The translations under genes and the position numbers were made by a program. Below are positions 1 to 64,000 of a DNA stretch of 64,000 nucleotides, piece after piece (positions within the stretch are counted from its first letter, which is position 1; every line of letters starts with the position of its first letter). This DNA comes from Peptoanaerobacter stomatis (GTDB lineage: Bacteria > Bacillota > Clostridia > Peptostreptococcales > Filifactoraceae), in contig NZ_JH815225.1 in the NCBI RefSeq assembly GCF_000238095.2, forward strand, positions 770,724 through 834,723. The letters run 5' to 3'. The notes under the pieces are model-generated. The model worked only from the letters and a program-made list of their open reading frames with translations, was not told the origin of the DNA and did no database searches.

Positions 1-325
1 TAGGGCTTGTAACAAAATAAGCTATTACTATACTGACTATAAAACCCAATATTATAGTTACCATTTCCGGAAGCGGTATTTTAGATACTTCGTTTTGTAT
101 ATAGTTTGCTATTTGCTGACTTTTTTTAATCAAAAAAGGTGCTATAAAATAAAATATAATTCCAAATAAAATAAATAATGTTGTCAGCATAGCTACGTCA
201 AATATAGATTTTGACATATAATCAGGTTTTAGAGTCTCAAGTATATTGTACATTAAAAAATATATTAAAAGTCCTACTGAACCTCCACCTACTCCTATAA
301 ACCATCTTATCGCTTTTTTTACCAT
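1..325 (-). CDS. YacL-like PIN/TRAM membrane protein, N-terminal part (partial)
   Basis: This is the first ~108 residues of a gene that runs off the left edge. The ATG at 325-323 follows a strong AGGAGGTG ribosome binding site at 334-341. The visible part is a membrane anchor of about four hydrophobic segments, including a glycine-rich GVGGGSVG stretch and a charged linker (IKKSQQIANYIQNEV), as in the N-terminus of YacL-type proteins, which carry a PIN nuclease-like domain and a TRAM domain further on. That C-terminal half is outside the window, so the assignment rests on the anchor and on position: the start overlaps the end of radA by 7 bases, and yacL follows radA (or disA) in many Firmicutes. 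Confidence 0.7.
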   Translation of the reverse strand, partial: MVKKAIRWFIGVGGGSVGLLIYFLMYNILETLKPDYMSKSIFDVAMLTTLFILFGIIFYFIAPFLIKKSQQIANYIQNEVSKIPLPEMVTIILGFIVSIVIAYFVTSP

Positions 326-1734
326 TTATTTTCACCTCCTTTTTTTACTTTTTTTATATTTGATATAGAATAATCAAGCGCTTGCTTTATATTTTTTACT
401 CCTGTAACCTTTATTTTATTTCCTTTTAATTTTATATCTTTTAAATTTGAGTATGGTACAAGTATTTCTTCAAACCCTAATTTTTCAGCTTCATTTATCC
501 TGTTTTGAACAAAACTTACATTTCTTATTTCACCTGTAAGTCCTACCTCTCCACATATAGCAAGCAATTTTTTTACAGGAACATTATAATAACTTGATGC
601 AATAGCGATTATCACGCCCAAATCTATAAAAGGTTCATTCAGTTTTATACCGCCTGTCAAATTGACATATACATCATAGTTTTGTATCAAAATACCTGCA
701 TGTTTTTCCAAAACTGCAAGCAGCATATTTAATCTGTTATAATCTATTCCTGTCCCTGTTCTCCGTGGTGAAGGAAAGTTGGTAGATATAACAAGAGACT
801 GTATTTCAACCAACATCGGTCTTGTCCCTTCTACACAACTGACAATAGCCGTACCAGCTTCATTAGAATCATTTTCAGACAACAATATCCTTGACGGATT
901 ATCTACTTCTACAAGCCCTCTATCCGTCATCTCAAATACACCTAATTCGTTAGTTGAACCAAATCTGTTTTTTACAGCCCTTATCATTCTATATGAATTA
1001 TATTTTTCTCCTTCAAAATATAAAACTGTATCTACTAAATGCTCCAAGACTCTCGGTCCGGCTATAGCACCGTCTTTAGTTACATGTCCTACTATAAAAC
1101 AACAGATGTTTTCTTTTTTACATATCTTCATGAGTCTATTAGCTATATCTTTTACCTGAGACACTGAACCAGGTAAAGAATCAAGAGTTGTTGATGATAT
1201 GGTTTGTATTGAATCTATTATTATAACATCCGGCTTTATTTCCAATATTTGTTTTTCAATAATTTCCAAATTTGTTTGCGCAATTATGAGCAAATCAGCT
1301 TCTTTTTCAAATATCCTGTCCGCTCTCAGTTTAATTTGCTCCAACGATTCTTCTGCTGATACATAAAGTACATTTTTTCTATCACTTATATTGTTCGTCA
1401 ACTGTAACAGTATGGTTGATTTCCCTATCCCCGGGTCTCCTCCTATGAGCACAAGTGAACCACTGACTATGCCGCCTCCCAAAACTCTGTCAAATTCTTT
1501 TATACCGGTAGAAAACCTGACATATTCTTGTCCTTTAACCTCACTGAGTTTTATAGGAGAAACATCTTCTCCAAGCATAATCAATTCTACTTGTTTTTCT
1601 ATAGTTTTACTTTTTTGTGTATATACTTCCTCTTTCAATGTGCCCGCTGTAGAACAGCTCGGACATACTCCCCACCATTTTGATGTTTCATATCCACAAT
1701 TCTCACAAGTGTATTTTGTCTTTAATTTTGCCAT
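319..1734 (-). CDS. radA: DNA repair protein RadA
   Basis: RadA is a RecA-like, branch-migrating ATPase for recombinational repair. The N-terminal zinc finger has two CxxC pairs (CENC and CPSC), followed by a Walker A motif GGDPGIGKST about 100 residues in, the RadA signature KNRFG, and a C-terminal Lon-like domain (NLTGGIKLNEPFIDLG). The open frame extends to 1746, but the ATG at 1734 (MAKLKTKYTC) is preferred because the GAGG ribosome binding site, inside the end of clpC, is correctly spaced for it; the ATG at 1737 overlaps the clpC stop as ATGA. It sits between clpC and a yacL-like gene, the classic Firmicutes order, and is probably translationally coupled to both. Confidence 0.96.
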   Translation of the reverse strand: MAKLKTKYTCENCGYETSKWWGVCPSCSTAGTLKEEVYTQKSKTIEKQVELIMLGEDVSPIKLSEVKGQEYVRFSTGIKEFDRVLGGGIVSGSLVLIGGDPGIGKSTILLQLTNNISDRKNVLYVSAEESLEQIKLRADRIFEKEADLLIIAQTNLEIIEKQILEIKPDVIIIDSIQTISSTTLDSLPGSVSQVKDIANRLMKICKKENICCFIVGHVTKDGAIAGPRVLEHLVDTVLYFEGEKYNSYRMIRAVKNRFGSTNELGVFEMTDRGLVEVDNPSRILLSENDSNEAGTAIVSCVEGTRPMLVEIQSLVISTNFPSPRRTGTGIDYNRLNMLLAVLEKHAGILIQNYDVYVNLTGGIKLNEPFIDLGVIIAIASSYYNVPVKKLLAICGEVGLTGEIRNVSFVQNRINEAEKLGFEEILVPYSNLKDIKLKGNKIKVTGVKNIKQALDYSISNIKKVKKGGENKW

Positions 1735-4232
1735 CATTCCTCGCAATCTTCGTTTATTATTTCAAAGCTGAGACTGTCTTCATTTCCTATTACATTTACA
1801 AACGAATTATCTTTTATTTCTTCCAATAATATTTTTTGAGCAATTTCATTTTCCAACAGCTTTTGTATCGTACGCAATAGAGGTCTTGCACCATATTCCA
1901 AATTATATCCATCTTTTGAAATAGTCTCTATGGCGCTGTCTTGTATAATCAAATGTATTCCTCTATCTTTCAACCTTTCTTGAAGTTTTTCTATCATTAT
2001 TCCGGCTATTTTAAATATGTCGTTTTTACCAAGTTGTCTGAATACCACTATCTCATCAACTCTGTTTATAAACTCAGGTTTAAAATGTTTTTTTAGTTCT
2101 GATATAAATGACTTCTCCAAGTTTTTATATAAATCATCGTTTATTTTTTCAAAAGTTTGGTTTGAAAATCCGAAATTATTTTGTTTTTTTACAGCTGACG
2201 CTCCTATATTTGATGTCATTATTATTATTGAATTTTTAAAATCAACTTTTCTGCCTTGAGAATCTGTTAAATGTCCCTCGTCCAGAACCTGCAAAAGCAA
2301 ATCGAATATATCAGGGTGTGCCTTTTCTATTTCATCAAATAATAGTACACAATACGGTTTCTTTTTAACTTTTTCAGTTAGCTGTCCACCTTCAGAGTAA
2401 CCTATATATCCAGGAGGAGATCCTATGACTTTACTTACATCAAACTTCTCCATGTATTCGCTCATATCAACTCTTATCATAGCATCTTCATCATCAAAAA
2501 GCTCTCTTGCCAAAGTTTTTGCAAGCTGTGTCTTTCCCACGCCTGTAGGTCCTAAAAATATGAATGAGCCTATAGGTTTTTTAGGATCTTTCAGCCCGGT
2601 TCTTGCTCTTTGTATTGCTCTTGTTACGCTTAACACAGCCTCATCTTGACCTATTACATATTTTGATATATTTTTTCTCATATCGAGCAGCTTATCTTCT
2701 TGCGTTTTTGTAAGTTTTTCAAGAGGTATTCCTGTTATAGAGCTCACAACGCTCTCTATGTCTCTTTTGGTCAAATTTTTCTTTTCATTATATACTTTAA
2801 GTCTTTCATCAGATATAGATGACATAATACTATCTAATTCTAATATTTCATCTCTTATAACAGAAACATTTTGTATGTTATTTTCTCTAACTTCTTTGGC
2901 TATCCTGAATTTTGCATCTTTTATATTTTTTAAGACTTCATCTATTTCATAATAGTCTTCATTTCTTGCCAATTTTAATTTCGCAGATGCCTCATCTATT
3001 ATATCTATAGCCTTATCAGGAAGATACATAGAAGAAATATATCTTTTAGACAATTTTACAGCCAATTCTATAGCATCTTGTTCTATCCTCACATCATGAT
3101 AGCTCTCATAATTTTGTTTCACAGCCATTAACATCTTTATAGCTTTTTCTTCTGACGGCTCTTTTATTTGAACTACTTGTATTCTTCTTTTTATAACATC
3201 ATCTTTTTCTATATATCTTTTATACTCCGCTGTACTTGTAACCCCTATTATTTGCAACTTACCTTCTGCAAGAGCATTTTTAATCATATTGCCTGCTTCT
3301 GATGTGTTCTCTTGATTACTTAAAATCGCAATACTGTGAAAATTATCTATAAACAAAATAATATCTTCACTGCTACTTACTTCTTCAATTATATTTCTGA
3401 TTCTTTCTTCTAACTCACCTTTATACTTACTTCCTGATACAACAAGAGGCATATTTAGTTGAAATATACGCTTATTTCTTAAAATATTTGGAGCCTTTTT
3501 TGAAACTATATTTTGTGCTATTGCATATATTACAGATGTCTTTCCAACTCCCGCTTCGCCTACCAAAACAGGATTATTCTTGTTTCTTCTTGCCAATATG
3601 TGAGTTATTCTTTCTATATCTTCTTCTCTTTCTACAACTATGTTCAATTCTCCATTTTCAGCATTATTGGTTATATCTGTCGCATATCTGTTCAAAACTC
3701 TACCTATTTTAGGAGGTTTTTTATATATGTTTCTTCCATAATCTTCTTGAACCTCATTATACTCAGATATGTCTTTTACTTTTTGTTTTATATTATCAAA
3801 TTCTTTTTTAGCTATTATTATCTCATCTATCAATTCATCTTGATATATACCATTATTGTTCAATATATCTGTTGCAATACTTTTTTTCCCAAGTATAGCT
3901 ATAAGTACATGTTCTAAACCCACAAAATCAAATGATAGAGAATTTGCAATGGAAATTGATTCTTCAAATATATCTTTTATATCGCTTGCATATATTAAAA
4001 CATTACTCGGAACAACACCTTTTTCATTTTTTTCCAATACTTTTTGCACTATATCGTCCGTATATAAATTATGTTCTGATAATATTCTACCTACAAGAGA
4101 TTTTTCTTGTCTGCTTATAGCTATCAAAATATGCTCACTGTCAACTGTATTATGACCTAATTTGCTCGCCTCTTGAGCAGCTAAATTCAACAATCTTCTA
4201 CTAAATTGAGTAAATGTTTCTATTTTTATCAT
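1734..4232 (-). CDS. clpC: ClpC-type AAA+ unfoldase, D1 Walker B Glu replaced by Asn
   Basis: An 832-residue Hsp100 unfoldase that would feed proteins to ClpP. It has two N-terminal Clp_N repeats (residues ~1-145), AAA+ domain D1 with Walker A GEAGVGKTS, a short middle region, and D2 with Walker A GPTGVGKTQ, Walker B LLFDEIEKAH, arginine-finger segment FINRVDEI and sensor-2 GARPL. D2 also has an FGF tripeptide where ClpC proteins carry their ClpP-binding loop. Pore loops are kept in D1 (KYKGE) and D2 (GYIGY). The anomaly is D1: the usual LFIDELH reads LFIDNFH, so the catalytic glutamate is Asn297 (codon 3342-3344) and the following GAG loop is lost. It lies between a nitroreductase and radA; ctsR, mcsA and mcsB are not upstream. 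Confidence 0.93.
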   Translation of the reverse strand: MIKIETFTQFSRRLLNLAAQEASKLGHNTVDSEHILIAISRQEKSLVGRILSEHNLYTDDIVQKVLEKNEKGVVPSNVLIYASDIKDIFEESISIANSLSFDFVGLEHVLIAILGKKSIATDILNNNGIYQDELIDEIIIAKKEFDNIKQKVKDISEYNEVQEDYGRNIYKKPPKIGRVLNRYATDITNNAENGELNIVVEREEDIERITHILARRNKNNPVLVGEAGVGKTSVIYAIAQNIVSKKAPNILRNKRIFQLNMPLVVSGSKYKGELEERIRNIIEEVSSSEDIILFIDNFHSIAILSNQENTSEAGNMIKNALAEGKLQIIGVTSTAEYKRYIEKDDVIKRRIQVVQIKEPSEEKAIKMLMAVKQNYESYHDVRIEQDAIELAVKLSKRYISSMYLPDKAIDIIDEASAKLKLARNEDYYEIDEVLKNIKDAKFRIAKEVRENNIQNVSVIRDEILELDSIMSSISDERLKVYNEKKNLTKRDIESVVSSITGIPLEKLTKTQEDKLLDMRKNISKYVIGQDEAVLSVTRAIQRARTGLKDPKKPIGSFIFLGPTGVGKTQLAKTLARELFDDEDAMIRVDMSEYMEKFDVSKVIGSPPGYIGYSEGGQLTEKVKKKPYCVLLFDEIEKAHPDIFDLLLQVLDEGHLTDSQGRKVDFKNSIIIMTSNIGASAVKKQNNFGFSNQTFEKINDDLYKNLEKSFISELKKHFKPEFINRVDEIVVFRQLGKNDIFKIAGIMIEKLQERLKDRGIHLIIQDSAIETISKDGYNLEYGARPLLRTIQKLLENEIAQKILLEEIKDNSFVNVIGNEDSLSFEIINEDCEE

Positions 4233-4350
4233 CCTTTATAAATTTCTTTAAAATAATAGCAAGCCGTTAATATATCATTTACAACCTCAAACAGATAATG
4301 ACATTTAATAGCTTGTTATCAATTTTTAAGTATGTTAGCAAATTAATAAT

Positions 4351-5100
4351 TTAAACAATATCCATGTCGAATCCCCTTGTTTTTATTTCATCTATCATAT
4401 TTCTATTTCTTCCAAGCGAATTTTTTAATTTATTAACAACCTGTGTAGTAAATTTTCCAACGGTTTTTGTGGTATCCCTAAGATCTATATACTCATTCAT
4501 CTCTTCATCAAAAGTCTTTATAGTCGCTGTATAATTATCAAATTTTTTATATTCATCTTCAAATACCTGCATATGTCTTGGAAGTCTCGGTTTTAATGCA
4601 GGTTCATGATTTTTATAACCAAGCCCTAAACCTATTATAGGAAATGTTAGCTTCGGCAAATTAAGTATTTCGCTTACACCTTTTATATCTTTTAGTATAC
4701 TCCCAAAATATACCGTTCCTATACCAAGTGATTCTGCCGCAACAACCATACTTTGAGCTGCTATAAGAGCATCGCTTACACCTTGAATAAAACTATCCAT
4801 GTCATTTCCAACATCATCTAAGCCGTTTTCTTTTGCAATTTTAGAATTCCTGTACATATCAACCACAAATATTATAAGGTCGCTATTATTTTTAACATAA
4901 GGTTGATTGCATATTTCAGCTATTTTTGATTTCTTATCATCATCTTTTACATGTATCATAGAATAACTGTATAACCCGTTACCACTCGCCGATCTAACAG
5001 CTACAGCAAACAAACTATCCATTATCTCTTTATCTATTTTTTCGTCTGTAAATTTCCTTATTGTTCTATGCTCTAATTGACTTTTTAATGTTGAATTCAT
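4351..5100 (-). CDS. nitroreductase family FMN oxidoreductase
   Basis: A 249-residue cytoplasmic flavoprotein of the NfsA/FRP-like branch of nitroreductases, which use NAD(P)H to reduce nitro compounds, quinones or free flavin. The N-terminal HRTIRKF segment is the FMN-phosphate binding signature; the central SLGIGTVYFGSI and the segment GLGLGYKNHEPALKPRLP are typical of the family, the latter being the arm found in NADPH-dependent members. It lies 31 bases after mnmA and about 120 bases before clpC on the same strand, so cotranscription with mnmA is likely. The physiological substrate cannot be told from sequence. Confidence 0.85.
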   Translation of the reverse strand: MNSTLKSQLEHRTIRKFTDEKIDKEIMDSLFAVAVRSASGNGLYSYSMIHVKDDDKKSKIAEICNQPYVKNNSDLIIFVVDMYRNSKIAKENGLDDVGNDMDSFIQGVSDALIAAQSMVVAAESLGIGTVYFGSILKDIKGVSEILNLPKLTFPIIGLGLGYKNHEPALKPRLPRHMQVFEDEYKKFDNYTATIKTFDEEMNEYIDLRDTTKTVGKFTTQVVNKLKNSLGRNRNMIDEIKTRGFDMDIV

Positions 5101-5131
5101 AATAATCCACTTCCTTAAACAATATAAATTA

Positions 5132-6244
5132 CTACATATTTAAATATCTATATTTGTCATTTAACGGCTCTAAATCTTTTATTATACAAGAACCTAAACA
5201 GTATTCTTCATCATAAAACACAGCAACTTGACCAGGAGTAACCGCCTTAACTTTAAAATCATATTCAACCTTTAAATTCCCATTATCAAGCTTATATACA
5301 CTTACAGGTATATCAGATTGTCTATATCTGAATTTAGCAGTGCATTTAAGAGGAAATATCGGCTCCTTTTCAAGTATCCAAAACGGATTTTCACCTATCA
5401 TGGATTTTGTAAACAACGCTTCATGCTCTTCTCCCTGAGCTACATAAACTATATTTTCTTTTAGATTTTTGCCCGCCACAAACCAAGGTTTACCATTTCC
5501 AACTCCACCTATTCCAAGACCTTTTCTCTGTCCAAGTGTGTAATGTATGATACCGTTATGTGTGCCTATTTTCTTGTTTGAATCTATATCTATTATATCT
5601 CCTTTTTTTGAAAGCAGATATTTATCTAAAAACTTATCAAAATTTCTTTCTCCAATAAAACAAACACCAGTAGAATCTTTTTTTAGAGCAGTAGCAAGAT
5701 TATGCTCTTTAGCTATTTCTCTAACTTTTGATTTTTCGATATCTCCAATAGGAAATATAGTTTTTGATAACGCTTTTTGACCTATTCTTGATAAAAAATA
5801 TGTTTGATCTTTAGAGTTATCAACACCACGTTTCAAATAAAAATCATTATTTTTTTCCTCAACTCTTGCATAATGCCCCATAGCTATATAATCCGCATCT
5901 AATTTAAGAGCATAGTCCAAAAACGCCTTAAACTTTATTTCTTGATTACACATAACATCAGGATTAGGGGTCCTGCCTTTTTTATACTCATCCAAAAAAT
6001 AAGTAAAAACTTGATCCCAATATTGTTTTTCAAAATTAACTGTATAATAATCTATTCCTATACTGTCAGCTACTTTTCTGACATCATCATAATCTTCCTT
6101 GGCAGTACATATTCCCTCATCATCTTTTTCATCCCAATTTTTCATAAATATTCCGGTAACGTCATATCCTTGCTCTTTCAATATGACCGCACTTACAGAA
6201 GAATCAACTCCTCCGCTCATTCCTAAGATAACTTTTTTTGCCAC
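5132..6244 (-). CDS. mnmA: tRNA-specific 2-thiouridylase MnmA
   Basis: MnmA installs the 2-thio group on wobble uridine 34 of Lys, Glu and Gln tRNAs, using ATP and sulfur relayed from a cysteine desulfurase. The 370-residue protein starts with the PP-loop SGGVDSS (residues 10-16). It has the two active cysteines expected of the family, Cys99 in [12 protein letters not shown] and Cys195 in [11 protein letters not shown], and the C-terminal beta-barrel ending in the [11 protein letters not shown]-type segment. Length and motifs are ordinary. It is the first gene of the minus-strand block that continues into the nitroreductase. No cysteine desulfurase lies beside it here. Confidence 0.97.
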
Positions 6245-6499
6245 CTGTAATCACCTTTATCTATTTTTATAATCGCATAGTTCATAATTATAACATATTT
6301 TATCTAAAATTACTAAAACTTAAAATAGTTTCATGAAGATTTAAGTAATAGTTAATAATCTATTAAAGAAAGTATCTTTTTGTAATATTATTTTTTTATT
6401 ATAAAAAACTGTATACTGTATATCGTTTAGATTTTTCTAAAAGACTAAAAAATCGTTAGTTTTGTAATAAATAACACAAAAAATACCACGTAAAAAAAT

Positions 6500-6994
6500 C
6501 TAAATGTTGTTTATAAACTTTGCCACTTCTCTTGCATCTCCCAATATAGCATATTTAGCATGTCTGAATATCGCAGAATTTTTATTGTTATTTATAGCTA
6601 TTATTTCTTGTGCCTTAACACTCCCCAAATGTTGTACAGCACCAGATACACCGAAACCTATATATATTTTAGGATTCGCAGATAAAGCCGTTTTACCCAA
6701 AACTCTATCAGAACTAATTATATTCATATCTTGTACAGGTCTTGTACCTGCGTATTGAGCTCCAAGTTTATCCGCAATATCTTTTATATCTTCTATGCCT
6801 TTTTCAGGATGATATCCCCTTCCAAAAGCTACAATTATATCTGCATTTTCAAGCATTTCACTATTTTTAACACTTTCAGCTTTTTCAAATAAACCTTTAA
6901 ATATTCTTATTATTTCCTTTTTTCCTTCATCTTCTTCGAATAATATATAATTTCTATCAGTATTATAATCCGTCATGAGTTCCAATACGCTCAT
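6500..6994 (-). CDS. stand-alone EtfA C-terminal FAD-binding domain protein
   Basis: A 164-residue protein matching only the C-terminal FAD domain of electron transfer flavoprotein alpha subunits, which normally have ~320-340 residues. Visible signatures are GAQYAGTRPVQD, the core IYIGFGVSGAVQHLGS and the C-terminal AKYAILGDAREV, corresponding to the YIAxGISGAxQH and ADxGIVGD signatures of EtfA. Domain I is missing: the first ~70 residues correspond to the linker and the ADIIVAFGRG segment. It is not an obvious fragment, since it has its own GAGGTGA ribosome binding site at the right distance and no EtfA N-terminal coding lies upstream. No etfB is present. Acyl-CoA dehydrogenase and crotonase genes lie 1.3-3.8 kb away on the other strand. 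Function beyond FAD binding is unknown. Confidence 0.75.
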   Translation of the reverse strand: MSVLELMTDYNTDRNYILFEEDEGKKEIIRIFKGLFEKAESVKNSEMLENADIIVAFGRGYHPEKGIEDIKDIADKLGAQYAGTRPVQDMNIISSDRVLGKTALSANPKIYIGFGVSGAVQHLGSVKAQEIIAINNNKNSAIFRHAKYAILGDAREVAKFINNI

Positions 6995-7112
6995 ATCTCA
7001 CCTCTTTAATATAATCAGACTCATCTATATTTTTCAATTTATATCAAAATGGACAATTTATAAAACAACAAACATATTGATAACTACTTCAAATTTCCCA
7101 ATTTTATCATAA

Positions 7113-7889
7113 TTATACGCACTCAACTAACTTTATATTATGTTCTTTAGCAAATTTTTTGTATTTTTCAGGTGCCTTATCAGTTATTATACAATCTATA
7201 TCATCTAATTCACAATAAGTAAAAAGCGAATGTTTGTCAAACTTTGTATGATCTACAAGCATAAACACTTTTTCAGCCTTATCAACAACCTTTGATTTTA
7301 TATCTCTTTCCTCATATACTGAGTTTGTTGCACCGTTTTTTACACTTATACCTGTAGCAGCCATAAAGGCTTTCGTTATATTTATATCTTTCAAAAAATT
7401 TAAAGAATCTTTACCGGCAAAAGAAAAAGTTCTTTTGTTTACTTCTCCTCCTAAAGCTATCAGATTTATATTTTCTTTTCGACTTGCCTCTATAACAACA
7501 CTAAGATTATTCGTTATTATAGTTACATTTTTCTTGTCACATAGATAGTATATTATGTTCATAGCTGTAGTTCCGGAATCTACAAATATTATGTCATTAT
7601 CTTCTACAAATCTGGATGCTTTTCTTCCAATTAATTCTTTAAAATCTTTATCTCTTACGCATCTTTCCAGAAAATCTGAAAACTCAACTTCAGATTCACA
7701 ATATTCAACTCCGCCATAAACCTTTTTTATATTACCGTTTTCAATGAGCTCGTTTATATCTCTCCTTATAGTATTCATTGATATTCCAAATTCTTCTTGC
7801 AATTCCTTCAAGCTCATTATTCTTCTTTCTAAAATCAGTTTTTCCATTTTAGCCAATCTGATATTTTTCATTATATTATTCGACTCCAT
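7113..7889 (-). CDS. DeoR family transcriptional regulator
   Basis: A repressor-type regulator with an N-terminal DeoR winged helix (LKELQEEFGISMNTIRRDINELIENGNIKKVYGG, split by residues 24-60) and a C-terminal DeoRC sugar-phosphate sensor domain with the family segments DSGTTAMNIIYYL, TITNNLSVV and LGGEVNKRTFSF. These regulators usually bind a phosphorylated sugar. The first ATG (7889) has no clear ribosome binding site; the ATG six codons later (7871, MKNIRLAKMEKL) gives the usual 252-residue length and may be the true start. It is monocistronic. The next gene on its strand is the EtfA-like one, more than 100 bases downstream. A 9-bp palindrome at 8001-8025 in its upstream region could be an operator. 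Confidence 0.88.
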   Translation of the reverse strand: MESNNIMKNIRLAKMEKLILERRIMSLKELQEEFGISMNTIRRDINELIENGNIKKVYGGVEYCESEVEFSDFLERCVRDKDFKELIGRKASRFVEDNDIIFVDSGTTAMNIIYYLCDKKNVTIITNNLSVVIEASRKENINLIALGGEVNKRTFSFAGKDSLNFLKDINITKAFMAATGISVKNGATNSVYEERDIKSKVVDKAEKVFMLVDHTKFDKHSLFTYCELDDIDCIITDKAPEKYKKFAKEHNIKLVECV

Positions 7890-8000
7890 TTTTATTTTAA
7901 ATAAAATTATTTATATATACATATTATAGATACTTATCTCTCACAAATTATATATAAATTTATACGTTTTTTATCTTACATTAAAATATTATATACCAAA

Positions 8001-8025
8001 ATATATTGACTATCAATCAATATAT
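8001..8025. promoter_or_regulatory. palindrome between deoR-type gene and crotonase
   Basis: An inverted repeat ATATATTGA / TCAATATAT separated by 7 bases lies about 110 bases upstream of the DeoR-family gene and 280 bases upstream of the crotonase gene. Its size and place fit an operator for either promoter, but only one copy is seen and no binding can be inferred from sequence alone. Confidence 0.3.
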
Positions 8026-8190
8026 CATATTTTAAAATCATTATCAATATTTTATCATATTATAAAATGCTTTTTATAAAAACTTACTCAAAATTATATA
8101 TTTTTCATATATTTTTTACTTATACAACTCTATTATTCATATGAAATATAAGTATTTTAGCATATTTTTAAAAATAGATAATAAAACTTC

Positions 8191-8219
8191 TTGACTTTTG
8201 CCTATTTTAGTTTTAATAT
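8191..8219 (+). promoter_or_regulatory. sigma-A type promoter for crotonase
   Basis: A TTGACT hexamer at 8191-8196 is separated by 17 bases from TAATAT at 8214-8219, close to the vegetative consensus. Transcription would begin near 8226, leaving a leader of about 78 bases before the crotonase ATG at 8304. The AGGAGG ribosome binding site lies just upstream of that ATG. Confidence 0.65.
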
Positions 8220-8303
8220 TAAATATAGTGAAAGTGGTGTAAAAATAATAGGCAATCGATTAACATTTTTTTAATACTTTACTATTTAGGAGGATAATAT
8301 ATT

Positions 8304-9080
8304 ATGAACAATCTATTAATGCAAGTAGAAGATGAAATAGCTGTTGTTACAATTAACAGACCTAAAGCACTCAATGCACTTAACACAGAAACTTTAAGTG
8401 AAATAAATGAGTTATTTGCTGAAATAGGAAAAAGAAAAGATATAAAAGTAGTTATATTGACAGGTTCCGGAGAAAAATCATTTGTAGCCGGTGCCGATAT
8501 ATCCGAAATGGTAAATGGCGATGCCGCACAAGGAAGAACTTTCAGCTTATTGGCTAAAGAAGCATTTTCAAGATTGGAACAAATCCCTCAAGTTGTAATA
8601 GCAGCTGTAAACGGATATGCTCTAGGTGGTGGTTGCGAAATATCAATGGCTTGCGATATAAGAGTTGCTTCTGAAAATGCAATATTCGGACAACCGGAAA
8701 CAAGTTTGGGAATAATCCCCGGTTTCGGTGGAACTCAAAGATTAACAAGACTTGTTGGAAAAGGTAGAGCTAAAGAACTTGTATTTACTTGCGATAAAAT
8801 AGATGCTCAAGAAGCATATAGAATAGGTCTTGCAAACAAAGTTGTTCCTCAAGCCGAGTTATTAGACTACTGCAAAAAAATGGCACAAAGAATAATCAAA
8901 AACGGAAGTCTTGCCGTATCTATCGCTAAACAATTGATAGAAAGAGGCGCAGATACTGATTTAGATTCAGCACTTGTACTTGAAGCTACAGGTTTCGGTT
9001 TAACATTTGCTACTAATGACAAAAAAGAAGGAATGACTGCATTCTTAGAAAAAAGAAAAGCTAATTTAACTGATTTTTAA
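8304..9080 (+). CDS. crt: enoyl-CoA hydratase / 3-hydroxybutyryl-CoA dehydratase (crotonase)
   Basis: A 258-residue crotonase-fold enzyme that would interconvert 3-hydroxybutyryl-CoA and crotonyl-CoA in butyrate-type fermentation. The oxyanion-hole segment FVAGADISEM, the GGGCEISMACD segment with the first catalytic glutamate, and FGQPETSLGIIPGFGG with the second are all present. Start is the ATG at 8304 after an AGGAGG site. It has its own promoter and is closed by a strong terminator at 9138-9182, so it is monocistronic rather than part of a crt-bcd-etf-hbd operon. Short-chain specificity is inferred from family resemblance and from the acyl-CoA dehydrogenase gene that follows. Confidence 0.92.
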   Translation: MNNLLMQVEDEIAVVTINRPKALNALNTETLSEINELFAEIGKRKDIKVVILTGSGEKSFVAGADISEMVNGDAAQGRTFSLLAKEAFSRLEQIPQVVIAAVNGYALGGGCEISMACDIRVASENAIFGQPETSLGIIPGFGGTQRLTRLVGKGRAKELVFTCDKIDAQEAYRIGLANKVVPQAELLDYCKKMAQRIIKNGSLAVSIAKQLIERGADTDLDSALVLEATGFGLTFATNDKKEGMTAFLEKRKANLTDF

Positions 9081-9137
9081 ATAATACTATAGAAGATAAA
9101 AATTAATCCCGTAGTTTTTATAATACCATAGTTTATC

Positions 9138-9182
9138 AAAGGTTATTTTATAACAGAAACGTTATAAAATAACCTTTTTTTA
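9138..9182 (+). terminator. intrinsic terminator after crotonase
   Basis: A perfect 17-bp stem (9138-9154 with 9161-9177), a 6-base loop and a following T run. It closes the crotonase transcript and separates it from the acyl-CoA dehydrogenase gene. Confidence 0.9.
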
Positions 9183-9351
9183 TATCAATTTTAATGTTAT
9201 GCAATTTCACAAATAATTAAATTCATTTTAAAATAATACCAATATTAAATTTAAATTTGATATAAAAGAATATATATTATAAATTTAATACTAATATACT
9301 CATAAGTTATCCATACAACTTTTAATGAAAATTGATATATCCATTAATATT

Positions 9352-9396
9352 TCAATCTATTTTTGGTTTTTTAAAATATAACCAAAAATAGATTGA
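9352..9396. repeat. perfect 17-bp inverted repeat of unknown role
   Basis: The arms at 9352-9368 and 9380-9396 are exact reverse complements (TCAATCTATTTTTGGTT and its complement) around an 11-base loop. No T run follows on either strand, so it is not a standard terminator. It lies in the 545-base gap between crotonase and acyl-CoA dehydrogenase, about 230 bases upstream of the latter. The rest of that gap, apart from the terminator at 9138-9182, shows nothing I can identify. Confidence 0.6.
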
Positions 9397-9625
9397 CATA
9401 AACAAAAAAAAGTATTATTATTTTATTACAGTAAATAAGGTTCATATTTTTTTCATTACATATGATGTGAACAATTTACAATTTTTCATTTTTGTCGGAT
9501 GCTTTTATAATTATTATTATACCACTTCACTTAATATACAGTTTTTAATGACTGTACATCTGTATAAAATATGTCATTTTATTTTTTATTAAGCTATAAT
9601 TTTTATTTTTGAAAGGAGATTTATA

Positions 9626-10768
9626 ATGGATTTTCGTTTAAATGAAAAACAACTTGAACTTCAAGCTAAAGTAAGAAAATTTGCTCAAGAAAGACTGCTT
9701 CCGACAGTAGTTGAAAGAGATAACAAAGGCGAGTATCCTACTGAACTTTACAAAGAAATGGGAGCTATGGGACTTATAGGTCTACCATATCCTAAAGAAT
9801 TTGGTGGTCAAGGAGAAGATTATCTGTCATATGCAATAGCTGTAGAAGAAATTTCAAAAGTTGATGCGTCTCTTGGAATATCATATTCCGTTTCCACATC
9901 TTTATATGGCGGATCTGTTATGAACTCCAATGCAACTGATGCTCAAAAGAAAGAATTTTTACCTGATGTATTACAAGGAAAAGCATGGGGTTCATTCGGT
10001 CTTACTGAACCGAATGCAGGAAGTGATGCAGGAGGTTGTGTAACTACTGCTACAAAAGATGGCGACGGATATGTTTTAAATGGACTTAAATGTTTCAATA
10101 CAAACGGTCCTTTAGCCGATTATTCTGCTGTTTTTGCTCTTACTGAGCCTGAATTGAAAGCAAAAGGTTTAGCTTGCTTTGTAGTAAAAAAAGGAACCCC
10201 AGGTTTCAGCGTAGGACGCATAGAAGATAAAATGGGTATTCGTCAAGCGCAAGTATCAGAACTTATATTCGATAATTGCCGTGTACCTGAATCGGCAATG
10301 ATAGCTCCTACAGGACAAGGCTTCAAATTAGCTATGAAAGCATTGGATGGCGGACGTATAGGAGTTGCTGCTCAAGGGCTTGGTATAGCAGAAGGTGCTT
10401 TTGATACTGCAGTAGAATACATGAAAACAAGAGAACAATTTGGAAAACCTATATTTAAAAACCAATATTTAGCTTTCAAAATGGCTGAATTAAAAATGAA
10501 AATAGAAGCTGCAAAATTAATGTTATACAAAGCTGCTACCGATAAAGATACAGGCGCTCCTTATGGAGAATCTGCTGCTATGGCTAAATACTTGTGCACA
10601 AACGCTGCTATGCATGTAACTACAGAATGTGTACAATTTATGGGCGGAAACGGTTATATGAAAGGTTATCATGTAGAGCGTATGATGAGAGATGCAAAAA
10701 TAACTCAAATATATGAAGGAACTAACGAAATACAACAACTAATTATAAGTGGTGGTATATTCAGATAA
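9626..10768 (+). CDS. bcd: short-chain acyl-CoA dehydrogenase (butyryl-CoA dehydrogenase type)
   Basis: A 380-residue FAD enzyme that reduces crotonyl-CoA or oxidises short acyl-CoAs. The three acyl-CoA dehydrogenase domains are complete. They include the FAD/substrate segment SFGLTEPNAGSDAGG, the central MGIRQAQVSELIFDNCRVP, GGNGYMKGYHVERMMRDAKI and the C-terminal IYEGTNEIQQL, which holds the catalytic glutamate. Start is the ATG after GAAAGGAG. In many clostridia bcd is cotranscribed with etfB and etfA; here neither follows, and the gene ends in its own terminator. The only EtfA-like sequence in the window is the isolated FAD domain at 6500-6994. Confidence 0.93.
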   Translation: MDFRLNEKQLELQAKVRKFAQERLLPTVVERDNKGEYPTELYKEMGAMGLIGLPYPKEFGGQGEDYLSYAIAVEEISKVDASLGISYSVSTSLYGGSVMNSNATDAQKKEFLPDVLQGKAWGSFGLTEPNAGSDAGGCVTTATKDGDGYVLNGLKCFNTNGPLADYSAVFALTEPELKAKGLACFVVKKGTPGFSVGRIEDKMGIRQAQVSELIFDNCRVPESAMIAPTGQGFKLAMKALDGGRIGVAAQGLGIAEGAFDTAVEYMKTREQFGKPIFKNQYLAFKMAELKMKIEAAKLMLYKAATDKDTGAPYGESAAMAKYLCTNAAMHVTTECVQFMGGNGYMKGYHVERMMRDAKITQIYEGTNEIQQLIISGGIFR

Positions 10769-10779
10769 TCAAGTATTCG

Positions 10780-10822
10780 GCTGTCTATTTGTAAAATATC
10801 ACAATTAGACAGCTATTTTTTA
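10780..10822 (+). terminator. terminator after acyl-CoA dehydrogenase
   Basis: A GCTGTCTA / TAGACAGC stem with an AT-rich loop is followed by a T-rich tract (TATTTTTT), 12 bases after the stop codon of the dehydrogenase. Confidence 0.75.
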
Positions 10823-11047
10823 TAAAAGAAAATTTTTATTTTGCTATATACATAAAATATTTTTTTAATTTTTGCTATTCGATTAATTTTACATAATATA
10901 GATTTTAAAGATTTTTATGTATTGCACGGTATGATTTAAATACGGATTTTTTATCTCTAAAAATAGACCGTTTATCAAAATAAAAATTTTATATAAAAAA
11001 TATTTTCAGTAATGTTTTTATTCTAATAAATGAAGGGAGATATCTTT

Positions 11048-12358
11048 ATGGATATACTTGTTCTTGTATTAGCTATAGTTCTATTTACTGTTTTGGCATT
11101 CAAAGGTATAAGCGCTCTAATAATGGGTCCCTTAGTTAGTATAATCGTCGCTGTGTTAGCAGGTCTACCTGTTTATCAAACTATGCTCGGTCCGTTTATG
11201 GAAGCATCAAGCGCTTATGTTAAGAGCTTTTTCTTTGTATTTTTCTTAGGCGCATTATTTGGTGCCATATATGAAAGTACAGGCGCTGCCAAATCAGTAG
11301 CATTAGGTATTGTAAAAATGAGTAGAGGTAAGTTTACAGCTTCTATAATTACAATAATAACAGGTCTTTTAACTTTTGGTGGTATAAGCGGATTCGTTGT
11401 ATTCTTTGTAATATATCCTATAGCTTTACACTTGTTCCAAGAAAACAACATTTCAAGAAAAATACTTCCAGGTGCTATTTCAGCAGGATGTTGGACATTC
11501 TCTATGATTGCTCCTGCTTCACCATCTATACAAAACGTAATTTCTTCAAGAGTTTTGGGTACACCTATGTCTGCAGCTTTAATTCCAGGTATCGTTGCAA
11601 CTATTTTTGAATTGGCAGCAATAATAATCTGGTTAGAATACAGAACAGCTTACACAAAGAAAAAAGGTCAATTTTTTAATGATCCGACTCTAACACCTCT
11701 TCCTGAATCAGAAGATGTTGATATGAGCACAGATAAGTTACCAAACTTTATACTATCATTATTACCTATATTAGTTATAGTTTTAACATTTAATATATGG
11801 CCTGATATATTCCAAGTAGAAACTTCCGTTCTTTTAGGAACAATTTTAGCACTTATATTATTCGGAAAATATTTACCGGGAGTAGGCCTTGAAAGATTAA
11901 TTAATCCTCTTAACAAAGGCGGATTAAATGGTGTAAATGCAATAATGAATACTGCATTGGTTGTAGGTTTTGGTGGAGTTGTAAAAGAAACTTCCGGTTT
12001 TAAAAGCCTTGTAGAAAATGTTCTTAGCTGGAATATGCCTCCGCTTATTTTCGTGGCTATAGCTGTTGCAATATGTGCAGGAGCTGTTGGCTCAGCATCA
12101 GGCGGTCTTACTATAGCTTTCCAAGCTCTTTCCGACACTTTCAAAGTTATGCACGTTAACCTTGAATATGTTCATAGAATTGGTGTTATAGCAGCCGGTA
12201 CACTTGATACCCTTCCTCACCAAGGCGCACAAATAACATTGCTTAACCTATGCCACTTAACACATAAAGAAGGTTATTTGGATATATTCGTAACTCAAAT
12301 ACTGATACCTATACTTGCGTTGTTCATAGTTATACCTATATGTTCAATGGGATTATAA
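11048..12358 (+). CDS. GntP-type permease
   Basis: A very hydrophobic 436-residue membrane protein with about twelve membrane segments. It resembles the GntP/citrate-type permeases that take up gluconate and other organic acids with protons. Characteristic segments include GALFGAIYESTGAAKSVA near the first re-entrant region and, in the second half, GAVGSASGGLTIAFQAL and DTLPHQGAQITLL. The open frame starts at 11030, but the ATG at 11048 (MDILVLVL) is chosen because the GGGAGA ribosome binding site sits between the two ATGs. It follows the acyl-CoA dehydrogenase by 280 bases and may import a short organic acid for the same metabolism, which is inference only. Confidence 0.82.
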   Translation: MDILVLVLAIVLFTVLAFKGISALIMGPLVSIIVAVLAGLPVYQTMLGPFMEASSAYVKSFFFVFFLGALFGAIYESTGAAKSVALGIVKMSRGKFTASIITIITGLLTFGGISGFVVFFVIYPIALHLFQENNISRKILPGAISAGCWTFSMIAPASPSIQNVISSRVLGTPMSAALIPGIVATIFELAAIIIWLEYRTAYTKKKGQFFNDPTLTPLPESEDVDMSTDKLPNFILSLLPILVIVLTFNIWPDIFQVETSVLLGTILALILFGKYLPGVGLERLINPLNKGGLNGVNAIMNTALVVGFGGVVKETSGFKSLVENVLSWNMPPLIFVAIAVAICAGAVGSASGGLTIAFQALSDTFKVMHVNLEYVHRIGVIAAGTLDTLPHQGAQITLLNLCHLTHKEGYLDIFVTQILIPILALFIVIPICSMGL

Positions 12359-12476
12359 TATTTATCAGTCAAGAGTTTAATATATAATCTAACAAAACAA
12401 AAACATGTTATCTTATATAATAAAACTATGAAATAAAAAATATAATATATTGTATTTTTCTAATAAATTCTGTTTA

Positions 12477-12827
12477 AAGGGGCTGTTGCATAATGATGAA
12501 AATCATAGCAACAGTCTCTATTTTTATACAAAATTTCTCTATGTTTAGGAATATCCATACACAAAATTTTTTACAGTCTCCTATATTGACAAAGAACCAA
12601 TATTTCTTGTATATTCATCCTTTCTACTATGTTTTGGACTATCTGTACTTTTCCATCATCTTGTATGTATTGTTCTATATTTAGGTTTAATCTTAGTTGC
12701 ATTATATTTGGTGCTATGATATACTCTGTAAGTGGTATTTGTTTTCTCATAATTACATTATACCATAAAAAAGCACGCTATTTCTTACGTGCTTTTTCTA
12801 TTGCCTATATTTTGCAACAGCCCCTTT
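12477..12827 (-). mobile_element. deletion derivative of an insertion sequence
   Basis: About 350 bp bounded by inverted repeats with the core AAGGGGCTGTTGCA at 12477-12490 and its complement ending at 12826. Just inside the right end, on the minus strand, lies a GC-rich hairpin with a T run (12767-12797). It is followed by a short reading frame from about 12749 to 12570 (MRKQIPLTEYIIAPNIMQ at its start) that reads like the N-terminus of a transposase before stopping. The rest of the gene is gone and the other end follows directly. I did not assign the IS family. The right-end sequence recurs alone at 21008-21050. Confidence 0.7.
12570..12749 (-). pseudogene. N-terminal remnant of an IS transposase
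   Basis: A 59-codon minus-strand frame starts MRKQIPLTEY, contains DDGKVQIVQNIVERMN and ends after QYRRL. It lies between the IS inverted repeats, downstream of the element's internal hairpin, exactly where the transposase gene should begin. The 'IVERMNIQEIL' stretch resembles the start of DDE transposases that come with this kind of end, but no catalytic domain remains. Confidence 0.55.
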
Positions 12828-12840
12828 TTTGTAAGGACAT

Positions 12841-12957
12841 TTATTACATTTTCTAATAAAATTATGAATAAATTGTATAATTATATAACATTAATATACA
12901 TAGTTTATTTAAAAAAATAATTGTTATGATTTTTCATTATTCTATTAGGTGTTAGTA
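12841..12957 (-). repeat. AT-rich intergenic hairpin repeat, copy A
   Basis: One of four ~115-bp copies of the same intergenic repeat (others at 20794-20912, 31873-31988 and 45197-45314). Read on the minus strand it begins CTAATAGAATAATGAAAAAT, has the shared core CATAACAATTA, and ends TTTATTCATAATTTTATTAG. The two ends are imperfect inverted repeats of each other. It lies immediately beyond the IS remnant and 7 bases from the stop of the LtaS-like gene. Confidence 0.7.
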
Positions 12958-12963
12958 TCAATA

Positions 12964-14763
12964 TTAATCAAAATCTTTATAATCTATAAAAGCATTAACA
13001 AAATTAGTTGTTATATCTCTATATGTGTTGTCTTTTATGCCTGTAATAACGTCTTTATTGAAGTAATTTACAGGATCTTTTGTATAGTTGTACATATACA
13101 TTGATACAGGCGATGTATCACCAAGCAATATCTGTATATATCTGTTGAGTGCCGCTGCCGATATATCCTGATGTATACCTTTGAGCGAAGTCAGTTTTTC
13201 ATCTTGCACCGCATTGTTGAAATATATAAAATAATCCGTGTTGAACATATTTTGTCTGTCATTTTCAGTATAATATTTTGAATTTTTAAATATATCATAG
13301 TTAGGATCGGGTTTGTGATCTCCATAAAAAATAACTATTGTAGGCTTTTGTCTGCTATCTATATAATCCATAAATATTTTCAACTGTTCATCTGAATATT
13401 TTAAATTAGATACAAAATTTCTTATTTCCCAGCCATCATGTTCACTTAAATTATCTACTTCAATATCTTCACCTTTTTTACCCAAAAACGGTCCGTGATT
13501 TTGCACTGTTACAGATAAGATGAAATTATTTGTATTAGGATTTTCTTCAAGCTGTCTTCTTGTCATATCAAATATTGTTTTATCTGACATCCACGCTCCT
13601 ACCAAATCATCTTGTTCTTCTTTAGTAAACATAGTTATGTCTATAAATTTATCTATTCCTAAAAGAGGGTACACTCTATCTCTGTCCCAATAGTCGGCAT
13701 TATGATTGTGTATACCTATGGTTTTCATATTTCCTACATAATCTTTTAAAAAATATGCCAAAGAATTAGTCTGTTTTTCCAATATTGATGTGAACACTAT
13801 ACTTCCTCTTGCAAAATATCTTGCCCCATATCCTGTCATCACTTCATATTCTGTATTTACAGTACCGCCACCGACTGTCGGTGTGTGCATTATTCCGGAT
13901 ATGCCGTTATTTTGATAATAATGCAAATTATCACTTATATGCTCGTCATGAACAACAATACCGTTTTTTTCAAGTTTATCCTGATATTTAGGTAAATCAA
14001 AAAAAGTTTCGGATTGAATTATTACAACGTCCATATTATTTTGCTTATTAAACGGATAATCTTTCAATAATCTGTCATTTATGTCAATTTTAGCCAACTC
14101 TTCTTTTTTTGCCGTTTTTATAATTCTTTTTATAGCCTGTTCTTCATTTTCATATTTTCTTAAATACGTCTGTGTCAATATCTTGCCTGATATCAGTAAA
14201 TTACCGAAACTTGAAGTGGATAATGCTGAAGAAATTTCACTTGTAAATGTAAAAAAAGAAATTATAAAAATAAGAGGAAAAATTTTTATATATTTCAAAC
14301 GGAATAGTCTATCAATGTCAAATAATTTATCATCAATATCATTTTGCTCTTCCAAAGTGTATTTCATCTTAAAAAAATCTATTATATCAACATATTTCTT
14401 GCTTAATATGACAAATATTACATAAACAACCAAAATTAAAGCTATTTTGGTATAAGGTATTTTATCTAAAAACAGTCCCGCTATATCTCCTGCGGCTTTA
14501 GCGAGCTTAACATCAAAAAAACTTATCTCCGCAAGCTGAAATCTGACTTTAGTTACATTACATATAGCAAGTAATACAGGTATAAATGAAAATATTACTA
14601 TATTTCTTTTATACTTTTTATTTGGATTTGATACAAGAATATTGATAAATAAAAACAGTAAAAACGAAAGCAACATATTTTTTGCTCCTATGCCGTTGAG
14701 CCCTGAATACTCATATATAAAAGACATAGTAATTGATGCAATCAAAACATATATAACATACAT
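12964..14763 (-). CDS. LtaS-like phosphoglycerol transferase (sulfatase fold)
   Basis: A 599-residue membrane enzyme of the lipoteichoic acid synthase family, which transfers glycerol phosphate from phosphatidylglycerol to a lipid-anchored polymer outside the cell. The N-terminal ~190 residues hold about five membrane segments; an extracellular sulfatase-fold domain follows. Metal and catalytic residues are visible: Glu252 in VVIIQSETFFD, the nucleophile-type Thr301 in GGGTVNTEYEVMTG, and FYGDHKPDPN near the end. The GIHNHNADYWDRDRVYPLLG segment is typical. It is likely a wall-polymer synthase, though the exact polymer is not known. A 9-bp palindrome lies at 14792-14815, upstream of the start. 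Confidence 0.85.
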   Translation of the reverse strand: MYVIYVLIASITMSFIYEYSGLNGIGAKNMLLSFLLFLFINILVSNPNKKYKRNIVIFSFIPVLLAICNVTKVRFQLAEISFFDVKLAKAAGDIAGLFLDKIPYTKIALILVVYVIFVILSKKYVDIIDFFKMKYTLEEQNDIDDKLFDIDRLFRLKYIKIFPLIFIISFFTFTSEISSALSTSSFGNLLISGKILTQTYLRKYENEEQAIKRIIKTAKKEELAKIDINDRLLKDYPFNKQNNMDVVIIQSETFFDLPKYQDKLEKNGIVVHDEHISDNLHYYQNNGISGIMHTPTVGGGTVNTEYEVMTGYGARYFARGSIVFTSILEKQTNSLAYFLKDYVGNMKTIGIHNHNADYWDRDRVYPLLGIDKFIDITMFTKEEQDDLVGAWMSDKTIFDMTRRQLEENPNTNNFILSVTVQNHGPFLGKKGEDIEVDNLSEHDGWEIRNFVSNLKYSDEQLKIFMDYIDSRQKPTIVIFYGDHKPDPNYDIFKNSKYYTENDRQNMFNTDYFIYFNNAVQDEKLTSLKGIHQDISAAALNRYIQILLGDTSPVSMYMYNYTKDPVNYFNKDVITGIKDNTYRDITTNFVNAFIDYKDFD

Positions 14764-14791
14764 ATTTTTAACTCCCTTGTCTATGTATTTC

Positions 14792-14815
14792 TTACAATAC
14801 CTTTTTGTATTGTAA
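14792..14815. promoter_or_regulatory. palindrome upstream of the LtaS-like gene
   Basis: TTACAATAC and GTATTGTAA form a perfect 9-bp inverted repeat with a 6-base spacer, about 30-50 bases upstream of the LtaS-like start and downstream of the glycosidase gene on the same strand. No T run follows on the minus strand, so an operator or leader hairpin is more likely than a terminator. Confidence 0.35.
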
Positions 14816-14967
14816 TATTATGGCATTTTTTACAATAGACCTCGTATAATGTTTATAAATTTCATATATGGAATCATACAGTCTACCAAGGTGACAAGTT
14901 CGGTAAACTGCATAATTAAACTTTGCTATAATAAAAATGATTTATTTGAAAACAAACTGTGTTCCTT

Positions 14968-16710
14968 TTAATTTAGCGGATATGTTGATACTATATAACA
15001 GCCTTTATCAAAATTGTGGTTCAATGTACCGTAACCACATTTGATAGTTTCACCTGAAAAATATTCAAAAACAGTCATCGGTTTTAATTCTAATGACAAT
15101 AATGTGTTTTTTCTCATAATCATTACATATACTACTTTTTCAGGATCGTCTTTGAAATATCTTTTATATGAAAATACATCATCATTCAAGTAGAAAAACT
15201 CAATCTCTCCGTCTACCAAAATATTATTATTTTTTCTTAAACTTATTAATTGTTTGTAAAAATTGAGTATTTCTTCGTTTTCTTCTCCCCAAGGAAAACC
15301 TCGCCTGTTATCAGGACACATCTGTCCTGTTTCACCAACTTCATCCGCATAATATATATGTGGTACTCCTGCAAATGTCATTTGAACTGTTACTGCTGAT
15401 TTAAAATTAATTTTATCAAAGTTCAGCACATTTATGCACCTTGGCGTATCATGAGTAGATATGAGATTCATATTGGAATAAAACGCCTCTCTCGGATAAT
15501 TTTCCCAAAGAGTTTTAAAATTCTCAGCTATTTGATAACCGTTTATATTACCGTTTAGGAAATTTTGCACATTTTCTTTAAAAGGATATCCCATAACTGA
15601 ATCTAATTGATGTCCCATAAAATATTTCTTACGCTGTGAATATGCAGTCTTATTTGACGCATCCTCCCATACTTCGCCAATAAGTACGGATTCTTGATCC
15701 ACTTTTCTCATATTGGCTTTAAATTTTTCTACAAATGAACCGTCAAGCTCATCTACCACATCTAATCTCCAACCTTTTACTCCAAGAGATGTCCAATGAT
15801 TTAAAACGGAATTTCCCTCGCCCATAATGAAATTTTGATAAGATTCGTCCATACAATTTACCTTTGGTAGTGTATTAAAACCCCACCAACTTTCATATAC
15901 ATTCGGATACTCTTTAAAATAATACCAGCTATAATACGGTGAACTCTTATCTTTTTTGGCAGATATAAAATATTCGCTGTCATCTCCCGTATGGTTGAAA
16001 ACTCCATCCAATATTATTTCTATATCTCTTTTTTTAGCTTCTGCTATAAGTTTTTTAAAGGTTTCTTCATCTCCAAGCATAGAATCTATCTTGTGATAAT
16101 CTTTTGTATTATATTTATGGTTGGAGTTTGATTCAAATATCGGATTAAAATATATTACATCTATCCCCAATAATTTTAAATAATCCAATTTTTCAATAAC
16201 TCCATATAAATTTCCACCATAAAAATCTTGCCTTACAAGCTCTTTTTTTTCATTTATAATATTCATCGGTTTGTCTTTCCAAGTAGCATATATGAAGCTG
16301 TTAGGCTTATATGCTATCGGCGTCTTGAAAGGATTGTAAAATCTGTCAGGAAATATCTGATATATTATTGCGTTTTTATACCACTTTGGTACTGTAAAAT
16401 CTTCATATACAGTTAATTGATAGTCTATATCATAATTTTTTTGTATAATTCTTGTTTCTCTTGGTTCATTTATTTGAAAATGGTAAAAATAAAGCATAGC
16501 TTCATTCGGAACAAATTCAGTTTTAAAACCGAATTTTCCATTCTTTTCAGCTTTTTGCATAGGAATGGATACATATGGCATATCATCTCTTTTTATAACT
16601 AAATACGCCTCCAAAGTATCCGGAGATTCTATGAAAAACTCTATTTTTTCACCTAACTTTACTGCGCCTACAGGACATTTGTATTGTTCATCAAGGCTAT
16701 TATAATACAT
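14968..16710 (-). CDS. alpha-glycosidase, GH13 (neopullulanase/cyclomaltodextrinase type)
   Basis: A 580-residue cytoplasmic GH13 enzyme hydrolysing alpha-1,4 (and possibly alpha-1,6) linkages of maltodextrins. The first ~110 residues are a beta-sandwich module, as in the neopullulanase subfamily. The catalytic barrel follows with DGVFNHTGDDS (residues 235-245), GWRLDVVDELD with nucleophile Asp317, LIGEVWED with acid/base Glu346, and STHDTPR with Asp421. There is no signal peptide. It lies downstream of glycogen phosphorylase on the same strand but a terminator at 16764-16800 separates them; the two still form a functional pair for breaking down internal or imported glucans. Confidence 0.9.
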   Translation of the reverse strand: MYYNSLDEQYKCPVGAVKLGEKIEFFIESPDTLEAYLVIKRDDMPYVSIPMQKAEKNGKFGFKTEFVPNEAMLYFYHFQINEPRETRIIQKNYDIDYQLTVYEDFTVPKWYKNAIIYQIFPDRFYNPFKTPIAYKPNSFIYATWKDKPMNIINEKKELVRQDFYGGNLYGVIEKLDYLKLLGIDVIYFNPIFESNSNHKYNTKDYHKIDSMLGDEETFKKLIAEAKKRDIEIILDGVFNHTGDDSEYFISAKKDKSSPYYSWYYFKEYPNVYESWWGFNTLPKVNCMDESYQNFIMGEGNSVLNHWTSLGVKGWRLDVVDELDGSFVEKFKANMRKVDQESVLIGEVWEDASNKTAYSQRKKYFMGHQLDSVMGYPFKENVQNFLNGNINGYQIAENFKTLWENYPREAFYSNMNLISTHDTPRCINVLNFDKINFKSAVTVQMTFAGVPHIYYADEVGETGQMCPDNRRGFPWGEENEEILNFYKQLISLRKNNNILVDGEIEFFYLNDDVFSYKRYFKDDPEKVVYVMIMRKNTLLSLELKPMTVFEYFSGETIKCGYGTLNHNFDKGCYIVSTYPLN

Positions 16711-16763
16711 ACACTTCTCCTATTCTAAAAAAATTTATACAGGTTATATTTTATACATAAATC

Positions 16764-16800
16764 ATAAAAAAATCAAGCACCCGATAATTTAGGGTGCTTT
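16764..16800 (-). terminator. terminator after glycogen phosphorylase
   Basis: AAGCACCC and GGGTGCTT form an 8-bp GC-rich stem; on the minus strand it is followed by a run of seven T residues. It lies about 110 bases beyond the stop of the phosphorylase gene. Confidence 0.8.
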
Positions 16801-16909
16801 GAATTTATACCTGCTTAATTTGAAAATCTGCCACTTATTTGCATTTAATATAATATAATTTTTTTCTTACCAAATAAAAAATTTAAGAATTTTTTAAAAA
16901 TAGAATTTA

Positions 16910-19309
16910 TTAAAAATCTCCGTTAACATTCCATATTTCTTTTGCGTATCTCTTAATAGTTTCATCTGATGAGAATATTCCTGCATTTGCTGTATTTATT
17001 ATAGACATTTTATTCCATTTTTTCCTGTCTTTGTACATACATCTAAGTTTCGCAGATGCTTCTTTATATGAATGGAAATCTTTCAATACATAATATCTGT
17101 CATTTTCTTTCAACAGTGAATCATATAAATCTATGCCGTCATAACCGAGCTTAGGTAAAAATCCGTTTACAAGAGAATCTACTACCATTTTTATATCTTG
17201 ATCATTTTGATATATATCAGACGCATTATAATTATGATTTGATTGATAATCAAGCACTTCTTCTTTATTAAGACCGAATATCATAATATTATCATCGCCT
17301 ACCTGATCTTTTATCTCAATATTTGCACCGTCAAGTGTAGCCAATGTTATCGCTCCGTTAAGCATAAATTTCATATTTGATGTACCTGATGCTTCTTTTG
17401 TTGCTGTAGATATTTGTTCACTTATATTTGTAGCAGGTATTATACGTTCTGCCAAAGATACATTATAATTCGGTATCAAATATATTTTTATTCTGCCTTT
17501 TACTCTCGGATCCGTATTTATATGATATGCCAAAGAATTTATAAATTTAATAACTTTCTTTGCCCTGTAATATGAAGATGCGGCTTTACCTCCGAATATA
17601 AAAGTAACAGGTTGCATTTTATAATCAGGTTCTCTTAATATTTTATGATAAAGATATAATATGTGAAGTGCATTTAAAAACTGTCTCTTATACTCATGAA
17701 ATCTTTTTATTTGAACATCATAAATAGATTTAGGATCTATATCAAAATCATATCTTTGTTTCATATAATTAGAGAAATTTTCTTTATTTATATTTTTTAC
17801 TCTCTCTATTTTGTCAAGCATTGTAGAATCGTCTTTATAATCATTGAGTTTTGCTAATTCAAGAGGATTTTTTCTCCATTCTTTGCCTATTGTTTCATCT
17901 ATCAAACTGCTCAATGTAGGATTGCAAGATTCTATCCATCTTCTGTATGATATACCGTTAGTCTTATTGTTAAACCTGTCAGGGAATAAGAAATTTAGAT
18001 CCTTCATAACTTCTGTTTTTAACAAGTCTGTATGAAGCTTTGCAACCCCATTTGTAGAATGTGACATTATTACTGATAGGTTCGCCATTCTTACATAACC
18101 GTCTCTTATTATTGAAGTATTTCTTAATTGCTCTTCTGTCAAACTGCTTGAATATTTATCATTAAATCTTCTATCCAGTTCTTCCAATATCATATATATT
18201 CTTGGAAGCAGATTTTTCAAGAAATGCGCCGGCCATTTTTCAAGCGCTTCTTGCATTATTGTATGATTTGTATAACTCATAGTAGCTCTTGTAATCTCTA
18301 TTGCTTCTTCCCATTCAAGATGCTCTTCATCAAGCAATATTCTTATAAGCTCAGGTATACAAAGTGCAGGATGAGTATCATTTATATGAACTGCAACTTT
18401 GTTTGGAAATTCAGATATAGAAAGCTTTAATTTTTTAAAATCTTTCATTATACTTTGTAATCCTGCTGATACAAAGAAATATTCCTGTTTTAATCTCAAC
18501 AGTTTACCTTCATCTGTAGAATCATCAGGATAAAGAACATTAGTTATCTTTTGTATCTCTATTTTTTTCGCTTCCAATTTTGAATATTCTACTGAATTTA
18601 ATTCACTATCTTCCAAGATTAACTCTGCTGACCAAAGCCTAAGAGTATTTATAGTCTTATCATCGTTTCCTATTATAGGCATATCATACGGTACTGCATG
18701 AATTATTTCATATCCTTCGTGTATAGGTTTTAAATTGGCATCCATTCTGACAGTTCCGCCAAATTTAACTACTTCTTTTCTATTTTCTTTTCTTATTTCC
18801 CACGGATTTTTGTTTCTAAGCCAATCATCAGGCCACTCTACTTGATTGCCGTCGCTAAATCTCTGCTCAAACATACCGTAATTATATCTTATACCATTTC
18901 CATTACCAGGTATTCCAAGACAGGCACAAGAATCCATAAAACACGCTGCAAGACGACCAAGACCTCCATTTCCAAGTCCAGGTTCTCTTTCAGACTCTAA
19001 TATATCTTCAAGTTTAAATCCAAAATCTTTTAATACATCTGTTACATCTTCAAGCATTCCAGTTTTTAAAAGTGTTTCTTTCAAAAGACGACCTATCATA
19101 AACTCCATTGAAAAATAATACACTTGTTTTTCAAGATTATCTCTCACTTTATCTTTACATTTTATCCAATCCCCAGATATATAATATCTTATGGTTTTAG
19201 CAAGAGATTGATATATTTCTCCTGTTGAAACTGTGTCTATAGACTGTGAATAATCTTTTTGAATTTGTTCTGCTAAATCTTTTTTGAATTGTTCCTTATC
19301 GATTTGCAT
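16910..19309 (-). CDS. glgP: glycogen/maltodextrin phosphorylase
   Basis: This PLP enzyme releases glucose 1-phosphate from alpha-1,4-glucans. Of the family signatures, GNGGLGRLAACFMDS, the KRFHEYKRQ segment, YNVSLAERIIPATNISEQIS and EASGTSNMKFMLNGA are all visible; the last holds the PLP-binding lysine. The open frame reaches 19369, but the ATG at 19309 (MQIDKEQF) directly follows a GGGGAGGG ribosome binding site that lies inside the longer frame, so a 799-residue protein is the better call; that is the usual length. It is followed by a terminator, then by the GH13 glycosidase. Confidence 0.95.
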   Translation of the reverse strand: MQIDKEQFKKDLAEQIQKDYSQSIDTVSTGEIYQSLAKTIRYYISGDWIKCKDKVRDNLEKQVYYFSMEFMIGRLLKETLLKTGMLEDVTDVLKDFGFKLEDILESEREPGLGNGGLGRLAACFMDSCACLGIPGNGNGIRYNYGMFEQRFSDGNQVEWPDDWLRNKNPWEIRKENRKEVVKFGGTVRMDANLKPIHEGYEIIHAVPYDMPIIGNDDKTINTLRLWSAELILEDSELNSVEYSKLEAKKIEIQKITNVLYPDDSTDEGKLLRLKQEYFFVSAGLQSIMKDFKKLKLSISEFPNKVAVHINDTHPALCIPELIRILLDEEHLEWEEAIEITRATMSYTNHTIMQEALEKWPAHFLKNLLPRIYMILEELDRRFNDKYSSSLTEEQLRNTSIIRDGYVRMANLSVIMSHSTNGVAKLHTDLLKTEVMKDLNFLFPDRFNNKTNGISYRRWIESCNPTLSSLIDETIGKEWRKNPLELAKLNDYKDDSTMLDKIERVKNINKENFSNYMKQRYDFDIDPKSIYDVQIKRFHEYKRQFLNALHILYLYHKILREPDYKMQPVTFIFGGKAASSYYRAKKVIKFINSLAYHINTDPRVKGRIKIYLIPNYNVSLAERIIPATNISEQISTATKEASGTSNMKFMLNGAITLATLDGANIEIKDQVGDDNIMIFGLNKEEVLDYQSNHNYNASDIYQNDQDIKMVVDSLVNGFLPKLGYDGIDLYDSLLKENDRYYVLKDFHSYKEASAKLRCMYKDRKKWNKMSIINTANAGIFSSDETIKRYAKEIWNVNGDF

Positions 19310-19783
19310 AAACCCTCCCCATAAAAAATAAATAAAAACCACTCTATATTGTAGTAGTTTTTTGTTCAAAATGCAATCTATTTTTTTATTGTCTCATCTT
19401 TTTTGAAGTAAATTTAAAGTTTTAAAACTTGCAACTTTAAACTAAATTAATTTTAGGTATTTTACCCTAATAAAAGTATTACGTGACAAAAATATAAATA
19501 AACTCTTTCCATTTATACCTTATTTTATATTTTTTAGTCAAAAAATGATTTATTTTTCTATAATTTTTTAAAAGATTTGTATATCATAATTAGAATTTTT
19601 TGTATAAACAACATATGCTATTACAATTTGAGTGTTATTAAATATTATAATGGCAAAATATTTATAATAATGATATAATTAATTGCAAAATATATTTTAA
19701 TATTACATTAAAAAATATCTATAATTTAATTAGATATTAGTAGTATTTATTTGATATTTACACTGAGAATTTAAGGAGAGATT
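19310..19783. other. intergenic region without a recognised feature
   Basis: An AT-rich gap between the divergent glgP and yitT-like genes. It must contain both promoters, but no box pair is close enough to consensus to name. A weak inverted repeat (TTTAAAGTT / AACTTTAAA) lies near 19410-19440. The yitT-like ribosome binding site AAGGAG is at its right end. Confidence 0.4.
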
Positions 19784-20653
19784 ATGGATTTTAAAAAATT
19801 ATTTAGTGCTGTTAATCTAAAAAAATTCTTATCAATAAATATAGGTACACTCATAGTAGCTGTTTCTATACATTATTTTTTAGTCCCATCCAATCTTGCT
19901 GCCGGTGGTGCATCAGGATTTGCAATATTGTTGACATCCGTGATAGATATTCCAATATCTATCATATTGTTTGTATTGAATTCTATACTCCTGATACTCG
20001 GATTTATAACAATGGGAATGCATTTTAGTGCAATGACTATATATGTAAATATTATTATGTCTGTTTTTTTGAGAATTATGGAGACAATCTCCCCTATGAA
20101 TATTCCTATAACTGATGATTTATTTATCAATCTTATGTTCGGTATATTAATATCAAGTATAGGTATGTCCGTTGTTTTAAATAGTGGAGGTTCTACAGGC
20201 GGAACTGATATTCTTGCAAAAATTATTGAAAAATATACAAAGTTTTCTTTTGGAAACGGACTCATTATATGTGACGGACTTATAACGCTCGGCGCCTGCT
20301 TTATTTATGGTCCTAAACTCGGTATGTACGCTCTGCTCGGTGTAATAATGAACTCTTTTATGATTGACTGGTTTATAGAAGGTTTTAATTCAAAATACAG
20401 CATAACAATAATTTCTGAAAAAATAGATATTATAAATAATTTTATAATAAAAGACTTGGGCAGAGGTTCTACTATATATATTGCACAGGGCGGATATTCA
20501 AGTGAACCAAGAAAAATACTCAATTCAGTAATGGATAGAAAAGAATATATAAAACTGCATAACTTTGTCAAAAAAATTGATGACAGAGCATTTTTATTTT
20601 TATCTAAAGTATCTGAGATAGAGGGTAACGGCTTTACATATGATATTGATTGA
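19784..20653 (+). CDS. YitT family membrane protein
   Basis: A 289-residue protein with five or six membrane segments in the first ~200 residues (two DUF161-type repeats) and a C-terminal cytoplasmic DUF2179 domain. The segment VPSNLAAGGASGFAILL near the N-terminus and LNSGGSTGGTDILAKII in the second half are the conserved repeats of the family. The C-terminal part (YSITIISEKIDIINNFI through FVKKIDDRAFLFLS) is the DUF2179 domain. The family is widespread in Firmicutes but its substrate is not established; export or uptake of a small molecule is suspected. It starts at an ATG after AAGGAGAG and is apparently monocistronic. Confidence 0.88.
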   Translation: MDFKKLFSAVNLKKFLSINIGTLIVAVSIHYFLVPSNLAAGGASGFAILLTSVIDIPISIILFVLNSILLILGFITMGMHFSAMTIYVNIIMSVFLRIMETISPMNIPITDDLFINLMFGILISSIGMSVVLNSGGSTGGTDILAKIIEKYTKFSFGNGLIICDGLITLGACFIYGPKLGMYALLGVIMNSFMIDWFIEGFNSKYSITIISEKIDIINNFIIKDLGRGSTIYIAQGGYSSEPRKILNSVMDRKEYIKLHNFVKKIDDRAFLFLSKVSEIEGNGFTYDID

Positions 20654-20793
20654 TACCAATAAAGCCTTTATACTAAAAATTAATAGAATAATTTATATTT
20701 CTATTTTTAAGAATTTATTAGCTGAGTAAAATTAGATATATCTAAAATAAATAAATTATATAAATGTATCCATTAATCAAACGGATATTCACA

Positions 20794-20912
20794 TTAATAC
20801 TACTATATAATAAAATTATGGATAAATAATATCCATTATACAACATTAACGTAAATGCTTTATTTTAAAAATTAATTATTATAAATTTCTATTATTCTAT
20901 AAGATTTCAGTA
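20794..20912 (-). repeat. AT-rich intergenic hairpin repeat, copy B
   Basis: Second copy of the ~115-bp repeat described at 12841-12957, in minus orientation. Read on that strand it runs from CTTATAGAATAATAGAAAT to TTATCCATAATTTTATTATA. It shares the AATTAATTTTT core and the ends but is the most diverged of the four full copies. Confidence 0.6.
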
Positions 20913-21007
20913 TAAAAAAAGGATGTATAATAAATATGGGGTATGAGAAATAAAAAAAATATAGTTGAAATGGTAGTAAAATATAATCAAAAATAAAATA
21001 TATCTCA

Positions 21008-21050
21008 AAGGGACTGTTGCAAAATATAGGCAATAGCCCCTTTTTTTTAT
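21008..21050 (+). mobile_element. solitary IS end folding as a terminator-like hairpin
   Basis: GGGACTGTTGCAAAATATAG followed by GCAATAGCCCC and a run of eight T residues. The first part is nearly identical to the right end of the IS remnant at 12477-12827 (read on its minus strand), with no second end nearby. The sequence also folds on itself (GGGxCTGTTGC with GCAATAGCCCC), so it could act as a terminator on the plus strand. The rest of the 20654-21370 gap holds only repeat copy B and AT-rich sequence. Confidence 0.55.
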
Positions 21051-21370
21051 ACCAATTAATCCCATACTATTTACAGACTTATCATATAGCCATGATGTAT
21101 AACTTGAGTATTTATATAAAAAATGATATACTTTTTATAATATATTAATAACAAAATCTAACTTTATATAAATAATAGATTAAATTTATTATTACTCAAC
21201 TATATTTTATAAAATCGTTATTAGTGATAAATTTAATCATATAAAATATAACTTTATACTTAATATATCATACAAATTAATCAGCTTATGAATTTTTTTC
21301 TTGAATTTTTGGTATATATAAAGTATACTCATATTAAATTTAAAAATTTTACAAAAGGGAGATTTCTAAA

Positions 21371-21727
21371 ATGTCTGTAACTTACAATAACAATGATGGT
21401 AAAGTAATAATAGATAAAGAAGTTATCAAAAAAATTGCCGGCTATGGAGCCAAAGAATGCTATGGTCTTGTCGGTATGGCATCTAAAAACAAAGCTACCG
21501 GCATAGTGGAACTACTTAGCCTGTTTGATTCAAGTAGAGGTGTAAACGTACAAATAGAGGATGATTTAGTATACATCGAGCTGTTTGTAATAGTACAATA
21601 CGGTACAAAAATATCAGTAGTAGCTAATAATCTTATAGAAAAGGTAAAATATGATGTAGAAATGCAGACAGGACTTAAAGTAAAAAAGATATCTGTAAAT
21701 ATTCAAGGAGTAAGGGTATCAAAATAA
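21371..21727 (+). CDS. Asp23/Gls24 family envelope stress response protein
   Basis: A 118-residue small protein spanning one Asp23/Gls24 domain, with the conserved start GKVIIDKEVIKKIAGYGAKECYGLVGM and the closing VNIQGVRV. Members associate with the membrane and are linked to envelope stress. It precedes the DAK2-domain fatty acid kinase gene by 25 bases, and this pair is conserved across Firmicutes, so the two are an operon. The start ATG follows AAGGGAGA at a good distance. Confidence 0.92.
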   Translation: MSVTYNNNDGKVIIDKEVIKKIAGYGAKECYGLVGMASKNKATGIVELLSLFDSSRGVNVQIEDDLVYIELFVIVQYGTKISVVANNLIEKVKYDVEMQTGLKVKKISVNIQGVRVSK

Positions 21728-21752
21728 ATATATTTAAAGGAGCAATTTTATA

Positions 21753-23396
21753 ATGCAAAAAATTAATTCAGCTTTACTCAAAGACATGTTTTTAGGTGGA
21801 GCTAATAACCTTATAAATAATAAAGCATATGTTGATAAACTCAATGTCTTTCCCGTACCTGACGGAGATACAGGTACAAACATGTCATTGACTTTAAAAT
21901 CAGCTGTAGACGAGATAAATAAAAATACATGTTCAACTCTAAAAGAGCTTGGAGATTCTATTACAAAAGGCTCTCTTATGGGAGCAAGAGGTAATTCCGG
22001 CGTTATATTGTCACAAATATTGAGAGGTTTTTCAAAAGCCATAGAAAACAAAGAAGAACTTGATATACGTGATTTTGCACTATCTTTGGACAGTGCAAAA
22101 AAAGTGGCATATAAAGCTGTAATAAAACCGGTAGAAGGAACTATACTCACAGTTATAAGAGAAACAGCCGACTATGCAAGAGATGTCTATACCAACTATG
22201 ATAATTTTTCAGTTTTCTTTGACGATTTACTCAAAAAAGCTAATGAAGTCTTACAAAAGACACCTGAATTATTAAAAGAATTAAAAAATGCAGGCGTTGT
22301 CGATTCAGGTGGACAAGGTTTGATATTTTTTATAGAGGGTATGGTAAAAACTTTCAAAGGCGAAGAATTGAAAATACACGATGATAATTCCAAATCATCA
22401 GAAAAACTTTTTGAAGAAGACATTCATATACTTGACGAAAACCCAGAATTCGGTTACTGCACAGAATTCATGCTCAACACTGAAAAGTTGGAGCCAAATG
22501 ATTTAAAAGAGAAAATTGAGCATATGGGAGATTCTTTAATAGTAGTCGGAAGCGACAATATAATAAAAGTCCATATACATTCAAACAATCCCGGAAAAGT
22601 ACTTGAGATAGCAGGAGAATTCGGAGAATTAGATAGAATAAAAATAGAAAATATGCGCTTGGAATTCAAAGAAAGACTTGAACAAAATAAAGAGGCAAGA
22701 AAACATTCAGACAATTTTGAAGAAATAGGCAAAAGCCAAAAATCATTTTCAATAATATCTGTTTCTGTCGGAAAAGGCTTAAACGATATAATGAAGGATT
22801 TCGGAGTTGACTATATAATTGAAGGCGGTCAAACAATGAATCCAAGTACAAATGATTTTTTAAACGCCATAGAAAAAATCCATCAAAATGATATATTTAT
22901 ATTCCCAAACAACTCAAATATAATAATGGCTGCTAATCAGGCAAAAGAACTGAGTGAAAAAAATATAAAAGTAATACCTACAAAAAATATACCTCAATGT
23001 ATACAAGCACTCATATCTATGAATACATTTATGTCATTTGATGAAAATGAAACTCTTATGAGCGAAGCAATACCAAATGTAAAAAGCGGGCAAGTAACAT
23101 TCGCTGTAAGAGATACTGTTTCAAACGGCTTTGACATAAAAAAAGATGATTTCATAGGTCTTAGTGAAAAAAAGATACTATCTTGCGAAAAAGATGCCAA
23201 TACCGCTACAATCAACTTAATAAAATCTATGATAGACGAAAACTCTGAAATAATATCAATATTTTATGGAGAAGATATAAAACAGGATAAAGCGGATTTA
23301 TTTAAAGAAGAACTTCAATATGAATTTTCTGATCTTGAAATAGAATTTTATTACGGCGGACAGCCTATATATCAATATTTAGTAAGTATTGAATAA
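21753..23396 (+). CDS. fakA: fatty acid kinase FakA-like protein (DAK2 domain, YloV)
   Basis: A 547-residue homologue of FakA/YloV, the ATP-binding subunit that phosphorylates FakB-bound fatty acids for incorporation into phospholipid. The N-terminal ~200 residues are the DAK2/DhaL domain with NVFPVPDGDTGTNMSLT (metal and ATP binding) and MGARGNSGVILSQILRG; the middle linker is charged; the C-terminal part is the FakA-type second domain with CTEFMLNT and IFPNNSNIIMAANQA. Length and motifs are complete. It pairs with the Asp23 gene in front. No fakB or recG is in the window. Confidence 0.92.
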   Translation: MQKINSALLKDMFLGGANNLINNKAYVDKLNVFPVPDGDTGTNMSLTLKSAVDEINKNTCSTLKELGDSITKGSLMGARGNSGVILSQILRGFSKAIENKEELDIRDFALSLDSAKKVAYKAVIKPVEGTILTVIRETADYARDVYTNYDNFSVFFDDLLKKANEVLQKTPELLKELKNAGVVDSGGQGLIFFIEGMVKTFKGEELKIHDDNSKSSEKLFEEDIHILDENPEFGYCTEFMLNTEKLEPNDLKEKIEHMGDSLIVVGSDNIIKVHIHSNNPGKVLEIAGEFGELDRIKIENMRLEFKERLEQNKEARKHSDNFEEIGKSQKSFSIISVSVGKGLNDIMKDFGVDYIIEGGQTMNPSTNDFLNAIEKIHQNDIFIFPNNSNIIMAANQAKELSEKNIKVIPTKNIPQCIQALISMNTFMSFDENETLMSEAIPNVKSGQVTFAVRDTVSNGFDIKKDDFIGLSEKKILSCEKDANTATINLIKSMIDENSEIISIFYGEDIKQDKADLFKEELQYEFSDLEIEFYYGGQPIYQYLVSIE

Positions 23397-23612
23397 ATTT
23401 TTTTAAAATTATAATTATTTTTCATATAAAAAAATATTTGAAAAAAAAGCAATATTGTTGTACAATATTTTAGTATTGCTAAAAATGATTTTAAGAAGTT
23501 ATTTGAAATATAACTATCATAAAATAAACTCAAATAAAAAATTATAAAATAATATTAATTTTTCTTAATTAATAACAAGTTACTACAAAAGCTAAAGGAG
23601 ATTTGTAAAAAT

Positions 23613-24125
23613 ATGGCAAGTATGTATAAACAATGGTGTAAAAAAGCTTATGAAATAACTACTCAAGCTGAATATGATGAATTTTGGAATTGGTATTTAC
23701 CGATAGAAAAAGATATATATGACGAGCTTTTAAAAAATAAGGACACTGTGTATAGTGGCAGTGTAAAAGAGCTTGCTCAAAAATTTAATGTAGAACCGCT
23801 CACAATGATAGGTTTTATAGATGGTATAAATTCAAGCTTGAAATCAGAATATAATATGGAAGATATGGAAGAAGATACAAATGTATCCTTTGATATAGAT
23901 TTTGAAAAACTTTATTTTAATATGCTTGATGCCACAGCAGAATGGTTGTACAATTTGGAAGGCTGGGATAATATACTTACTAAAGAAAGAAGAGAAGAAA
24001 TCACAAAAGATTACAAACGTAGTAAAATAATAGTAAAACCTGAAAAAATAGGAAGAAATGATCCTTGTCCATGTGGAAGCGGTAAAAAATACAAAAAATG
24101 TTGTGGAAAAGATATACAAGAATAA
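23613..24125 (+). CDS. SEC-C motif protein
   Basis: A 170-residue protein with an uncharacterised acidic N-terminal ~135 residues rich in Trp and Tyr ([28 protein letters not shown]). A C-terminal SEC-C zinc motif follows, [19 protein letters not shown], with the CxC-x8-CC pattern intact. SEC-C motifs are found at the end of SecA and in many small proteins, where they bind zinc and often mediate protein or ribosome contacts. The N-terminal part resembles proteins annotated simply as SEC-C domain proteins. It is monocistronic, with a clear terminator just after it. Confidence 0.85.
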
Positions 24126-24132
24126 TTATATA

Positions 24133-24162
24133 GATAGTAGGTTCTGTCCTACTATCTTTTTT
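24133..24162 (+). terminator. terminator after the SEC-C gene
   Basis: GATAGTAGG and CCTACTATC form a perfect 9-bp stem with a 6-base loop, followed by six T residues. It starts eight bases after the stop codon. Confidence 0.9.
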
Positions 24163-24195
24163 ATTAAACAATATTTTTTATATTAAATATCATTT

Positions 24196-24345
24196 AACAC
24201 TAACACCTCATAGAATAATAGATAATTTATATGAAAAATCTATAAATAGTGTTATATTTTTATTAAATTTACACAACACTATTTTTTATATTCCTATTAA
24301 GTTTTAGTATAAATTAGAATATGCTCAAATATATTTTGACCTATA
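24196..24345 (+). repeat. intergenic AT-rich repeat region related to other gaps
   Basis: The left part (CTAACACCTCATAGAATAAT) repeats the end of hairpin repeat copy A. The middle (TTTTTATTAAATTTA, then ACTATTTTT) recurs at 50270-50310, and the ATGCTCAAATATATTTTG stretch near 24319 recurs in both arms of the inverted repeat at 50062-50215. It looks like nested or decayed copies of two short repeat families. The rest of the gap to 24595 shows nothing further. Confidence 0.45.
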
Positions 24346-24595
24346 CAATTTTTATAAACTAAATCGTAATAACAAATATACAATTTTCTATAAACATCTA
24401 CAAATCATATATTTATAAAGGTGTTGGCAATCTCAGTTCCAAAATAATTTAAGCACTATAAAAAAATATCTATATTTACTTTAGATGATAGTATTGGTAA
24501 TCATAGATATAGCTAAATTTCTATAAAATTTTACTTTACATTTGTGAGTATTAGTTTTAAAATAGAATATTAATTATAACAATAAATGAAGGGAA

Positions 24596-25807
24596 ATGAA
24601 ATACAATATGGAAATATCAAAAAGAACCTATTCTATGCCATATTCATCGGTAAGAAAATTGGTTCCTTATGAAAAAAACGCAATTAAAGAAGGTAAAAAA
24701 GTATATCACCTTAATATAGGACAACCCGATATAAAAACTCCTGATATATTCTATGACGCTATGAAAAATTATAAAGAAGAAACTTTGGAATATGCTGATT
24801 CCAGAGGTGAAAAATCTCTAATAGATTCTGTTATAAAATATTACTCAAACATAGGTGTCTCTTTGGAATATGATGATGTATTCATTACAAATGGCGGTAG
24901 TGAAGCACTTATGTACGCTTTTTTCGCAACTATGAATAGCGGAGATGAACTTTTAGTCCCTGAGCCATTTTATACAAATTACAACTCTATAGCAAAAGTG
25001 GCGGAAATTCAAATTGTCCCTATAAAAACGCACTCAAGCGACGGATTTTTGTTGCCTTCATATGAAGAAATAGAAAAATCCATAACACCAAAAACAAAAG
25101 CATTCTTAATCACTAATCCAAATAATCCTACAGGTGCCGTTTATTCACATGAAGCACTTCGTTCAATATGTGAACTTGCAAAAAAACATTCACTTTATAT
25201 ATTGGCAGACGAAGTATATAGAGAGTTTATTTATGATGACGAAGTAAAACACATATCGCTTGGAACTATGCAAGATGTCAGAGAAAATGTGATTATAATA
25301 GATTCCATATCAAAAAGATTCAGTGCTTGTGGCGCAAGAATAGGAATATTAGCCACAAAAAACAAAGAAATTGCTCAAATGATTATGAAACTTTGCCAAT
25401 TAAGACTTGCTGCTCCTACTATGGGACAAATAGGTGCTGCACAACTCTATAACACGCCTATATCATATTTAAAAGAAGTAAATCTTGAGTATAAAAAAAG
25501 ACGTGATATTTGTTATGAGAGTTTGCAAAAGATAGATGGAGTTTTTTGTAAAAAGCCTCTTGGTGCATTTTATATGATTGCAAAGCTTCCTGTAGAAAAT
25601 TCAGAAGACTTTTGTATATGGCTTCTCGAAAACTTTGATGTAGATGGAGAAACGCTTATGATGGCTCCTGCCAACGGTTTTTATGTTAACCCTGAAGAAG
25701 GAAAAGACGAAGTCAGAATAGCATATGTACTCGACTGCGAAAAATTAAAAAAAGCGTTTAATATATTAGATAAAGGTCTTAAAGCATACAATTCAAGAAA
25801 TAAGTAA
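24596..25807 (+). CDS. class I/II PLP aminotransferase
   Basis: A 403-residue fold-type I aminotransferase of the AspC-like class I/II group. The visible motifs are LNIGQPDIKTPD near the N-terminus, ITNPNNPTGAVYS, the substrate-cofactor segment LADEVYREFIYDD, and the PLP lysine in DSISKRFSACGARIG; a C-terminal RIAYVL arginine segment also fits. It could act on aspartate, aromatic or branched amino acids; sequence alone does not decide. Two ATGs are possible: 24596 lies only ~3 bases after AAGGG, while 24608 (MEISKRTYS) lies ~14 bases away. The family usually starts at about the second. Confidence 0.9.
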   Translation: MKYNMEISKRTYSMPYSSVRKLVPYEKNAIKEGKKVYHLNIGQPDIKTPDIFYDAMKNYKEETLEYADSRGEKSLIDSVIKYYSNIGVSLEYDDVFITNGGSEALMYAFFATMNSGDELLVPEPFYTNYNSIAKVAEIQIVPIKTHSSDGFLLPSYEEIEKSITPKTKAFLITNPNNPTGAVYSHEALRSICELAKKHSLYILADEVYREFIYDDEVKHISLGTMQDVRENVIIIDSISKRFSACGARIGILATKNKEIAQMIMKLCQLRLAAPTMGQIGAAQLYNTPISYLKEVNLEYKKRRDICYESLQKIDGVFCKKPLGAFYMIAKLPVENSEDFCIWLLENFDVDGETLMMAPANGFYVNPEEGKDEVRIAYVLDCEKLKKAFNILDKGLKAYNSRNK

Positions 25808-25848
25808 TATTTCAATATATTGGTAAAATATATAAAATTATAAAATGA

Positions 25849-25881
25849 AGTAAAACCACACATTTATATTGTGGTTTTACT
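25849..25881. terminator. inverted repeat, probable terminator after the aminotransferase
   Basis: AGTAAAACCACA (25849-25860) and TGTGGTTTTACT (25870-25881) form a perfect 12-bp stem about 40 bases after the stop codon. The T run after it is weak on either strand, so termination may be partial. Confidence 0.6.
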
Positions 25882-26220
25882 CAAATTATAAAAACTTAAA
25901 CATTGTTTATATAATAATGTATTGTTTTTATGTTTTTAAACAGTTTTTGAACAAATATACTATTTACAAAAAAAATAATATTTTTGTTTTATAATTTTCT
26001 CACACTTATATATAATAGCTATTTTTCAATGTATTTTTGTGATTAAAATCAATTTTTTATATTAAATTATATTAATTTTTTTAATTTTATTTAAAATAAG
26101 TGTGGACAAATTAGTATAAAATTGAGATAATGTAATTGTTATTTTATAAAAATTATGAAACCTGTTCCTAAATTTTATAAAATAATTATTGTACAAATAT
26201 TTTTTAAGGAGTTGGAAACT
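25882..26220. other. intergenic region without a recognised feature
   Basis: AT-rich gap upstream of the S1-domain gene. The open frame of that gene extends back to 26155 but the AAGGAG site at 26206-26211 points to the ATG at 26221. I see no promoter close to consensus and no RNA structure. Confidence 0.4.
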
Positions 26221-27312
26221 ATGAGCGACACAATGGAACAATTATTATTGGAGCAAGAGAATAACTATCATGAAATATACAGAGGTACTGTAATTGAAGG
26301 TACTGTTTTGGTGGAGAAAAGTGATGCTTATTATGTGGATTTACAATATAAAACAGACGGAATTCTACCAAAATCAGAGATGTTCGATGATGAAGAAGTC
26401 CATGTCGGCGACAGGCTAAAACTTTTAGTAATAAAAATAGATAAAAATAACGGCGAAATCATTTTATCCAAAAAAAGAGTTGATGAAATAAGCGCATGGG
26501 AAGATATACAAAAAGGCGATATAATAACTGTTAAAGGTCAAGAAGTTAATTCAAAAGGATTAATAGTGGCATACAAAGGAAATATAAAAGGATTCTTACC
26601 TTTAAGCCATATAGAGCTTAAATATATAAATGAAGATATCGCTAAATCTTATATAGGCAAAGAATTCGAAGCTGAAATATTGGATATAGATCCTAAAAAG
26701 AGAAGATTGATTCTTTCAAGAAAATCTATACTTCAAAAAGTTCAAGACGAAAAATTAAAAGAATTATCTGAAACAATTCAAGAAGGAAAAGTATTTAAAG
26801 GTGTAGTAAAAGACATAAAAGACTACGGTATATTCGTAGATATCGGAGGAATTGTCGGATTAGTACATGTAAGCGAAATATCATGGGCTCGCAATAAAAA
26901 GATAAAAGATTCTTTTGAATTGGAACAAGAAGTGGAAGTTCAAGTTTTAAGTTATACTCCTGAAGAAAAGAGATTATCTTTATCTATAAAATCTTTAGAA
27001 CCTAATCCATGGGATGAGTATGTAAAATCTCATAAAGAAGGAGATATAGTAGACGGAGAAGTTAAAAATATTAAGGATTATGGTGCATTTATCAGCTTAT
27101 ATCCAATAGTTGACGGATTTGTTCACATATCCAATCTATCTGAAGACTTCGTTAAAAATCCTTCAGAAATATTAAAAACAGGCGACAAAGTAAAAGTAAA
27201 GATAATTGGTATAAACCCTGAAGAAAAGAAAATAGAACTCAGCATGTTACTCGAAGACAAAAAACAGGAAGAACCTGAAGTACAACCAGAACAAAACGAA
27301 ACAGAAGCTTAA
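26221..27312 (+). CDS. S1 RNA-binding domain protein (RpsA-like)
   Basis: A 363-residue protein with four S1 RNA-binding repeats and an acidic tail (EEPEVQPEQNETEA), the short RpsA-like form found in Firmicutes. Repeats are recognisable by segments such as GTVIEGTVLVEKSDAYYVDL, GFLPLSHIE, GVVKDIKDYGIFVDIGG with GLVHVSEISW, and GEVKNIKDYGAFISL with GFVHISNLSED. It probably binds mRNA or the ribosome. The start at 26221 is preferred over 26155 because of the AAGGAG site nine bases before it. A cheR-like gene follows after 42 bases. Confidence 0.88.
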   Translation: MSDTMEQLLLEQENNYHEIYRGTVIEGTVLVEKSDAYYVDLQYKTDGILPKSEMFDDEEVHVGDRLKLLVIKIDKNNGEIILSKKRVDEISAWEDIQKGDIITVKGQEVNSKGLIVAYKGNIKGFLPLSHIELKYINEDIAKSYIGKEFEAEILDIDPKKRRLILSRKSILQKVQDEKLKELSETIQEGKVFKGVVKDIKDYGIFVDIGGIVGLVHVSEISWARNKKIKDSFELEQEVEVQVLSYTPEEKRLSLSIKSLEPNPWDEYVKSHKEGDIVDGEVKNIKDYGAFISLYPIVDGFVHISNLSEDFVKNPSEILKTGDKVKVKIIGINPEEKKIELSMLLEDKKQEEPEVQPEQNETEA

Positions 27313-27354
27313 AAATAAAATTTATTAAATTTTAGTATAGGAGAGAAGTTATTA

Positions 27355-28149
27355 ATGGCTGATTCTTATGAGCAATTTAAAGAGAAAATTTTGAGAAAAA
27401 CAGGTATAAATTTAACTTTATACAAAGAAGCTCAAATGAAAAGAAGAATTTCATCTTTAGCATCAAGGAATGGTTTTAATGACCTTTTAGAATATTTTAA
27501 ATTCATAGATAATGACAAAGAGAAGTTTAATGAATTTATAAACTTTATGACCATAAATGTATCGGAATTTTTCAGAAATCCTGAACAGTGGAAAATAGTA
27601 GAAACCAAATTATTTCCGGCTTTTTTATCAAAGAGCAAGGATATAAAAGTATGGAGTGCCGCTTGCTCTACAGGTGAAGAACCCTACACAATAACTATGA
27701 TATTATCTACACTACTTCCACTAAACAAAATAACTGTATATGCAACAGATATAGACGATGGTGCTATGGCTAAAGCAAAAGCCGGAGTATATATAGCATC
27801 AAGTTTAAAAAATGTACCTACAGAACTGAAAAACAAATATTTCAAGAAAAACGATGATGGAAAATTTGAAATAAGTAATGAAATAAAAAGTCGTGTTCAA
27901 TTTAAAAAACACAACCTTTTAAAAGATCCATATATAGACAAATGTGATTTAATAGTATGCAGAAATGTTATGATATATTTTACAGATGATGCTAAAAACG
28001 AAATATATCAAAAGTTTTCAAATTCTTTAAAGCCTGATGGTGTTTTATTTGTCGGTTCTACAGAGCAAATAATATCTCCACAACAATTTGACCTTAAATC
28101 ACTTAAGACTTTCTTTTATGGACGCACAAACAGCACTATAAAACTGTAA
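27355..28149 (+). CDS. cheR: CheR-type protein-glutamate methyltransferase
   Basis: A 264-residue SAM-dependent methyltransferase of the CheR family, which methylates glutamates on chemoreceptors. The N-terminal helical domain (FKEKILRKTGINLTLYKEAQMKRRI) and the catalytic domain with VWSAACSTGEEPYTI (SAM binding), VYATDIDDGAMAKAKAG and CDLIVCRNVMIYF are complete. It follows the S1-domain gene by 42 bases with its own GGAGAG site and ends in a terminator. No cheB, receptor or flagellar gene is near. It may serve a distant chemotaxis cluster or a chemotaxis-like signalling pathway. Confidence 0.92.
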   Translation: MADSYEQFKEKILRKTGINLTLYKEAQMKRRISSLASRNGFNDLLEYFKFIDNDKEKFNEFINFMTINVSEFFRNPEQWKIVETKLFPAFLSKSKDIKVWSAACSTGEEPYTITMILSTLLPLNKITVYATDIDDGAMAKAKAGVYIASSLKNVPTELKNKYFKKNDDGKFEISNEIKSRVQFKKHNLLKDPYIDKCDLIVCRNVMIYFTDDAKNEIYQKFSNSLKPDGVLFVGSTEQIISPQQFDLKSLKTFFYGRTNSTIKL

Positions 28150-28162
28150 ATACTATAAAAAC

Positions 28163-28195
28163 AGCCTATGATTTTATATTCATAGGCTTTCGTTT
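28163..28195 (+). terminator. terminator after cheR
   Basis: AGCCTATGA and TCATAGGCT form a perfect 9-bp stem with an 8-base AT loop, followed by TTCGTTT. Confidence 0.8.
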
Positions 28196-28398
28196 AATAT
28201 TAAGCAAATTATTCTATTACACTTATCCGATATATCTATTAATACTGTTGTTTGATTGAAAAATCAAATAATTTATTTTTATAAACAATGAATTTTTTTT
28301 AAATCTACATTAAACGATATCCAAAAATAAAATTTATGATTTTTTTATACTTCTTAATAGAAACTATCGGTAAAATACATAAATGAAAGGATTTTTAA

Positions 28399-29718
28399 AT
28401 GGAAACTGACACGATTGTACCCGTCACAATCTTTAACATACTTTTTATAATATTAATCATATTAATAAATGCTTTTTTATCTGCATTTGAAGTATCTATC
28501 GGGAAATTAAAATCAGCTGTATCTCAAGAAAATGAGTACGAAAATAATTATCTAACAGAAAAAATATCTGCAAATTCTGAAATATATATAATGTCCATAA
28601 GATTTTTAAAATTTTTTATCACACTTTGTACAAATATATATTTTACTGTTAATTATATATATACTTTTTTCAAAGATACTTCATTCACTGACCATAGTAT
28701 TATTGTTGTTATTTTAATCATATCGCTTATTATGTCTTGCCTGCTGATAGCGTTTGGAGATATAATTCCGAAAAAAATTGCTTTATTCAGTGATACACCT
28801 CCAAAAGCAATAAGTTTAAGCATTATAAATATTATATATCTGCTGACATTTATAATAATAAAACCGCTTGATTTTTTAATTAATACAATGCTTAAAATCT
28901 TTCACAAAGACAAAAAAGATTTTGATGAAAAAGTTTCTGCTGAAGAAATAAAAGCACTCGTTGAAACTGCAAGCGAAAAAGGCGTATTTAATGATATAGA
29001 AAAGGAAATAATTAACTCTATATTTTCTTTTGACAATATAACAGCTAAAGATATAATGGTATCAAGAAAAGACACCTATAAAATAGATATAACAGAGCCT
29101 ATATCAGAGCATTTAGATGAAATTATAGAAACGTATTATTCAAGAATACCGGTATATAAAGAAAATATAGACGATATAATCGGAATATTAAATACAAAAG
29201 ACCTTCTTGTACAAGCAAGAAAAGTCGGATTTGAAAATATCAATATTGAATCTCTACTTCAAAAACCGTATTTTGTACCGGAGATGAAAAATATAGATGA
29301 ACTATTCAAGGAAATGCAACGTCTTAGGAATCATATGGCTATACTTGTAGACGAATATGGAGGTTTTTCAGGTATAGTTACAATAGAAGACCTGATTGAA
29401 CAGATTATGGGTGATATAAATGATGAATTCGATGATGAAGAACAAGGAATAGTCAAATTATCCGACAGTGAATATTTGATAAGCGGTACAACAGAAATAA
29501 GAGAAATAAACAAAGAGCTTGACTTGGAACTCGAAAATGAAAACTATGACACAATATCGGCCTTGGTTATAGAAAAATTGGGATATATTCCGAATAAAGG
29601 TGAAAAACCGAGCATTGATATAGATAATCTTACATTTAAAGTAGAATTGGCATCTGATAACAGAATACAAAAAGTTAAGCTTAAAATAAACCCAATTATA
29701 GAACAAGTCAATGAATAA
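28399..29718 (+). CDS. CNNM/CorC-type membrane protein with CBS domains
   Basis: A 439-residue membrane protein of the HlyC/CorC (TlyC) family, proposed to export or regulate divalent cations such as magnesium. An N-terminal DUF21 domain of about four membrane segments (residues ~10-170) is followed by two CBS domains (ISSIFSFDNITAKDIMVSRKD is just before them; YYSRIPVYKENIDDIIGILNTKDLL is the first), the DEYGGFSGIVTIEDLIEQIMGDINDE segment and a C-terminal CorC_HlyC domain (ISGTTEIREINKELDLEL onward). All parts are present and in the normal order. It is monocistronic. Confidence 0.9.
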   Translation: METDTIVPVTIFNILFIILIILINAFLSAFEVSIGKLKSAVSQENEYENNYLTEKISANSEIYIMSIRFLKFFITLCTNIYFTVNYIYTFFKDTSFTDHSIIVVILIISLIMSCLLIAFGDIIPKKIALFSDTPPKAISLSIINIIYLLTFIIIKPLDFLINTMLKIFHKDKKDFDEKVSAEEIKALVETASEKGVFNDIEKEIINSIFSFDNITAKDIMVSRKDTYKIDITEPISEHLDEIIETYYSRIPVYKENIDDIIGILNTKDLLVQARKVGFENINIESLLQKPYFVPEMKNIDELFKEMQRLRNHMAILVDEYGGFSGIVTIEDLIEQIMGDINDEFDDEEQGIVKLSDSEYLISGTTEIREINKELDLELENENYDTISALVIEKLGYIPNKGEKPSIDIDNLTFKVELASDNRIQKVKLKINPIIEQVNE

Positions 29719-29864
29719 TTAAATATAGCCGTATAACACTGAAAATCTTTTAAAAAGCCATATATGATATGAAATAAATCGTCACATAAAAAACATCATA
29801 TAAAATCTAAACTATATGGTATTTTAAATGAAGAATAAAATTAAAATCTTTATATAAAAAATAT

Positions 29865-29922
29865 CCACCAGCATAGCTGGTGGTCAGAGTGAAGAACAAG
29901 GGATTATATCCCTTGTTTTTTT
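29865..29922 (+). terminator. double hairpin with strong T run
   Basis: Two hairpins in a row. CCACCAGC / GCTGGTGG (29865-29883) has only a 3-base loop. AACAAGGGAT / ATCCCTTGTT (29895-29917) is followed by T residues to 29922 and is a strong plus-strand terminator. It lies between the convergent CBS-domain gene and the NusG_II-like gene, whose stop codon abuts the T run. The first hairpin is of a kind seen at ends of IS200/IS605-type elements, but no transposase or guide sequence is present. Confidence 0.75.
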
Positions 29923-30328
29923 ATGTTGCGATAGAATCTATCTCACTATCGTTTTTTGAATTTTCTATAGATATTACTAATTTTGCAGGTAATGCTACTA
30001 TTATTTTACTGTCATCTCCAATCCATGACATATCTGCATGAATTGATTTTGGAACAACTTCCTTTGGCAATCTAAGTAGTCTTACTTGAGAATTTTTTGT
30101 CTCCAATGTAGCTTTGTATTTTTTACCGTCCATTTCAAAATCAAATTCTATATATTGAGAATTACTTCCCGTATTTAATTCATATGTTCCTATTATTTTT
30201 GAATCTTGAGATACTATTATCTTAGCATTATCACTATTAAATTCGTTTTTAAAAAATACCATAGGAATAAGCGATAGAACAATTATAATAACTATTACTA
30301 CTATATCACCTTTTTTTAAGATTTTCAA
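29921..30328 (-). CDS. membrane-anchored NusG_II (NusG domain II-like) protein
   Basis: A 135-residue protein with one N-terminal membrane segment (IVVIVIIIVLSLIPMVFF) and an extracytoplasmic domain. That domain's last part, SIHADMSWIGDDSKIIVALPAKLVISIE, matches the pattern of NusG_II domains found in small Firmicutes surface proteins. Most family members carry cysteines in that segment; here they are replaced. The role of the family is not known. It follows the C-terminal processing protease gene on the same strand by about 100 bases and may be exported together with its products. Confidence 0.7.
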   Translation of the reverse strand: MKILKKGDIVVIVIIIVLSLIPMVFFKNEFNSDNAKIIVSQDSKIIGTYELNTGSNSQYIEFDFEMDGKKYKATLETKNSQVRLLRLPKEVVPKSIHADMSWIGDDSKIIVALPAKLVISIENSKNDSEIDSIAT

Positions 30329-30424
30329 TTTAATTCTCCTAATTCATAGTGATTAAAATCATAAGCAAAAATACTCTTTAGTATTAATTTTGATTTAAAA
30401 TAAAATAATTTTTTTAGTATATTT

Positions 30425-31594
30425 CTATTTTATCTTACCTTTCATAACTTCTATTGCCTTTTCAAGCTGTACATCTTTATTTTTTGTATTTTGGCTTGAT
30501 TCCACCTTTACATCAGGTGTTATGCCCTTACCATGCACTATATGTCCGTTAGGCGTAAAATATTGTGCTGTTGTTAAAATAAGTCCACCATCATCTCCCA
30601 TTTGCAAAACAGATTGAATAACACCTTTACCATATGTCTGCTGTCCAACTATTGTAGCCGCCTTATTGTCTTGCAATGCTCCTGAAAGTATTTCAGATGC
30701 AGAGGCTGAACCTTCGTTTACAAGAACTACCATAGGCAATGTTATACTTTCTTTTTCATCAGAGTTGAAATATTCCTTTTCATCATTTTTATTGTTTGTA
30801 TATACTATACTGGCTCTTGGCAGTATTTGATCTGCTATATCAATAACTTGGTCTACAAGACCTCCCGGATTTGAACGCAAATCTATTATCAATCCTTTTA
30901 CATTTTTCTTCTTCAAATCTTCATAATTTTTTCTAAATTCCTCTGCTGTCTTTCCTTCAAATGAAATTATTTGTATATATCCTATGTTGCTATCTATAAC
31001 CTTTGAACCTACTGTTTGAGGATGTATAGGAGATTTTATCACAGTATATTCTTTACGCTTACCATTTTTATCCAATATACCTATTACTACTTTTTCTCCA
31101 GCTTTTCCCCTCATCTGTTTTACAGCATCTTCCATATGCTTTCCATCATATTTTTTGCCGTTTATACTCTCTATTATATCTCCTGATTTTATGCCTACCT
31201 TTTCAGCCGGTGAACCTTTTATAGGAGATACAACCGCTATTGTGTTATTTTCTGTAGGTGCTATATACACACCTATCCCTACAAATTCTCCTGTAGTATC
31301 TTCCATGGTTTTATCAAATTCTTCTTTGGTCAAATATTTGGAATATGGATCATTTAATGAGTCTATTATTCCTTTTCTTATGCCTGTTTTAAAATCTACA
31401 TTATCCGTATTCTCATAATAATATTTTTGAGTAAATTCTTTAAATGCACTTATATCTTTATATTCTTGCAAGGTAAGTCCATATGTTTTTGTGAAAAATA
31501 CAGTTAATGATACAAATACTAAGACCCCTGCTAAAGCTCCTGTAATTATATTAAACAGAAGTTGTTTTTTATTCGATTTTAAATTATTTTCCAT
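30425..31594 (-). CDS. S41 C-terminal processing peptidase (CtpA family)
   Basis: A 389-residue secreted or membrane-anchored serine protease. An N-terminal membrane segment (IITGALAGVLVFVSLTVFF) is followed by a PDZ domain (EFVGIGVYIAPTENN through GSPAEKVGIKSGDIIESING) and the S41 catalytic domain. The nucleophile lies in NEGSASASEIL and the general-base lysine in QTYGKGVIQS. DLRSNPGGLVDQV is the conserved strand before them. Such proteases trim C-termini of exported proteins and lipoproteins. It is followed by the NusG_II-like gene. Start is the ATG after AAGGAGAAG. Confidence 0.93.
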   Translation of the reverse strand: MENNLKSNKKQLLFNIITGALAGVLVFVSLTVFFTKTYGLTLQEYKDISAFKEFTQKYYYENTDNVDFKTGIRKGIIDSLNDPYSKYLTKEEFDKTMEDTTGEFVGIGVYIAPTENNTIAVVSPIKGSPAEKVGIKSGDIIESINGKKYDGKHMEDAVKQMRGKAGEKVVIGILDKNGKRKEYTVIKSPIHPQTVGSKVIDSNIGYIQIISFEGKTAEEFRKNYEDLKKKNVKGLIIDLRSNPGGLVDQVIDIADQILPRASIVYTNNKNDEKEYFNSDEKESITLPMVVLVNEGSASASEILSGALQDNKAATIVGQQTYGKGVIQSVLQMGDDGGLILTTAQYFTPNGHIVHGKGITPDVKVESSQNTKNKDVQLEKAIEVMKGKIK

Positions 31595-31872
31595 AAACTT
31601 CTCCTTATATTTTTTAGATTATATAATAATTATATATTTATATGATATATTAAGCAACTTAATTCTACATTAAATTTGATTAATTATCACTGATAAAAAA
31701 TTAATCACATATATTTGCTGTGGAAATAATCATATAATTTTGTTAAAATATATAATAAGATTTGAATTTTTTACTTTTATATATTTTTTATAGCAATACA
31801 AATATTTATAAATAATCTATCCATCTTTTAACATCTATCAGAAAAGCGATTATACCTATTTTTAAAATAATA

Positions 31873-31988
31873 TTAAAATCTTATATAATAATGGAAAATC
31901 ATAACAATTAATTTTTCTGATAGACTATGTATATTAATTTTATATAATTATACAACTTATCCATAATTTTATTAGAAAATAGTATTAA
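31873..31988 (+). repeat. AT-rich intergenic hairpin repeat, copy C
   Basis: Third full copy of the repeat at 12841-12957, in plus orientation, lying just upstream of the sirtuin gene. Its left arm reads AATAATGGAAAAT and its right arm TTATCCATAATTTTATTA; the ATGG of one arm is matched by CCAT in the other. The rest of the 31595-32011 gap is AT-rich without further features. Confidence 0.7.
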
Positions 31989-32011
31989 TTTATAGTTGAG
32001 GAGGTATTGAA

Positions 32012-32737
32012 ATGTATGAAGAATTAAAAAAAGTTATAGATAACAGTGATAATATCGTATTTTTCGGAGGTGCAGGTGTATCAACAGAAAGTGATATACC
32101 GGATTTTCGTTCATCAAATGGTATATTCAATGCACAAAAAAATATCACTTATTCTCCTGAAACTGTTGTAAGTCACAGCTTTTTTATGAGAAACCCTGAA
32201 TTTTTTTATCAATTCTACAAAGATAAGATGATATATGAAAATGCAAAGCCAAATAATGCACACAAGGCACTTGCAAAATTAGAACAAATCGGAAAATTAA
32301 AAGCCATAATCACACAAAATATTGACGGGCTTCATCAAATGGCAGGCTCAAAAAATGTATTGGAATTACATGGAACTATACACAAAAATTACTGTATGAA
32401 ATGTAACAAAAATTTTGATTTGGATTACATAATAAAATCTGAAAATATACCTCATTGCGATGTGTGTGGTGGAACTGTTCGCCCTGATGTGGTCTTGTAT
32501 GAAGAAAGTCTTGACAGCAATGTATTATCAGAATCACTACATTATATATCAAATGCAGATGTACTTATAATAGGTGGTACATCACTTATTGTATATCCGG
32601 CTGCAAGTCTTGTAAATTACTTCAGAGGCTCAAAACTCGTTTTAATAAATAAATCATCCACATCACAAGACGGCAATGCCGATATAGTAATAAATGACAG
32701 CATAGGAAAGGTTCTCGGCGATATAGTTTTACTATAA
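32012..32737 (+). CDS. cobB: NAD-dependent protein deacylase, sirtuin family
   Basis: A 241-residue sirtuin that removes acetyl or other acyl groups from lysines at the expense of NAD. NAD-binding motifs are GGAGVSTESDIPDFR (residues ~20-34) and TQNIDGLH; the catalytic histidine is in LELHGTIHKNYC. The zinc site is C-x2-C ... C-x2-C (CMKC and CDVC). This is a complete, enzymatic, single-domain sirtuin. It is distinct from the SIR2-like domain at the right edge of the window. It follows repeat copy C and has its own AGGAGG site. Confidence 0.93.
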   Translation: MYEELKKVIDNSDNIVFFGGAGVSTESDIPDFRSSNGIFNAQKNITYSPETVVSHSFFMRNPEFFYQFYKDKMIYENAKPNNAHKALAKLEQIGKLKAIITQNIDGLHQMAGSKNVLELHGTIHKNYCMKCNKNFDLDYIIKSENIPHCDVCGGTVRPDVVLYEESLDSNVLSESLHYISNADVLIIGGTSLIVYPAASLVNYFRGSKLVLINKSSTSQDGNADIVINDSIGKVLGDIVLL

Positions 32738-32764
32738 GAAAGGCTATACACAAAAGTATTTACA

Positions 32765-32818
32765 CTACGTTATATAATTATATAAGTTATCTATAATTTT
32801 ATTAGAAAATAGTATTAA
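32765..32818 (+). repeat. partial copy of the AT-rich hairpin repeat
   Basis: The right half only of the ~115-bp repeat: TATATAATTATATAAGTTAT, then CTATAATTTTATTAGAAAA and TAGTATTAA, nearly identical to the end of copies C and D. The left half is missing. Confidence 0.6.
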
Positions 32819-32842
32819 AATCCATAATCAATTAGATATTAC

Positions 32843-32878
32843 AAAAAATCGACCATTTATATGTGGTCGATTTTTTTT
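32843..32878. terminator. bidirectional terminator between sirtuin and carbamate kinase
   Basis: AAAAAATCGACCA and TGGTCGATTTTTT form a perfect 13-bp stem with an 8-base loop, with a T run on the plus strand and an A-run start that becomes T on the minus strand. It serves the two convergent genes. Confidence 0.9.
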
Positions 32879-32899
32879 GTATAGTAAAATTATCTTTTA

Positions 32900-33829
32900 T
32901 TATAAACTTATTAATGTGCCTGTTTTTCCTTCCAAGCCTTCTGCAGCTTTTTCCAACGATGTTATTAAAGTTGTTCTTCCTGCTTTAGATTTTGCAAAGT
33001 TTATTGCAGCCTCTACTTTAGGTTTCATAGAGCCTTCTGCAAATTCTTTGTTTTCTATATGAATAAGTGCTTCTTCAACTGTTAACTTATCCAACCATTT
33101 CTCATCAGGTTTTCCAAATCTTATAGCTACTTTTTCTACTGCTGTTAATATTATAAGTGTATCTGCATCTACCAACTCTGCCAATTTTGCAGTTGTAAAG
33201 TCTTTATCTATAACTGCCGGTACACCCACAAGATCATCATTTTCTTTTATTACAGGTATTCCGCCACCACCTGCAGCTATAACTATGCAATTAGCATTAT
33301 ATAATGTTTCTACTGCTTGTTTTTCTACTATATCTATCGGCTTTGGAGAAGGTACTACTCTTCTATATCCTCTACCTGCATCTTCTTTGAATTTGAAGCC
33401 TTTTTTCTCCATTTCTTCTGCTTGCTCTTTTGTATAAAATGCCCCAACAGGCTTAGTAGGATTGTCAAATGCTTTATCTTCTTTGTCAACTAACACTTGT
33501 GTTACTATAGTTGCTGTCATAACATCCATATTTCTTCTTTTTAGTTCATTTTCTATAGAATTTTGAAGGTGATATCCTATATATCCTTGGCTCATTGCTC
33601 CACATTCAGGAAATGGCATTTGTGGAGTTTTTGCATCTGATTTTGATGCAGCGTCCATTGCTAAATTTATCATACCTACTTGTGGTCCGTTACCATGTGA
33701 TATTATTACTTTATTTCCTTGCTCTACAAGGTCTACTATTGATTTTGCAGTGTTTTTAACTGCTTCTTTTTGTTCTTCAGGTGTGTTTCCAAGTGCATTT
33801 CCGCCCAATGCTAAAACTATTTTTTTCAA
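32900..33829 (-). CDS. arcC: carbamate kinase
   Basis: Carbamate kinase makes ATP from carbamoyl phosphate and ADP, the energy-yielding last step of arginine or citrulline fermentation. The 309-residue protein has the amino-acid-kinase fold with ALGGNALGN near the N-terminus, ISHGNGPQVGMI, the inserted subdomain typical of carbamate kinases (PFPECGAMSQGYIGYHLQ, AGRGYRRVVPSPKP), IAAGGGGIPVI and the ADTLIILTAVEKV segment. It lies 170 bases downstream of the two cyclodeaminase-like genes on the same strand, and ornithine carbamoyltransferase lies 9 kb further upstream. Confidence 0.96.
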   Translation of the reverse strand: MKKIVLALGGNALGNTPEEQKEAVKNTAKSIVDLVEQGNKVIISHGNGPQVGMINLAMDAASKSDAKTPQMPFPECGAMSQGYIGYHLQNSIENELKRRNMDVMTATIVTQVLVDKEDKAFDNPTKPVGAFYTKEQAEEMEKKGFKFKEDAGRGYRRVVPSPKPIDIVEKQAVETLYNANCIVIAAGGGGIPVIKENDDLVGVPAVIDKDFTTAKLAELVDADTLIILTAVEKVAIRFGKPDEKWLDKLTVEEALIHIENKEFAEGSMKPKVEAAINFAKSKAGRTTLITSLEKAAEGLEGKTGTLISL

Positions 33830-33998
33830 TATAATTCTCCCCCACTATCTAAATTTATTTATCAATAAATTTTTATTGATAATATATTTATCTTTTTCTA
33901 TAATTTACTGTAATTTTAGTGTATTTTAATACAGAATTATATAAAAGATAGATTTATATTATTTTATTTAAATTTTTTTAACCACAATATATACTTTT

Positions 33999-35093
33999 TT
34001 AGCCGTTTAACGCTCTATCCACATTTCTTATGAAATCTTGTGCATTTGTAACTATTGACACTGCTGTTAAAGTACCTCTGTCAGCCAATTTGTTTACCGC
34101 AAATTCTTGTATATCTATAGTATACATATAAACAGGTCTAACTGTTCCGTCAAATTCGTTGTATGAAGGTGTCATATTACCTGTTGCTATTGTGTATAAT
34201 ATCGCACTCATCATTATTATTGTAGATGTTTTTCTTGCGTGGCTTCTCATAGCATTTTGCGCTTCATATACATTGTTTATAGTTTCAGGTAATGCAAATC
34301 TGTCACGAATTGTTCCTGCTATTACTACCGGTACATTCATTTCTACGCATGCTTTCATAAAACCGTCTTTTACCATGCCTGATTCAACCAATGCTTTTGT
34401 CGAACCATATTTTCTTGCAAGATTTATTGTTGCAAATAAGTTTTTTGTTGTATTTTGCTCTTTTTCAAAAGTTTTTTGTCCCCAAGTAGTATCATAAATA
34501 CCTTTTTCCAAATCAAAAGCCGCTGTTTCAGTTCCGCAGAATATTGCTTGAACATAACCTTGTCTTACAAGTCTTTCAAGCGCATTTCTTGAATCTCTAT
34601 CCAATGATATAGCTGAACCTACTATAAGAGTAACATACCCGTTGTTTGCTTTTTCATATCTAAGCACATCATATAATGTATCATAATCTACTGAGAACGC
34701 CGTTTCTCTTGAACGTCCTGATCTGAATGCGAATGTATCTGAATCTGCAGAATCTTCTAAAAATCCTTGTGTCCAAACATATATTCCTTCTGATGCGTCT
34801 TCTGTTCTTCCTATTACAACTTTATCGCCTTTTTTCAAATTTCTAAACTCTACTATATTTACGCTTTCTTCCCCTTCTTTGTCTATAGCAACACAAACCG
34901 TATCCATCCTTGATTGAGTAGCCAATACCCATTTGCCGTTTATTTTAAAGTATTCAGGAAAAACTGACAATGCATGATAATTTCTTGGACTTATACCGTC
35001 TACTTGCACTTCTTCAAGTGTAACATTAGGTGCATTTACCAAAAAATCCTGGTCAAAATTAGGATGATGATATTTAGGCATTTCAAATTTCAT
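33999..35093 (-). CDS. TIGR00300/ornithine cyclodeaminase-like protein, divergent paralogue
   Basis: A 364-residue protein of the family whose C-terminal domain occurs in archaeal TIGR00300 proteins and in cyanobacterial AgrE/ArgZ, where it converts ornithine to proline with NAD. It aligns end to end with its neighbour at 35093-36265 but has lost several residues that the neighbour keeps. GNAMCTHDLE becomes GTETAAFDLE (residues 187-196), the GHYNHL segment is replaced by EQNTTKNL, and SGSIRDDGPLP becomes AGTIRDRFALP (259-269). The start overlaps the neighbour's stop as TAATG, so translation is coupled. It is probably the non-catalytic partner in a complex, but this is inference. Confidence 0.7.
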   Translation of the reverse strand: MKFEMPKYHHPNFDQDFLVNAPNVTLEEVQVDGISPRNYHALSVFPEYFKINGKWVLATQSRMDTVCVAIDKEGEESVNIVEFRNLKKGDKVVIGRTEDASEGIYVWTQGFLEDSADSDTFAFRSGRSRETAFSVDYDTLYDVLRYEKANNGYVTLIVGSAISLDRDSRNALERLVRQGYVQAIFCGTETAAFDLEKGIYDTTWGQKTFEKEQNTTKNLFATINLARKYGSTKALVESGMVKDGFMKACVEMNVPVVIAGTIRDRFALPETINNVYEAQNAMRSHARKTSTIIMMSAILYTIATGNMTPSYNEFDGTVRPVYMYTIDIQEFAVNKLADRGTLTAVSIVTNAQDFIRNVDRALNG

Positions 35094-36265
35094 TATAATC
35101 TCGCTCCTTTTATTTCATCTTCTTTTTTATTTATTCCTACCGTTTCTGTTTGTTTTATTTCCATATCACCCATAAGAGCTTTATCTGCAGGTTTTACAAG
35201 TGCTCTTTCGCAGTTTACAACAAAATCCTGAACATTTGTAATCATCGGTGTAAATGCCATAAATTCTCTCGCAGCAGCAACTTTATTTACAACATTTTCT
35301 GTTATATCAACTGTATACATATAGACAGGTCTTACTTTTCCGTCTTGTGTTATTCTATAGCTTGATGCCATATTGGCAACAGAAAGTGAGTGAAGCATTG
35401 TAGCTATACCGATTATAAGTGTTGCTTTATCAAGTTGTTTTTTTGTTTCTGTAAGTGCTCTATCTGTATCTCCTATTACTTCCGGAAGAGGACCGTCATC
35501 TCTTATTGAACCTGATAATACGAAAGGAACATCCAAATCGTTAAGTGTTTTTATTATTCCGTCTTTTACATTACCCGCTTTTATAAACTCTTTGATTGAA
35601 CCTATTGTTCTAACTTCGTTTAACAAATCCAAATGGTTGTAGTGGCCCATAGGAACATTTTCTTGTGTATATATGTTTTGTCCAAGTGCAGTTTGCAAAA
35701 ATCCTCCTTCAAGGTCATGTGTACACATTGCATTTCCACCTAAAAGGCAATTTATATATCCGTTTTCAGCCAATTTATTCAATGAATTTCTTGTATCATA
35801 GTCAAATACAACGCTTGGTCCTAATACCCAAACTATATGTCCACCATTTTCTTTTTCATATTGCATAAGCTCGAATAATCTGTCATAATCTTGTGAAAAA
35901 GATGTTTCAACAGCTTTTCCTCTTGGACAATATATTGACTGAGGAAAACCGTCTTTATATACAAGTATTCCTTGTGTGCCGTCTATTTTATCTCCTAATA
36001 CTACCTTATTGCCTTTTTTCAATTCTCTAAGTTCTGTTATTACAATTTTATCGCCATCTAATACTGCTACACAATTTAGTGAATTATGCTCAGGCAGTAT
36101 CCACTTTCCATTATATTTGTAAAATGTAGGCATATGTGATGTAAGGTAAAACTCATCTGGTGCAACTCCGTCTTTTTCTACTTCTCCTATGCTAATTTCA
36201 GGTAAATTGGCATATTGTGCGTCAGAAAAATCAGGAAATTTAAATTCCGGTAATTTGAATTCCAT
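35093..36265 (-). CDS. TIGR00300/ornithine cyclodeaminase-like protein, canonical paralogue
   Basis: A 390-residue homologue of the TIGR00300 (LOR/SDH C-terminal, AgrE C-terminal) family. The conserved pieces are present: VLGPSVVFDYDTRNSL (a nucleotide-binding strand, residues 147-162), GGNAMCTHDLEGG (176-188), GHYNHLDLLNEVRTIGSIKEFI, PFVLSGSIRDDGPLPEVI (247-264) and ATMLHSLSVANM. In AgrE and its archaeal relatives this domain performs NAD-dependent ornithine cyclodeamination to proline and ammonia. It is first in an operon with its divergent paralogue and carbamate kinase, which fits ornithine disposal after citrulline cleavage. No arginine dihydrolase domain is attached. Confidence 0.75.
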   Translation of the reverse strand: MEFKLPEFKFPDFSDAQYANLPEISIGEVEKDGVAPDEFYLTSHMPTFYKYNGKWILPEHNSLNCVAVLDGDKIVITELRELKKGNKVVLGDKIDGTQGILVYKDGFPQSIYCPRGKAVETSFSQDYDRLFELMQYEKENGGHIVWVLGPSVVFDYDTRNSLNKLAENGYINCLLGGNAMCTHDLEGGFLQTALGQNIYTQENVPMGHYNHLDLLNEVRTIGSIKEFIKAGNVKDGIIKTLNDLDVPFVLSGSIRDDGPLPEVIGDTDRALTETKKQLDKATLIIGIATMLHSLSVANMASSYRITQDGKVRPVYMYTVDITENVVNKVAAAREFMAFTPMITNVQDFVVNCERALVKPADKALMGDMEIKQTETVGINKKEDEIKGARL

Positions 36266-36433
36266 ATCTCTTCTCCTTTAAATTAATTATTGTATTTTTG
36301 AAATTAAATCTATTTAACTTGAAAAATATATCATATTATATATTATTATTTTGTCAATACTGTTTTGATAAAATAATTTTATAAAAAACTAAATTTTACT
36401 CAGGCATAAGTCAATCTTTATAGAAATAAAATA

Positions 36434-38956
36434 TTAATCCTGCAAAATTATATTATTCTCTTCATCCAATACAAGTCTTACTGTAGAAAATTTTTTCAGT
36501 TTTCCTTGAAGATTTTTCATAGATATAGGAGTAAGTATATACTGCTCTATAGCATTGCTTATTGCTATTGCTCCCATATTTTCATAATCAAAATAAGTTA
36601 TAAGTTCATCTTCAACTTCTTCATCCCAAACAAGATTTATTTGGTTTGTACTCAGCTCTTGCGAAAGTTTTTGTAAACTCAATTTTGCAACTTTTTTAAT
36701 ACTTTTTTTATCAAATTTTTCTATAAAAAATATTTCATCAAATGATGATAAGAAACTGAATTGTAATTTTGTTTTTAATAAATCTAAATATTTGTTTTTA
36801 TCAGAATCTATATTAACCGTGCATATTATTACTGTATTTTTAAAATCTATATTCCTGCCTTTACTGTCGCTTATTTTACCGTTTTTTATTATTTGAGATA
36901 TTATAGCTGCAACTTCCAATTGTGCCATATCTATATTATCAAACAGTATAACGCTGTACGGTCTTGTCCTTATTGTTTCTGTAAATGCCCCTCCTGTTTC
37001 AAAACCTATATATCCAGGAGGTGCACCTATCAACTTGGTTATAGATGATTTATCCGTAAATTCACTCATATCTAAAGCTACAAGACTTTTTTCTCCGTCA
37101 TATATATAATTTGCAAGCAATTTAGCTATATAACTCTTACCTACTCCACTACTTCCTGCAAGTAAATATGCTCCTATAGGTCTGTTTTTTTCTACCAAAT
37201 CGCCTCTTGAACGTATATATGCATCTACAATTCTGTCAATCATATTTTCAGAGCCTATAAATTCATATTTTAAATTTTCTTTGAGGTTTGATATAAGCGC
37301 AAGTTCATCCGTTTCGAGATTTTTTTCCGGCATTCCTGCCAATTTTGCAACAATTTCTTTGACTTCTTTTTGGGTTACTTGTATTCTTAACGGATAATAT
37401 GGTGTTATAGATTTTACTTTATTTAAATTATTATCAGTTTCCTCTTTAAGTTTCATCAGGTCGCCCAATTTGTCAAATGAGTGTTTTTCTTTTGCATCTT
37501 CTATTTGCAAACTAATCAACTCTAAATCAGTTTGAAGGTTGGATATTTCTTCCTGCCTTTGCTTTTCTTTTATATATGCATCTTCTTTTTCAAGAAGTAT
37601 ATTTTTTTCTTTTTCTATTGTCTTTTCAAGCTCTGCAAGTCTATGTTTGGATACTTCATCCACTTCTCTTTTTAGCAATACCTTCTCTGTCTCCAACTGC
37701 AAGATTTTTCTGTTTAAATCTTCCAATTCGAGCGGTCTTTCGTCTGTATACATTCTGACAAGCGATGATGCCTCATCTATTATATCTATTGCTATATCAG
37801 GCAATTTTCTACTGCTGAGATATCTTTGTGAAAGTTTGACTGCATCTATTATAGCAAGATCTGTTATTTGCACTTTATGGTGTCTTTCATATTTTGACTT
37901 TATACCTCTAAGTATTGATATAGTATCTTCTTGAGTTGGCTCTTCTACCAAAATTTTTTGGAATCTTCTCTCAAGTGCTCCATCTTTTTCGATATATTTT
38001 TTATATTCATCCAAAGTTGTAGCTCCGACTACAAGTATCTCCCCTCTCGCAAGCATAGGTTTCAATATGTTTGATGTATCCATTGTACCTGATGTATTTC
38101 CTGCACCTATTATGTTATGCAGTTCATCTATGAACATAATTATCTTGCCGTTTGAGTCTTTTATTATCTCCAACAGTTTTTTCAACCTGTCTTCAAAATC
38201 TCCTCTATATTTTGCACCTGCTATAAGCGATGTCATATCAAGTGCAAATACTATCTTATCTTTTAATATGTCGGGAACATCTTGTTTTACTATACGTTGA
38301 ACAAGTCCCTCAACTATCGCTGTCTTACCTACTCCAGCTTCTCCTATAAGCACAGGATTATTCTTTATTCTACGAGATAATATTCTTATCACGCCTTTTG
38401 TCTCTTCATCTCTACCTATTATAGGATCAAGCTTTCCGTCTATAGCCTCTTTTGTAAGATTTCTTCCGTATTTTGACAATTCTTTTAAAGTTTCGTCCGT
38501 TATCCCTCTTGCAATATTTTCGCTGTTTATTTTGTCAAATTCTTTTTCCAAAATCTCATAATTCAAATTATGTCTTTGTGCAATTTGTGCACCTTGTGTA
38601 TAATCTTCTTTTAATATAGCAAGAAATATATGTTTTTGACTTACCAAACTGTCATACATACTTCTTGCTATTTCTTGTGATACTATCAAAACTTTTTGAT
38701 ATGCACGACTCACATATAGATTTGTTACACCCTTAGGTGATTTTAATTTAGATATGGCGTTTTTTATATCATCTGTAAGCGATTTTACTACTATTCCCAT
38801 ATTTGTTATAGCTCTTATCACTTCATTATCTGAATTTTTCAAAATACAGTACATGATATGTAATTCAGTCACTTCTAAATTTTCATTTTTTATTGCAATT
38901 TTATGTGCCTCTTTTATAGTATCAATAACTGCTTGAGAATATTTGGATACATCCAT
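36434..38956 (-). CDS. ClpB-like AAA+ protein with degenerate second ATPase domain
   Basis: An 840-residue Hsp100 protein of ClpB type. It has an N-terminal Clp_N domain, D1 with Walker A GEAGVGKTA, Walker B FIDELHNIIGAG and arginine fingers ALERRFQ, a ClpB-style coiled-coil middle domain (~400-525) and D2. D2 keeps Walker A (AGSSGVGKS) and the pore loop GYIGF. It has lost three catalytic elements: the Walker B glutamate is Asn674 (FDNID), the arginine finger is Ser738 (LSSFDEI for LNRxDEI), and the sensor-2 arginine is Ile797 (MGAIAIS for YGARPLK). D2 should bind ATP but not hydrolyse it. No ClpP loop is seen. It lies just upstream of the cyclodeaminase pair; no heat-shock operator is recognisable. 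Confidence 0.88.
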   Translation of the reverse strand: MDVSKYSQAVIDTIKEAHKIAIKNENLEVTELHIMYCILKNSDNEVIRAITNMGIVVKSLTDDIKNAISKLKSPKGVTNLYVSRAYQKVLIVSQEIARSMYDSLVSQKHIFLAILKEDYTQGAQIAQRHNLNYEILEKEFDKINSENIARGITDETLKELSKYGRNLTKEAIDGKLDPIIGRDEETKGVIRILSRRIKNNPVLIGEAGVGKTAIVEGLVQRIVKQDVPDILKDKIVFALDMTSLIAGAKYRGDFEDRLKKLLEIIKDSNGKIIMFIDELHNIIGAGNTSGTMDTSNILKPMLARGEILVVGATTLDEYKKYIEKDGALERRFQKILVEEPTQEDTISILRGIKSKYERHHKVQITDLAIIDAVKLSQRYLSSRKLPDIAIDIIDEASSLVRMYTDERPLELEDLNRKILQLETEKVLLKREVDEVSKHRLAELEKTIEKEKNILLEKEDAYIKEKQRQEEISNLQTDLELISLQIEDAKEKHSFDKLGDLMKLKEETDNNLNKVKSITPYYPLRIQVTQKEVKEIVAKLAGMPEKNLETDELALISNLKENLKYEFIGSENMIDRIVDAYIRSRGDLVEKNRPIGAYLLAGSSGVGKSYIAKLLANYIYDGEKSLVALDMSEFTDKSSITKLIGAPPGYIGFETGGAFTETIRTRPYSVILFDNIDMAQLEVAAIISQIIKNGKISDSKGRNIDFKNTVIICTVNIDSDKNKYLDLLKTKLQFSFLSSFDEIFFIEKFDKKSIKKVAKLSLQKLSQELSTNQINLVWDEEVEDELITYFDYENMGAIAISNAIEQYILTPISMKNLQGKLKKFSTVRLVLDEENNIILQD

Positions 38957-39035
38957 ATCTAAAAACTCCTTATTTTTTTATCATTCATATCAAATTTTTT
39001 CCGGATGTATTATCGAGAAAATATCATCTTCTATA

Positions 39036-40214
39036 TTATCCCACTATCATCCATATCAGATGGGCTGCAATTCCTGCACCTAAACCGCCAATTGTATGTG
39101 ATAAAATTGCATTTCCTGTCATTTCTTTGGTTTCCAGTGCGTCCATCATAGCTATATGAGTGGATAAATATCCGCTCCAACACATACAAATTGCAGTAAA
39201 TACAGCTATATCATTTCCGGAAACTTTATTGTTTTGCACCATTTTTGCTATCATTCCTATTGCCGCACCGCTACTGCCAAGTGCTGTTATAGGTACCGCT
39301 ATTGCATCAGGAGATTTAAAGCCGAAAAGAGGTGTCAGTATAAATTGTAATTTTTCACCTAATAGTGGCAATACCCCTATTCCTTGATTGGCTGTACCGT
39401 CATATACTCCTGAAGCCCCTGTTCCGTTTGTAAGAATTATAACCATTGTACATATAAGCAAAACACCTGGAATTATTGACATTCCCATATCTACGCCTAT
39501 TTTACCGCCATCCAGAAGTGCCAATATAAATCTTGAGCCTGCTGAGCCTTCTCTTACTCTTCTCATTCCTTTAGGTATTTTATCTACATGATTGGTTTTT
39601 ACCATTTCAGTAGTGCCATAATATTTTTTTGTCTTTCTTATCATAAGTCTTACAGATATAACGCTACCTACAGTTGCTCCTAAAACTCCAATAAGAGCAG
39701 CTTTTATAGCACCCTCAACAGGAAAGCTCATCATAGTTGTACTAATTATAAGTCCCATACCGAATGCTGTTCCCAAATTTGTAAGTGCAGGCAATTGATA
39801 TTTTTTGAAATATTGTCTGAAATTATCATCATGAGCAAGTGTTAATATAGCCGGATTGTCAGACATAAAACAATTTAACATTCCAAGAGAGCTTGCTCCC
39901 GGTAAATCATATAGCGGTTTCATTATAAAAGAAAGCACTTTATTTATAAGTGCCACAACACCGAATTCTGAAAAAACTCCTGAAATACCTCCTGCTATTA
40001 CTGCAACCGCCATAAGATATAAGCAAACATTTATCAATAGATCAAATGCAGTTGCCATCATAGTTTTTATCATATTTGTTCCGCCCATTATACTGCCTAC
40101 CCAAATAAAAAAGACGAAAAAACATACCATAAAAATTATGGATTCTATTCCTATCTCTTTTTTCAGGTCAATTTTAGTGCTTTCACTTTCTACTTGTTCA
40201 TTAACCCTTTCCAT
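39036..40214 (-). CDS. nucleoside-recognition (Gate) domain membrane protein, CD0519/CD1768-like
   Basis: A 392-residue membrane protein with about nine or ten membrane segments. It has the Gate-domain look of NupC-related transporters: ISGVFSEFGVVALINKVLSFIMKPLYDLPG and LGMLNCFMSDNPAILTLA in the middle, and FKSPDAIAVPITALGSSGAAIGMIAKM near the end. Close relatives are annotated in clostridia as CD0519/CD1768-type membrane proteins with unknown substrate. The frame opens at a TTG (40235), but the ATG at 40214 (MERVNEQVES) follows AAAGG and is preferred; a duplicated GGAAAGGGTT lies over the two. Its place among amino-acid catabolic genes suggests an amino acid or related substrate. Confidence 0.75.
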   Translation of the reverse strand: MERVNEQVESESTKIDLKKEIGIESIIFMVCFFVFFIWVGSIMGGTNMIKTMMATAFDLLINVCLYLMAVAVIAGGISGVFSEFGVVALINKVLSFIMKPLYDLPGASSLGMLNCFMSDNPAILTLAHDDNFRQYFKKYQLPALTNLGTAFGMGLIISTTMMSFPVEGAIKAALIGVLGATVGSVISVRLMIRKTKKYYGTTEMVKTNHVDKIPKGMRRVREGSAGSRFILALLDGGKIGVDMGMSIIPGVLLICTMVIILTNGTGASGVYDGTANQGIGVLPLLGEKLQFILTPLFGFKSPDAIAVPITALGSSGAAIGMIAKMVQNNKVSGNDIAVFTAICMCWSGYLSTHIAMMDALETKEMTGNAILSHTIGGLGAGIAAHLIWMIVG

Positions 40215-40463
40215 AAATACTTTAACCCTTTCCAATTTAAAATTATGTTCTAAATTTTCACACCGAATTATGTTTTTTATTTATCAGTCATAAAATTAAT
40301 ACTAACCTCAATTTAAAACAAGCAATTATGGTTATAAAAATATTTGAACATTGTAAATATGTTTAATAATCAACAATAAGCAAATTTAATTTAAGATTAG
40401 TATTAATATATATTTTAAATTAATTTTTAGAAAACTAAAATAATTTTATTTATTATTCAATTT

Positions 40464-41828
40464 TTATTTATTTCCCGGATAGAATTTAGGATTTTTGAAG
40501 AAATCTTCTGTTAATTCTTTGAGTTCTCCACTCATAATTATCATACCTATCATATTAGTAAACACTACAAGACCTAATGTAAAATCCAAGAATGTTCCGG
40601 CATTGTCAAATGATACAAAACCACCAAGCAATACCATTCCGCAAGCTGCAAATCTCATAACTTTACCAACTGCTGTACCGAACAAATACTCTCCTTGTTT
40701 TTCACAATAGAATACTATAACTATAATTGTAGAAAGCACAAATAGGAATAAACTTATAGCTATTACTGCTGTTCCTAATTGTCCGAAAGCTGAATTAAAC
40801 GCTCTTTCAACTGCAACACCTTTAAGCTCCGGATCAGTATAATTACCTGTAACTAAAACTACCAACGCTGACATACTGCAAACAAGTATTGTATCTGCAA
40901 TTACTTCAAATATTCCCCACATACCTTGACGTACAGGGTGGTCAGTTATAGCTGTAGCATGCGCATAAGGTGCTGAACCCATACCGGCTTCATTTGAATA
41001 ACAACCTCTTGCAGCTCCAGCTTTTATCATAGCGGCAAGAGATGTTCCTGCTGCTCCGCCTACAACTGCTTGTGGATTAAATGCACTTTGGAATATCATC
41101 GCAAAAGCTCCCGGTAATTTATCTATATGCATAATTATTATTATTAAACCGAACAATAAATACAAAGCTGCCATAAAAGGAACTAACTTTTCAGTAACTT
41201 GACCTATTCTTTTTATTCCACCATAAGCAACAAGTACAACAAGCACTGTTATTATCACCGCTGATATTATTCTTGAAAGACCAAGTTTTTCAAGAGGACC
41301 TGCTGCTGATATAGTTTGTAATGTTATAGATGGAAGTATCTCTATCATAAAGAAGAATGATACCAAGAATCCCATTATTTTACCTGCTGTTCCTCCTATA
41401 CCTTTTTTAAATGTATATGAAGGTCCGCCGACAAATTCTCCATCAGCATTTTTTTCACGGTATTTTATACCAAGTATTATTTCAGCAAATTTTGTAGCTT
41501 GACCGATAAGTCCAGCCATCCACATCCAAAAAACAGCTCCCGGTCCTGCTGTAAATATTATAGCAGGTGCAACAACTATATTGGCTGCACCTATTGAAGA
41601 TGCAAGTGCTGCTGATGCTGCCTGGAACGGACTTACAGAACCTTCCCCGCCTACATTTGAAGCAAACATCTTTCCAAAAGTTTGTTTTAAAATAAAAGGT
41701 AAATATCTTATTTGAACAAATCCTGTTCTTATTGTTATAATGATTCCTCCGCCTAATAATGCTATCAATATAGGCCAACCCCACATAAATCCGGTTATTT
41801 TATCTATTATGTCTAATATTGCTTGCAT
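40464..41828 (-). CDS. AGCS family sodium:amino acid symporter
   Basis: A 454-residue membrane protein of the alanine or glycine:cation symporter family. It has about eleven membrane segments, with the family segments GGEGSVSPFQAASAALASSIGAANIV near the N-terminus, IAGVALAI-like helices in the middle, and AGAARGCYSNEAGMGSAPYAHA, which holds the conserved NEAGMG sodium-site signature. It imports an amino acid with sodium; alanine, glycine, serine or proline are usual substrates. It lies between ornithine carbamoyltransferase and the Gate-domain protein on the same strand, with a 618-base gap to the former. Confidence 0.92.
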   Translation of the reverse strand: MQAILDIIDKITGFMWGWPILIALLGGGIIITIRTGFVQIRYLPFILKQTFGKMFASNVGGEGSVSPFQAASAALASSIGAANIVVAPAIIFTAGPGAVFWMWMAGLIGQATKFAEIILGIKYREKNADGEFVGGPSYTFKKGIGGTAGKIMGFLVSFFFMIEILPSITLQTISAAGPLEKLGLSRIISAVIITVLVVLVAYGGIKRIGQVTEKLVPFMAALYLLFGLIIIIMHIDKLPGAFAMIFQSAFNPQAVVGGAAGTSLAAMIKAGAARGCYSNEAGMGSAPYAHATAITDHPVRQGMWGIFEVIADTILVCSMSALVVLVTGNYTDPELKGVAVERAFNSAFGQLGTAVIAISLFLFVLSTIIVIVFYCEKQGEYLFGTAVGKVMRFAACGMVLLGGFVSFDNAGTFLDFTLGLVVFTNMIGMIIMSGELKELTEDFFKNPKFYPGNK

Positions 41829-42269
41829 TTTATTTCCTCCTTAATTATAGGTATCCACTTAAAAATTATAAAAATCTGTATATTAGACTGAGATATAAAT
41901 ATATTTTGTGCAAAATAGATGCAAATATTAAGTTTAAAAATTTAAAATGATTAAAAATCTATACTTTTATATATAAACTGCAAAACTCAAAATTATCATA
42001 CTGTCAATTAAAAAGAGCTTTTTACATATATATGTAAGTTAAAATATTAACAAAGATAGATTATACAATTATTTTTAATTAAAATAATGTATTAAATTAT
42101 TATATGTAAATTAATTCCGATTATAATTCCATTTTATATCATAATTTCAAATTTTAAAATTTATAATTATTACAAAGCAAAGCCGTTTCAAATTATTTTA
42201 AAATAATAATCTCTAAACATAATACAAAATATGCCTACACTCATTAATTTTACAATTTATAAGCTTTTA

Positions 42270-42357
42270 GAGCAGTGTAATTCACTGCTCATATTTCCAT
42301 ACTGCCTTTTCAAAAAATTAATATATCTAAATAGAAAAGACATATTAATTTTTTGAA
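42270..42357. repeat. two hairpins downstream of ornithine carbamoyltransferase
   Basis: GAGCAGTG / CACTGCTC (42270-42290) is a perfect 8-bp stem with a 5-base loop. Next to it, TTCAAAAAATTAATAT (42309-42324) and its complement at 42342-42357 form a perfect 16-bp stem. They lie 90-180 bases beyond the stop of the transferase gene on its strand and may act together as a terminator, though no long T run follows either. The remaining part of the 41829-42446 gap is AT-rich without recognised features. Confidence 0.5.
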
Positions 42358-42446
42358 ATGTATTGTCTTTATAGACAACTGTTATTTTTACACGAACTTT
42401 AAAACAAATTTCAGCATTAATCTTTAAACTTAACAGCTTTTAAACA

Positions 42447-43439
42447 TTAGCAAAGTGTAGCATATACAACAGCTTTTATTGTATGCATTCTGTTTTCAGC
42501 TTGATCAAATACATAAGATTGTTTTGATTCAAATACTTCATCAGTTACTTCCATTTCAGTTATGCCGAATTTTTCTGCTATCTCTTTTCCTACTTTTGTC
42601 TTTGTATCATGGAATGAAGGTAAGCAATGTAGGAATATGGCTTCTTTATTTGCATTAGCCATAGCCTTTGCATTTATTTGATAATCTTTTAATAAAGATA
42701 TTCTCTTTTCCCATATTTCAGCAGGTTCGCCCATAGATACCCATATATCTGTATATAGAACATCTGCATTTTTTGTTCCTTCTTCTACATTGTCAGTAAG
42801 TGTAACTGTGCAGAAATTATCTTTTGCTATTTCTTTTGCCATTTCAACCAATTTAGGATCAGGGAATAATTCTTTAGGTGCGCAAGCAACATAATCAAGT
42901 CCAAGTTTAGCGCAAGCTATCATTAAAGAGTTTGCTACATTGTTTCTTGCATCTCCCATATAAACAAATTTTAATCCTTTAAGATGCCCGAAATGTTCTT
43001 CTATTGTAAGCATATCTGCAAGCATTTGAGTAGGATGCCATTCATCAGTAAGTCCGTTCCATACAGGTACACCTGCATATTTAGCAAGTTCTTCAACTAT
43101 TTCTTGTGAAAATCCTCTGTATTCTATTCCATCGTACATTCTTCCAAGAACTCTTGCAGTATCTGCTATTGACTCCTTATGTCCCATTTGTGAACCGGCT
43201 GGATCAAGATATGTAACTCCCATTCCTAAGTCATGACCTGCAACTTCAAATGAGCATCTTGTTCTTGTTGAAGTTTTTTCAAATAATAAAACTATATTTT
43301 TTCCTTCCAAATATCTATGAGGAACTCCCGCTCTTTTCATAGATTTAAAATTCTTTGAAAGTTCAATTAAATATCTTATATCCTGTGATGAAAAATCAAT
43401 CAATTTTAAGAAATTTTTACCTCTGAAATTTTTTGCCAT
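42447..43439 (-). CDS. arcB: ornithine carbamoyltransferase
   Basis: A 330-residue transferase exchanging carbamoyl between ornithine/citrulline and carbamoyl phosphate. The carbamoyl-phosphate site STRTRCSFE (residues 57-65), the [11 protein letters not shown] segment and the ornithine-site HCLPSFHD near residue 271 are all present. With carbamate kinase 9 kb away on the same strand and a cyclodeaminase pair between them, the catabolic direction (citrulline to ornithine plus carbamoyl phosphate) is the likely one, hence arcB rather than argF; length and motifs alone do not separate the two. It is transcribed away from the AraC-type regulator. Confidence 0.95.
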
Positions 43440-43818
43440 AATTACCTCTCCTTTTTAAATACATTAAAATTATAGATAACGTTTTTTTAATAATTATTAA
43501 CGTTTGTCTGTTATAATAATATCATATGTTAAAAATTTATGTAGGACAAATTTAGAGAATATTTTTGTATTTAGTTTATAATTTTTTTCATTCTAATAAA
43601 TCATATAATAATTCATAAACCTCATATAAGTATTGTAAATACTAATATTTCCTTCTAATTAATATAGTATTTTATAAAAAGATTTTTATTTACAACTCAA
43701 TTTATATGATATAATATATTATAAAAGTATAAATTTTTTGTAAATAAATATGCAAATATTAATATAAGTGTGTTTTAAAATTCACATTATATAATTATAA
43801 GTATGAGGTTATTTTCAG
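43440..43818. promoter_or_regulatory. divergent promoter region of arcB and the AraC-type regulator
   Basis: A 379-base AT-rich gap between divergent starts. The arcB ribosome binding site AAAGGAGAGG is at its left end. ATAACG and AACGTT motifs flanking an AT-rich centre near 43477-43505 sit about 40-65 bases upstream of the arcB start and could be regulator half-sites. I cannot name a promoter with confidence. Confidence 0.4.
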
Positions 43819-45060
43819 ATGAATAGTGCCAACAAACTTACTATACAGCATTCAGCTAAAGATATTCTAAATTATAGTGATATAGCCATATTTGATGTCC
43901 AAACCGACTTTGCTCCTACAAAAGCACTTCTTCACAAAGAAAGTCGTTTTTTATATATAATTTCCGGTATGGCAAAAATAAAAATACAAGGCAAAGTACA
44001 TGAAATGAAAAAAGGCATTCTAATTACATTATTGCCTTGGCAAGTATCGGAAATAATAGAAGTTACAGAGCCGGTATCATATTATCTTCTCATATATAAG
44101 TTCGATTTTATAAATAATATAATAAAACAGCATTTGAACATAAATAATGAGCATTTTAATATGATTGAAATGTTGTATTCTCACAATTCTATAATTATAC
44201 CGACATCTCACAGAGATAAAATATTAAGACTTTTCGAAGATATAAGGGATGAAATCGGCATACGCTCCATACAAATAGATCTGTCGCCACAAAAATTTTC
44301 AGGCATTTATTTAATTTCAAGACTTTCAGAGCTACTTGTATATTATATGAGATTTATAAATACCGATATAGACGAAGACAGTTCCCCTATTATAAGCGAA
44401 GAAATTTTCAAATATATGTATTTACATCTGTCCAATGATTTAAGCCTTACACAGTTGTCAAATATATTTTACATGAGTGAAAGCTCCATATCAAAATATA
44501 TCAAAAATATGACAGGGTTGGGATTTTATGATCTTATAAATGAGATGAAACTCTCCAAGGCTCAATTTTTGTTATTGTACACTAACCTGACACTTGAAGA
44601 TATATCCGCATTGCTCAAGTTTTCGGATTCATCTCAGCTCAGTAAAATATTTTCTTCAAATTACGGCATAGGTACAAAAAAATTCAGAGATGCTTATAAA
44701 AATGCTGAGGCACTCGCCGACATACGTTTAGATAAAAGAAATGCCAAAATCATAGAATATATATATGAACACTATGACGAAGATATTGATATAACTGATA
44801 TTTCAAAACTGTTTAACATACAGCCCAAAATATTAAATCAGATACTGACATATTATGTTGAACAAAATTTCAGCAATTTTTTGAACACCGTTCGCATAAA
44901 CAAGGCATGCTCCCTACTGCTAAATACGAATTACAGTATAACTGATATAGCTTTTATGGTTGGTTTCAACTCTACAAAGAGTTTTACAAGAAATTTCACT
45001 AAGTTGATTTCTCTAACTCCGTCAGAGTTCAGAACAACTACATTGGAACAATTTGATTGA
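43819..45060 (+). CDS. AraC family regulator with two HTH domains
   Basis: A 413-residue regulator with an N-terminal cupin-like sensor (residues ~20-95: LHKESRFLYIISGMAKIKIQGK, then HEMKKGILITLLPWQV). Two complete AraC-type DNA-binding domains follow. The first spans ~193-293 (LSLTQLSNIFYMSESSISKYIKN, then the second HTH ending FSSNYGIGTKKFRDAY). The second spans ~308-405 (IDITDISKLFNIQPKILNQIL, then ITDIAFMVGFNSTKSFTRNFTKLISLTPSEFR). Most AraC proteins have only one such domain. It is divergent from arcB, so it probably controls arcB or the catabolic region. The ligand is unknown. A start ribosome binding site is weak (GAGG). Confidence 0.88.
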   Translation: MNSANKLTIQHSAKDILNYSDIAIFDVQTDFAPTKALLHKESRFLYIISGMAKIKIQGKVHEMKKGILITLLPWQVSEIIEVTEPVSYYLLIYKFDFINNIIKQHLNINNEHFNMIEMLYSHNSIIIPTSHRDKILRLFEDIRDEIGIRSIQIDLSPQKFSGIYLISRLSELLVYYMRFINTDIDEDSSPIISEEIFKYMYLHLSNDLSLTQLSNIFYMSESSISKYIKNMTGLGFYDLINEMKLSKAQFLLLYTNLTLEDISALLKFSDSSQLSKIFSSNYGIGTKKFRDAYKNAEALADIRLDKRNAKIIEYIYEHYDEDIDITDISKLFNIQPKILNQILTYYVEQNFSNFLNTVRINKACSLLLNTNYSITDIAFMVGFNSTKSFTRNFTKLISLTPSEFRTTTLEQFD

Positions 45061-45196
45061 TATTTTATATTAAAAAATATAAATTTTAAATTGGATAAAA
45101 GTCATTATACCAAACTCTATTAGAATTAAGCCAAATAATTAAGAACATATAAAAAAATTATAATTTTAGTATAAAAGTATAATCAAAAATACTTTT

Positions 45197-45314
45197 ATAC
45201 TAAAATCTTACAGAATAATAGAAAAACATAATAATTAATTTTTCGGTAAACTATTTATATTAATATTACATAATTATACAAATTATCTATAATTTTATTA
45301 GAAAATAGTATTAA
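45197..45314 (+). repeat. AT-rich intergenic hairpin repeat, copy D
   Basis: Fourth full copy of the repeat at 12841-12957, in plus orientation. Its left arm reads AGAATAATAGAAAAA and its right arm TTATCTATAATTTTATTA; here the left ATAG is matched by CTAT in the right arm. It lies between the AraC-type gene and the convergent CofE-like gene. Confidence 0.7.
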
Positions 45315-45352
45315 TTAAAGTCTATTTTTGACTATATAACATTAACTTTTAC

Positions 45353-45394
45353 AAAAAAACAGTATCTACGTTTTTTATTCATAGATACTGTTTT
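45353..45394. terminator. terminator of the CofE-like gene (and of the convergent regulator)
   Basis: AAAACAGTATCTA (45356-45368) and TAGATACTGTTTT (45382-45394) form a perfect 13-bp stem. On the minus strand it is followed by seven T residues, seven bases after the CofE-like stop codon; on the plus strand TTTTC follows. Confidence 0.85.
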
Positions 45395-45400
45395 CTTTTA

Positions 45401-46588
45401 TTAATTCGTATAATTATCAAAATATCCTTGAATGTAAATTATCGGTGTTCCTTTATCTCCACTTCCTGATGTCAAATCTGATAATGAACCCAATAAATCT
45501 GTAAGTTGTCTTGGGGTAGTTCCTTCTGATGCCATTTTACCTACCAAATCAGATTCTTTATTTTTTATATAATCCACCACCGCATTTTTAAGTTCATCTC
45601 CTCTTAAATCTGCGAAATCATTGTCTGCTATATATTTGAGCTTAATTTCTGAAGGAGTACCTTTTAATCCGCTTGTATATCCAGGTGATACGACCGGATC
45701 CGCAAGCTCCCATATCTTACCTACAGGATCTTTAAACGCTCCATCTCCATAAACCATTACTTCAAGATTTTTTCCTGTTAATTCCTTCAACTTAGCTTGA
45801 ATTTTTTCTACCAAATCCTGACTATTTCTTGGAAATAACTTCAATGTATCTTCAGTAGCTTTATTTGAACCAAGAAGACCATACTCACTATATCCGCTTC
45901 CATCAACAGATGATGTCAATATATCATCAAGAGAAAATATTTTTTCTCCTCCATTTTCTAAAAGTATTCTCTTTGTTCTTTTTCTTGTGTGTATATCACA
46001 ATTTATAACATTTTTAGTGTATTTTAATATGGATTTCGGATCATTCGCAAATACTATCTCGCAATCTGCACCGGCTTCTTTTACTATATCTTTGTAAAAT
46101 TTGATGTAATCTACGCCTGTAAACTCATGTACAGGGTTTTTGAACAACTCTCTAAATCTTTTTTCATCAAATTCATCTTTCCAAGGATTTATGTTATTTT
46201 TATCAAGTTCGTCATAAGTTATGAAATGATTCCCTACTTCGTCTGACGGATAGCTCAACATTATTATAACTTTTTTTACACCGAGTGCTATGCCTTTAAG
46301 TATAAGTGAAAATCTGTTTCTGCTTAGTATTGGAAAAATTATTCCTACAGTATCTGAATTTAGCTTGTCTTTTACATCAGATGCTATATTATTTACATTC
46401 GCATAGTTACCTTGCGCTCTTGCAACCACAGATTCTGTAATAGTTACAATATCTCTATCATTTATAGTATATCCACCTTCTTTTGATGCTTCAATAACGG
46501 TATCACATACTATCTTTACCATATCATCATTTTGTTTGATAATTGGAGCTCTAAGCCCTCTAACAACAGTACCTATCATTCTGCTCAT
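45401..46588 (-). CDS. CofE-like (F420-0:gamma-glutamyl ligase family) protein
   Basis: A 395-residue member of the family of GTP-dependent ligases that add L-glutamate to coenzyme F420. The N-terminal VRGLRAPIIKQNDDMVKIVCDTV, DRDIVTITESVVARAQGNY and the central VDGSGYSEYGLLGSNKATEDTLKLFP segments are those of the long CofE-like proteins annotated in Firmicutes and related groups. No other F420 gene is visible, and fermentative clostridia are not known to make F420, so the substrate is probably different; ligation of an amino acid to another acid is a reasonable guess. It is monocistronic, beside the arginine-related region. Confidence 0.78.
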   Translation of the reverse strand: MSRMIGTVVRGLRAPIIKQNDDMVKIVCDTVIEASKEGGYTINDRDIVTITESVVARAQGNYANVNNIASDVKDKLNSDTVGIIFPILSRNRFSLILKGIALGVKKVIIMLSYPSDEVGNHFITYDELDKNNINPWKDEFDEKRFRELFKNPVHEFTGVDYIKFYKDIVKEAGADCEIVFANDPKSILKYTKNVINCDIHTRKRTKRILLENGGEKIFSLDDILTSSVDGSGYSEYGLLGSNKATEDTLKLFPRNSQDLVEKIQAKLKELTGKNLEVMVYGDGAFKDPVGKIWELADPVVSPGYTSGLKGTPSEIKLKYIADNDFADLRGDELKNAVVDYIKNKESDLVGKMASEGTTPRQLTDLLGSLSDLTSGSGDKGTPIIYIQGYFDNYTN

Positions 46589-47196
46589 AACATACTCCTT
46601 ATTTTTTATAAATTTGTTATAAAAACTTACATTATTTATATACTCTTTTAATACTAAATATAATAATATGAATTAAAATTATTTATGTTTATATTATATC
46701 CTTTTTATCTGAAAAATACAAAAAAAAATAATTTAATATTCATTTTATAAACTCAAAAATTTACCTTAATATTATTATAGAATACATATTTTTTACAAAT
46801 TTATAAACTGAATATTTTTTATTTTATTTTTTATAAATTTATATACCTATTTAGAATTATATATCAAATAAATATATATAATATTTCTTATTGAAATTAT
46901 TCCAAAAATGTTATAAAATAAAAAGTGATATTTTTTAAATAAATTTAAATAATATTCAACTATGTATATTTTACAAAATCTTTCATTAAATAGACATTTT
47001 TAATTAAAACTTAACTTGTAAATTCAAAAGTATTATACTCTCAAATCAATACAAAAATTTCACCATAATAATGATTATATTTTTTCATATAAATCTATTT
47101 TATAATTAACCTGTTAATTACCCATTTTATGTATTATATGAATGATATTTCTGATTTATGTTATATATTTAAATTTCAAGTATTCGGAGGCAATTT
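46589..47196. other. intergenic region without a recognised feature
   Basis: About 600 bases of extremely AT-rich sequence between the divergent CofE-like and rho genes. It must hold both promoters and the rho leader, but no box pair, hairpin or repeat stands out. The rho ribosome binding site CGGAGG is at its right end. Confidence 0.4.
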
Positions 47197-48528
47197 ATGA
47201 TTGATTATGACCATCTAAAAATTACGGAGTTAAAAGAATTAGCAAAAGAAAAAAACATATCAAATTATTCAAAAATGAAAAAAAATGAACTTATACAGGC
47301 ATTGTCATCTATTGGCAACGATGATACAAAACAAATAGATATACAAGAAGATGTCTATATAAAAGATATAGATGATGAGCATAATTCCAAAGAAAAAAAA
47401 GTAGGAGAGCTTTTCATAGCTGAAAACAATTCTATAGCAAGTGGTGTTTTGGAAATATTGCCTGATGGATACGGATTTTTGCGTGGAGATAATTATTTAT
47501 CCACAGAAAATGACGTATATATGTCTCCTACACAAATAAGACGTTTCAGAATGAAAACAGGTGATTACATAGAAGGTGTAGTAAGACCTCCAAAGACAGG
47601 AGAAAAATTCAGCGCTTTATTATTTGTACATAAGATAAATGGCGAACATCCCGAAAAATCTATAAAACGTATGTCTTTTGACAATTTAACACCAATATAC
47701 CCAAGAGAAAAGTTCAATCTTAACAACAGCGATGACGTATCATCAAGAATAGTAGATATAATAGCACCTATTGGAAAAGGACAAAGAGGTCTTATAGTTG
47801 CACCTCCAAAAGCCGGAAAAACTATGCTCATAAAAGCTCTTGCCAACTCTATAAAAACTCATAATCCTGAAGTTGAGCTGATAATATTATTAATCGATGA
47901 ACGTCCAGAAGAAGTCACAGACATAAAAGAGTCCGTAAAAGATGCCGATGTTATATATTCAACATTTGATGAGCTTCCCGCGCATCATATAAAAGTTGCA
48001 GAAATGGTACTTAACAGAGCAAAAGGACTCGTAGAATTTAAAAAAGATGTCGTAATATTATTAGACAGTATAACAAGGCTCGCAAGAGCATATAACATAA
48101 CCATACAATCGAGCGGAAAAACTCTATCAGGCGGTTTGGATCCAAGCTCACTATACGGACCTAAACAATTTTTCGGTGCAGCAAGAAATCTTAAAGAAGG
48201 CGGTTCACTGACAATATTATCAACAGCGCTTATAGATACAGGTTCACGAATGGATGATGTAATTTTTGAGGAATTTAAAGGCACAGGAAATATGGAACTC
48301 ACACTTGATCGAAAAATTTCACAAAAAAGAATATTCCCCGCTATAGATATAGAAAAATCCGGAACAAGAAAAGACGAATTACTTCAATCGGAAAAAGAGA
48401 TGCAGCTATCAGCAAATATTAGAAAAAACTTAGAAAATCACACAAATATATATTATTTGGAAAAACTTATAAAACTTTTACAATCAAAATCATCAGAAAA
48501 CCTTATAAAACAAATAGAAGATATTTAA
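47197..48528 (+). CDS. rho: transcription termination factor Rho
   Basis: A 443-residue hexameric RNA helicase that ends transcription of untranslated RNAs. An N-terminal Rho_N domain (residues 5-38, [20 protein letters not shown]), an acidic linker, the cold-shock-like RNA-binding domain ([17 protein letters not shown]) and the ATPase domain with P-loop APPKAGKT (202-209), [25 protein letters not shown] and the GGLDPSS region are all present. Length is usual. It starts at an ATG after CGGAGG and is monocistronic with a terminator downstream. Confidence 0.97.
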
Positions 48529-48675
48529 AAAGCTTTATTAATGATAATTTGTCAAGTTAAATGCAACACTTTTTTAAAATAACTCAAAAAACTTAATTTT
48601 ATGTTTACAATGTAAGTGAAACACCATAACAAATAAATTTTTATAATATAATAATACAATATAACTATAAACACA

Positions 48676-48729
48676 AAATAAATTTTAAATTTGTCCAAGT
48701 ATACAATTTAAAATTTATTTTTTTGTTTT
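48676..48729 (+). terminator. terminator after rho
   Basis: AAATAAATTTTAAATT (48676-48691) and its exact complement (48705-48720) form a 16-bp all-AT stem with a 13-base loop, followed by a T-rich tract. The rest of the 48529-48958 gap is AT-rich with nothing recognised. Confidence 0.65.
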
Positions 48730-48958
48730 ATGATATTTTTTTATCAAAACTTTACAAAAATATACTTTTATAGTATAATTTTGTAAAATAAACTAATACT
48801 AAAACCAATAAAAACATTGAATTATTTAGTAGATAGATTATATGACACCATAAATTTATTAACAAAAGATACTGTAAAAAGTGTTATTCATAGAGAATGA
48901 ATTATCTCTACTATTAAATTGGTTATTAGTATAAATTCTTAAGTATGGAGATGATAAA

Positions 48959-50056
48959 ATGAAGTATTTTTTAATTACATTAGTTTTGTCTGTAATATGT
49001 GTGTTTTTCTTTTCATATAATAAAATCGAGGTGTATAATATGCAAACTAAATCTATATCAAGCAGTTCAAATTTACCTAATAATCCAAATGTAAATGTTG
49101 ACTATTCCAAGGTCGATCTAAAAAAAATATATTTAGCAGGCGGTTGCTTTTGGGGATTGGATGCTTATATGGCAAGAGTTTACGGTGTAGCGGATACAAT
49201 AAGCGGTTATGCTAACGGTAAAACTGAAGATACCGTTTATGAAAACTTAAAATCTACAGGACACGCTGAAACAGTTGAAGTTTCATATGATCCTTCAAGA
49301 GTATCATTAAACGACATATTGCAATATTATCTACGAGTGGTTGACCCTACAAGTCTTAACAAACAGGGAAATGATGTAGGCACCCAATATAGAACGGGAA
49401 TATATTACACGGATGAAGATGATAAAAAAATTATAGAAGAAGTATTAAAAGAAGAACAGAAAAAATATAAAAATAAAATTGTTATAGAAGTATTACCTCT
49501 AAAACATTTTATAAAAGCTGAAGACTACCATCAAGATTATTTGGAAAAAAATCCTTCAGGATACTGCCATATAAATCTTTTCGATGTCGAAAAACCCTTG
49601 TATGAAAATCAAAGAACATATAAAAAACCCTCAAAAGATGAATTGAAAAAAAGTTTAACAGATATTCAGTATAAGGTAACTCAGGAAAGTGCCACAGAAA
49701 GACCTTTTTCCAACGAATATTGGGATAATACAAAAAAAGGTATATATGTAGATATAACTACAGGTGAACCGTTATTTTCTTCAACAGACAAGTTTGAATC
49801 AGGCTGTGGCTGGCCAAGTTTTTCAAAACCTATCAGCAAAGATTTAATAGAGTACAAAAACGACACAAGCCATGGTATGAACAGAACAGAGGTTAGAAGT
49901 AAGTCAGGTGACGCTCATTTGGGACATGTATTCGATGACGGTCCAAAAGAATTAGGAGGGATAAGATACTGTATAAACAGTGCCTCTTTAAAATTTATAC
50001 CTCTTGAAGATATGGAAAAAGAGGGATATAAAGATTTAATCCCCCTTGTTAAATAA
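48959..50056 (+). CDS. msrAB: membrane-anchored methionine sulfoxide reductase MsrA-MsrB fusion
   Basis: A 365-residue fusion of the two methionine sulfoxide reductases, repairing both S and R sulfoxides. An N-terminal hydrophobic segment ([13 protein letters not shown], residues 6-18) anchors or exports it, so it acts outside the membrane. MsrA follows with [11 protein letters not shown] (catalytic Cys63), [10 protein letters not shown] and [17 protein letters not shown]. MsrB follows with [32 protein letters not shown] and catalytic Cys338 in RYCINSASL. The zinc-binding CxxC pairs of some MsrB proteins are absent. It is monocistronic. Confidence 0.95.
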
Positions 50057-50061
50057 AACAA

Positions 50062-50215
50062 ATTATAATAAACCCTATTTAAATTAAAATATGCTCAAAT
50101 TGTTTTGCTATTTGATTTACCTATGATTTTATAAATATACACATATATTTATAAAAAAGTTTCCAAAGCAAAATATATTTGAGCATTTCTATATTTAATT
50201 AAATAATGGTATTAT
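50062..50215. repeat. long imperfect inverted repeat after msrAB
   Basis: The left arm near 50065-50108 (AAATTAAAATATGCTCAAAT, then TTTTGCT) reappears inverted at 50167-50212 (AGCAAAATATATTTGAGCAT, then TTTAATTAAAT). The centre is AT-rich. The ATGCTCAAAT core is also found once at 24319. It resembles a small non-coding mobile repeat; part of it may double as the msrAB terminator. Confidence 0.5.
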
Positions 50216-50368
50216 ATATAATTTTATCATTAGAATAGGCTTTTTTAATTTATATTAAAAAGTCTATACATAGCTTTATATTTTTATTAAATTTATAAAA
50301 TACTATTTTTCTATAGTTATATTGAGCTTTAATATAAAACAACTACATTTTATAAGGCTCTACATTGA

Positions 50369-51484
50369 TTACAAAAACAACTCCGCTATTTTTTTTGCGG
50401 TATCTACTTTTTTATTTCTCCTCATAGAACTTTTTATTATTTCCAATTTTTCAGGATTTTCTATTACACATTTTATAAGCATATCCAATGAAAAATATCT
50501 GCTTGTATAAAGTGCCATTTGATTATTTACCAAAAAATCTCTGTTGCCTTCTTCTTGACCTGGTATGAAAAAAGGTATTATCATAGGCAATTCTTCGTGA
50601 ATACATTCTGTAATGGTAAGACCTCCCGGTTTTGTTATAATCACATCTGATATTTGATAATATCTTTCTATTTCGTCAGTAAATCCTACAACTACAGTTT
50701 TATTTTTAGGTTTTTTTCTATATATTCTTCTTTCCAATCTTTCTTTAAGATGTTCATTTCTTCCGCATATTACTATTATATTTATATCTTCTTGCAAATT
50801 TTCAATCTGTTTATAAACCGATATTATGTCTCCCGCTCCAAAACTTCCGCCCATAATGAGTACAGTAAATTTATCGTCTATATCTTTTTCTGTTTTCCAT
50901 CTTCTTGTATCTGAAATATCGTAATCTTTCATATCTATAGGTATTCCCAAAGGATATATCTTTTCCTGTTCTACTTTAAAAGATTTTAAAAGTACTCCTG
51001 TATCTTCATGTGCTACTATATATTTATCTATATCTTTGGCAACATGAGCTACGTGAACTGTATAATCGGTAATAAGAGAGTATAGAGGAATATTTATTTT
51101 TTCCTTTTCCTTCAGATTTGATACAGCTATTCCCGGAAAAGCATGAGTAGTTATTATATGTGTTATATTGTCGCTTTCTATTTTTTTTAATATATTTTTT
51201 TCCATATAAGATATTATAAAATTCCAGTCAAATGTTTTTCTGATAAATTTACCGTCAGATGCGTTATATGCTGTACCATAGACTTTTGGTATATATTGAG
51301 CTGATTTTTCATATCCGCCTGATATCATTATGTTTAACAGCTTCCCCATTCTGCCTATGTCTTTGAGTGAATCTACAATTTCGTTTTCTATATTCAATAT
51401 GTCAAGTTCTTTTTTTATTGCATTTGAAGCTTTATTGTGTCCTCCTCCTGTTGAGGCAGTAAGTATCATTACTTTTTTTTGCAT
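50369..51484 (-). CDS. processive diacylglycerol glucosyltransferase-like (MGDG synthase family)
   Basis: A 371-residue glycosyltransferase of the MGDG synthase/UgtP family (GT28 type), which adds glucose or galactose to diacylglycerol to make membrane glycolipids and the lipoteichoic acid anchor. The N-terminus MQKKVMILTASTGGGHNKASNAI carries the family glycine-rich start; the ITTHAFPG, PLYSLITDYTVHVAHV and GIPIDM segments belong to the MGDG domain. The C-terminal nucleotide-sugar site reads IMGGSFGAGDI and ITKPGGLTITECIHEELPMI. The LtaS-like enzyme at 12964-14763 could use its product. Confidence 0.9.
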   Translation of the reverse strand: MQKKVMILTASTGGGHNKASNAIKKELDILNIENEIVDSLKDIGRMGKLLNIMISGGYEKSAQYIPKVYGTAYNASDGKFIRKTFDWNFIISYMEKNILKKIESDNITHIITTHAFPGIAVSNLKEKEKINIPLYSLITDYTVHVAHVAKDIDKYIVAHEDTGVLLKSFKVEQEKIYPLGIPIDMKDYDISDTRRWKTEKDIDDKFTVLIMGGSFGAGDIISVYKQIENLQEDINIIVICGRNEHLKERLERRIYRKKPKNKTVVVGFTDEIERYYQISDVIITKPGGLTITECIHEELPMIIPFFIPGQEEGNRDFLVNNQMALYTSRYFSLDMLIKCVIENPEKLEIIKSSMRRNKKVDTAKKIAELFL

Positions 51485-51750
51485 AAATTAATCTCCATAT
51501 CATTATATTTTGCATTTAATTTCTGTAGTATATTTAATAATTATATCAAAAATTAAGCATTAATAAAATAAAAAATAAGAAGTTGCGATTTTTAAATTCA
51601 AATTTAATAAAAAATTAATATAAGGATTATATAATTTATTTCACAACATATGTAATATCAAATATAAAAAATAATAATTTCTTGGTGTTTATAAATGTTT
51701 ATATCGGGAAATAATCCTTAATATTCAGTTTTTTATTAGGAGGGTATGAT

Positions 51751-52854
51751 TTGTTCAAAAACAATTTGTTCAAAAAAGTTTTATTTGTTTTGTTTTGCTT
51801 GATTGCATATAAAATCGTTGATAATTATGTTTTTTTCTTTTCTGAAATAGGTAGATTTTTGTCTATATTATCGCCTTTTTTCTGGGGAATTGCTTTTGCT
51901 TATATATTAAACCCGCTTATGTGTTTGTTTGAAAGCAAGTTTAAAATTCCTAAGAGAGTTTTTACTCTTGCCATTGTATATCTTATATTTTTCGGCATAA
52001 TTGCTCTTTTTTCAATATTTATTATACCTGTCATAGCTGAAAATATAAAAGAATTGTACAGCAAATCCTCATATTATCCAAACATTTTATATTCATATAT
52101 AGAAAAGTTGCCTAATAGCGAATATTTGCTGAAAAATCTTGGAATAATGAACTTAATTGAAAATAACAGCTCAAGCATTTTGCAATGGCTTTTCCAATTT
52201 TCAAACTTGACATTTAATTCAATATTGACACAGGCTTTTAATATAACATCCGGTTTATTCAATTTTGTACTTGGAATTTTTGTTTCTATATATCTGCTAT
52301 ATGACAAGGAAAATCTCATAAATTATAACAAAAAAGTTATACGTGCATTATTTCCTAAAGATACAGCTTTTTCCATATTAAATTATTTTTCAAAAGTGAA
52401 TTTCTATTTTTATAATTTTTTAATTGGAAAGCTAATAGACTCTACAATTATAGGTATACTTTGCTATATAGGACTTTCACTGCTTAAAATAAAATACTCT
52501 TTACTGCTGAGTATAATTGTAGGTATGTTTAATATGATTCCGTATTTCGGACCTTTTATGGGAGCTGTACCTGCAATATTATTGACTCTTATATACAGTC
52601 CTATTCAAGCGTTATGGGTAGCATTATTTATATTATTTTTACAACAATTTGATGGTTGGTATTTAGGACCGAAAATACTCGGCAACACAGTAGGTGCATC
52701 TCCACTTTTTATAATATTTTCTATCTTAGTTGGTGGAGGTTTTGCAGGTGCTCTTGGTATGTTGCTTGCAGTACCGTTATTCAAAAGTTTATTCTTGCTT
52801 TGGGAAGAATTTATTGATAAAAGAAGTCCTGATAAAAAAGATTTGATTGAATAG
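51751..52854 (+). CDS. AI-2E family transporter (PerM/YtvI-like), TTG start
   Basis: A 367-residue membrane protein of the AI-2E exporter superfamily with about seven or eight membrane segments. Family segments are FWGIAFAYILNPLMCLFE near the start, LIGKLIDSTIIGILCYIGLSLL in the middle, MIPYFGPFMGAVPAILL and FDGWYLGPKILGNTVGASPLFIIFSILVGG (residues around 270-340). Members export varied small molecules or act as sodium/proton antiporters; the substrate is not predictable here. The start codon is TTG at 51751, seven bases after AGGAGG; the ATG at 51745 is out of frame. Confidence 0.87.
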   Translation: MFKNNLFKKVLFVLFCLIAYKIVDNYVFFFSEIGRFLSILSPFFWGIAFAYILNPLMCLFESKFKIPKRVFTLAIVYLIFFGIIALFSIFIIPVIAENIKELYSKSSYYPNILYSYIEKLPNSEYLLKNLGIMNLIENNSSSILQWLFQFSNLTFNSILTQAFNITSGLFNFVLGIFVSIYLLYDKENLINYNKKVIRALFPKDTAFSILNYFSKVNFYFYNFLIGKLIDSTIIGILCYIGLSLLKIKYSLLLSIIVGMFNMIPYFGPFMGAVPAILLTLIYSPIQALWVALFILFLQQFDGWYLGPKILGNTVGASPLFIIFSILVGGGFAGALGMLLAVPLFKSLFLLWEEFIDKRSPDKKDLIE

Positions 52855-53185
52855 AAAATTAATGTTATAATATTCAAAACAAATGTTTTCACATCTCAGT
52901 TTATAAATTTGTTCTAAAAATGTATATTTAAAATTTATTTTATTAATTATAGAGTATTTAATTATTATCTATATAATATATTTAATACTAATCTTATTTT
53001 TTTAAGATGGATAATTTCCTTTTTTAAATTTTATTTAAATAGATTTAAGTAGATAATACATTATACAAAAAATCATCATATAAAGTTTATTTTTATATAT
53101 TTTAGAGCGAAATTTATATAATCTATTATTTTAAAATTAATTTTTTAATTAATACGAAATATGATAACTTATAGGGGGATTTAAG
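52855..53185. other. intergenic region without a recognised feature
   Basis: AT-rich gap before the YtxH gene with no clear hairpin or repeat. The ribosome binding site GGGGG-GAT at its right end precedes the ATG at 53186. Confidence 0.35.
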
Positions 53186-53425
53186 ATGAGAAGAACAAAT
53201 TGTGAAACAAACTTATTTGCCATTGTAGGTGCCACTGCAATAGGAGCAATAATAGGCGTAGCGTTTGGCTTGATGTTTGCACCAAAAAGCGGAAATGAGT
53301 TAAGAGAACAGTTAGTAACATCAGGAAAAGATTTAGTTAATAAAAATAAGTCTAAAAAAGACAGCTTTTTTGATGAAGAAGATGAAGATATAGATGAAAT
53401 AGGAGATTTTTCTGATTCTATATAA
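53186..53425 (+). CDS. YtxH domain protein
   Basis: A 79-residue protein with one hydrophobic glycine/alanine-rich segment (AIVGATAIGAIIGVAFGLMFAP) followed by the YtxH signature KSGNELREQL and an acidic tail (DEEDEDIDEIGD). YtxH-like proteins are small membrane-associated proteins linked to stress in Firmicutes; the molecular role is not known. It starts after AGGGGG and is followed by a terminator. Confidence 0.85.
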   Translation: MRRTNCETNLFAIVGATAIGAIIGVAFGLMFAPKSGNELREQLVTSGKDLVNKNKSKKDSFFDEEDEDIDEIGDFSDSI

Positions 53426-53442
53426 TAAATAATGGATAAATT

Positions 53443-53476
53443 AAAGGCAATCATTTAAAGTGGTTGCTTTTATTTT
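53443..53476 (+). terminator. terminator after the YtxH gene
   Basis: AAAGGCAATCA (53443-53453) pairs with TGGTTGCTTTT (53461-53471), allowing two G-U pairs, around a 7-base loop; a T-rich tract follows. Confidence 0.65.
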
Positions 53477-53568
53477 ATCCATTACAATATCCGGTAATTC
53501 TACGATCAATATTTTGCAAGTATTTATAGAGTCATATCTATGTCAGTATTTTATCGTCATTTATATGT

Positions 53569-53766
53569 CTACTTCATAAGCACTTCAATCAAATCTTCTT
53601 GTGATTTTATATCTGCAATCTTGCACATATCTGTTACTATAGAGTCCTTAAGTGACAGGAATTGCTCTATTTTAGTATGTTCATATGTGTAATCAAGAGC
53701 TTGTAATATAGCTAACAAATCTGTCTTAGATAGCTGATCAATAGTAATCTTGTTAAAATCAAACAT
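53569..53766 (-). CDS. small hypothetical protein
   Basis: A 65-residue protein (starting MFDFNKITIDQLSKTDLLAI) without a family I recognise. It is mixed in charge, predicted helical by its heptad-like leucines, and has no membrane segment. It is taken as a real gene because an AAGGAGAG ribosome binding site sits at the right distance before the ATG at 53766 and its codon use fits the neighbours. It is alone on its strand between the YtxH and hflX genes. Confidence 0.6.
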   Translation of the reverse strand: MFDFNKITIDQLSKTDLLAILQALDYTYEHTKIEQFLSLKDSIVTDMCKIADIKSQEDLIEVLMK

Positions 53767-54083
53767 ATCTTCTCTCCTTTTATTTTACTTTACTCTAAGT
53801 ATTATATCATAAAATAATTTTTTAGTGCATAAATTTTTTATAGTTAAGCATAATATTTTTAATATATATTTAAAAAATAAAAATAACATTAATCCCAGAT
53901 AAATAAAATCAAATATTTGCCACAAAAAAATTACTTTGCTGATAAGTATTTGAAAAACTCCCAAAATATGAATAAGTGCGTTATAGTTCTCATATATACT
54001 CTAAAAATATTATCTAATCTTTAAGAAAATATGATATAATATCTAATATCAATCAAATGCAATAAATAGTTGGAGGTATCACC
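53767..54083. other. intergenic region without a recognised feature
   Basis: AT-rich gap between the small minus-strand gene and hflX. No clear promoter or repeat is seen. The hflX ribosome binding site GGAGG is at its right end. Confidence 0.35.
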
Positions 54084-55373
54084 ATGTCTGATACAAAAAA
54101 TATTGAAAAAGTGATATTGGTAGGACTTAATATAACTACCAATATAAAAAAACAAACTGATATAGATATATATGATTCTATGAAAGAATTGGAAGAACTC
54201 GCTCAAGCAGCCGGTACAAAAATATTGGGAACTACCGTACAAAACAAAGAAACTTATGATGCTGCATATTATATAGGCAAAGGCAAAGCAGAAGAGCTTG
54301 CTGAGCTTGCCGAAAATATGGAAGCCGATACAATAATATTTAATGAAGAACTGTCAGGAGTACAAATCAAAAATCTTGAGGAAATAACAAAAGCAAAAGT
54401 AATAGACAGAACGACATTAATACTTGATATATTTGCATCAAGAGCCTTATCAAAAGAAGGTAAATTACAAGTCGAGCTTGCTCAACAAAAATATCGTTCA
54501 GCAAGACTTATCGGATTAGGCTCACAACTTTCAAGACTCGGTGGAGGTATAGGTACAAGAGGCCCTGGCGAAAAAAAATTAGAAATAGATAAGCGTCACA
54601 TAAAACAAAGAATAATAGATATACAAAAAGAATTAAAAGAAATATCAAAAAACAGACAAACACAAAGAAGTAGCAGAGCAAAATCAAATTTACCTCTTGT
54701 AGCTTTGGTAGGTTATACAAATTCAGGAAAATCTACAATTTTAAATGAAATAATAAAAACACATAAAGATTATGACAAAGAAAAAGAAGTCTATGTTCAA
54801 GATATGTTGTTTGCCACACTTGATGTTCAGCTTAGAAAAGCAACTTTACCCTCAAATTCAGACTATCTTATAACAGATACTGTAGGTTTTGTCTCACAAA
54901 TACCTCACGATTTGATAGAAGCGTTCAAAGCTACATTAGAAGAAGTAAAGTATGCTGATTTGCTCCTACACGTAGTAGATTTGTCAAATGACAAATATAA
55001 ATTACAAATGGATACAACAAACAAAGTTCTATCAGAAATAGGAGTTGACAACAAAAAAGTTTTATATGTATTCAACAAAGCCGACAAAGTAAATTATGAA
55101 GCAAATATCAGCGTAAATGAGCCTTTTATTATGATATCGGCAACAAAAAGATATAATATCGACAAGCTTTACGAAATGATAGAGCAGATGCTGTCAAAAT
55201 CTAAGAAAAAAGTAGAACTGCTCATACCATATTCAAACTCAGATATAATAAACAAACTTCACGATAAATATAATTTTGAAGAAATCTACGAAGAAAACGG
55301 AACGAGATTAAAAGTCAGCTTGGAAGAAGAAGAATATGGAAGATATAAAAATTTTATAACACAAGAATTTTAA
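54084..55373 (+). CDS. hflX: ribosome-associated GTPase HflX
   Basis: A 429-residue GTPase that splits stalled ribosomes under stress. The N-terminal HflX domain (residues ~5-190) contains YYIGKGKAEEL and the glycine-rich GLGSQLSRLGGGIGTRGPGE at its end; the G domain has P-loop GYTNSGKST (210-218), the ATLD switch, DTVGFVSQIPHDLIEAF and NKADK. A C-terminal dUTPase-unrelated beta domain closes it. Motifs and length are normal. The dUTPase gene follows after 81 bases on the same strand. Confidence 0.96.
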   Translation: MSDTKNIEKVILVGLNITTNIKKQTDIDIYDSMKELEELAQAAGTKILGTTVQNKETYDAAYYIGKGKAEELAELAENMEADTIIFNEELSGVQIKNLEEITKAKVIDRTTLILDIFASRALSKEGKLQVELAQQKYRSARLIGLGSQLSRLGGGIGTRGPGEKKLEIDKRHIKQRIIDIQKELKEISKNRQTQRSSRAKSNLPLVALVGYTNSGKSTILNEIIKTHKDYDKEKEVYVQDMLFATLDVQLRKATLPSNSDYLITDTVGFVSQIPHDLIEAFKATLEEVKYADLLLHVVDLSNDKYKLQMDTTNKVLSEIGVDNKKVLYVFNKADKVNYEANISVNEPFIMISATKRYNIDKLYEMIEQMLSKSKKKVELLIPYSNSDIINKLHDKYNFEEIYEENGTRLKVSLEEEEYGRYKNFITQEF

Positions 55374-55454
55374 TTTATTTTTGTAATGTTATCAAACAAA
55401 TCTAATACATTAAACTATAGGATAGTAGTAAAAGTATAAAAAATAGGAGTTATC

Positions 55455-55886
55455 ATGAAGTTAAAAGTTAAATTTGAAAAAGAAATTTGTCAAGATTTTG
55501 AATTTGTAGATGGAAAATCAGATTGGATAGATTTAAAATCGGCAGAAGATGTTGAACTAAAAGCCTTTGAACACAAACTTATAAATTTAGGTTTTGCATT
55601 GGAACTTCCAATCGGATATGAAGCATATGTACTTCCAAGAAGCTCTACATTTAAAAACTTTGGTATAATACAAACCAACTCTATGGGTATAATCGACAAC
55701 TCATACTGTGGAGATGAAGATTATTGGAGATTACCTGTTCTCGCAATAAGGGATACTAAGATAAATAAAGGCGACAGAATATGCCAGTTTAGAATAATGG
55801 AAAAAATGAAAGATATAGAAATAGAAATAGTTGAACATTTAGGCAATAAAAATCGTGGAGGTTTCGGCTCAACAGGTAAGAATTAA
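55455..55886 (+). CDS. dut: dUTP diphosphatase
   Basis: A 143-residue trimeric dUTPase that hydrolyses dUTP to dUMP and keeps uracil out of DNA. Motifs in order are the N-terminal [47 protein letters not shown] (with the catalytic aspartate), [10 protein letters not shown] and the C-terminal flexible GRGGFGSTG-type arm (here [11 protein letters not shown]). The insertion of acidic residues in DEDYW resembles the clostridial form. It follows hflX with its own AGGAG site. Confidence 0.92.
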
Positions 55887-55901
55887 TAACAAAACTCCAA
55901 G

Positions 55902-55973
55902 TACTATTATTCAATTAAAATAAGATAGTTTTTAAATGTTTTTTAACTACTGATATTTAATTGAATAATAGTA
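55902..55973. repeat. 72-bp element with perfect 18-bp terminal inverted repeats
   Basis: TACTATTATTCAATTAAA (55902-55919) and its exact complement (55956-55973) enclose a 36-base loop that itself contains a weaker repeat. There is no T run, so it is not a typical terminator, although it lies 15 bases after dUTPase. It looks like a short non-coding mobile repeat. The rest of the gap to 56289 shows nothing recognised. Confidence 0.65.
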
Positions 55974-56289
55974 TAAAAATTCTGTCCAAAATTTATATAA
56001 ATATAGTAATTTGAGATAATATGATTAAGAGTATTATAAAATTGCGAAAAATCCTATTCGCAAAATAAATATGGATGTTGTTTAATAAGTTCAATCAATT
56101 AAAAAAACCATATATGCTATTAACCTATTTTTCGATAAGCAATTAGTTGAAGTGTTTTAAAATAATTGATAGTGTCATTATTAATGTGAAATCAATCATG
56201 TTTATAGGATTGTGTAATCAACTTATTTGCTAAAGGCAATAAGCTTTATTGGCGTGAATAATTACGAAACTGCCTGTTAACACTTATTC

Positions 56290-57063
56290 TTAAAGTTCTG
56301 TAAAAGTATCTACAAAGTATCCATATTTGTGTACCCTCTCATAAGCAGTTTGCTGCCATTCCTCCTTTATAAGACCATCTTCATCGATGAAAAAATCAGG
56401 ATCCATATATCGTATTATCATGAACTCTGATGTTTTCTGTTGAAATCCATCTCCACGACTAAAGTCAATTCCTTTTCCGGTATTTTTTGTTGCAATAGCC
56501 TCGAGTAGTGGCAGAGTAACTTCATTTACGGGTATCGTCATATCCGGCATATCAAAAAAACCACCCTTATCTTTTATATAAATAGCCAGATTACTGATTG
56601 TCCCATTTGTCACGCATTTCACTCTACGTATTGAATTAATATCAATTGTATGTTTTTTACCTAAGATTTTTCCCTGTGAAATACGAATCTCTTTTTCTTT
56701 CAGACTATGTGCTATCAGTGTATCAAGATTATACAAGTTATTTGGAAAATCTTTAGTCAGCTTACTTGCCGCAAAAGCAACAAGAATTGTTTTTGTTTCA
56801 GCAATATTGTGTCCTGTATTTCCTCCTGTTTCATCCGTTGTTAGTTCACATATGTTTTGTCCATCAAAATTTCTAAAAATCAAATTATAACTCTTATTTG
56901 AATTGCAATATCCTATCGGCAGTATTGAGCCAATATCAGAAAATTTTAAGTTTATCGATGTTTTTCCATCTGAACTTATTAAGGCAAATCCCTCTTTCTC
57001 CACTATCAAAGTATGTTTCTTGTCTTCAAATGTTATCTTGCGGTCATCAAATACAGTTTTCAT
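56290..57063 (-). CDS. unrecognised protein of the accessory region
   Basis: A 257-residue soluble protein starting MKTVFDDRKITFEDKKHTLI that I do not recognise as a whole. The first half is a beta-rich repeat-like sequence (two stretches of alternating hydrophobics, ~25-70 and ~130-170), suggestive of a PH-like fold; the C-terminus is acidic and aromatic (MDPDFFIDEDGLIKEEWQQTAYERV). No catalytic motif or membrane segment is seen. It has a good GGAGGG site before its ATG. Codon use is less AT-biased than the housekeeping genes, which fits the accessory nature of the 56-64 kb part. Confidence 0.55.
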   Translation of the reverse strand: MKTVFDDRKITFEDKKHTLIVEKEGFALISSDGKTSINLKFSDIGSILPIGYCNSNKSYNLIFRNFDGQNICELTTDETGGNTGHNIAETKTILVAFAASKLTKDFPNNLYNLDTLIAHSLKEKEIRISQGKILGKKHTIDINSIRRVKCVTNGTISNLAIYIKDKGGFFDMPDMTIPVNEVTLPLLEAIATKNTGKGIDFSRGDGFQQKTSEFMIIRYMDPDFFIDEDGLIKEEWQQTAYERVHKYGYFVDTFTEL

Positions 57064-57388
57064 TAAATTCCCTCCAATTTTTTTCTATATAGTAAGTATA
57101 ACTATACTTTAAAATTTATCTAACAGTAATTTTATTGTTACACTTTTACCTGCTCCATTTGTCCACTATAGAAAACTATTGTTCTCTTAGAAATATCAAG
57201 GTTTAACAATCATAATTTCAAGCTATCAAGCTTTTTTTTACTAAATATTTAATTTTAATAGCAATATAGAATCATCACTGTAATTATTAATATGTATATT
57301 AATTATTTACGACTCACTGTTCTTTGTATTTTAACTTTTATTATTATGACACAACACCTTAAAAAATTCAACCCATCTAATATTAAGT

Positions 57389-57437
57389 AAAATAACCTTC
57401 CATGACCAAATTCATTTAATCATAGAAGGTTATTTTC
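57389..57437 (-). terminator. terminator after the TetR-controlled membrane gene
   Basis: AAAATAACCTTC and GAAGGTTATTTT form a stem with an AT-rich loop (CATGA / TCATA pairs extend it). On the minus strand it follows the stop of the membrane protein by about 65 bases. The rest of the 57064-57501 gap is AT-rich without features. Confidence 0.65.
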
Positions 57438-57501
57438 ATTTTAGTATTTACAGACTTTTTTCATATTTTTATTTTAATTCTTATCAAATTATTTATTAAA
57501 A

Positions 57502-58584
57502 TTATTCTTCAACACTTTTAAAACTGTTAATTGATTCATTTTGAAAAATCTTTACAGCCATCCAAACAATCCCTATTGACAAAACAATATGTCCAATACC
57601 TGAAAGTCCTTCAAGAGCAGCTTTAATTACTATATCTTTTCCTTCACTAACTACATCATAAATTCCAAATAGAGTCATATTCACCATGGTAAATGTAAAT
57701 CCAGATATAAACACATATATAGGCTTCTTAAGAGATAATATTCTCTTAACATCATATTCTTTAGATACTATATAAATAATCATCATTAATAAAAATCCAA
57801 GGATTAAAATATGCACATGAAGTTTTAAAAGATGATTTTTTGCTTGATAGTCATAGAATTTTGTGAATTCTCTGTAAAAAACGCCACCTATTAATCCCAT
57901 AACTAAGAATGTATAGGATAAGCCTAATATGTTTTCCTTTTCAAATCTACTAATAAAATGTCTATATCCCAAAACAACTATCATTAAATATGCCATAGTT
58001 TTTGGCATCATAAAAGCACCTACTATAGGATATTTATCCGCCCAAAGTACAACAGGAATATAAAATGCAAAGCTCAGCAAAATATATAAGCTCATATTTT
58101 TCAGCCCCGATTTTTCCTTTTCCTTGTAAGACCAATAAATCAACAAACCTCCAATCAGTGCAAAAGGAATGTTTCTATATATCCCAAACATATAATTTTC
58201 ATTAGCAGTGCCCCAGTTATTTTGAGGAAGAAGAGTTAAAATAATTCTTATCAATGCCAAAGCATATATTATATTTCTTTTAGATGCACTATAATCCTTA
58301 CTCTGACTTCTATAATAGTAGTAGAACAAAACATAAAAAATTGTCATCGTTATACTTGTTATGAATTTTCCCCATGAAAGTGCGAATACGTTAGCCTCAA
58401 AACCTCCATAGCTCAAATGCGATATAACTCTTGGTAGTAAGTGAAACGAATCTCCTAAACCCAAAATTATAGCCATAACTCCAAAAAGCTTAGCTTCCTT
58501 AGATTTCTCCAAAAACAGTCTCACACCCAATGATAAAACTATGCTTAAATATGTAATATCAAATATACTTTCAACAATTGCCAT
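57502..58584 (-). CDS. multi-pass membrane protein with C-terminal DUF2871-like domain
   Basis: A 360-residue membrane protein with about ten membrane segments. The C-terminal ~145 residues (GGVFYREFTKFYDYQAKNHL through GIGHIVLSIGIVWMAVKIF) match DUF2871 proteins, including the histidine-containing KLHVHILILGF segment. The N-terminal ~210 residues form a separate six-helix unit with HLLPRVISHL and conserved tryptophans. It overlaps the end of the TetR gene by 14 bases, so it is the second gene of that repressor's operon. A transport or lipid-related role is possible but not shown. It is a likely target of the TetR protein. Confidence 0.72.
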   Translation of the reverse strand: MAIVESIFDITYLSIVLSLGVRLFLEKSKEAKLFGVMAIILGLGDSFHLLPRVISHLSYGGFEANVFALSWGKFITSITMTIFYVLFYYYYRSQSKDYSASKRNIIYALALIRIILTLLPQNNWGTANENYMFGIYRNIPFALIGGLLIYWSYKEKEKSGLKNMSLYILLSFAFYIPVVLWADKYPIVGAFMMPKTMAYLMIVVLGYRHFISRFEKENILGLSYTFLVMGLIGGVFYREFTKFYDYQAKNHLLKLHVHILILGFLLMMIIYIVSKEYDVKRILSLKKPIYVFISGFTFTMVNMTLFGIYDVVSEGKDIVIKAALEGLSGIGHIVLSIGIVWMAVKIFQNESINSFKSVEE

Positions 58585-59143
58585 AAATTACTCCTTTCTC
58601 AATCCAATTCAAATGTTTAATATATTTTTCTATAAACTGCTCCTTATTCCAACTTTCTCTAAATAATCTCTCTATAAGACTATGAACAATAGATTTTATA
58701 AAATGTATTTTCTCTAAATCCATACTCATATCCTGAAACAATTCTTCCTGATGTTTATGAGATGACTCCCAACTTCTGTTTAAATCCTCATTCCAATATA
58801 AATATCTGTTCTTATAAATCATATAGGCGTTTTCGTCAAATATTATATCTGCTATTTCTTTACCATATTCAACTAAAGCTTCTGTCAGATTTTTATCTTT
58901 TAGTAAAAATATCTTCATGAATAAGCCATGGATATCAACGGTTTCCTTTTCAAGAATAGTAAAATAAGCATCTTCCAAATTTTCAAAATACTGATAAAAA
59001 CTACCTCTTGCTATCTCTGCTTTCTCAACTATTTCTTTGACATTTACCTTTTGAAATGGTTTGGCTTTGAACTCCTCTTTAAGTACAAAAATTATTTTCT
59101 CCCTCTTCTCATCACTTAGATTAAAAAAAACTTCTTTTGGCAT
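58571..59143 (-). CDS. TetR family transcriptional repressor
   Basis: A 190-residue TetR-type repressor. The N-terminal HTH (KPFQKVNVKEIVEKAEIARGSFYQYFENLEDAYFTIL, roughly residues 33-68) is typical; the C-terminal ligand domain is diverged. It is first in an operon with the membrane protein gene, and its start lies just after AAGGAGGG. A near-perfect promoter at 59180-59208 and two 13-bp operators overlap its control region, so autorepression is very likely. The inducing ligand is unknown. Confidence 0.93.
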   Translation of the reverse strand: MPKEVFFNLSDEKREKIIFVLKEEFKAKPFQKVNVKEIVEKAEIARGSFYQYFENLEDAYFTILEKETVDIHGLFMKIFLLKDKNLTEALVEYGKEIADIIFDENAYMIYKNRYLYWNEDLNRSWESSHKHQEELFQDMSMDLEKIHFIKSIVHSLIERLFRESWNKEQFIEKYIKHLNWIEKGVIYGNC

Positions 59144-59155
59144 TTTCCCTCCTTA

Positions 59156-59168
59156 TGACACCATGTCA
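59156..59168. promoter_or_regulatory. TetR operator O2
   Basis: TGACACCATGTCA is a 13-bp palindrome differing from O1 (59188-59200) only at the central position. It lies between the transcription start and the ribosome binding site of the TetR gene. Its centre is 32 bases from that of O1, about three helical turns. Confidence 0.8.
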
Positions 59169-59179
59169 TCATATGACAT

Positions 59180-59208
59180 ATTATAAGTGACACCGTGTCA
59201 TTTGTCAA
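59180..59208 (-). promoter_or_regulatory. consensus promoter of the TetR operon
   Basis: On the minus strand TTGACA (59208-59203) is followed by a 17-base spacer and TATAAT (59185-59180), an exact vegetative consensus. The spacer contains operator O1. This is the strongest promoter match I see in the window. Confidence 0.92.
59188..59200. promoter_or_regulatory. TetR operator O1
   Basis: TGACACCGTGTCA, a 13-bp palindrome, sits entirely inside the promoter spacer, so bound repressor would block RNA polymerase. It matches O2 at 12 of 13 positions. Confidence 0.85.
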
Positions 59209-59368
59209 GTATATTACTGTCTATCTTAATGTATCCACCGGCATCAAAATTCAGCTGTATTTTATTTATACTAATACCTAATTAAATATATAGATAATAA
59301 AAATGCTAAATTGAATATGTTTTATTAGTAGCACTTTTATATAAAATATAGTTAGCAATCTCCTTAAC

Positions 59369-59405
59369 AAAAAAATCTGCCGACTACATATAAGCCAGCA
59401 GATTT
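59369..59405 (-). terminator. terminator after the papain-like protease gene
   Basis: AAATCTGC (59373-59380) and GCAGATTT (59398-59405) form a stem extended by imperfect pairs. On the minus strand seven T residues follow. It lies about 130 bases beyond the stop of the papain-like gene and just before the TetR control region. Nothing else is recognised in 59209-59534. Confidence 0.8.
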
Positions 59406-59534
59406 AATTTCGTTTAATAGTATATACTTAATTTTATAATATTTAATTAAGACAATATACCAGTCATTATTTTTTATTAAGTGTTGCACTTATATTTTAA
59501 CCTAAAATAAAGCTATATAAATAGTTGCTCGTAC

Positions 59535-60491
59535 TTAACGTAATAATCCAAATTGTTCTGTATCTATCCATTCCATCGAAAGAATAGACCAAAAATCTTC
59601 TGCAAGACCATCCAATACATAGTCATATGGAATCCATCCATAACCATCTTGCCCCCAAGTGCTTCCCCATGAATTTCGTATCATGATGGCTCCTTTTGTT
59701 TTCTCATTACTGCTTGTATTAATAATAACTTTATTGTCATCATAACCCACTGCCATAACGGCATGTCCCCATTCTGCCTGTTCATTTTTACAAGGGTAAG
59801 GAATCGAACCAGGAGCATCTGAACTCTCAAAAGATGGGAATCCGAAGAAACCAAATGCAGACGGAATTCCTGCTGCTAAATATGTCTTTACGTTTCTTAA
59901 AACATCTTTTTTCGATGTTTTTTTACCAAGCGGATCATGACAGAAATAGTTAATAGCAGAGTAGTGATTTGCAAGAGAGTACAGGAAAGCATCTGGTTCA
60001 CTGTCCCAATCCGGATTTACAGTTTCTCCATCAAATGTGTACGGAAAATATTTTTCATCAGGTACTCCAAACAATACGAGAGCGCCCATCGCCGAACGAA
60101 GCCAAGCTCCTGAATCTCCAGTTGAAAGCATTAGTTTCCTTGTTGCTTTATACACAAATAATCTTGAACCTTCAATATGTCTTCCATATGCTCTTTTTTG
60201 AAAATATTCCACCATTCCAACAACAGCATTTGCTGTACAAGAACCCAAACTAAGCTGGTCTTCCACATGTGAACACCATTTTCTAAGATCTACACGACTT
60301 GGAAGTTTGTTTTCGATTTTTGTTTTGTCCGATCCTTTGATGCCAAGTTTCATAGAAATCTCAGATATAACAGGATGTTCATTTGAATAGTCTCTCATAT
60401 CAGGAAGAGGAGGTAACCAGCCTGTTGTAAGCGGTTCGCCAGCTTTATCTCCCTTCATAAACCTTCTTTGTCTATAAAATACCTTAATCAT
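59535..60491 (-). CDS. papain-like cysteine protease (C1 family), intracellular
   Basis: A 318-residue cysteine protease of the papain clan. The catalytic set is intact: Gln79 and Cys85 in DQLSLGSCTANAVV, His243 in EWGHAVMAVGYDD, and Asn273 in IRNSWGSTWGQDGYGW. There is no signal peptide or membrane segment, so it should act in the cytosol. The N-terminal ~60 residues (WLPPLPDMRDYS and so on) resemble the short pro-like start of bacterial C1 peptidases. It begins 15 bases after the trypsin-nuclease gene, with an AAAGGAGGG site, so the two form an operon. Base composition is less AT-rich than the surrounding genes. Confidence 0.9.
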   Translation of the reverse strand: MIKVFYRQRRFMKGDKAGEPLTTGWLPPLPDMRDYSNEHPVISEISMKLGIKGSDKTKIENKLPSRVDLRKWCSHVEDQLSLGSCTANAVVGMVEYFQKRAYGRHIEGSRLFVYKATRKLMLSTGDSGAWLRSAMGALVLFGVPDEKYFPYTFDGETVNPDWDSEPDAFLYSLANHYSAINYFCHDPLGKKTSKKDVLRNVKTYLAAGIPSAFGFFGFPSFESSDAPGSIPYPCKNEQAEWGHAVMAVGYDDNKVIINTSSNEKTKGAIMIRNSWGSTWGQDGYGWIPYDYVLDGLAEDFWSILSMEWIDTEQFGLLR

Positions 60492-60506
60492 ATGATACCC
60501 TCCTTT

Positions 60507-62279
60507 TTACAACTTGATATGTTCTGGTGCTCCAATTACCATGCCTGCTGATTCAATGTTTGCAATCGGATCATATTGTGATAGTTCACCAAAGTCCAAG
60601 CCTGTAATTTCTTCTATGCGAGCAACCGGAACTTGATATGTTTTGTATTCTCCATATGCAAATTCGAGGTTTTCAATCATATTTTTCTGAGTTTGAAGGT
60701 AAGCAGTAGCAGACATTTTTCCATCGTCCTTAATCATGACTGCAACTTTCCAAAATTCTGCCGGTATCTTGAATTTCCCACGGTAAATCATGTCATCACT
60801 TCTAAATACAGGACCGGTGAAAACAGAAACCTTCAGATTGTGATTTTGTGCATTTTTTAAAATATAATTTTCTAAATCGAGCCAAATCTTTTGATTTAAG
60901 TTTTTGTGCTGAGGTGAGCTGTTTGTAAAATGAAAAGTATCATTATTTGCCTGAATAGCCTTATCTCCCCAAACAGGATCCAATCTCCTTACCAAGTGAC
61001 CACGATCTAAATCATTTTTGGCGTATAGCTCATCTCCATACTGGGCATCTGTAGGAATCCTTGGATCAAAGTTCCAACTATCTCCACTCCTTTTTATATT
61101 TTTAGCTTGATTTCCATCTATATTTACAGCTGTAAAATAAGCAAGGCAACGTGAACGACACATCACAATTGAAAAATGCGTATAATCCAAAACATAGCTA
61201 CCATTATCCATGCAAGAGACATCTTTCTTCATCTCATCAGAAAGCCTCGGAAGGTCAACTTTATACTCTGAGCCAAGAAAAGTACTGTCATATCCCACAT
61301 CTATTTTGGAAGGAATGGGATTAGAAGGATTAGGCTCACCACAAATATCCAAGTTTGGAAAAATTTCCCCAATGAACATCTTTTCTTCTGCCGTGAAATT
61401 ATTGTATTTCTTTGCAAAATAATTTGAAATGGAACTGATGCGAATTCCCTCATTTGCAATCCATGCGTTCTTTTTATTAGGGTTAGGCACTCCTGAGTGA
61501 TGAAGAGCTACAACAATCCATTGATCATTGAATACCGGTGAACCTGAAGAGCCAGGCTCAGTATCTGTTAGGTAGTGGATGAAGTCATCTAAAATAGAGC
61601 TTACTTTATTTTCCCTAATAGTGACTGCCTTTGGTCCTCCGTTTGGATGTTGAATGATAGAAACATATTCTCCTTCAAGAATTTTTCCCTCTTCAGCAAC
61701 GAGATGAAGATGTCCAAAATCTTTAGGCTGTTTATCGCTTGAAGGATTATCTTTAAGTGCAACCAGAGTAAAATCAAGCTCCTCATCCGTAACAAAAAAC
61801 TGTTCAGGATTTAGACGAAAAGTATATGTAGGACAAGGCATGAAGTTTACATCATCTTGATAATTAAACTCGGCAATAGAATTTAGAGCAGTCCTCATAC
61901 TATCAATAACATGATTATTTGTCATCAGTACATTTTCCGAAACCAAAAATCCTGTTCCGGAGCCAATAAAACTTCCCTTATCATCACGAATCTGAATGCG
62001 ACAAATAGAATTTCCTGAATTGGTTCCCATCTGTAAGTATGAAATCGGGAAGAGATCACTTTTCCCCATGATACGCTCCATAGCAATCGAATCATAATCA
62101 TTAAGCAACTTTCTTCTTGATTTCAGAGTATTATCTTTAATATCAATTTTTTCAAGATTAGAATTCCTTTTGGAATCGTTTTCAACGAAACGTTTCAAAG
62201 CCTGCTCCTGAATTTGATCCTGTCTTGCTTCAAATCTTTCTTTAGAAATTTCCTTTTGTTCGATAATACCTCGCAACAT
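60507..62279 (-). CDS. trypsin-like protease fused to DNA/RNA non-specific endonuclease
   Basis: A fusion protein of 590 residues (numbers below count from the upstream ATG at 62297). Residues ~90-300 are a trypsin-like domain with His129 (MTNNHVID), Asp175 (ELDFTLVAL) and Ser251 (EPGSSGSPVF). Residues ~365-580 are a NUC1-type non-specific nuclease with DRGH (431-434, catalytic His434) and the metal-site segment NSSPQHKNLNQKIW with Asn468. The first ~75 residues are charged and coiled-coil-like; no signal peptide is seen. The ATG at 62279 is preferred because AAAGGAG lies inside the longer frame. A papain-like protease gene follows in the same operon. Confidence 0.88.
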   Translation of the reverse strand: MLRGIIEQKEISKERFEARQDQIQEQALKRFVENDSKRNSNLEKIDIKDNTLKSRRKLLNDYDSIAMERIMGKSDLFPISYLQMGTNSGNSICRIQIRDDKGSFIGSGTGFLVSENVLMTNNHVIDSMRTALNSIAEFNYQDDVNFMPCPTYTFRLNPEQFFVTDEELDFTLVALKDNPSSDKQPKDFGHLHLVAEEGKILEGEYVSIIQHPNGGPKAVTIRENKVSSILDDFIHYLTDTEPGSSGSPVFNDQWIVVALHHSGVPNPNKKNAWIANEGIRISSISNYFAKKYNNFTAEEKMFIGEIFPNLDICGEPNPSNPIPSKIDVGYDSTFLGSEYKVDLPRLSDEMKKDVSCMDNGSYVLDYTHFSIVMCRSRCLAYFTAVNIDGNQAKNIKRSGDSWNFDPRIPTDAQYGDELYAKNDLDRGHLVRRLDPVWGDKAIQANNDTFHFTNSSPQHKNLNQKIWLDLENYILKNAQNHNLKVSVFTGPVFRSDDMIYRGKFKIPAEFWKVAVMIKDDGKMSATAYLQTQKNMIENLEFAYGEYKTYQVPVARIEEITGLDFGELSQYDPIANIESAGMVIGAPEHIKL

Positions 62280-62552
62280 AAAGATCACTCCTTTCATTTA
62301 TAAACATTATTAAAAGATAAAACAAAGTTTTAATAATTGAAATAACAGCTATATTTCACAGTTTTAACAACTCATATTGTCATATCGCATAAATATTATA
62401 AATTTTATAGAAATGAAACCTAAACTTTTAATAAAAACATATTATATTATACTACATAATACTACATAATTTCCTTTATTACAATAAATTCCACATTTTT
62501 TCAATAAAATTATTTGCTCTTCTCAATAAATTGAGCAAGAAATTCCATGAAT

Positions 62553-62801
62553 TTAAAGAGAATCTGATAAAGATACCAATGAAAAATATGCTCCTATGCT
62601 ATTAGCAATTAAATAAACTTTATTATATTTAGGAATGATTGAATTAAAATAATTACTAAACTCTATTATTGTATCCCAAGGCTTTTCTGATTTATAATCA
62701 AATCCAATTATTTCAAAACTGTCATCCAAAAATTCCCTATAGCGATTTTATTCTTCTGCGGTACCATCCTTACCATGAACATATATAACAACATTTTTCA
62801 T
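62553..62801 (-). pseudogene. decayed alpha/beta hydrolase gene
   Basis: A frame starting MKNVVIYVHGKDGTAEE is broken by an in-frame TAA at 62748-62750. It then continues as NRYREFLDDSFEIIGFDYKSE, later YLIANSIGAYFSLVSLSD, and ends at a stop at 62553. The HGKxG start and the ANSIGAYFS nucleophile elbow are those of small alpha/beta hydrolases annotated in Firmicutes. About half the normal length remains and the last part of the enzyme, with the catalytic acid and histidine, is absent. A ribosome binding site (GAGGT) is still visible. Confidence 0.72.
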
Positions 62802-62848
62802 TTTAATTTACCTCTATAAATTCTAATTTGTCACTCTCTGCTTCCACA

Positions 62849-62879
62849 AAAGCCTTCCATCCAAACGATGGAAGGCTTT
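62849..62879 (-). terminator. terminator between the SIR2-like gene and the hydrolase remnant
   Basis: AAAGCCTTCCATC (62849-62861) and its exact complement (62867-62879) form a 13-bp stem with a 5-base loop; TTTTG follows on the minus strand. It would end transcription coming from the SIR2-domain gene. Confidence 0.7.
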
Positions 62880-62979
62880 AAAGAATTCACCTAAATTCAA
62901 CAACTCCCTGTTGAACCTATTATTTCAGCTTTTTAGTATCAAAATAGTATCACCAAGGCAGTTTTCACGCTTTCAAGTC

Positions 62980-63010
62980 TATAGAACCCTGCGTTTTCAA
63001 TGGTTCTATA
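62980..63010. other. hairpin in a compositionally distinct gap
   Basis: TATAGAACC (62980-62988) and GGTTCTATA (63002-63010) form a perfect 9-bp inverted repeat. The stretch around it (about 62930-63060) is richer in GC than the usual intergenic sequence and contains repeated TATCAAAATA and GATACT-like words. It may be the scar of an integrated element; no coding sequence is recognised in 62880-63190. Confidence 0.35.
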
Positions 63011-63190
63011 ACAGAAACTTTTTTGTATCTGTTATTCCCACTCTTCATATAAAGCCTGCTACCAATTACAAAATAAGCATTTACGGGACTTTCATTTGCA
63101 CCCATTCTATAATTTTGCAGTTTTTATATGTGTTTTTTTATCAAAATACTTCAAAAGTACTTCATGATACTGCAAATGAAATATCTTTGA

Positions 63191-64000
63191 TTATTCTATT
63201 CTGTTTATCTTATCAAGTATATACTCAATCCATAGTTTGTTCTCAATAGTCCTCTGACCATCTACATTGCAAACTGTTATATTATCTGTTTTTTCGATTA
63301 TAAGCCGTTCTACGATTTCTTCTTCTGAGGTATTCCTACCTACTATTATTACTTTTTTGTCATCATCATTAACCAATGTTCTAATGATGCCGTTAATGTG
63401 CTCATCATCTTTATTAAATCCGAAGCCTACTATAACAATATAGTCAGCTTCTTTCCAATCTCTATATAAATCTACATATTCACAAGATTTGAAAATAGAA
63501 GTCATAGGTTTTGTTCCACTTTGAGTAAACAGTAACGGAACAATAAATCTGCCACCCAAATTCTCTTTTGTATCTATTTTATTTAAATATGGATCATACC
63601 ACTGAGCCACAGAACCGTTTAAATAGGTAATGTCTTCCTTAAGTTTTTCTATAATTATCTTATTATAATTTGTTGTCGCAATCTTAGCGACTTCTATCCT
63701 CGATTTTTCAATGCTATCCTTCAAATCATCATAGTATCCTATATTAGTTATATTCAACAGAAGATTCTGCTCTATATAATTTTTGACAGTCAACAAAAAT
63801 ATAGATATCTTACAAAACTTTGCCCACTCATTTTTAGGACAATACAAATAATGCCAATTAGAATCAATTAAAGATTTATAATCTAATACCGATGAAAAAA
63901 TATCTTCTAGTATATACTTCGCAAAATATACTATTTTTGACTGATCATCTAAAGACTCCATATTTGCACTTTTAAAATTATCATATAAATACTCTACCCC
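63191..64000 (-). CDS. SIR2-like domain protein, C-terminal part (partial)
   Basis: The last ~269 codons of a gene that continues past the right edge: the frame is open through 64000, and the ATG at 63961 has no ribosome binding site. The visible part has SIR2-like segments, TTNYNKIIIEKL, YLNGSVAQWYDPYL, FIVPLLFTQSGTKPM and ADYIVIVGFGFNKDDEHINGIIRTL, in the arrangement of the long prokaryotic SIR2 proteins used in NAD-depleting defence systems rather than of protein deacetylases: no zinc cysteines are seen. The N-terminal NAD-binding part is outside the window, so activity cannot be judged. Confidence 0.75.
   Translation of the reverse strand, partial: GVEYLYDNFKSANMESLDDQSKIVYFAKYILEDIFSSVLDYKSLIDSNWHYLYCPKNEWAKFCKISIFLLTVKNYIEQNLLLNITNIGYYDDLKDSIEKSRIEVAKIATTNYNKIIIEKLKEDITYLNGSVAQWYDPYLNKIDTKENLGGRFIVPLLFTQSGTKPMTSIFKSCEYVDLYRDWKEADYIVIVGFGFNKDDEHINGIIRTLVNDDDKKVIIVGRNTSEEEIVERLIIEKTDNITVCNVDGQRTIENKLWIEYILDKINRIE

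What the first reader, a model, noticed from the sequence alone, without database searches (positions are those of the whole stretch)
59535..62279. Operon of a trypsin-nuclease fusion and a papain-like protease
Seen: one protein joins an intact trypsin triad (His129, Asp175, Ser251) to an intact DRGH non-specific nuclease (His434, Asn468). The next gene, 15 bases on, is an intact papain-like protease (Cys85, His243, Asn273). None has a signal peptide. Base composition differs from the core genes and the neighbours are a SIR2 protein and a decayed hydrolase. Inference: a cytosolic system in which proteolysis, by either protease, frees or activates the nuclease to destroy nucleic acid on infection or stress.
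Basis: partly seen in the sequence, partly recalled or inferred. Interest (0 to 1): 0.8.

Follow-up and report, generated by a model that had tools for sequence, protein, structure and literature searches.

The report
Protease-nuclease fusion paired with papain-like protease
A Firmicutes bacterium related to Filifactor carries a two-gene unit: a protein joining a trypsin-like protease to a DNA/RNA-cutting enzyme, and a second, papain-like protease; the fusion belongs to an already predicted bacterial self-destruct system, but the papain-like partner beside it seems new.

Summary
In detail: both genes are intact, on the minus strand, 15 bp apart, with every named catalytic residue in place. The fusion is not new as a kind. 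It has the "NucA-trypsin" architecture predicted as a conflict system by Kaur et al. 2020 (System 3), and that of Caulobacter LypC, whose protease residue, but not its nuclease residues, is needed for programmed lysis (2026 paper). Such fusions are widespread in bacteria and Methanosarcina; catalytic residues are kept in 80-81 of 81 examined.

The part not found in print is the partner. In 7 of 81 fusions, all in one clade (Firmicutes, including Streptococcus henryi), a xylellain-type papain-like peptidase follows 12-18 bp downstream; two members of the clade lack it. Elsewhere it is unlinked, and evidence for co-occurrence is weak. Six of the 7 paired loci sit beside housekeeping genes; only the window's adjoins a type III restriction island. 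Proteolytic release of the nuclease is unproven: the linker is flexible, but the window's linker shows no widely shared site. The protease fold matches FAM111A best, a protease switched on by dimerisation. Verdict: new variant of a known kind.

The parts
60507..62279 (-). trypsin-NucA fusion gene (590 aa; alternative upstream ATG at 62297 gives 596 aa)
62007..62279 (-). N-terminal helical extension, residues 1-91, incl. helix 79-89 in the stretch that aligns with the N-terminal helix of FAM111A
61368..62006 (-). trypsin/V8-like protease domain, residues 92-304 (H123, D169, S245)
61296..61367 (-). linker, residues 305-328 (pLDDT under 50 at 314-324)
60510..61295 (-). EndoG/NucA-like non-specific nuclease domain, residues 329-590 (DRGH 425-428, N462)
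59535..60491 (-). papain-like (C1A, xylellain-type) peptidase gene, 318 aa (Q79, C85, H243, N273)
62553..62801 (-). decayed alpha/beta-hydrolase-like remnant upstream (not part of the unit; fold judged by eye)
63191..64000 (-). SIR2-like protein by weak matches (continues beyond the window; 494 aa in L018), next to the restriction genes

Best explanation
The fusion is a LypC-like 'NucA-trypsin' executor: a cytosolic protease-nuclease kept silent in normal growth and switched on by stress, infection or an element's life cycle, to digest the cell's own (and any invader's) proteins and nucleic acids, ending in growth arrest or lysis. Most likely switch (inferred): self-association through the N-terminal helix orders the protease active site, as in FAM111A; the active protease then cuts cell targets and possibly its own exposed linker or the downstream peptidase. 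The nuclease works tethered or released. The papain-like peptidase is a second protease recruited into this module in one Firmicutes-centred clade; it either amplifies the cascade or widens the damage. Shown here: architecture, intact residues, operon linkage, one-clade distribution, predicted disordered linker, fold match. Inferred: silent state, trigger, order of cleavage, cell-death outcome, function of the peptidase.
For: Architecture equals Kaur System 3 and LypC, whose protease Ser is essential for lysis and whose operon is toxic when overproduced. Catalytic residues kept in 80-81 of 81. No secretion signal evident (no predictor). Best PADLOC models for residues 61-293 are RT-Protease_XI, 9e-12. 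AF2 model with mean pLDDT 84 and a low-confidence linker. Best fold match is the FAM111A protease, Z 21.9 over 212 residues, a dimerisation-dependent protease with roles in replication and antiviral defence; the family profile also finds it at 2e-7, though no stretch passes alone. C1 directly downstream in 7 of 81 fusions, gaps 12-18 bp, all in one starred set of 9 rows; distances of the two proteins correlate (62 of 5040 permutations as high). A second peptidase also lies near the fusion elsewhere: a subtilisin-family gene, opposite strand, 0.4-2.1 kb away, in 8 of 8 rows of the Psychrobacillus/Sporosarcina clade; S8 partners are named for System 3. In Methanosarcina the C1 gene is near a chagasin-type cysteine-protease inhibitor in 3 of 5 loci read (Pfam for two), as expected for a protease held in check.
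Against: No NLR/STAND or CARD gene was recognised beside the window's pair (no dedicated model used). Six of 7 paired loci are in housekeeping contexts. No shared linker site. LypC nuclease residues were dispensable. No I42 inhibitor in the window's genome. C1 absent from the genomes of Parvimonas and Tessaracoccus (same clade) and of the Bacilli searched other than S. henryi. Co-occurrence when unlinked is weak: phylum sample without own genome 1/1 vs 0/396 (p 0.0025, 50% identity cut set after seeing the data); Methanosarcina 5/12 vs 2/18 (p 0.068); Sporomusaceae counting nuclease-only genes 3/4 vs 0/6 (p 0.033), but one of the six has a C1 cut by the end of the held DNA, and counting true fusions only it is 1/2 against 2/8. 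A Cupriavidus fusion lies within type II secretion genes. No experiment on this pair was found.
Confidence: 0.5

Rival explanations
1. Gated pro-nuclease: the trypsin domain or the papain-like peptidase cuts the fusion at the linker (or at loops over the active site) and this frees the nuclease, whose action on nucleic acid is the whole point, as in HamM/Avs1 and Canu systems.
For: Working precedent with a different nuclease fold; linker predicted disordered; Kaur et al. propose a proteolytic cascade for NucA-trypsin; nuclease residues kept in 81 of 81.
Against: No residue of the window's linker is shared by 57 or more of 81 fusions (linkers align poorly). A loosely defined aromatic motif beside the nuclease is in 51 of 70 other fusions but 0 of 9 of this clade (2 of 81 unparsed). 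Nuclease residues of LypC are dispensable for lysis.
Confidence: 0.25
2. Housekeeping or salvage role: a cytosolic clean-up enzyme pair that recycles damaged protein and nucleic acid or helps post-mortem autolysis, with no tie to phage defence.
For: Housekeeping neighbours in 6 of 7 paired loci; in the clustering of 77 fusion loci no same-strand neighbour family is shared beyond small groups of relatives apart from the C1 gene.
Against: Patchy distribution: 5 of 297 genomes of the order, 0 of the 2 other genomes searched of the genus; plasmid carriage (240 records match, 37 over at least 80% of the query); placement of Streptococcus henryi among Clostridia-type sequences; an uncontrolled cytosolic protease-nuclease would be expected to be toxic (inference).
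Confidence: 0.15
3. Effector or toxin that is exported or delivered into other cells, or cargo of a mobile element, with the papain-like gene a second effector.
For: Plasmid carriage; neighbours such as phospholipase D, patatin, S1/P1 nuclease or metalloproteases in 5 of 11 annotated plasmid fusion loci read (without such, of which 13 has a C40 peptidase and 83 a serine protease further off); a type II secretion cluster around the Cupriavidus fusion.
Against: No evident signal peptide or delivery domain in the window's proteins and no small gene between them; no viral-contig relative and no phage record covering 80% of the fusion (13 partial matches).
Confidence: 0.08
4. The two genes share an operon without sharing a function; the papain-like peptidase is an independent passenger (this can hold together with the other readings).
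For: 74 of 81 fusions lack it next door, the nearest relative (Parvimonas) lacks it, it occurs without the fusion in other genomes, and co-occurrence when unlinked is weak.
Against: Constant order and spacing in 7 genomes at 58-80% fusion identity and correlated distances.
Confidence: 0.25

Closest known systems
NucA-trypsin conflict system ('System 3') of Kaur et al. 2020, PMC7159879 (section 32 read; passages)
   Same: Endonuclease_NS plus trypsin-like domain in one protein, further peptidase nearby, predicted proteolytic cascade.
   Different: Described mostly from alphaproteobacteria and multicellular bacteria, with trypsin paralogues, subtilisin, EAD1, STAND/Death-like partners; here Firmicutes, none of these recognised beside the pair, and a separate C1 peptidase gene as partner.
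LypC of LypABC, Caulobacter crescentus (PMC13236601; section 9 and passages read)
   Same: N-terminal trypsin-like domain, flexible linker, C-terminal endonuclease; the distance of 34 residues between H471 and N505 equals that between H428 and N462 here.
   Different: LypA (CARD-trypsin-ATPase) and LypB (NLR-like) were not recognised beside the window's pair; no papain partner is mentioned in the parts read. The sequences were not aligned (LypC not on hand).
Nuclease-protease pairs in Hachiman/AVAST/Lamassu/DRT and Canu (Tuck et al. 2025, PMC12799240; Results read)
   Same: Trypsin-like protease linked to a nuclease in cytosolic immunity.
   Different: There the nuclease is MBL-fold, on its own gene, with gating loops; the protease is fused to HamA, Avs1 or LmuA.
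FAM111A serine protease domain (PMC10920703; abstract and passages)
   Same: Best fold match of the protease domain with its preceding helix (Z 21.9); V8 and HtrA chains follow at Z 19-20.
   Different: Human replication and antiviral protease with no nuclease domain in its scheme; 24% identity; dimerisation of the bacterial protein untested.
Xylellain (PDB 3ois), C1A peptidase (the name is recalled; the entry is titled cysteine protease)
   Same: Closest solved relative of the papain-like partner, E 6.5e-29.
   Different: I recall no paired nuclease for it; not tested.

Membership tests
Kaur System 3 (NucA-trypsin) | NucA/Endonuclease_NS domain and trypsin-like peptidase, fused or in one operon | tested here: met
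   against the definition
Kaur System 3 (NucA-trypsin) | additional peptidase coupled to the nuclease | tested here: met
   C1 gene 15 bp downstream, though of another family than the S8/trypsin named
Kaur System 3 (NucA-trypsin) | EAD1 or STAND/Death-like partners in the operon (stated for a subset only, not core) | tested here: inconclusive
   none recognised in the window or L018; no EAD1 or Death-like model was run
Kaur System 3 (NucA-trypsin) | cell death or defence activity | not testable with these tools
   needs experiment
LypABC / CARD-NLR | N-terminal trypsin-like domain, linker, C-terminal endonuclease (LypC layout) | tested here: met
   same domain order and His-Asn spacing; no direct alignment with LypC
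LypABC / CARD-NLR | LypA (CARD-trypsin-ATPase) and LypB (NLR-like) in the operon | tested here: not met
   the two genes on either side are a C1 peptidase and, beyond a remnant, a SIR2-like gene; the rest of the genome was not searched for them
MBL nuclease-protease pairs (Hachiman/AVAST/Canu) | MBL-fold pro-nuclease | tested here: not met
   nuclease is Endonuclease_NS with EndoG/NucA fold
MBL nuclease-protease pairs (Hachiman/AVAST/Canu) | conserved cleavage residues in gating loops | tested here: inconclusive
   no widely shared residue in the window's linker; nuclease loops not analysed
C1A peptidase, xylellain type | Gln-Cys-His-Asn active site and closest solved relative 3ois | tested here: met
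FAM111A-like dimerisation-activated protease | activity that depends on dimerisation through the first helix | not testable with these tools
   helix 79-89 is modelled and conserved (Y81 63, L82 63, G85 73 of 74); chain 339-598 aligned with model 72-304

The most novel reading that the evidence does not exclude
A two-protease, one-nuclease suicide unit in Firmicutes: a FAM111A-like protease fused to an EndoG-like nuclease is switched on by dimerisation instead of by an NLR, and a papain-like peptidase replaces LypA as the upstream or amplifying protease. This would be a compact, sensor-less relative of LypABC that joins bacterial forms of three hydrolase types known from animal cells (a FAM111-type protease, EndoG, a cathepsin-type peptidase), with chagasin-type inhibitors as the brake in archaea.
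Probability: 0.2. Interest if true: 0.75.

Novelty: new variant of a known kind. Interest (0 to 1): 0.5.

Why it matters
The fusion family is large and spans bacteria and archaea, yet in the papers found only one protein of this architecture (LypC) has been tested, and there the nuclease proved dispensable for lysis. The paired clade offers a two-gene version without recognised NLR or CARD parts beside it, so the questions 'what switches the protease on' and 'what is the nuclease for' could be asked directly. The FAM111A fold match gives a concrete, testable activation model.

Tried and rejected
Rejected: membership in MBL nuclease-protease systems (wrong nuclease family). Rejected: C1 as a general partner of the fusion. 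Not decided: foreign origin. The pair's GC and GC3 stand out in the window, but its GC varies roughly with the host in 7 genomes.

The odds of the passenger reading were raised from 0.2 to 0.25 for the last point.

Led nowhere: the AlphaFold model of the C1 peptidase with 6 sequences was poor (pLDDT 40.6), so a self-blocking N-terminus could not be judged. The viral-contig scan found no relative; phage records gave 13 partial matches, none covering 80%. An empty-site comparison failed because the neighbouring DUF2871 gene is in 1 of 3 genomes of the genus, the own one. The viral structure library gave generic trypsin and nuclease matches among the 50 rows shown. An I42 inhibitor was sought in the own genome and not found. 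The pair as such was not found by the paper searches, which cover only the open-licence library. LypC could not be aligned because its sequence was not on hand.

Of these 80, 4 (L085, L088, L090, L098) gave no joined ORF in my simple ORF caller and are not among the 81 fusions (76 loci + window, L007, L011, L012, L016). That caller also misses some annotated genes (the C1 gene of L009), so the C1 search was repeated on the DNA of the 80 fusion loci other than the window: the same 6 were found. clusters the neighbours of 77 sources, the window counted twice (as window and L018); 13 of 90 sources were left out because the fusion motif was not found, 4 of them C1-only loci. The tree left out L077 and L081 (truncated), 79 rows; long branches L011 and L012 are unsafely placed. 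Alignment A3 left out L058, L077 and L081, 74 rows. One search covered 50 of the 80 loci's genomes. Linker lengths were measured in 55 of 81. One search printed 20 of 74 linkers.
Full report
Observation. Pfam finds Trypsin_2 and Endonuclease_NS in the first and Peptidase_C1 in the second. All named catalytic residues are present. The genome (2.33 Mb, 3 contigs) has one Endonuclease_NS match, this gene. The nearest solved structures by sequence are SplE/V8 proteases and Anabaena NucA for the fusion and 3ois (xylellain, name recalled) for the C1 peptidase. No secretion signal is evident, without a predictor.

Family of the fusion. The 80 come from Bacillota, Actinomycetota, Chloroflexota, Planctomycetota, Pseudomonadota, Poribacteria, Bathyarchaeota and methanogens, among others. 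240 plasmid records also match, 37 of them over at least 80% of the query. In 81 fusions the protease His is kept in 80 (one is truncated) and the protease Asp and Ser, the nuclease His and the Asn in 81. In the window's order 5 of 297 genomes have it, own included.

The papain-like partner. It lies directly downstream in 7 of the 81 fusions: the window, G003 (L016), a Filifactor alocis MAG, two Peptostreptococcaceae MAGs, a Tissierellia MAG and Streptococcus henryi, with gaps of 12-18 bp. For 5 of the other loci under 1 kb is held downstream. All 7 fall in one starred set of 9 rows together with Parvimonas and Tessaracoccus, which lack the peptidase in their genomes; Parvimonas is the sister row of the window, so a loss or repeated gains must be assumed. 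Q79, C85, H243 and N273 are kept in all 7. Distances of the two proteins are correlated (Spearman 0.48; 62 of 5040 permutations as high), consistent with inheritance as a unit. Elsewhere the peptidase is unlinked. In 50 fusion-bearing genomes searched (of 80), 9 have it at 50% identity or more (5 linked, 4 unlinked) and one has a fragment. In 398 genomes of the phylum, fusion and peptidase at 50% or more both occur in the same two genomes, one of them the window's. In Methanosarcina (30 genomes): fusion 12, intact peptidase 7, both 5. In Sporomusaceae (10 genomes): true fusions in 2, nuclease alone in 2 more; intact peptidase in 3, one fragment, one cut by the end of the held DNA. One-sided p: 0.0025 (phylum without own genome), 0.068, and for Sporomusaceae 0.033 with nuclease-only genes counted, which the cut case weakens; with true fusions only it is 1 of 2 against 2 of 8. 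These are small, uncorrected, chosen after the fact and ignore relatedness; I count them as hints only. The Bacilli searched, S. henryi apart, have the fusion without the peptidase.

Context. Upstream of the window's pair lie type III restriction and methylation genes, an HKD/Snf2 helicase and a SIR2-like gene by weak matches. The other six paired loci adjoin rpsL/rpsG/fusA, serS (two loci), the ATP synthase operon, rpsO and, in G003, pyruvate formate-lyase and ABC-transporter genes (gene names as I recognise them in the sequences). Of 77 neighbour ORFs there, 72 were scanned: PADLOC matches at 1e-10 are mad3, mad8, AriA, WYL, Cas3c, ATPase-Toprim and dGTPase models, the last a strong one in L022. 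In 11 annotated plasmid loci with the fusion, 5 have phospholipase D, patatin, S1/P1 nuclease, CHAT or metalloprotease genes nearby, and one lies within type II secretion genes. In 8 of 8 Psychrobacillus/Sporosarcina loci a subtilisin-family gene lies 0.4-2.1 kb away on the other strand; this may be a partner or plain synteny of relatives. In Methanosarcina the C1 gene has, in 3 of 5 loci read, a chagasin-type inhibitor nearby, and in several an M28-type peptidase (Pfam for one M28 and two inhibitors).

Structure. An AlphaFold2 model from 74 sequences (pLDDT 84) shows N-terminal helices, a chymotrypsin-fold protease, a low-confidence linker (pLDDT under 50 at 314-324) and a nuclease domain with less confident loops. 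The best PDB match by Foldseek and by VIA-align is the FAM111A protease domain (Z 21.9, rmsd 2.7, 212 residues, 24% identity), though V8 and HtrA chains follow at Z 19-20; the family profile finds FAM111A at 2e-7, after V8/Spl proteases and with no stretch passing alone. FAM111A is activated by dimerisation through the N-terminal helix of its protease domain; the aligned range includes helix 79-89 here, which is conserved in the family. That the bacterial protein dimerises is inference. No residue of the window's linker is shared by 57 or more of 81 fusions; a loosely defined aromatic motif next to the nuclease, in 51 of 70 other fusions, is missing in 9 of 9 of this clade.

What is known. Kaur et al. 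2020 described this coupling as System 3 and proposed a proteolytic cascade that deploys the nuclease. Banks et al. 2026 tested LypC: protease Ser essential, nuclease residues dispensable for lysis. Tuck et al. 2025 showed protease-activated nucleases, but with MBL nucleases. A papain-like partner in an operon with such a fusion was not found in the searches made.

Verdict. Real and intact; a new variant of a known kind. Most likely a regulated self-destruct module (0.5) whose main working part may be the protease, with the nuclease-release model at 0.25. Defence is plausible but not supported by the neighbourhood in most of the paired genomes, and whether the papain-like gene works with the fusion remains open.

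Noticed in passing
L018:6915-17363 (own genome, overlapping the window from 63191): A weakly SIR2-like protein, type III restriction enzyme, type III methyltransferase, a 230-aa unknown and an HKD/Snf2 helicase, with a relaxase-like ORF (by eye) further on (18011-18979).
   Followed up: partly
L027, L029, L033, L036, L038, L041, L042, L048: Psychrobacillus/Sporosarcina fusions all have a subtilisin-family gene on the opposite strand 0.4-2.1 kb away (182 residues matched in L027); L028 has a distant one 3.3 kb away.
   Followed up: partly
L185, L188, L189 (Methanosarcina genomes): Papain-like peptidase near a chagasin-type (I42) inhibitor and an M28-type peptidase; in L185 also an M43 peptidase and an exo/endonuclease-phosphatase. 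L186 and L187 show no such inhibitor.
   Followed up: partly
L200:6989-9115: Cupriavidus plasmid fusion inserted between type II secretion genes (gspF and gspG), a possible sign of export.
   Followed up: no
L007:4638-5954: Paenibacillus plasmid: a 438-aa protein with a weak, below-cutoff match to peptidyl-arginine deiminase sits 16 bp upstream of the fusion.
   Followed up: no
L011:4990-8922, L199:6998-11218: Rhizobial fusions in a row with an S1/P1 nuclease and a further 350-370-aa unknown protein.
   Followed up: no
G773, G775 (L206-L208): Sporomusaceae genomes carry the nuclease domain alone (311-381-aa frames, 62-64% identity) instead of the fusion, yet also have the papain-like peptidase.
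   Followed up: partly
L009:2543-6756, L010:3729-6756: Rhizobial C1 peptidases of the same broad family stand beside LanM lanthipeptide synthetases.
   Followed up: no
window 57502-59143: TetR-type regulator and a DUF2871 membrane protein downstream; the DUF2871 gene is not found in the two other genomes searched of the genus.
   Followed up: partly
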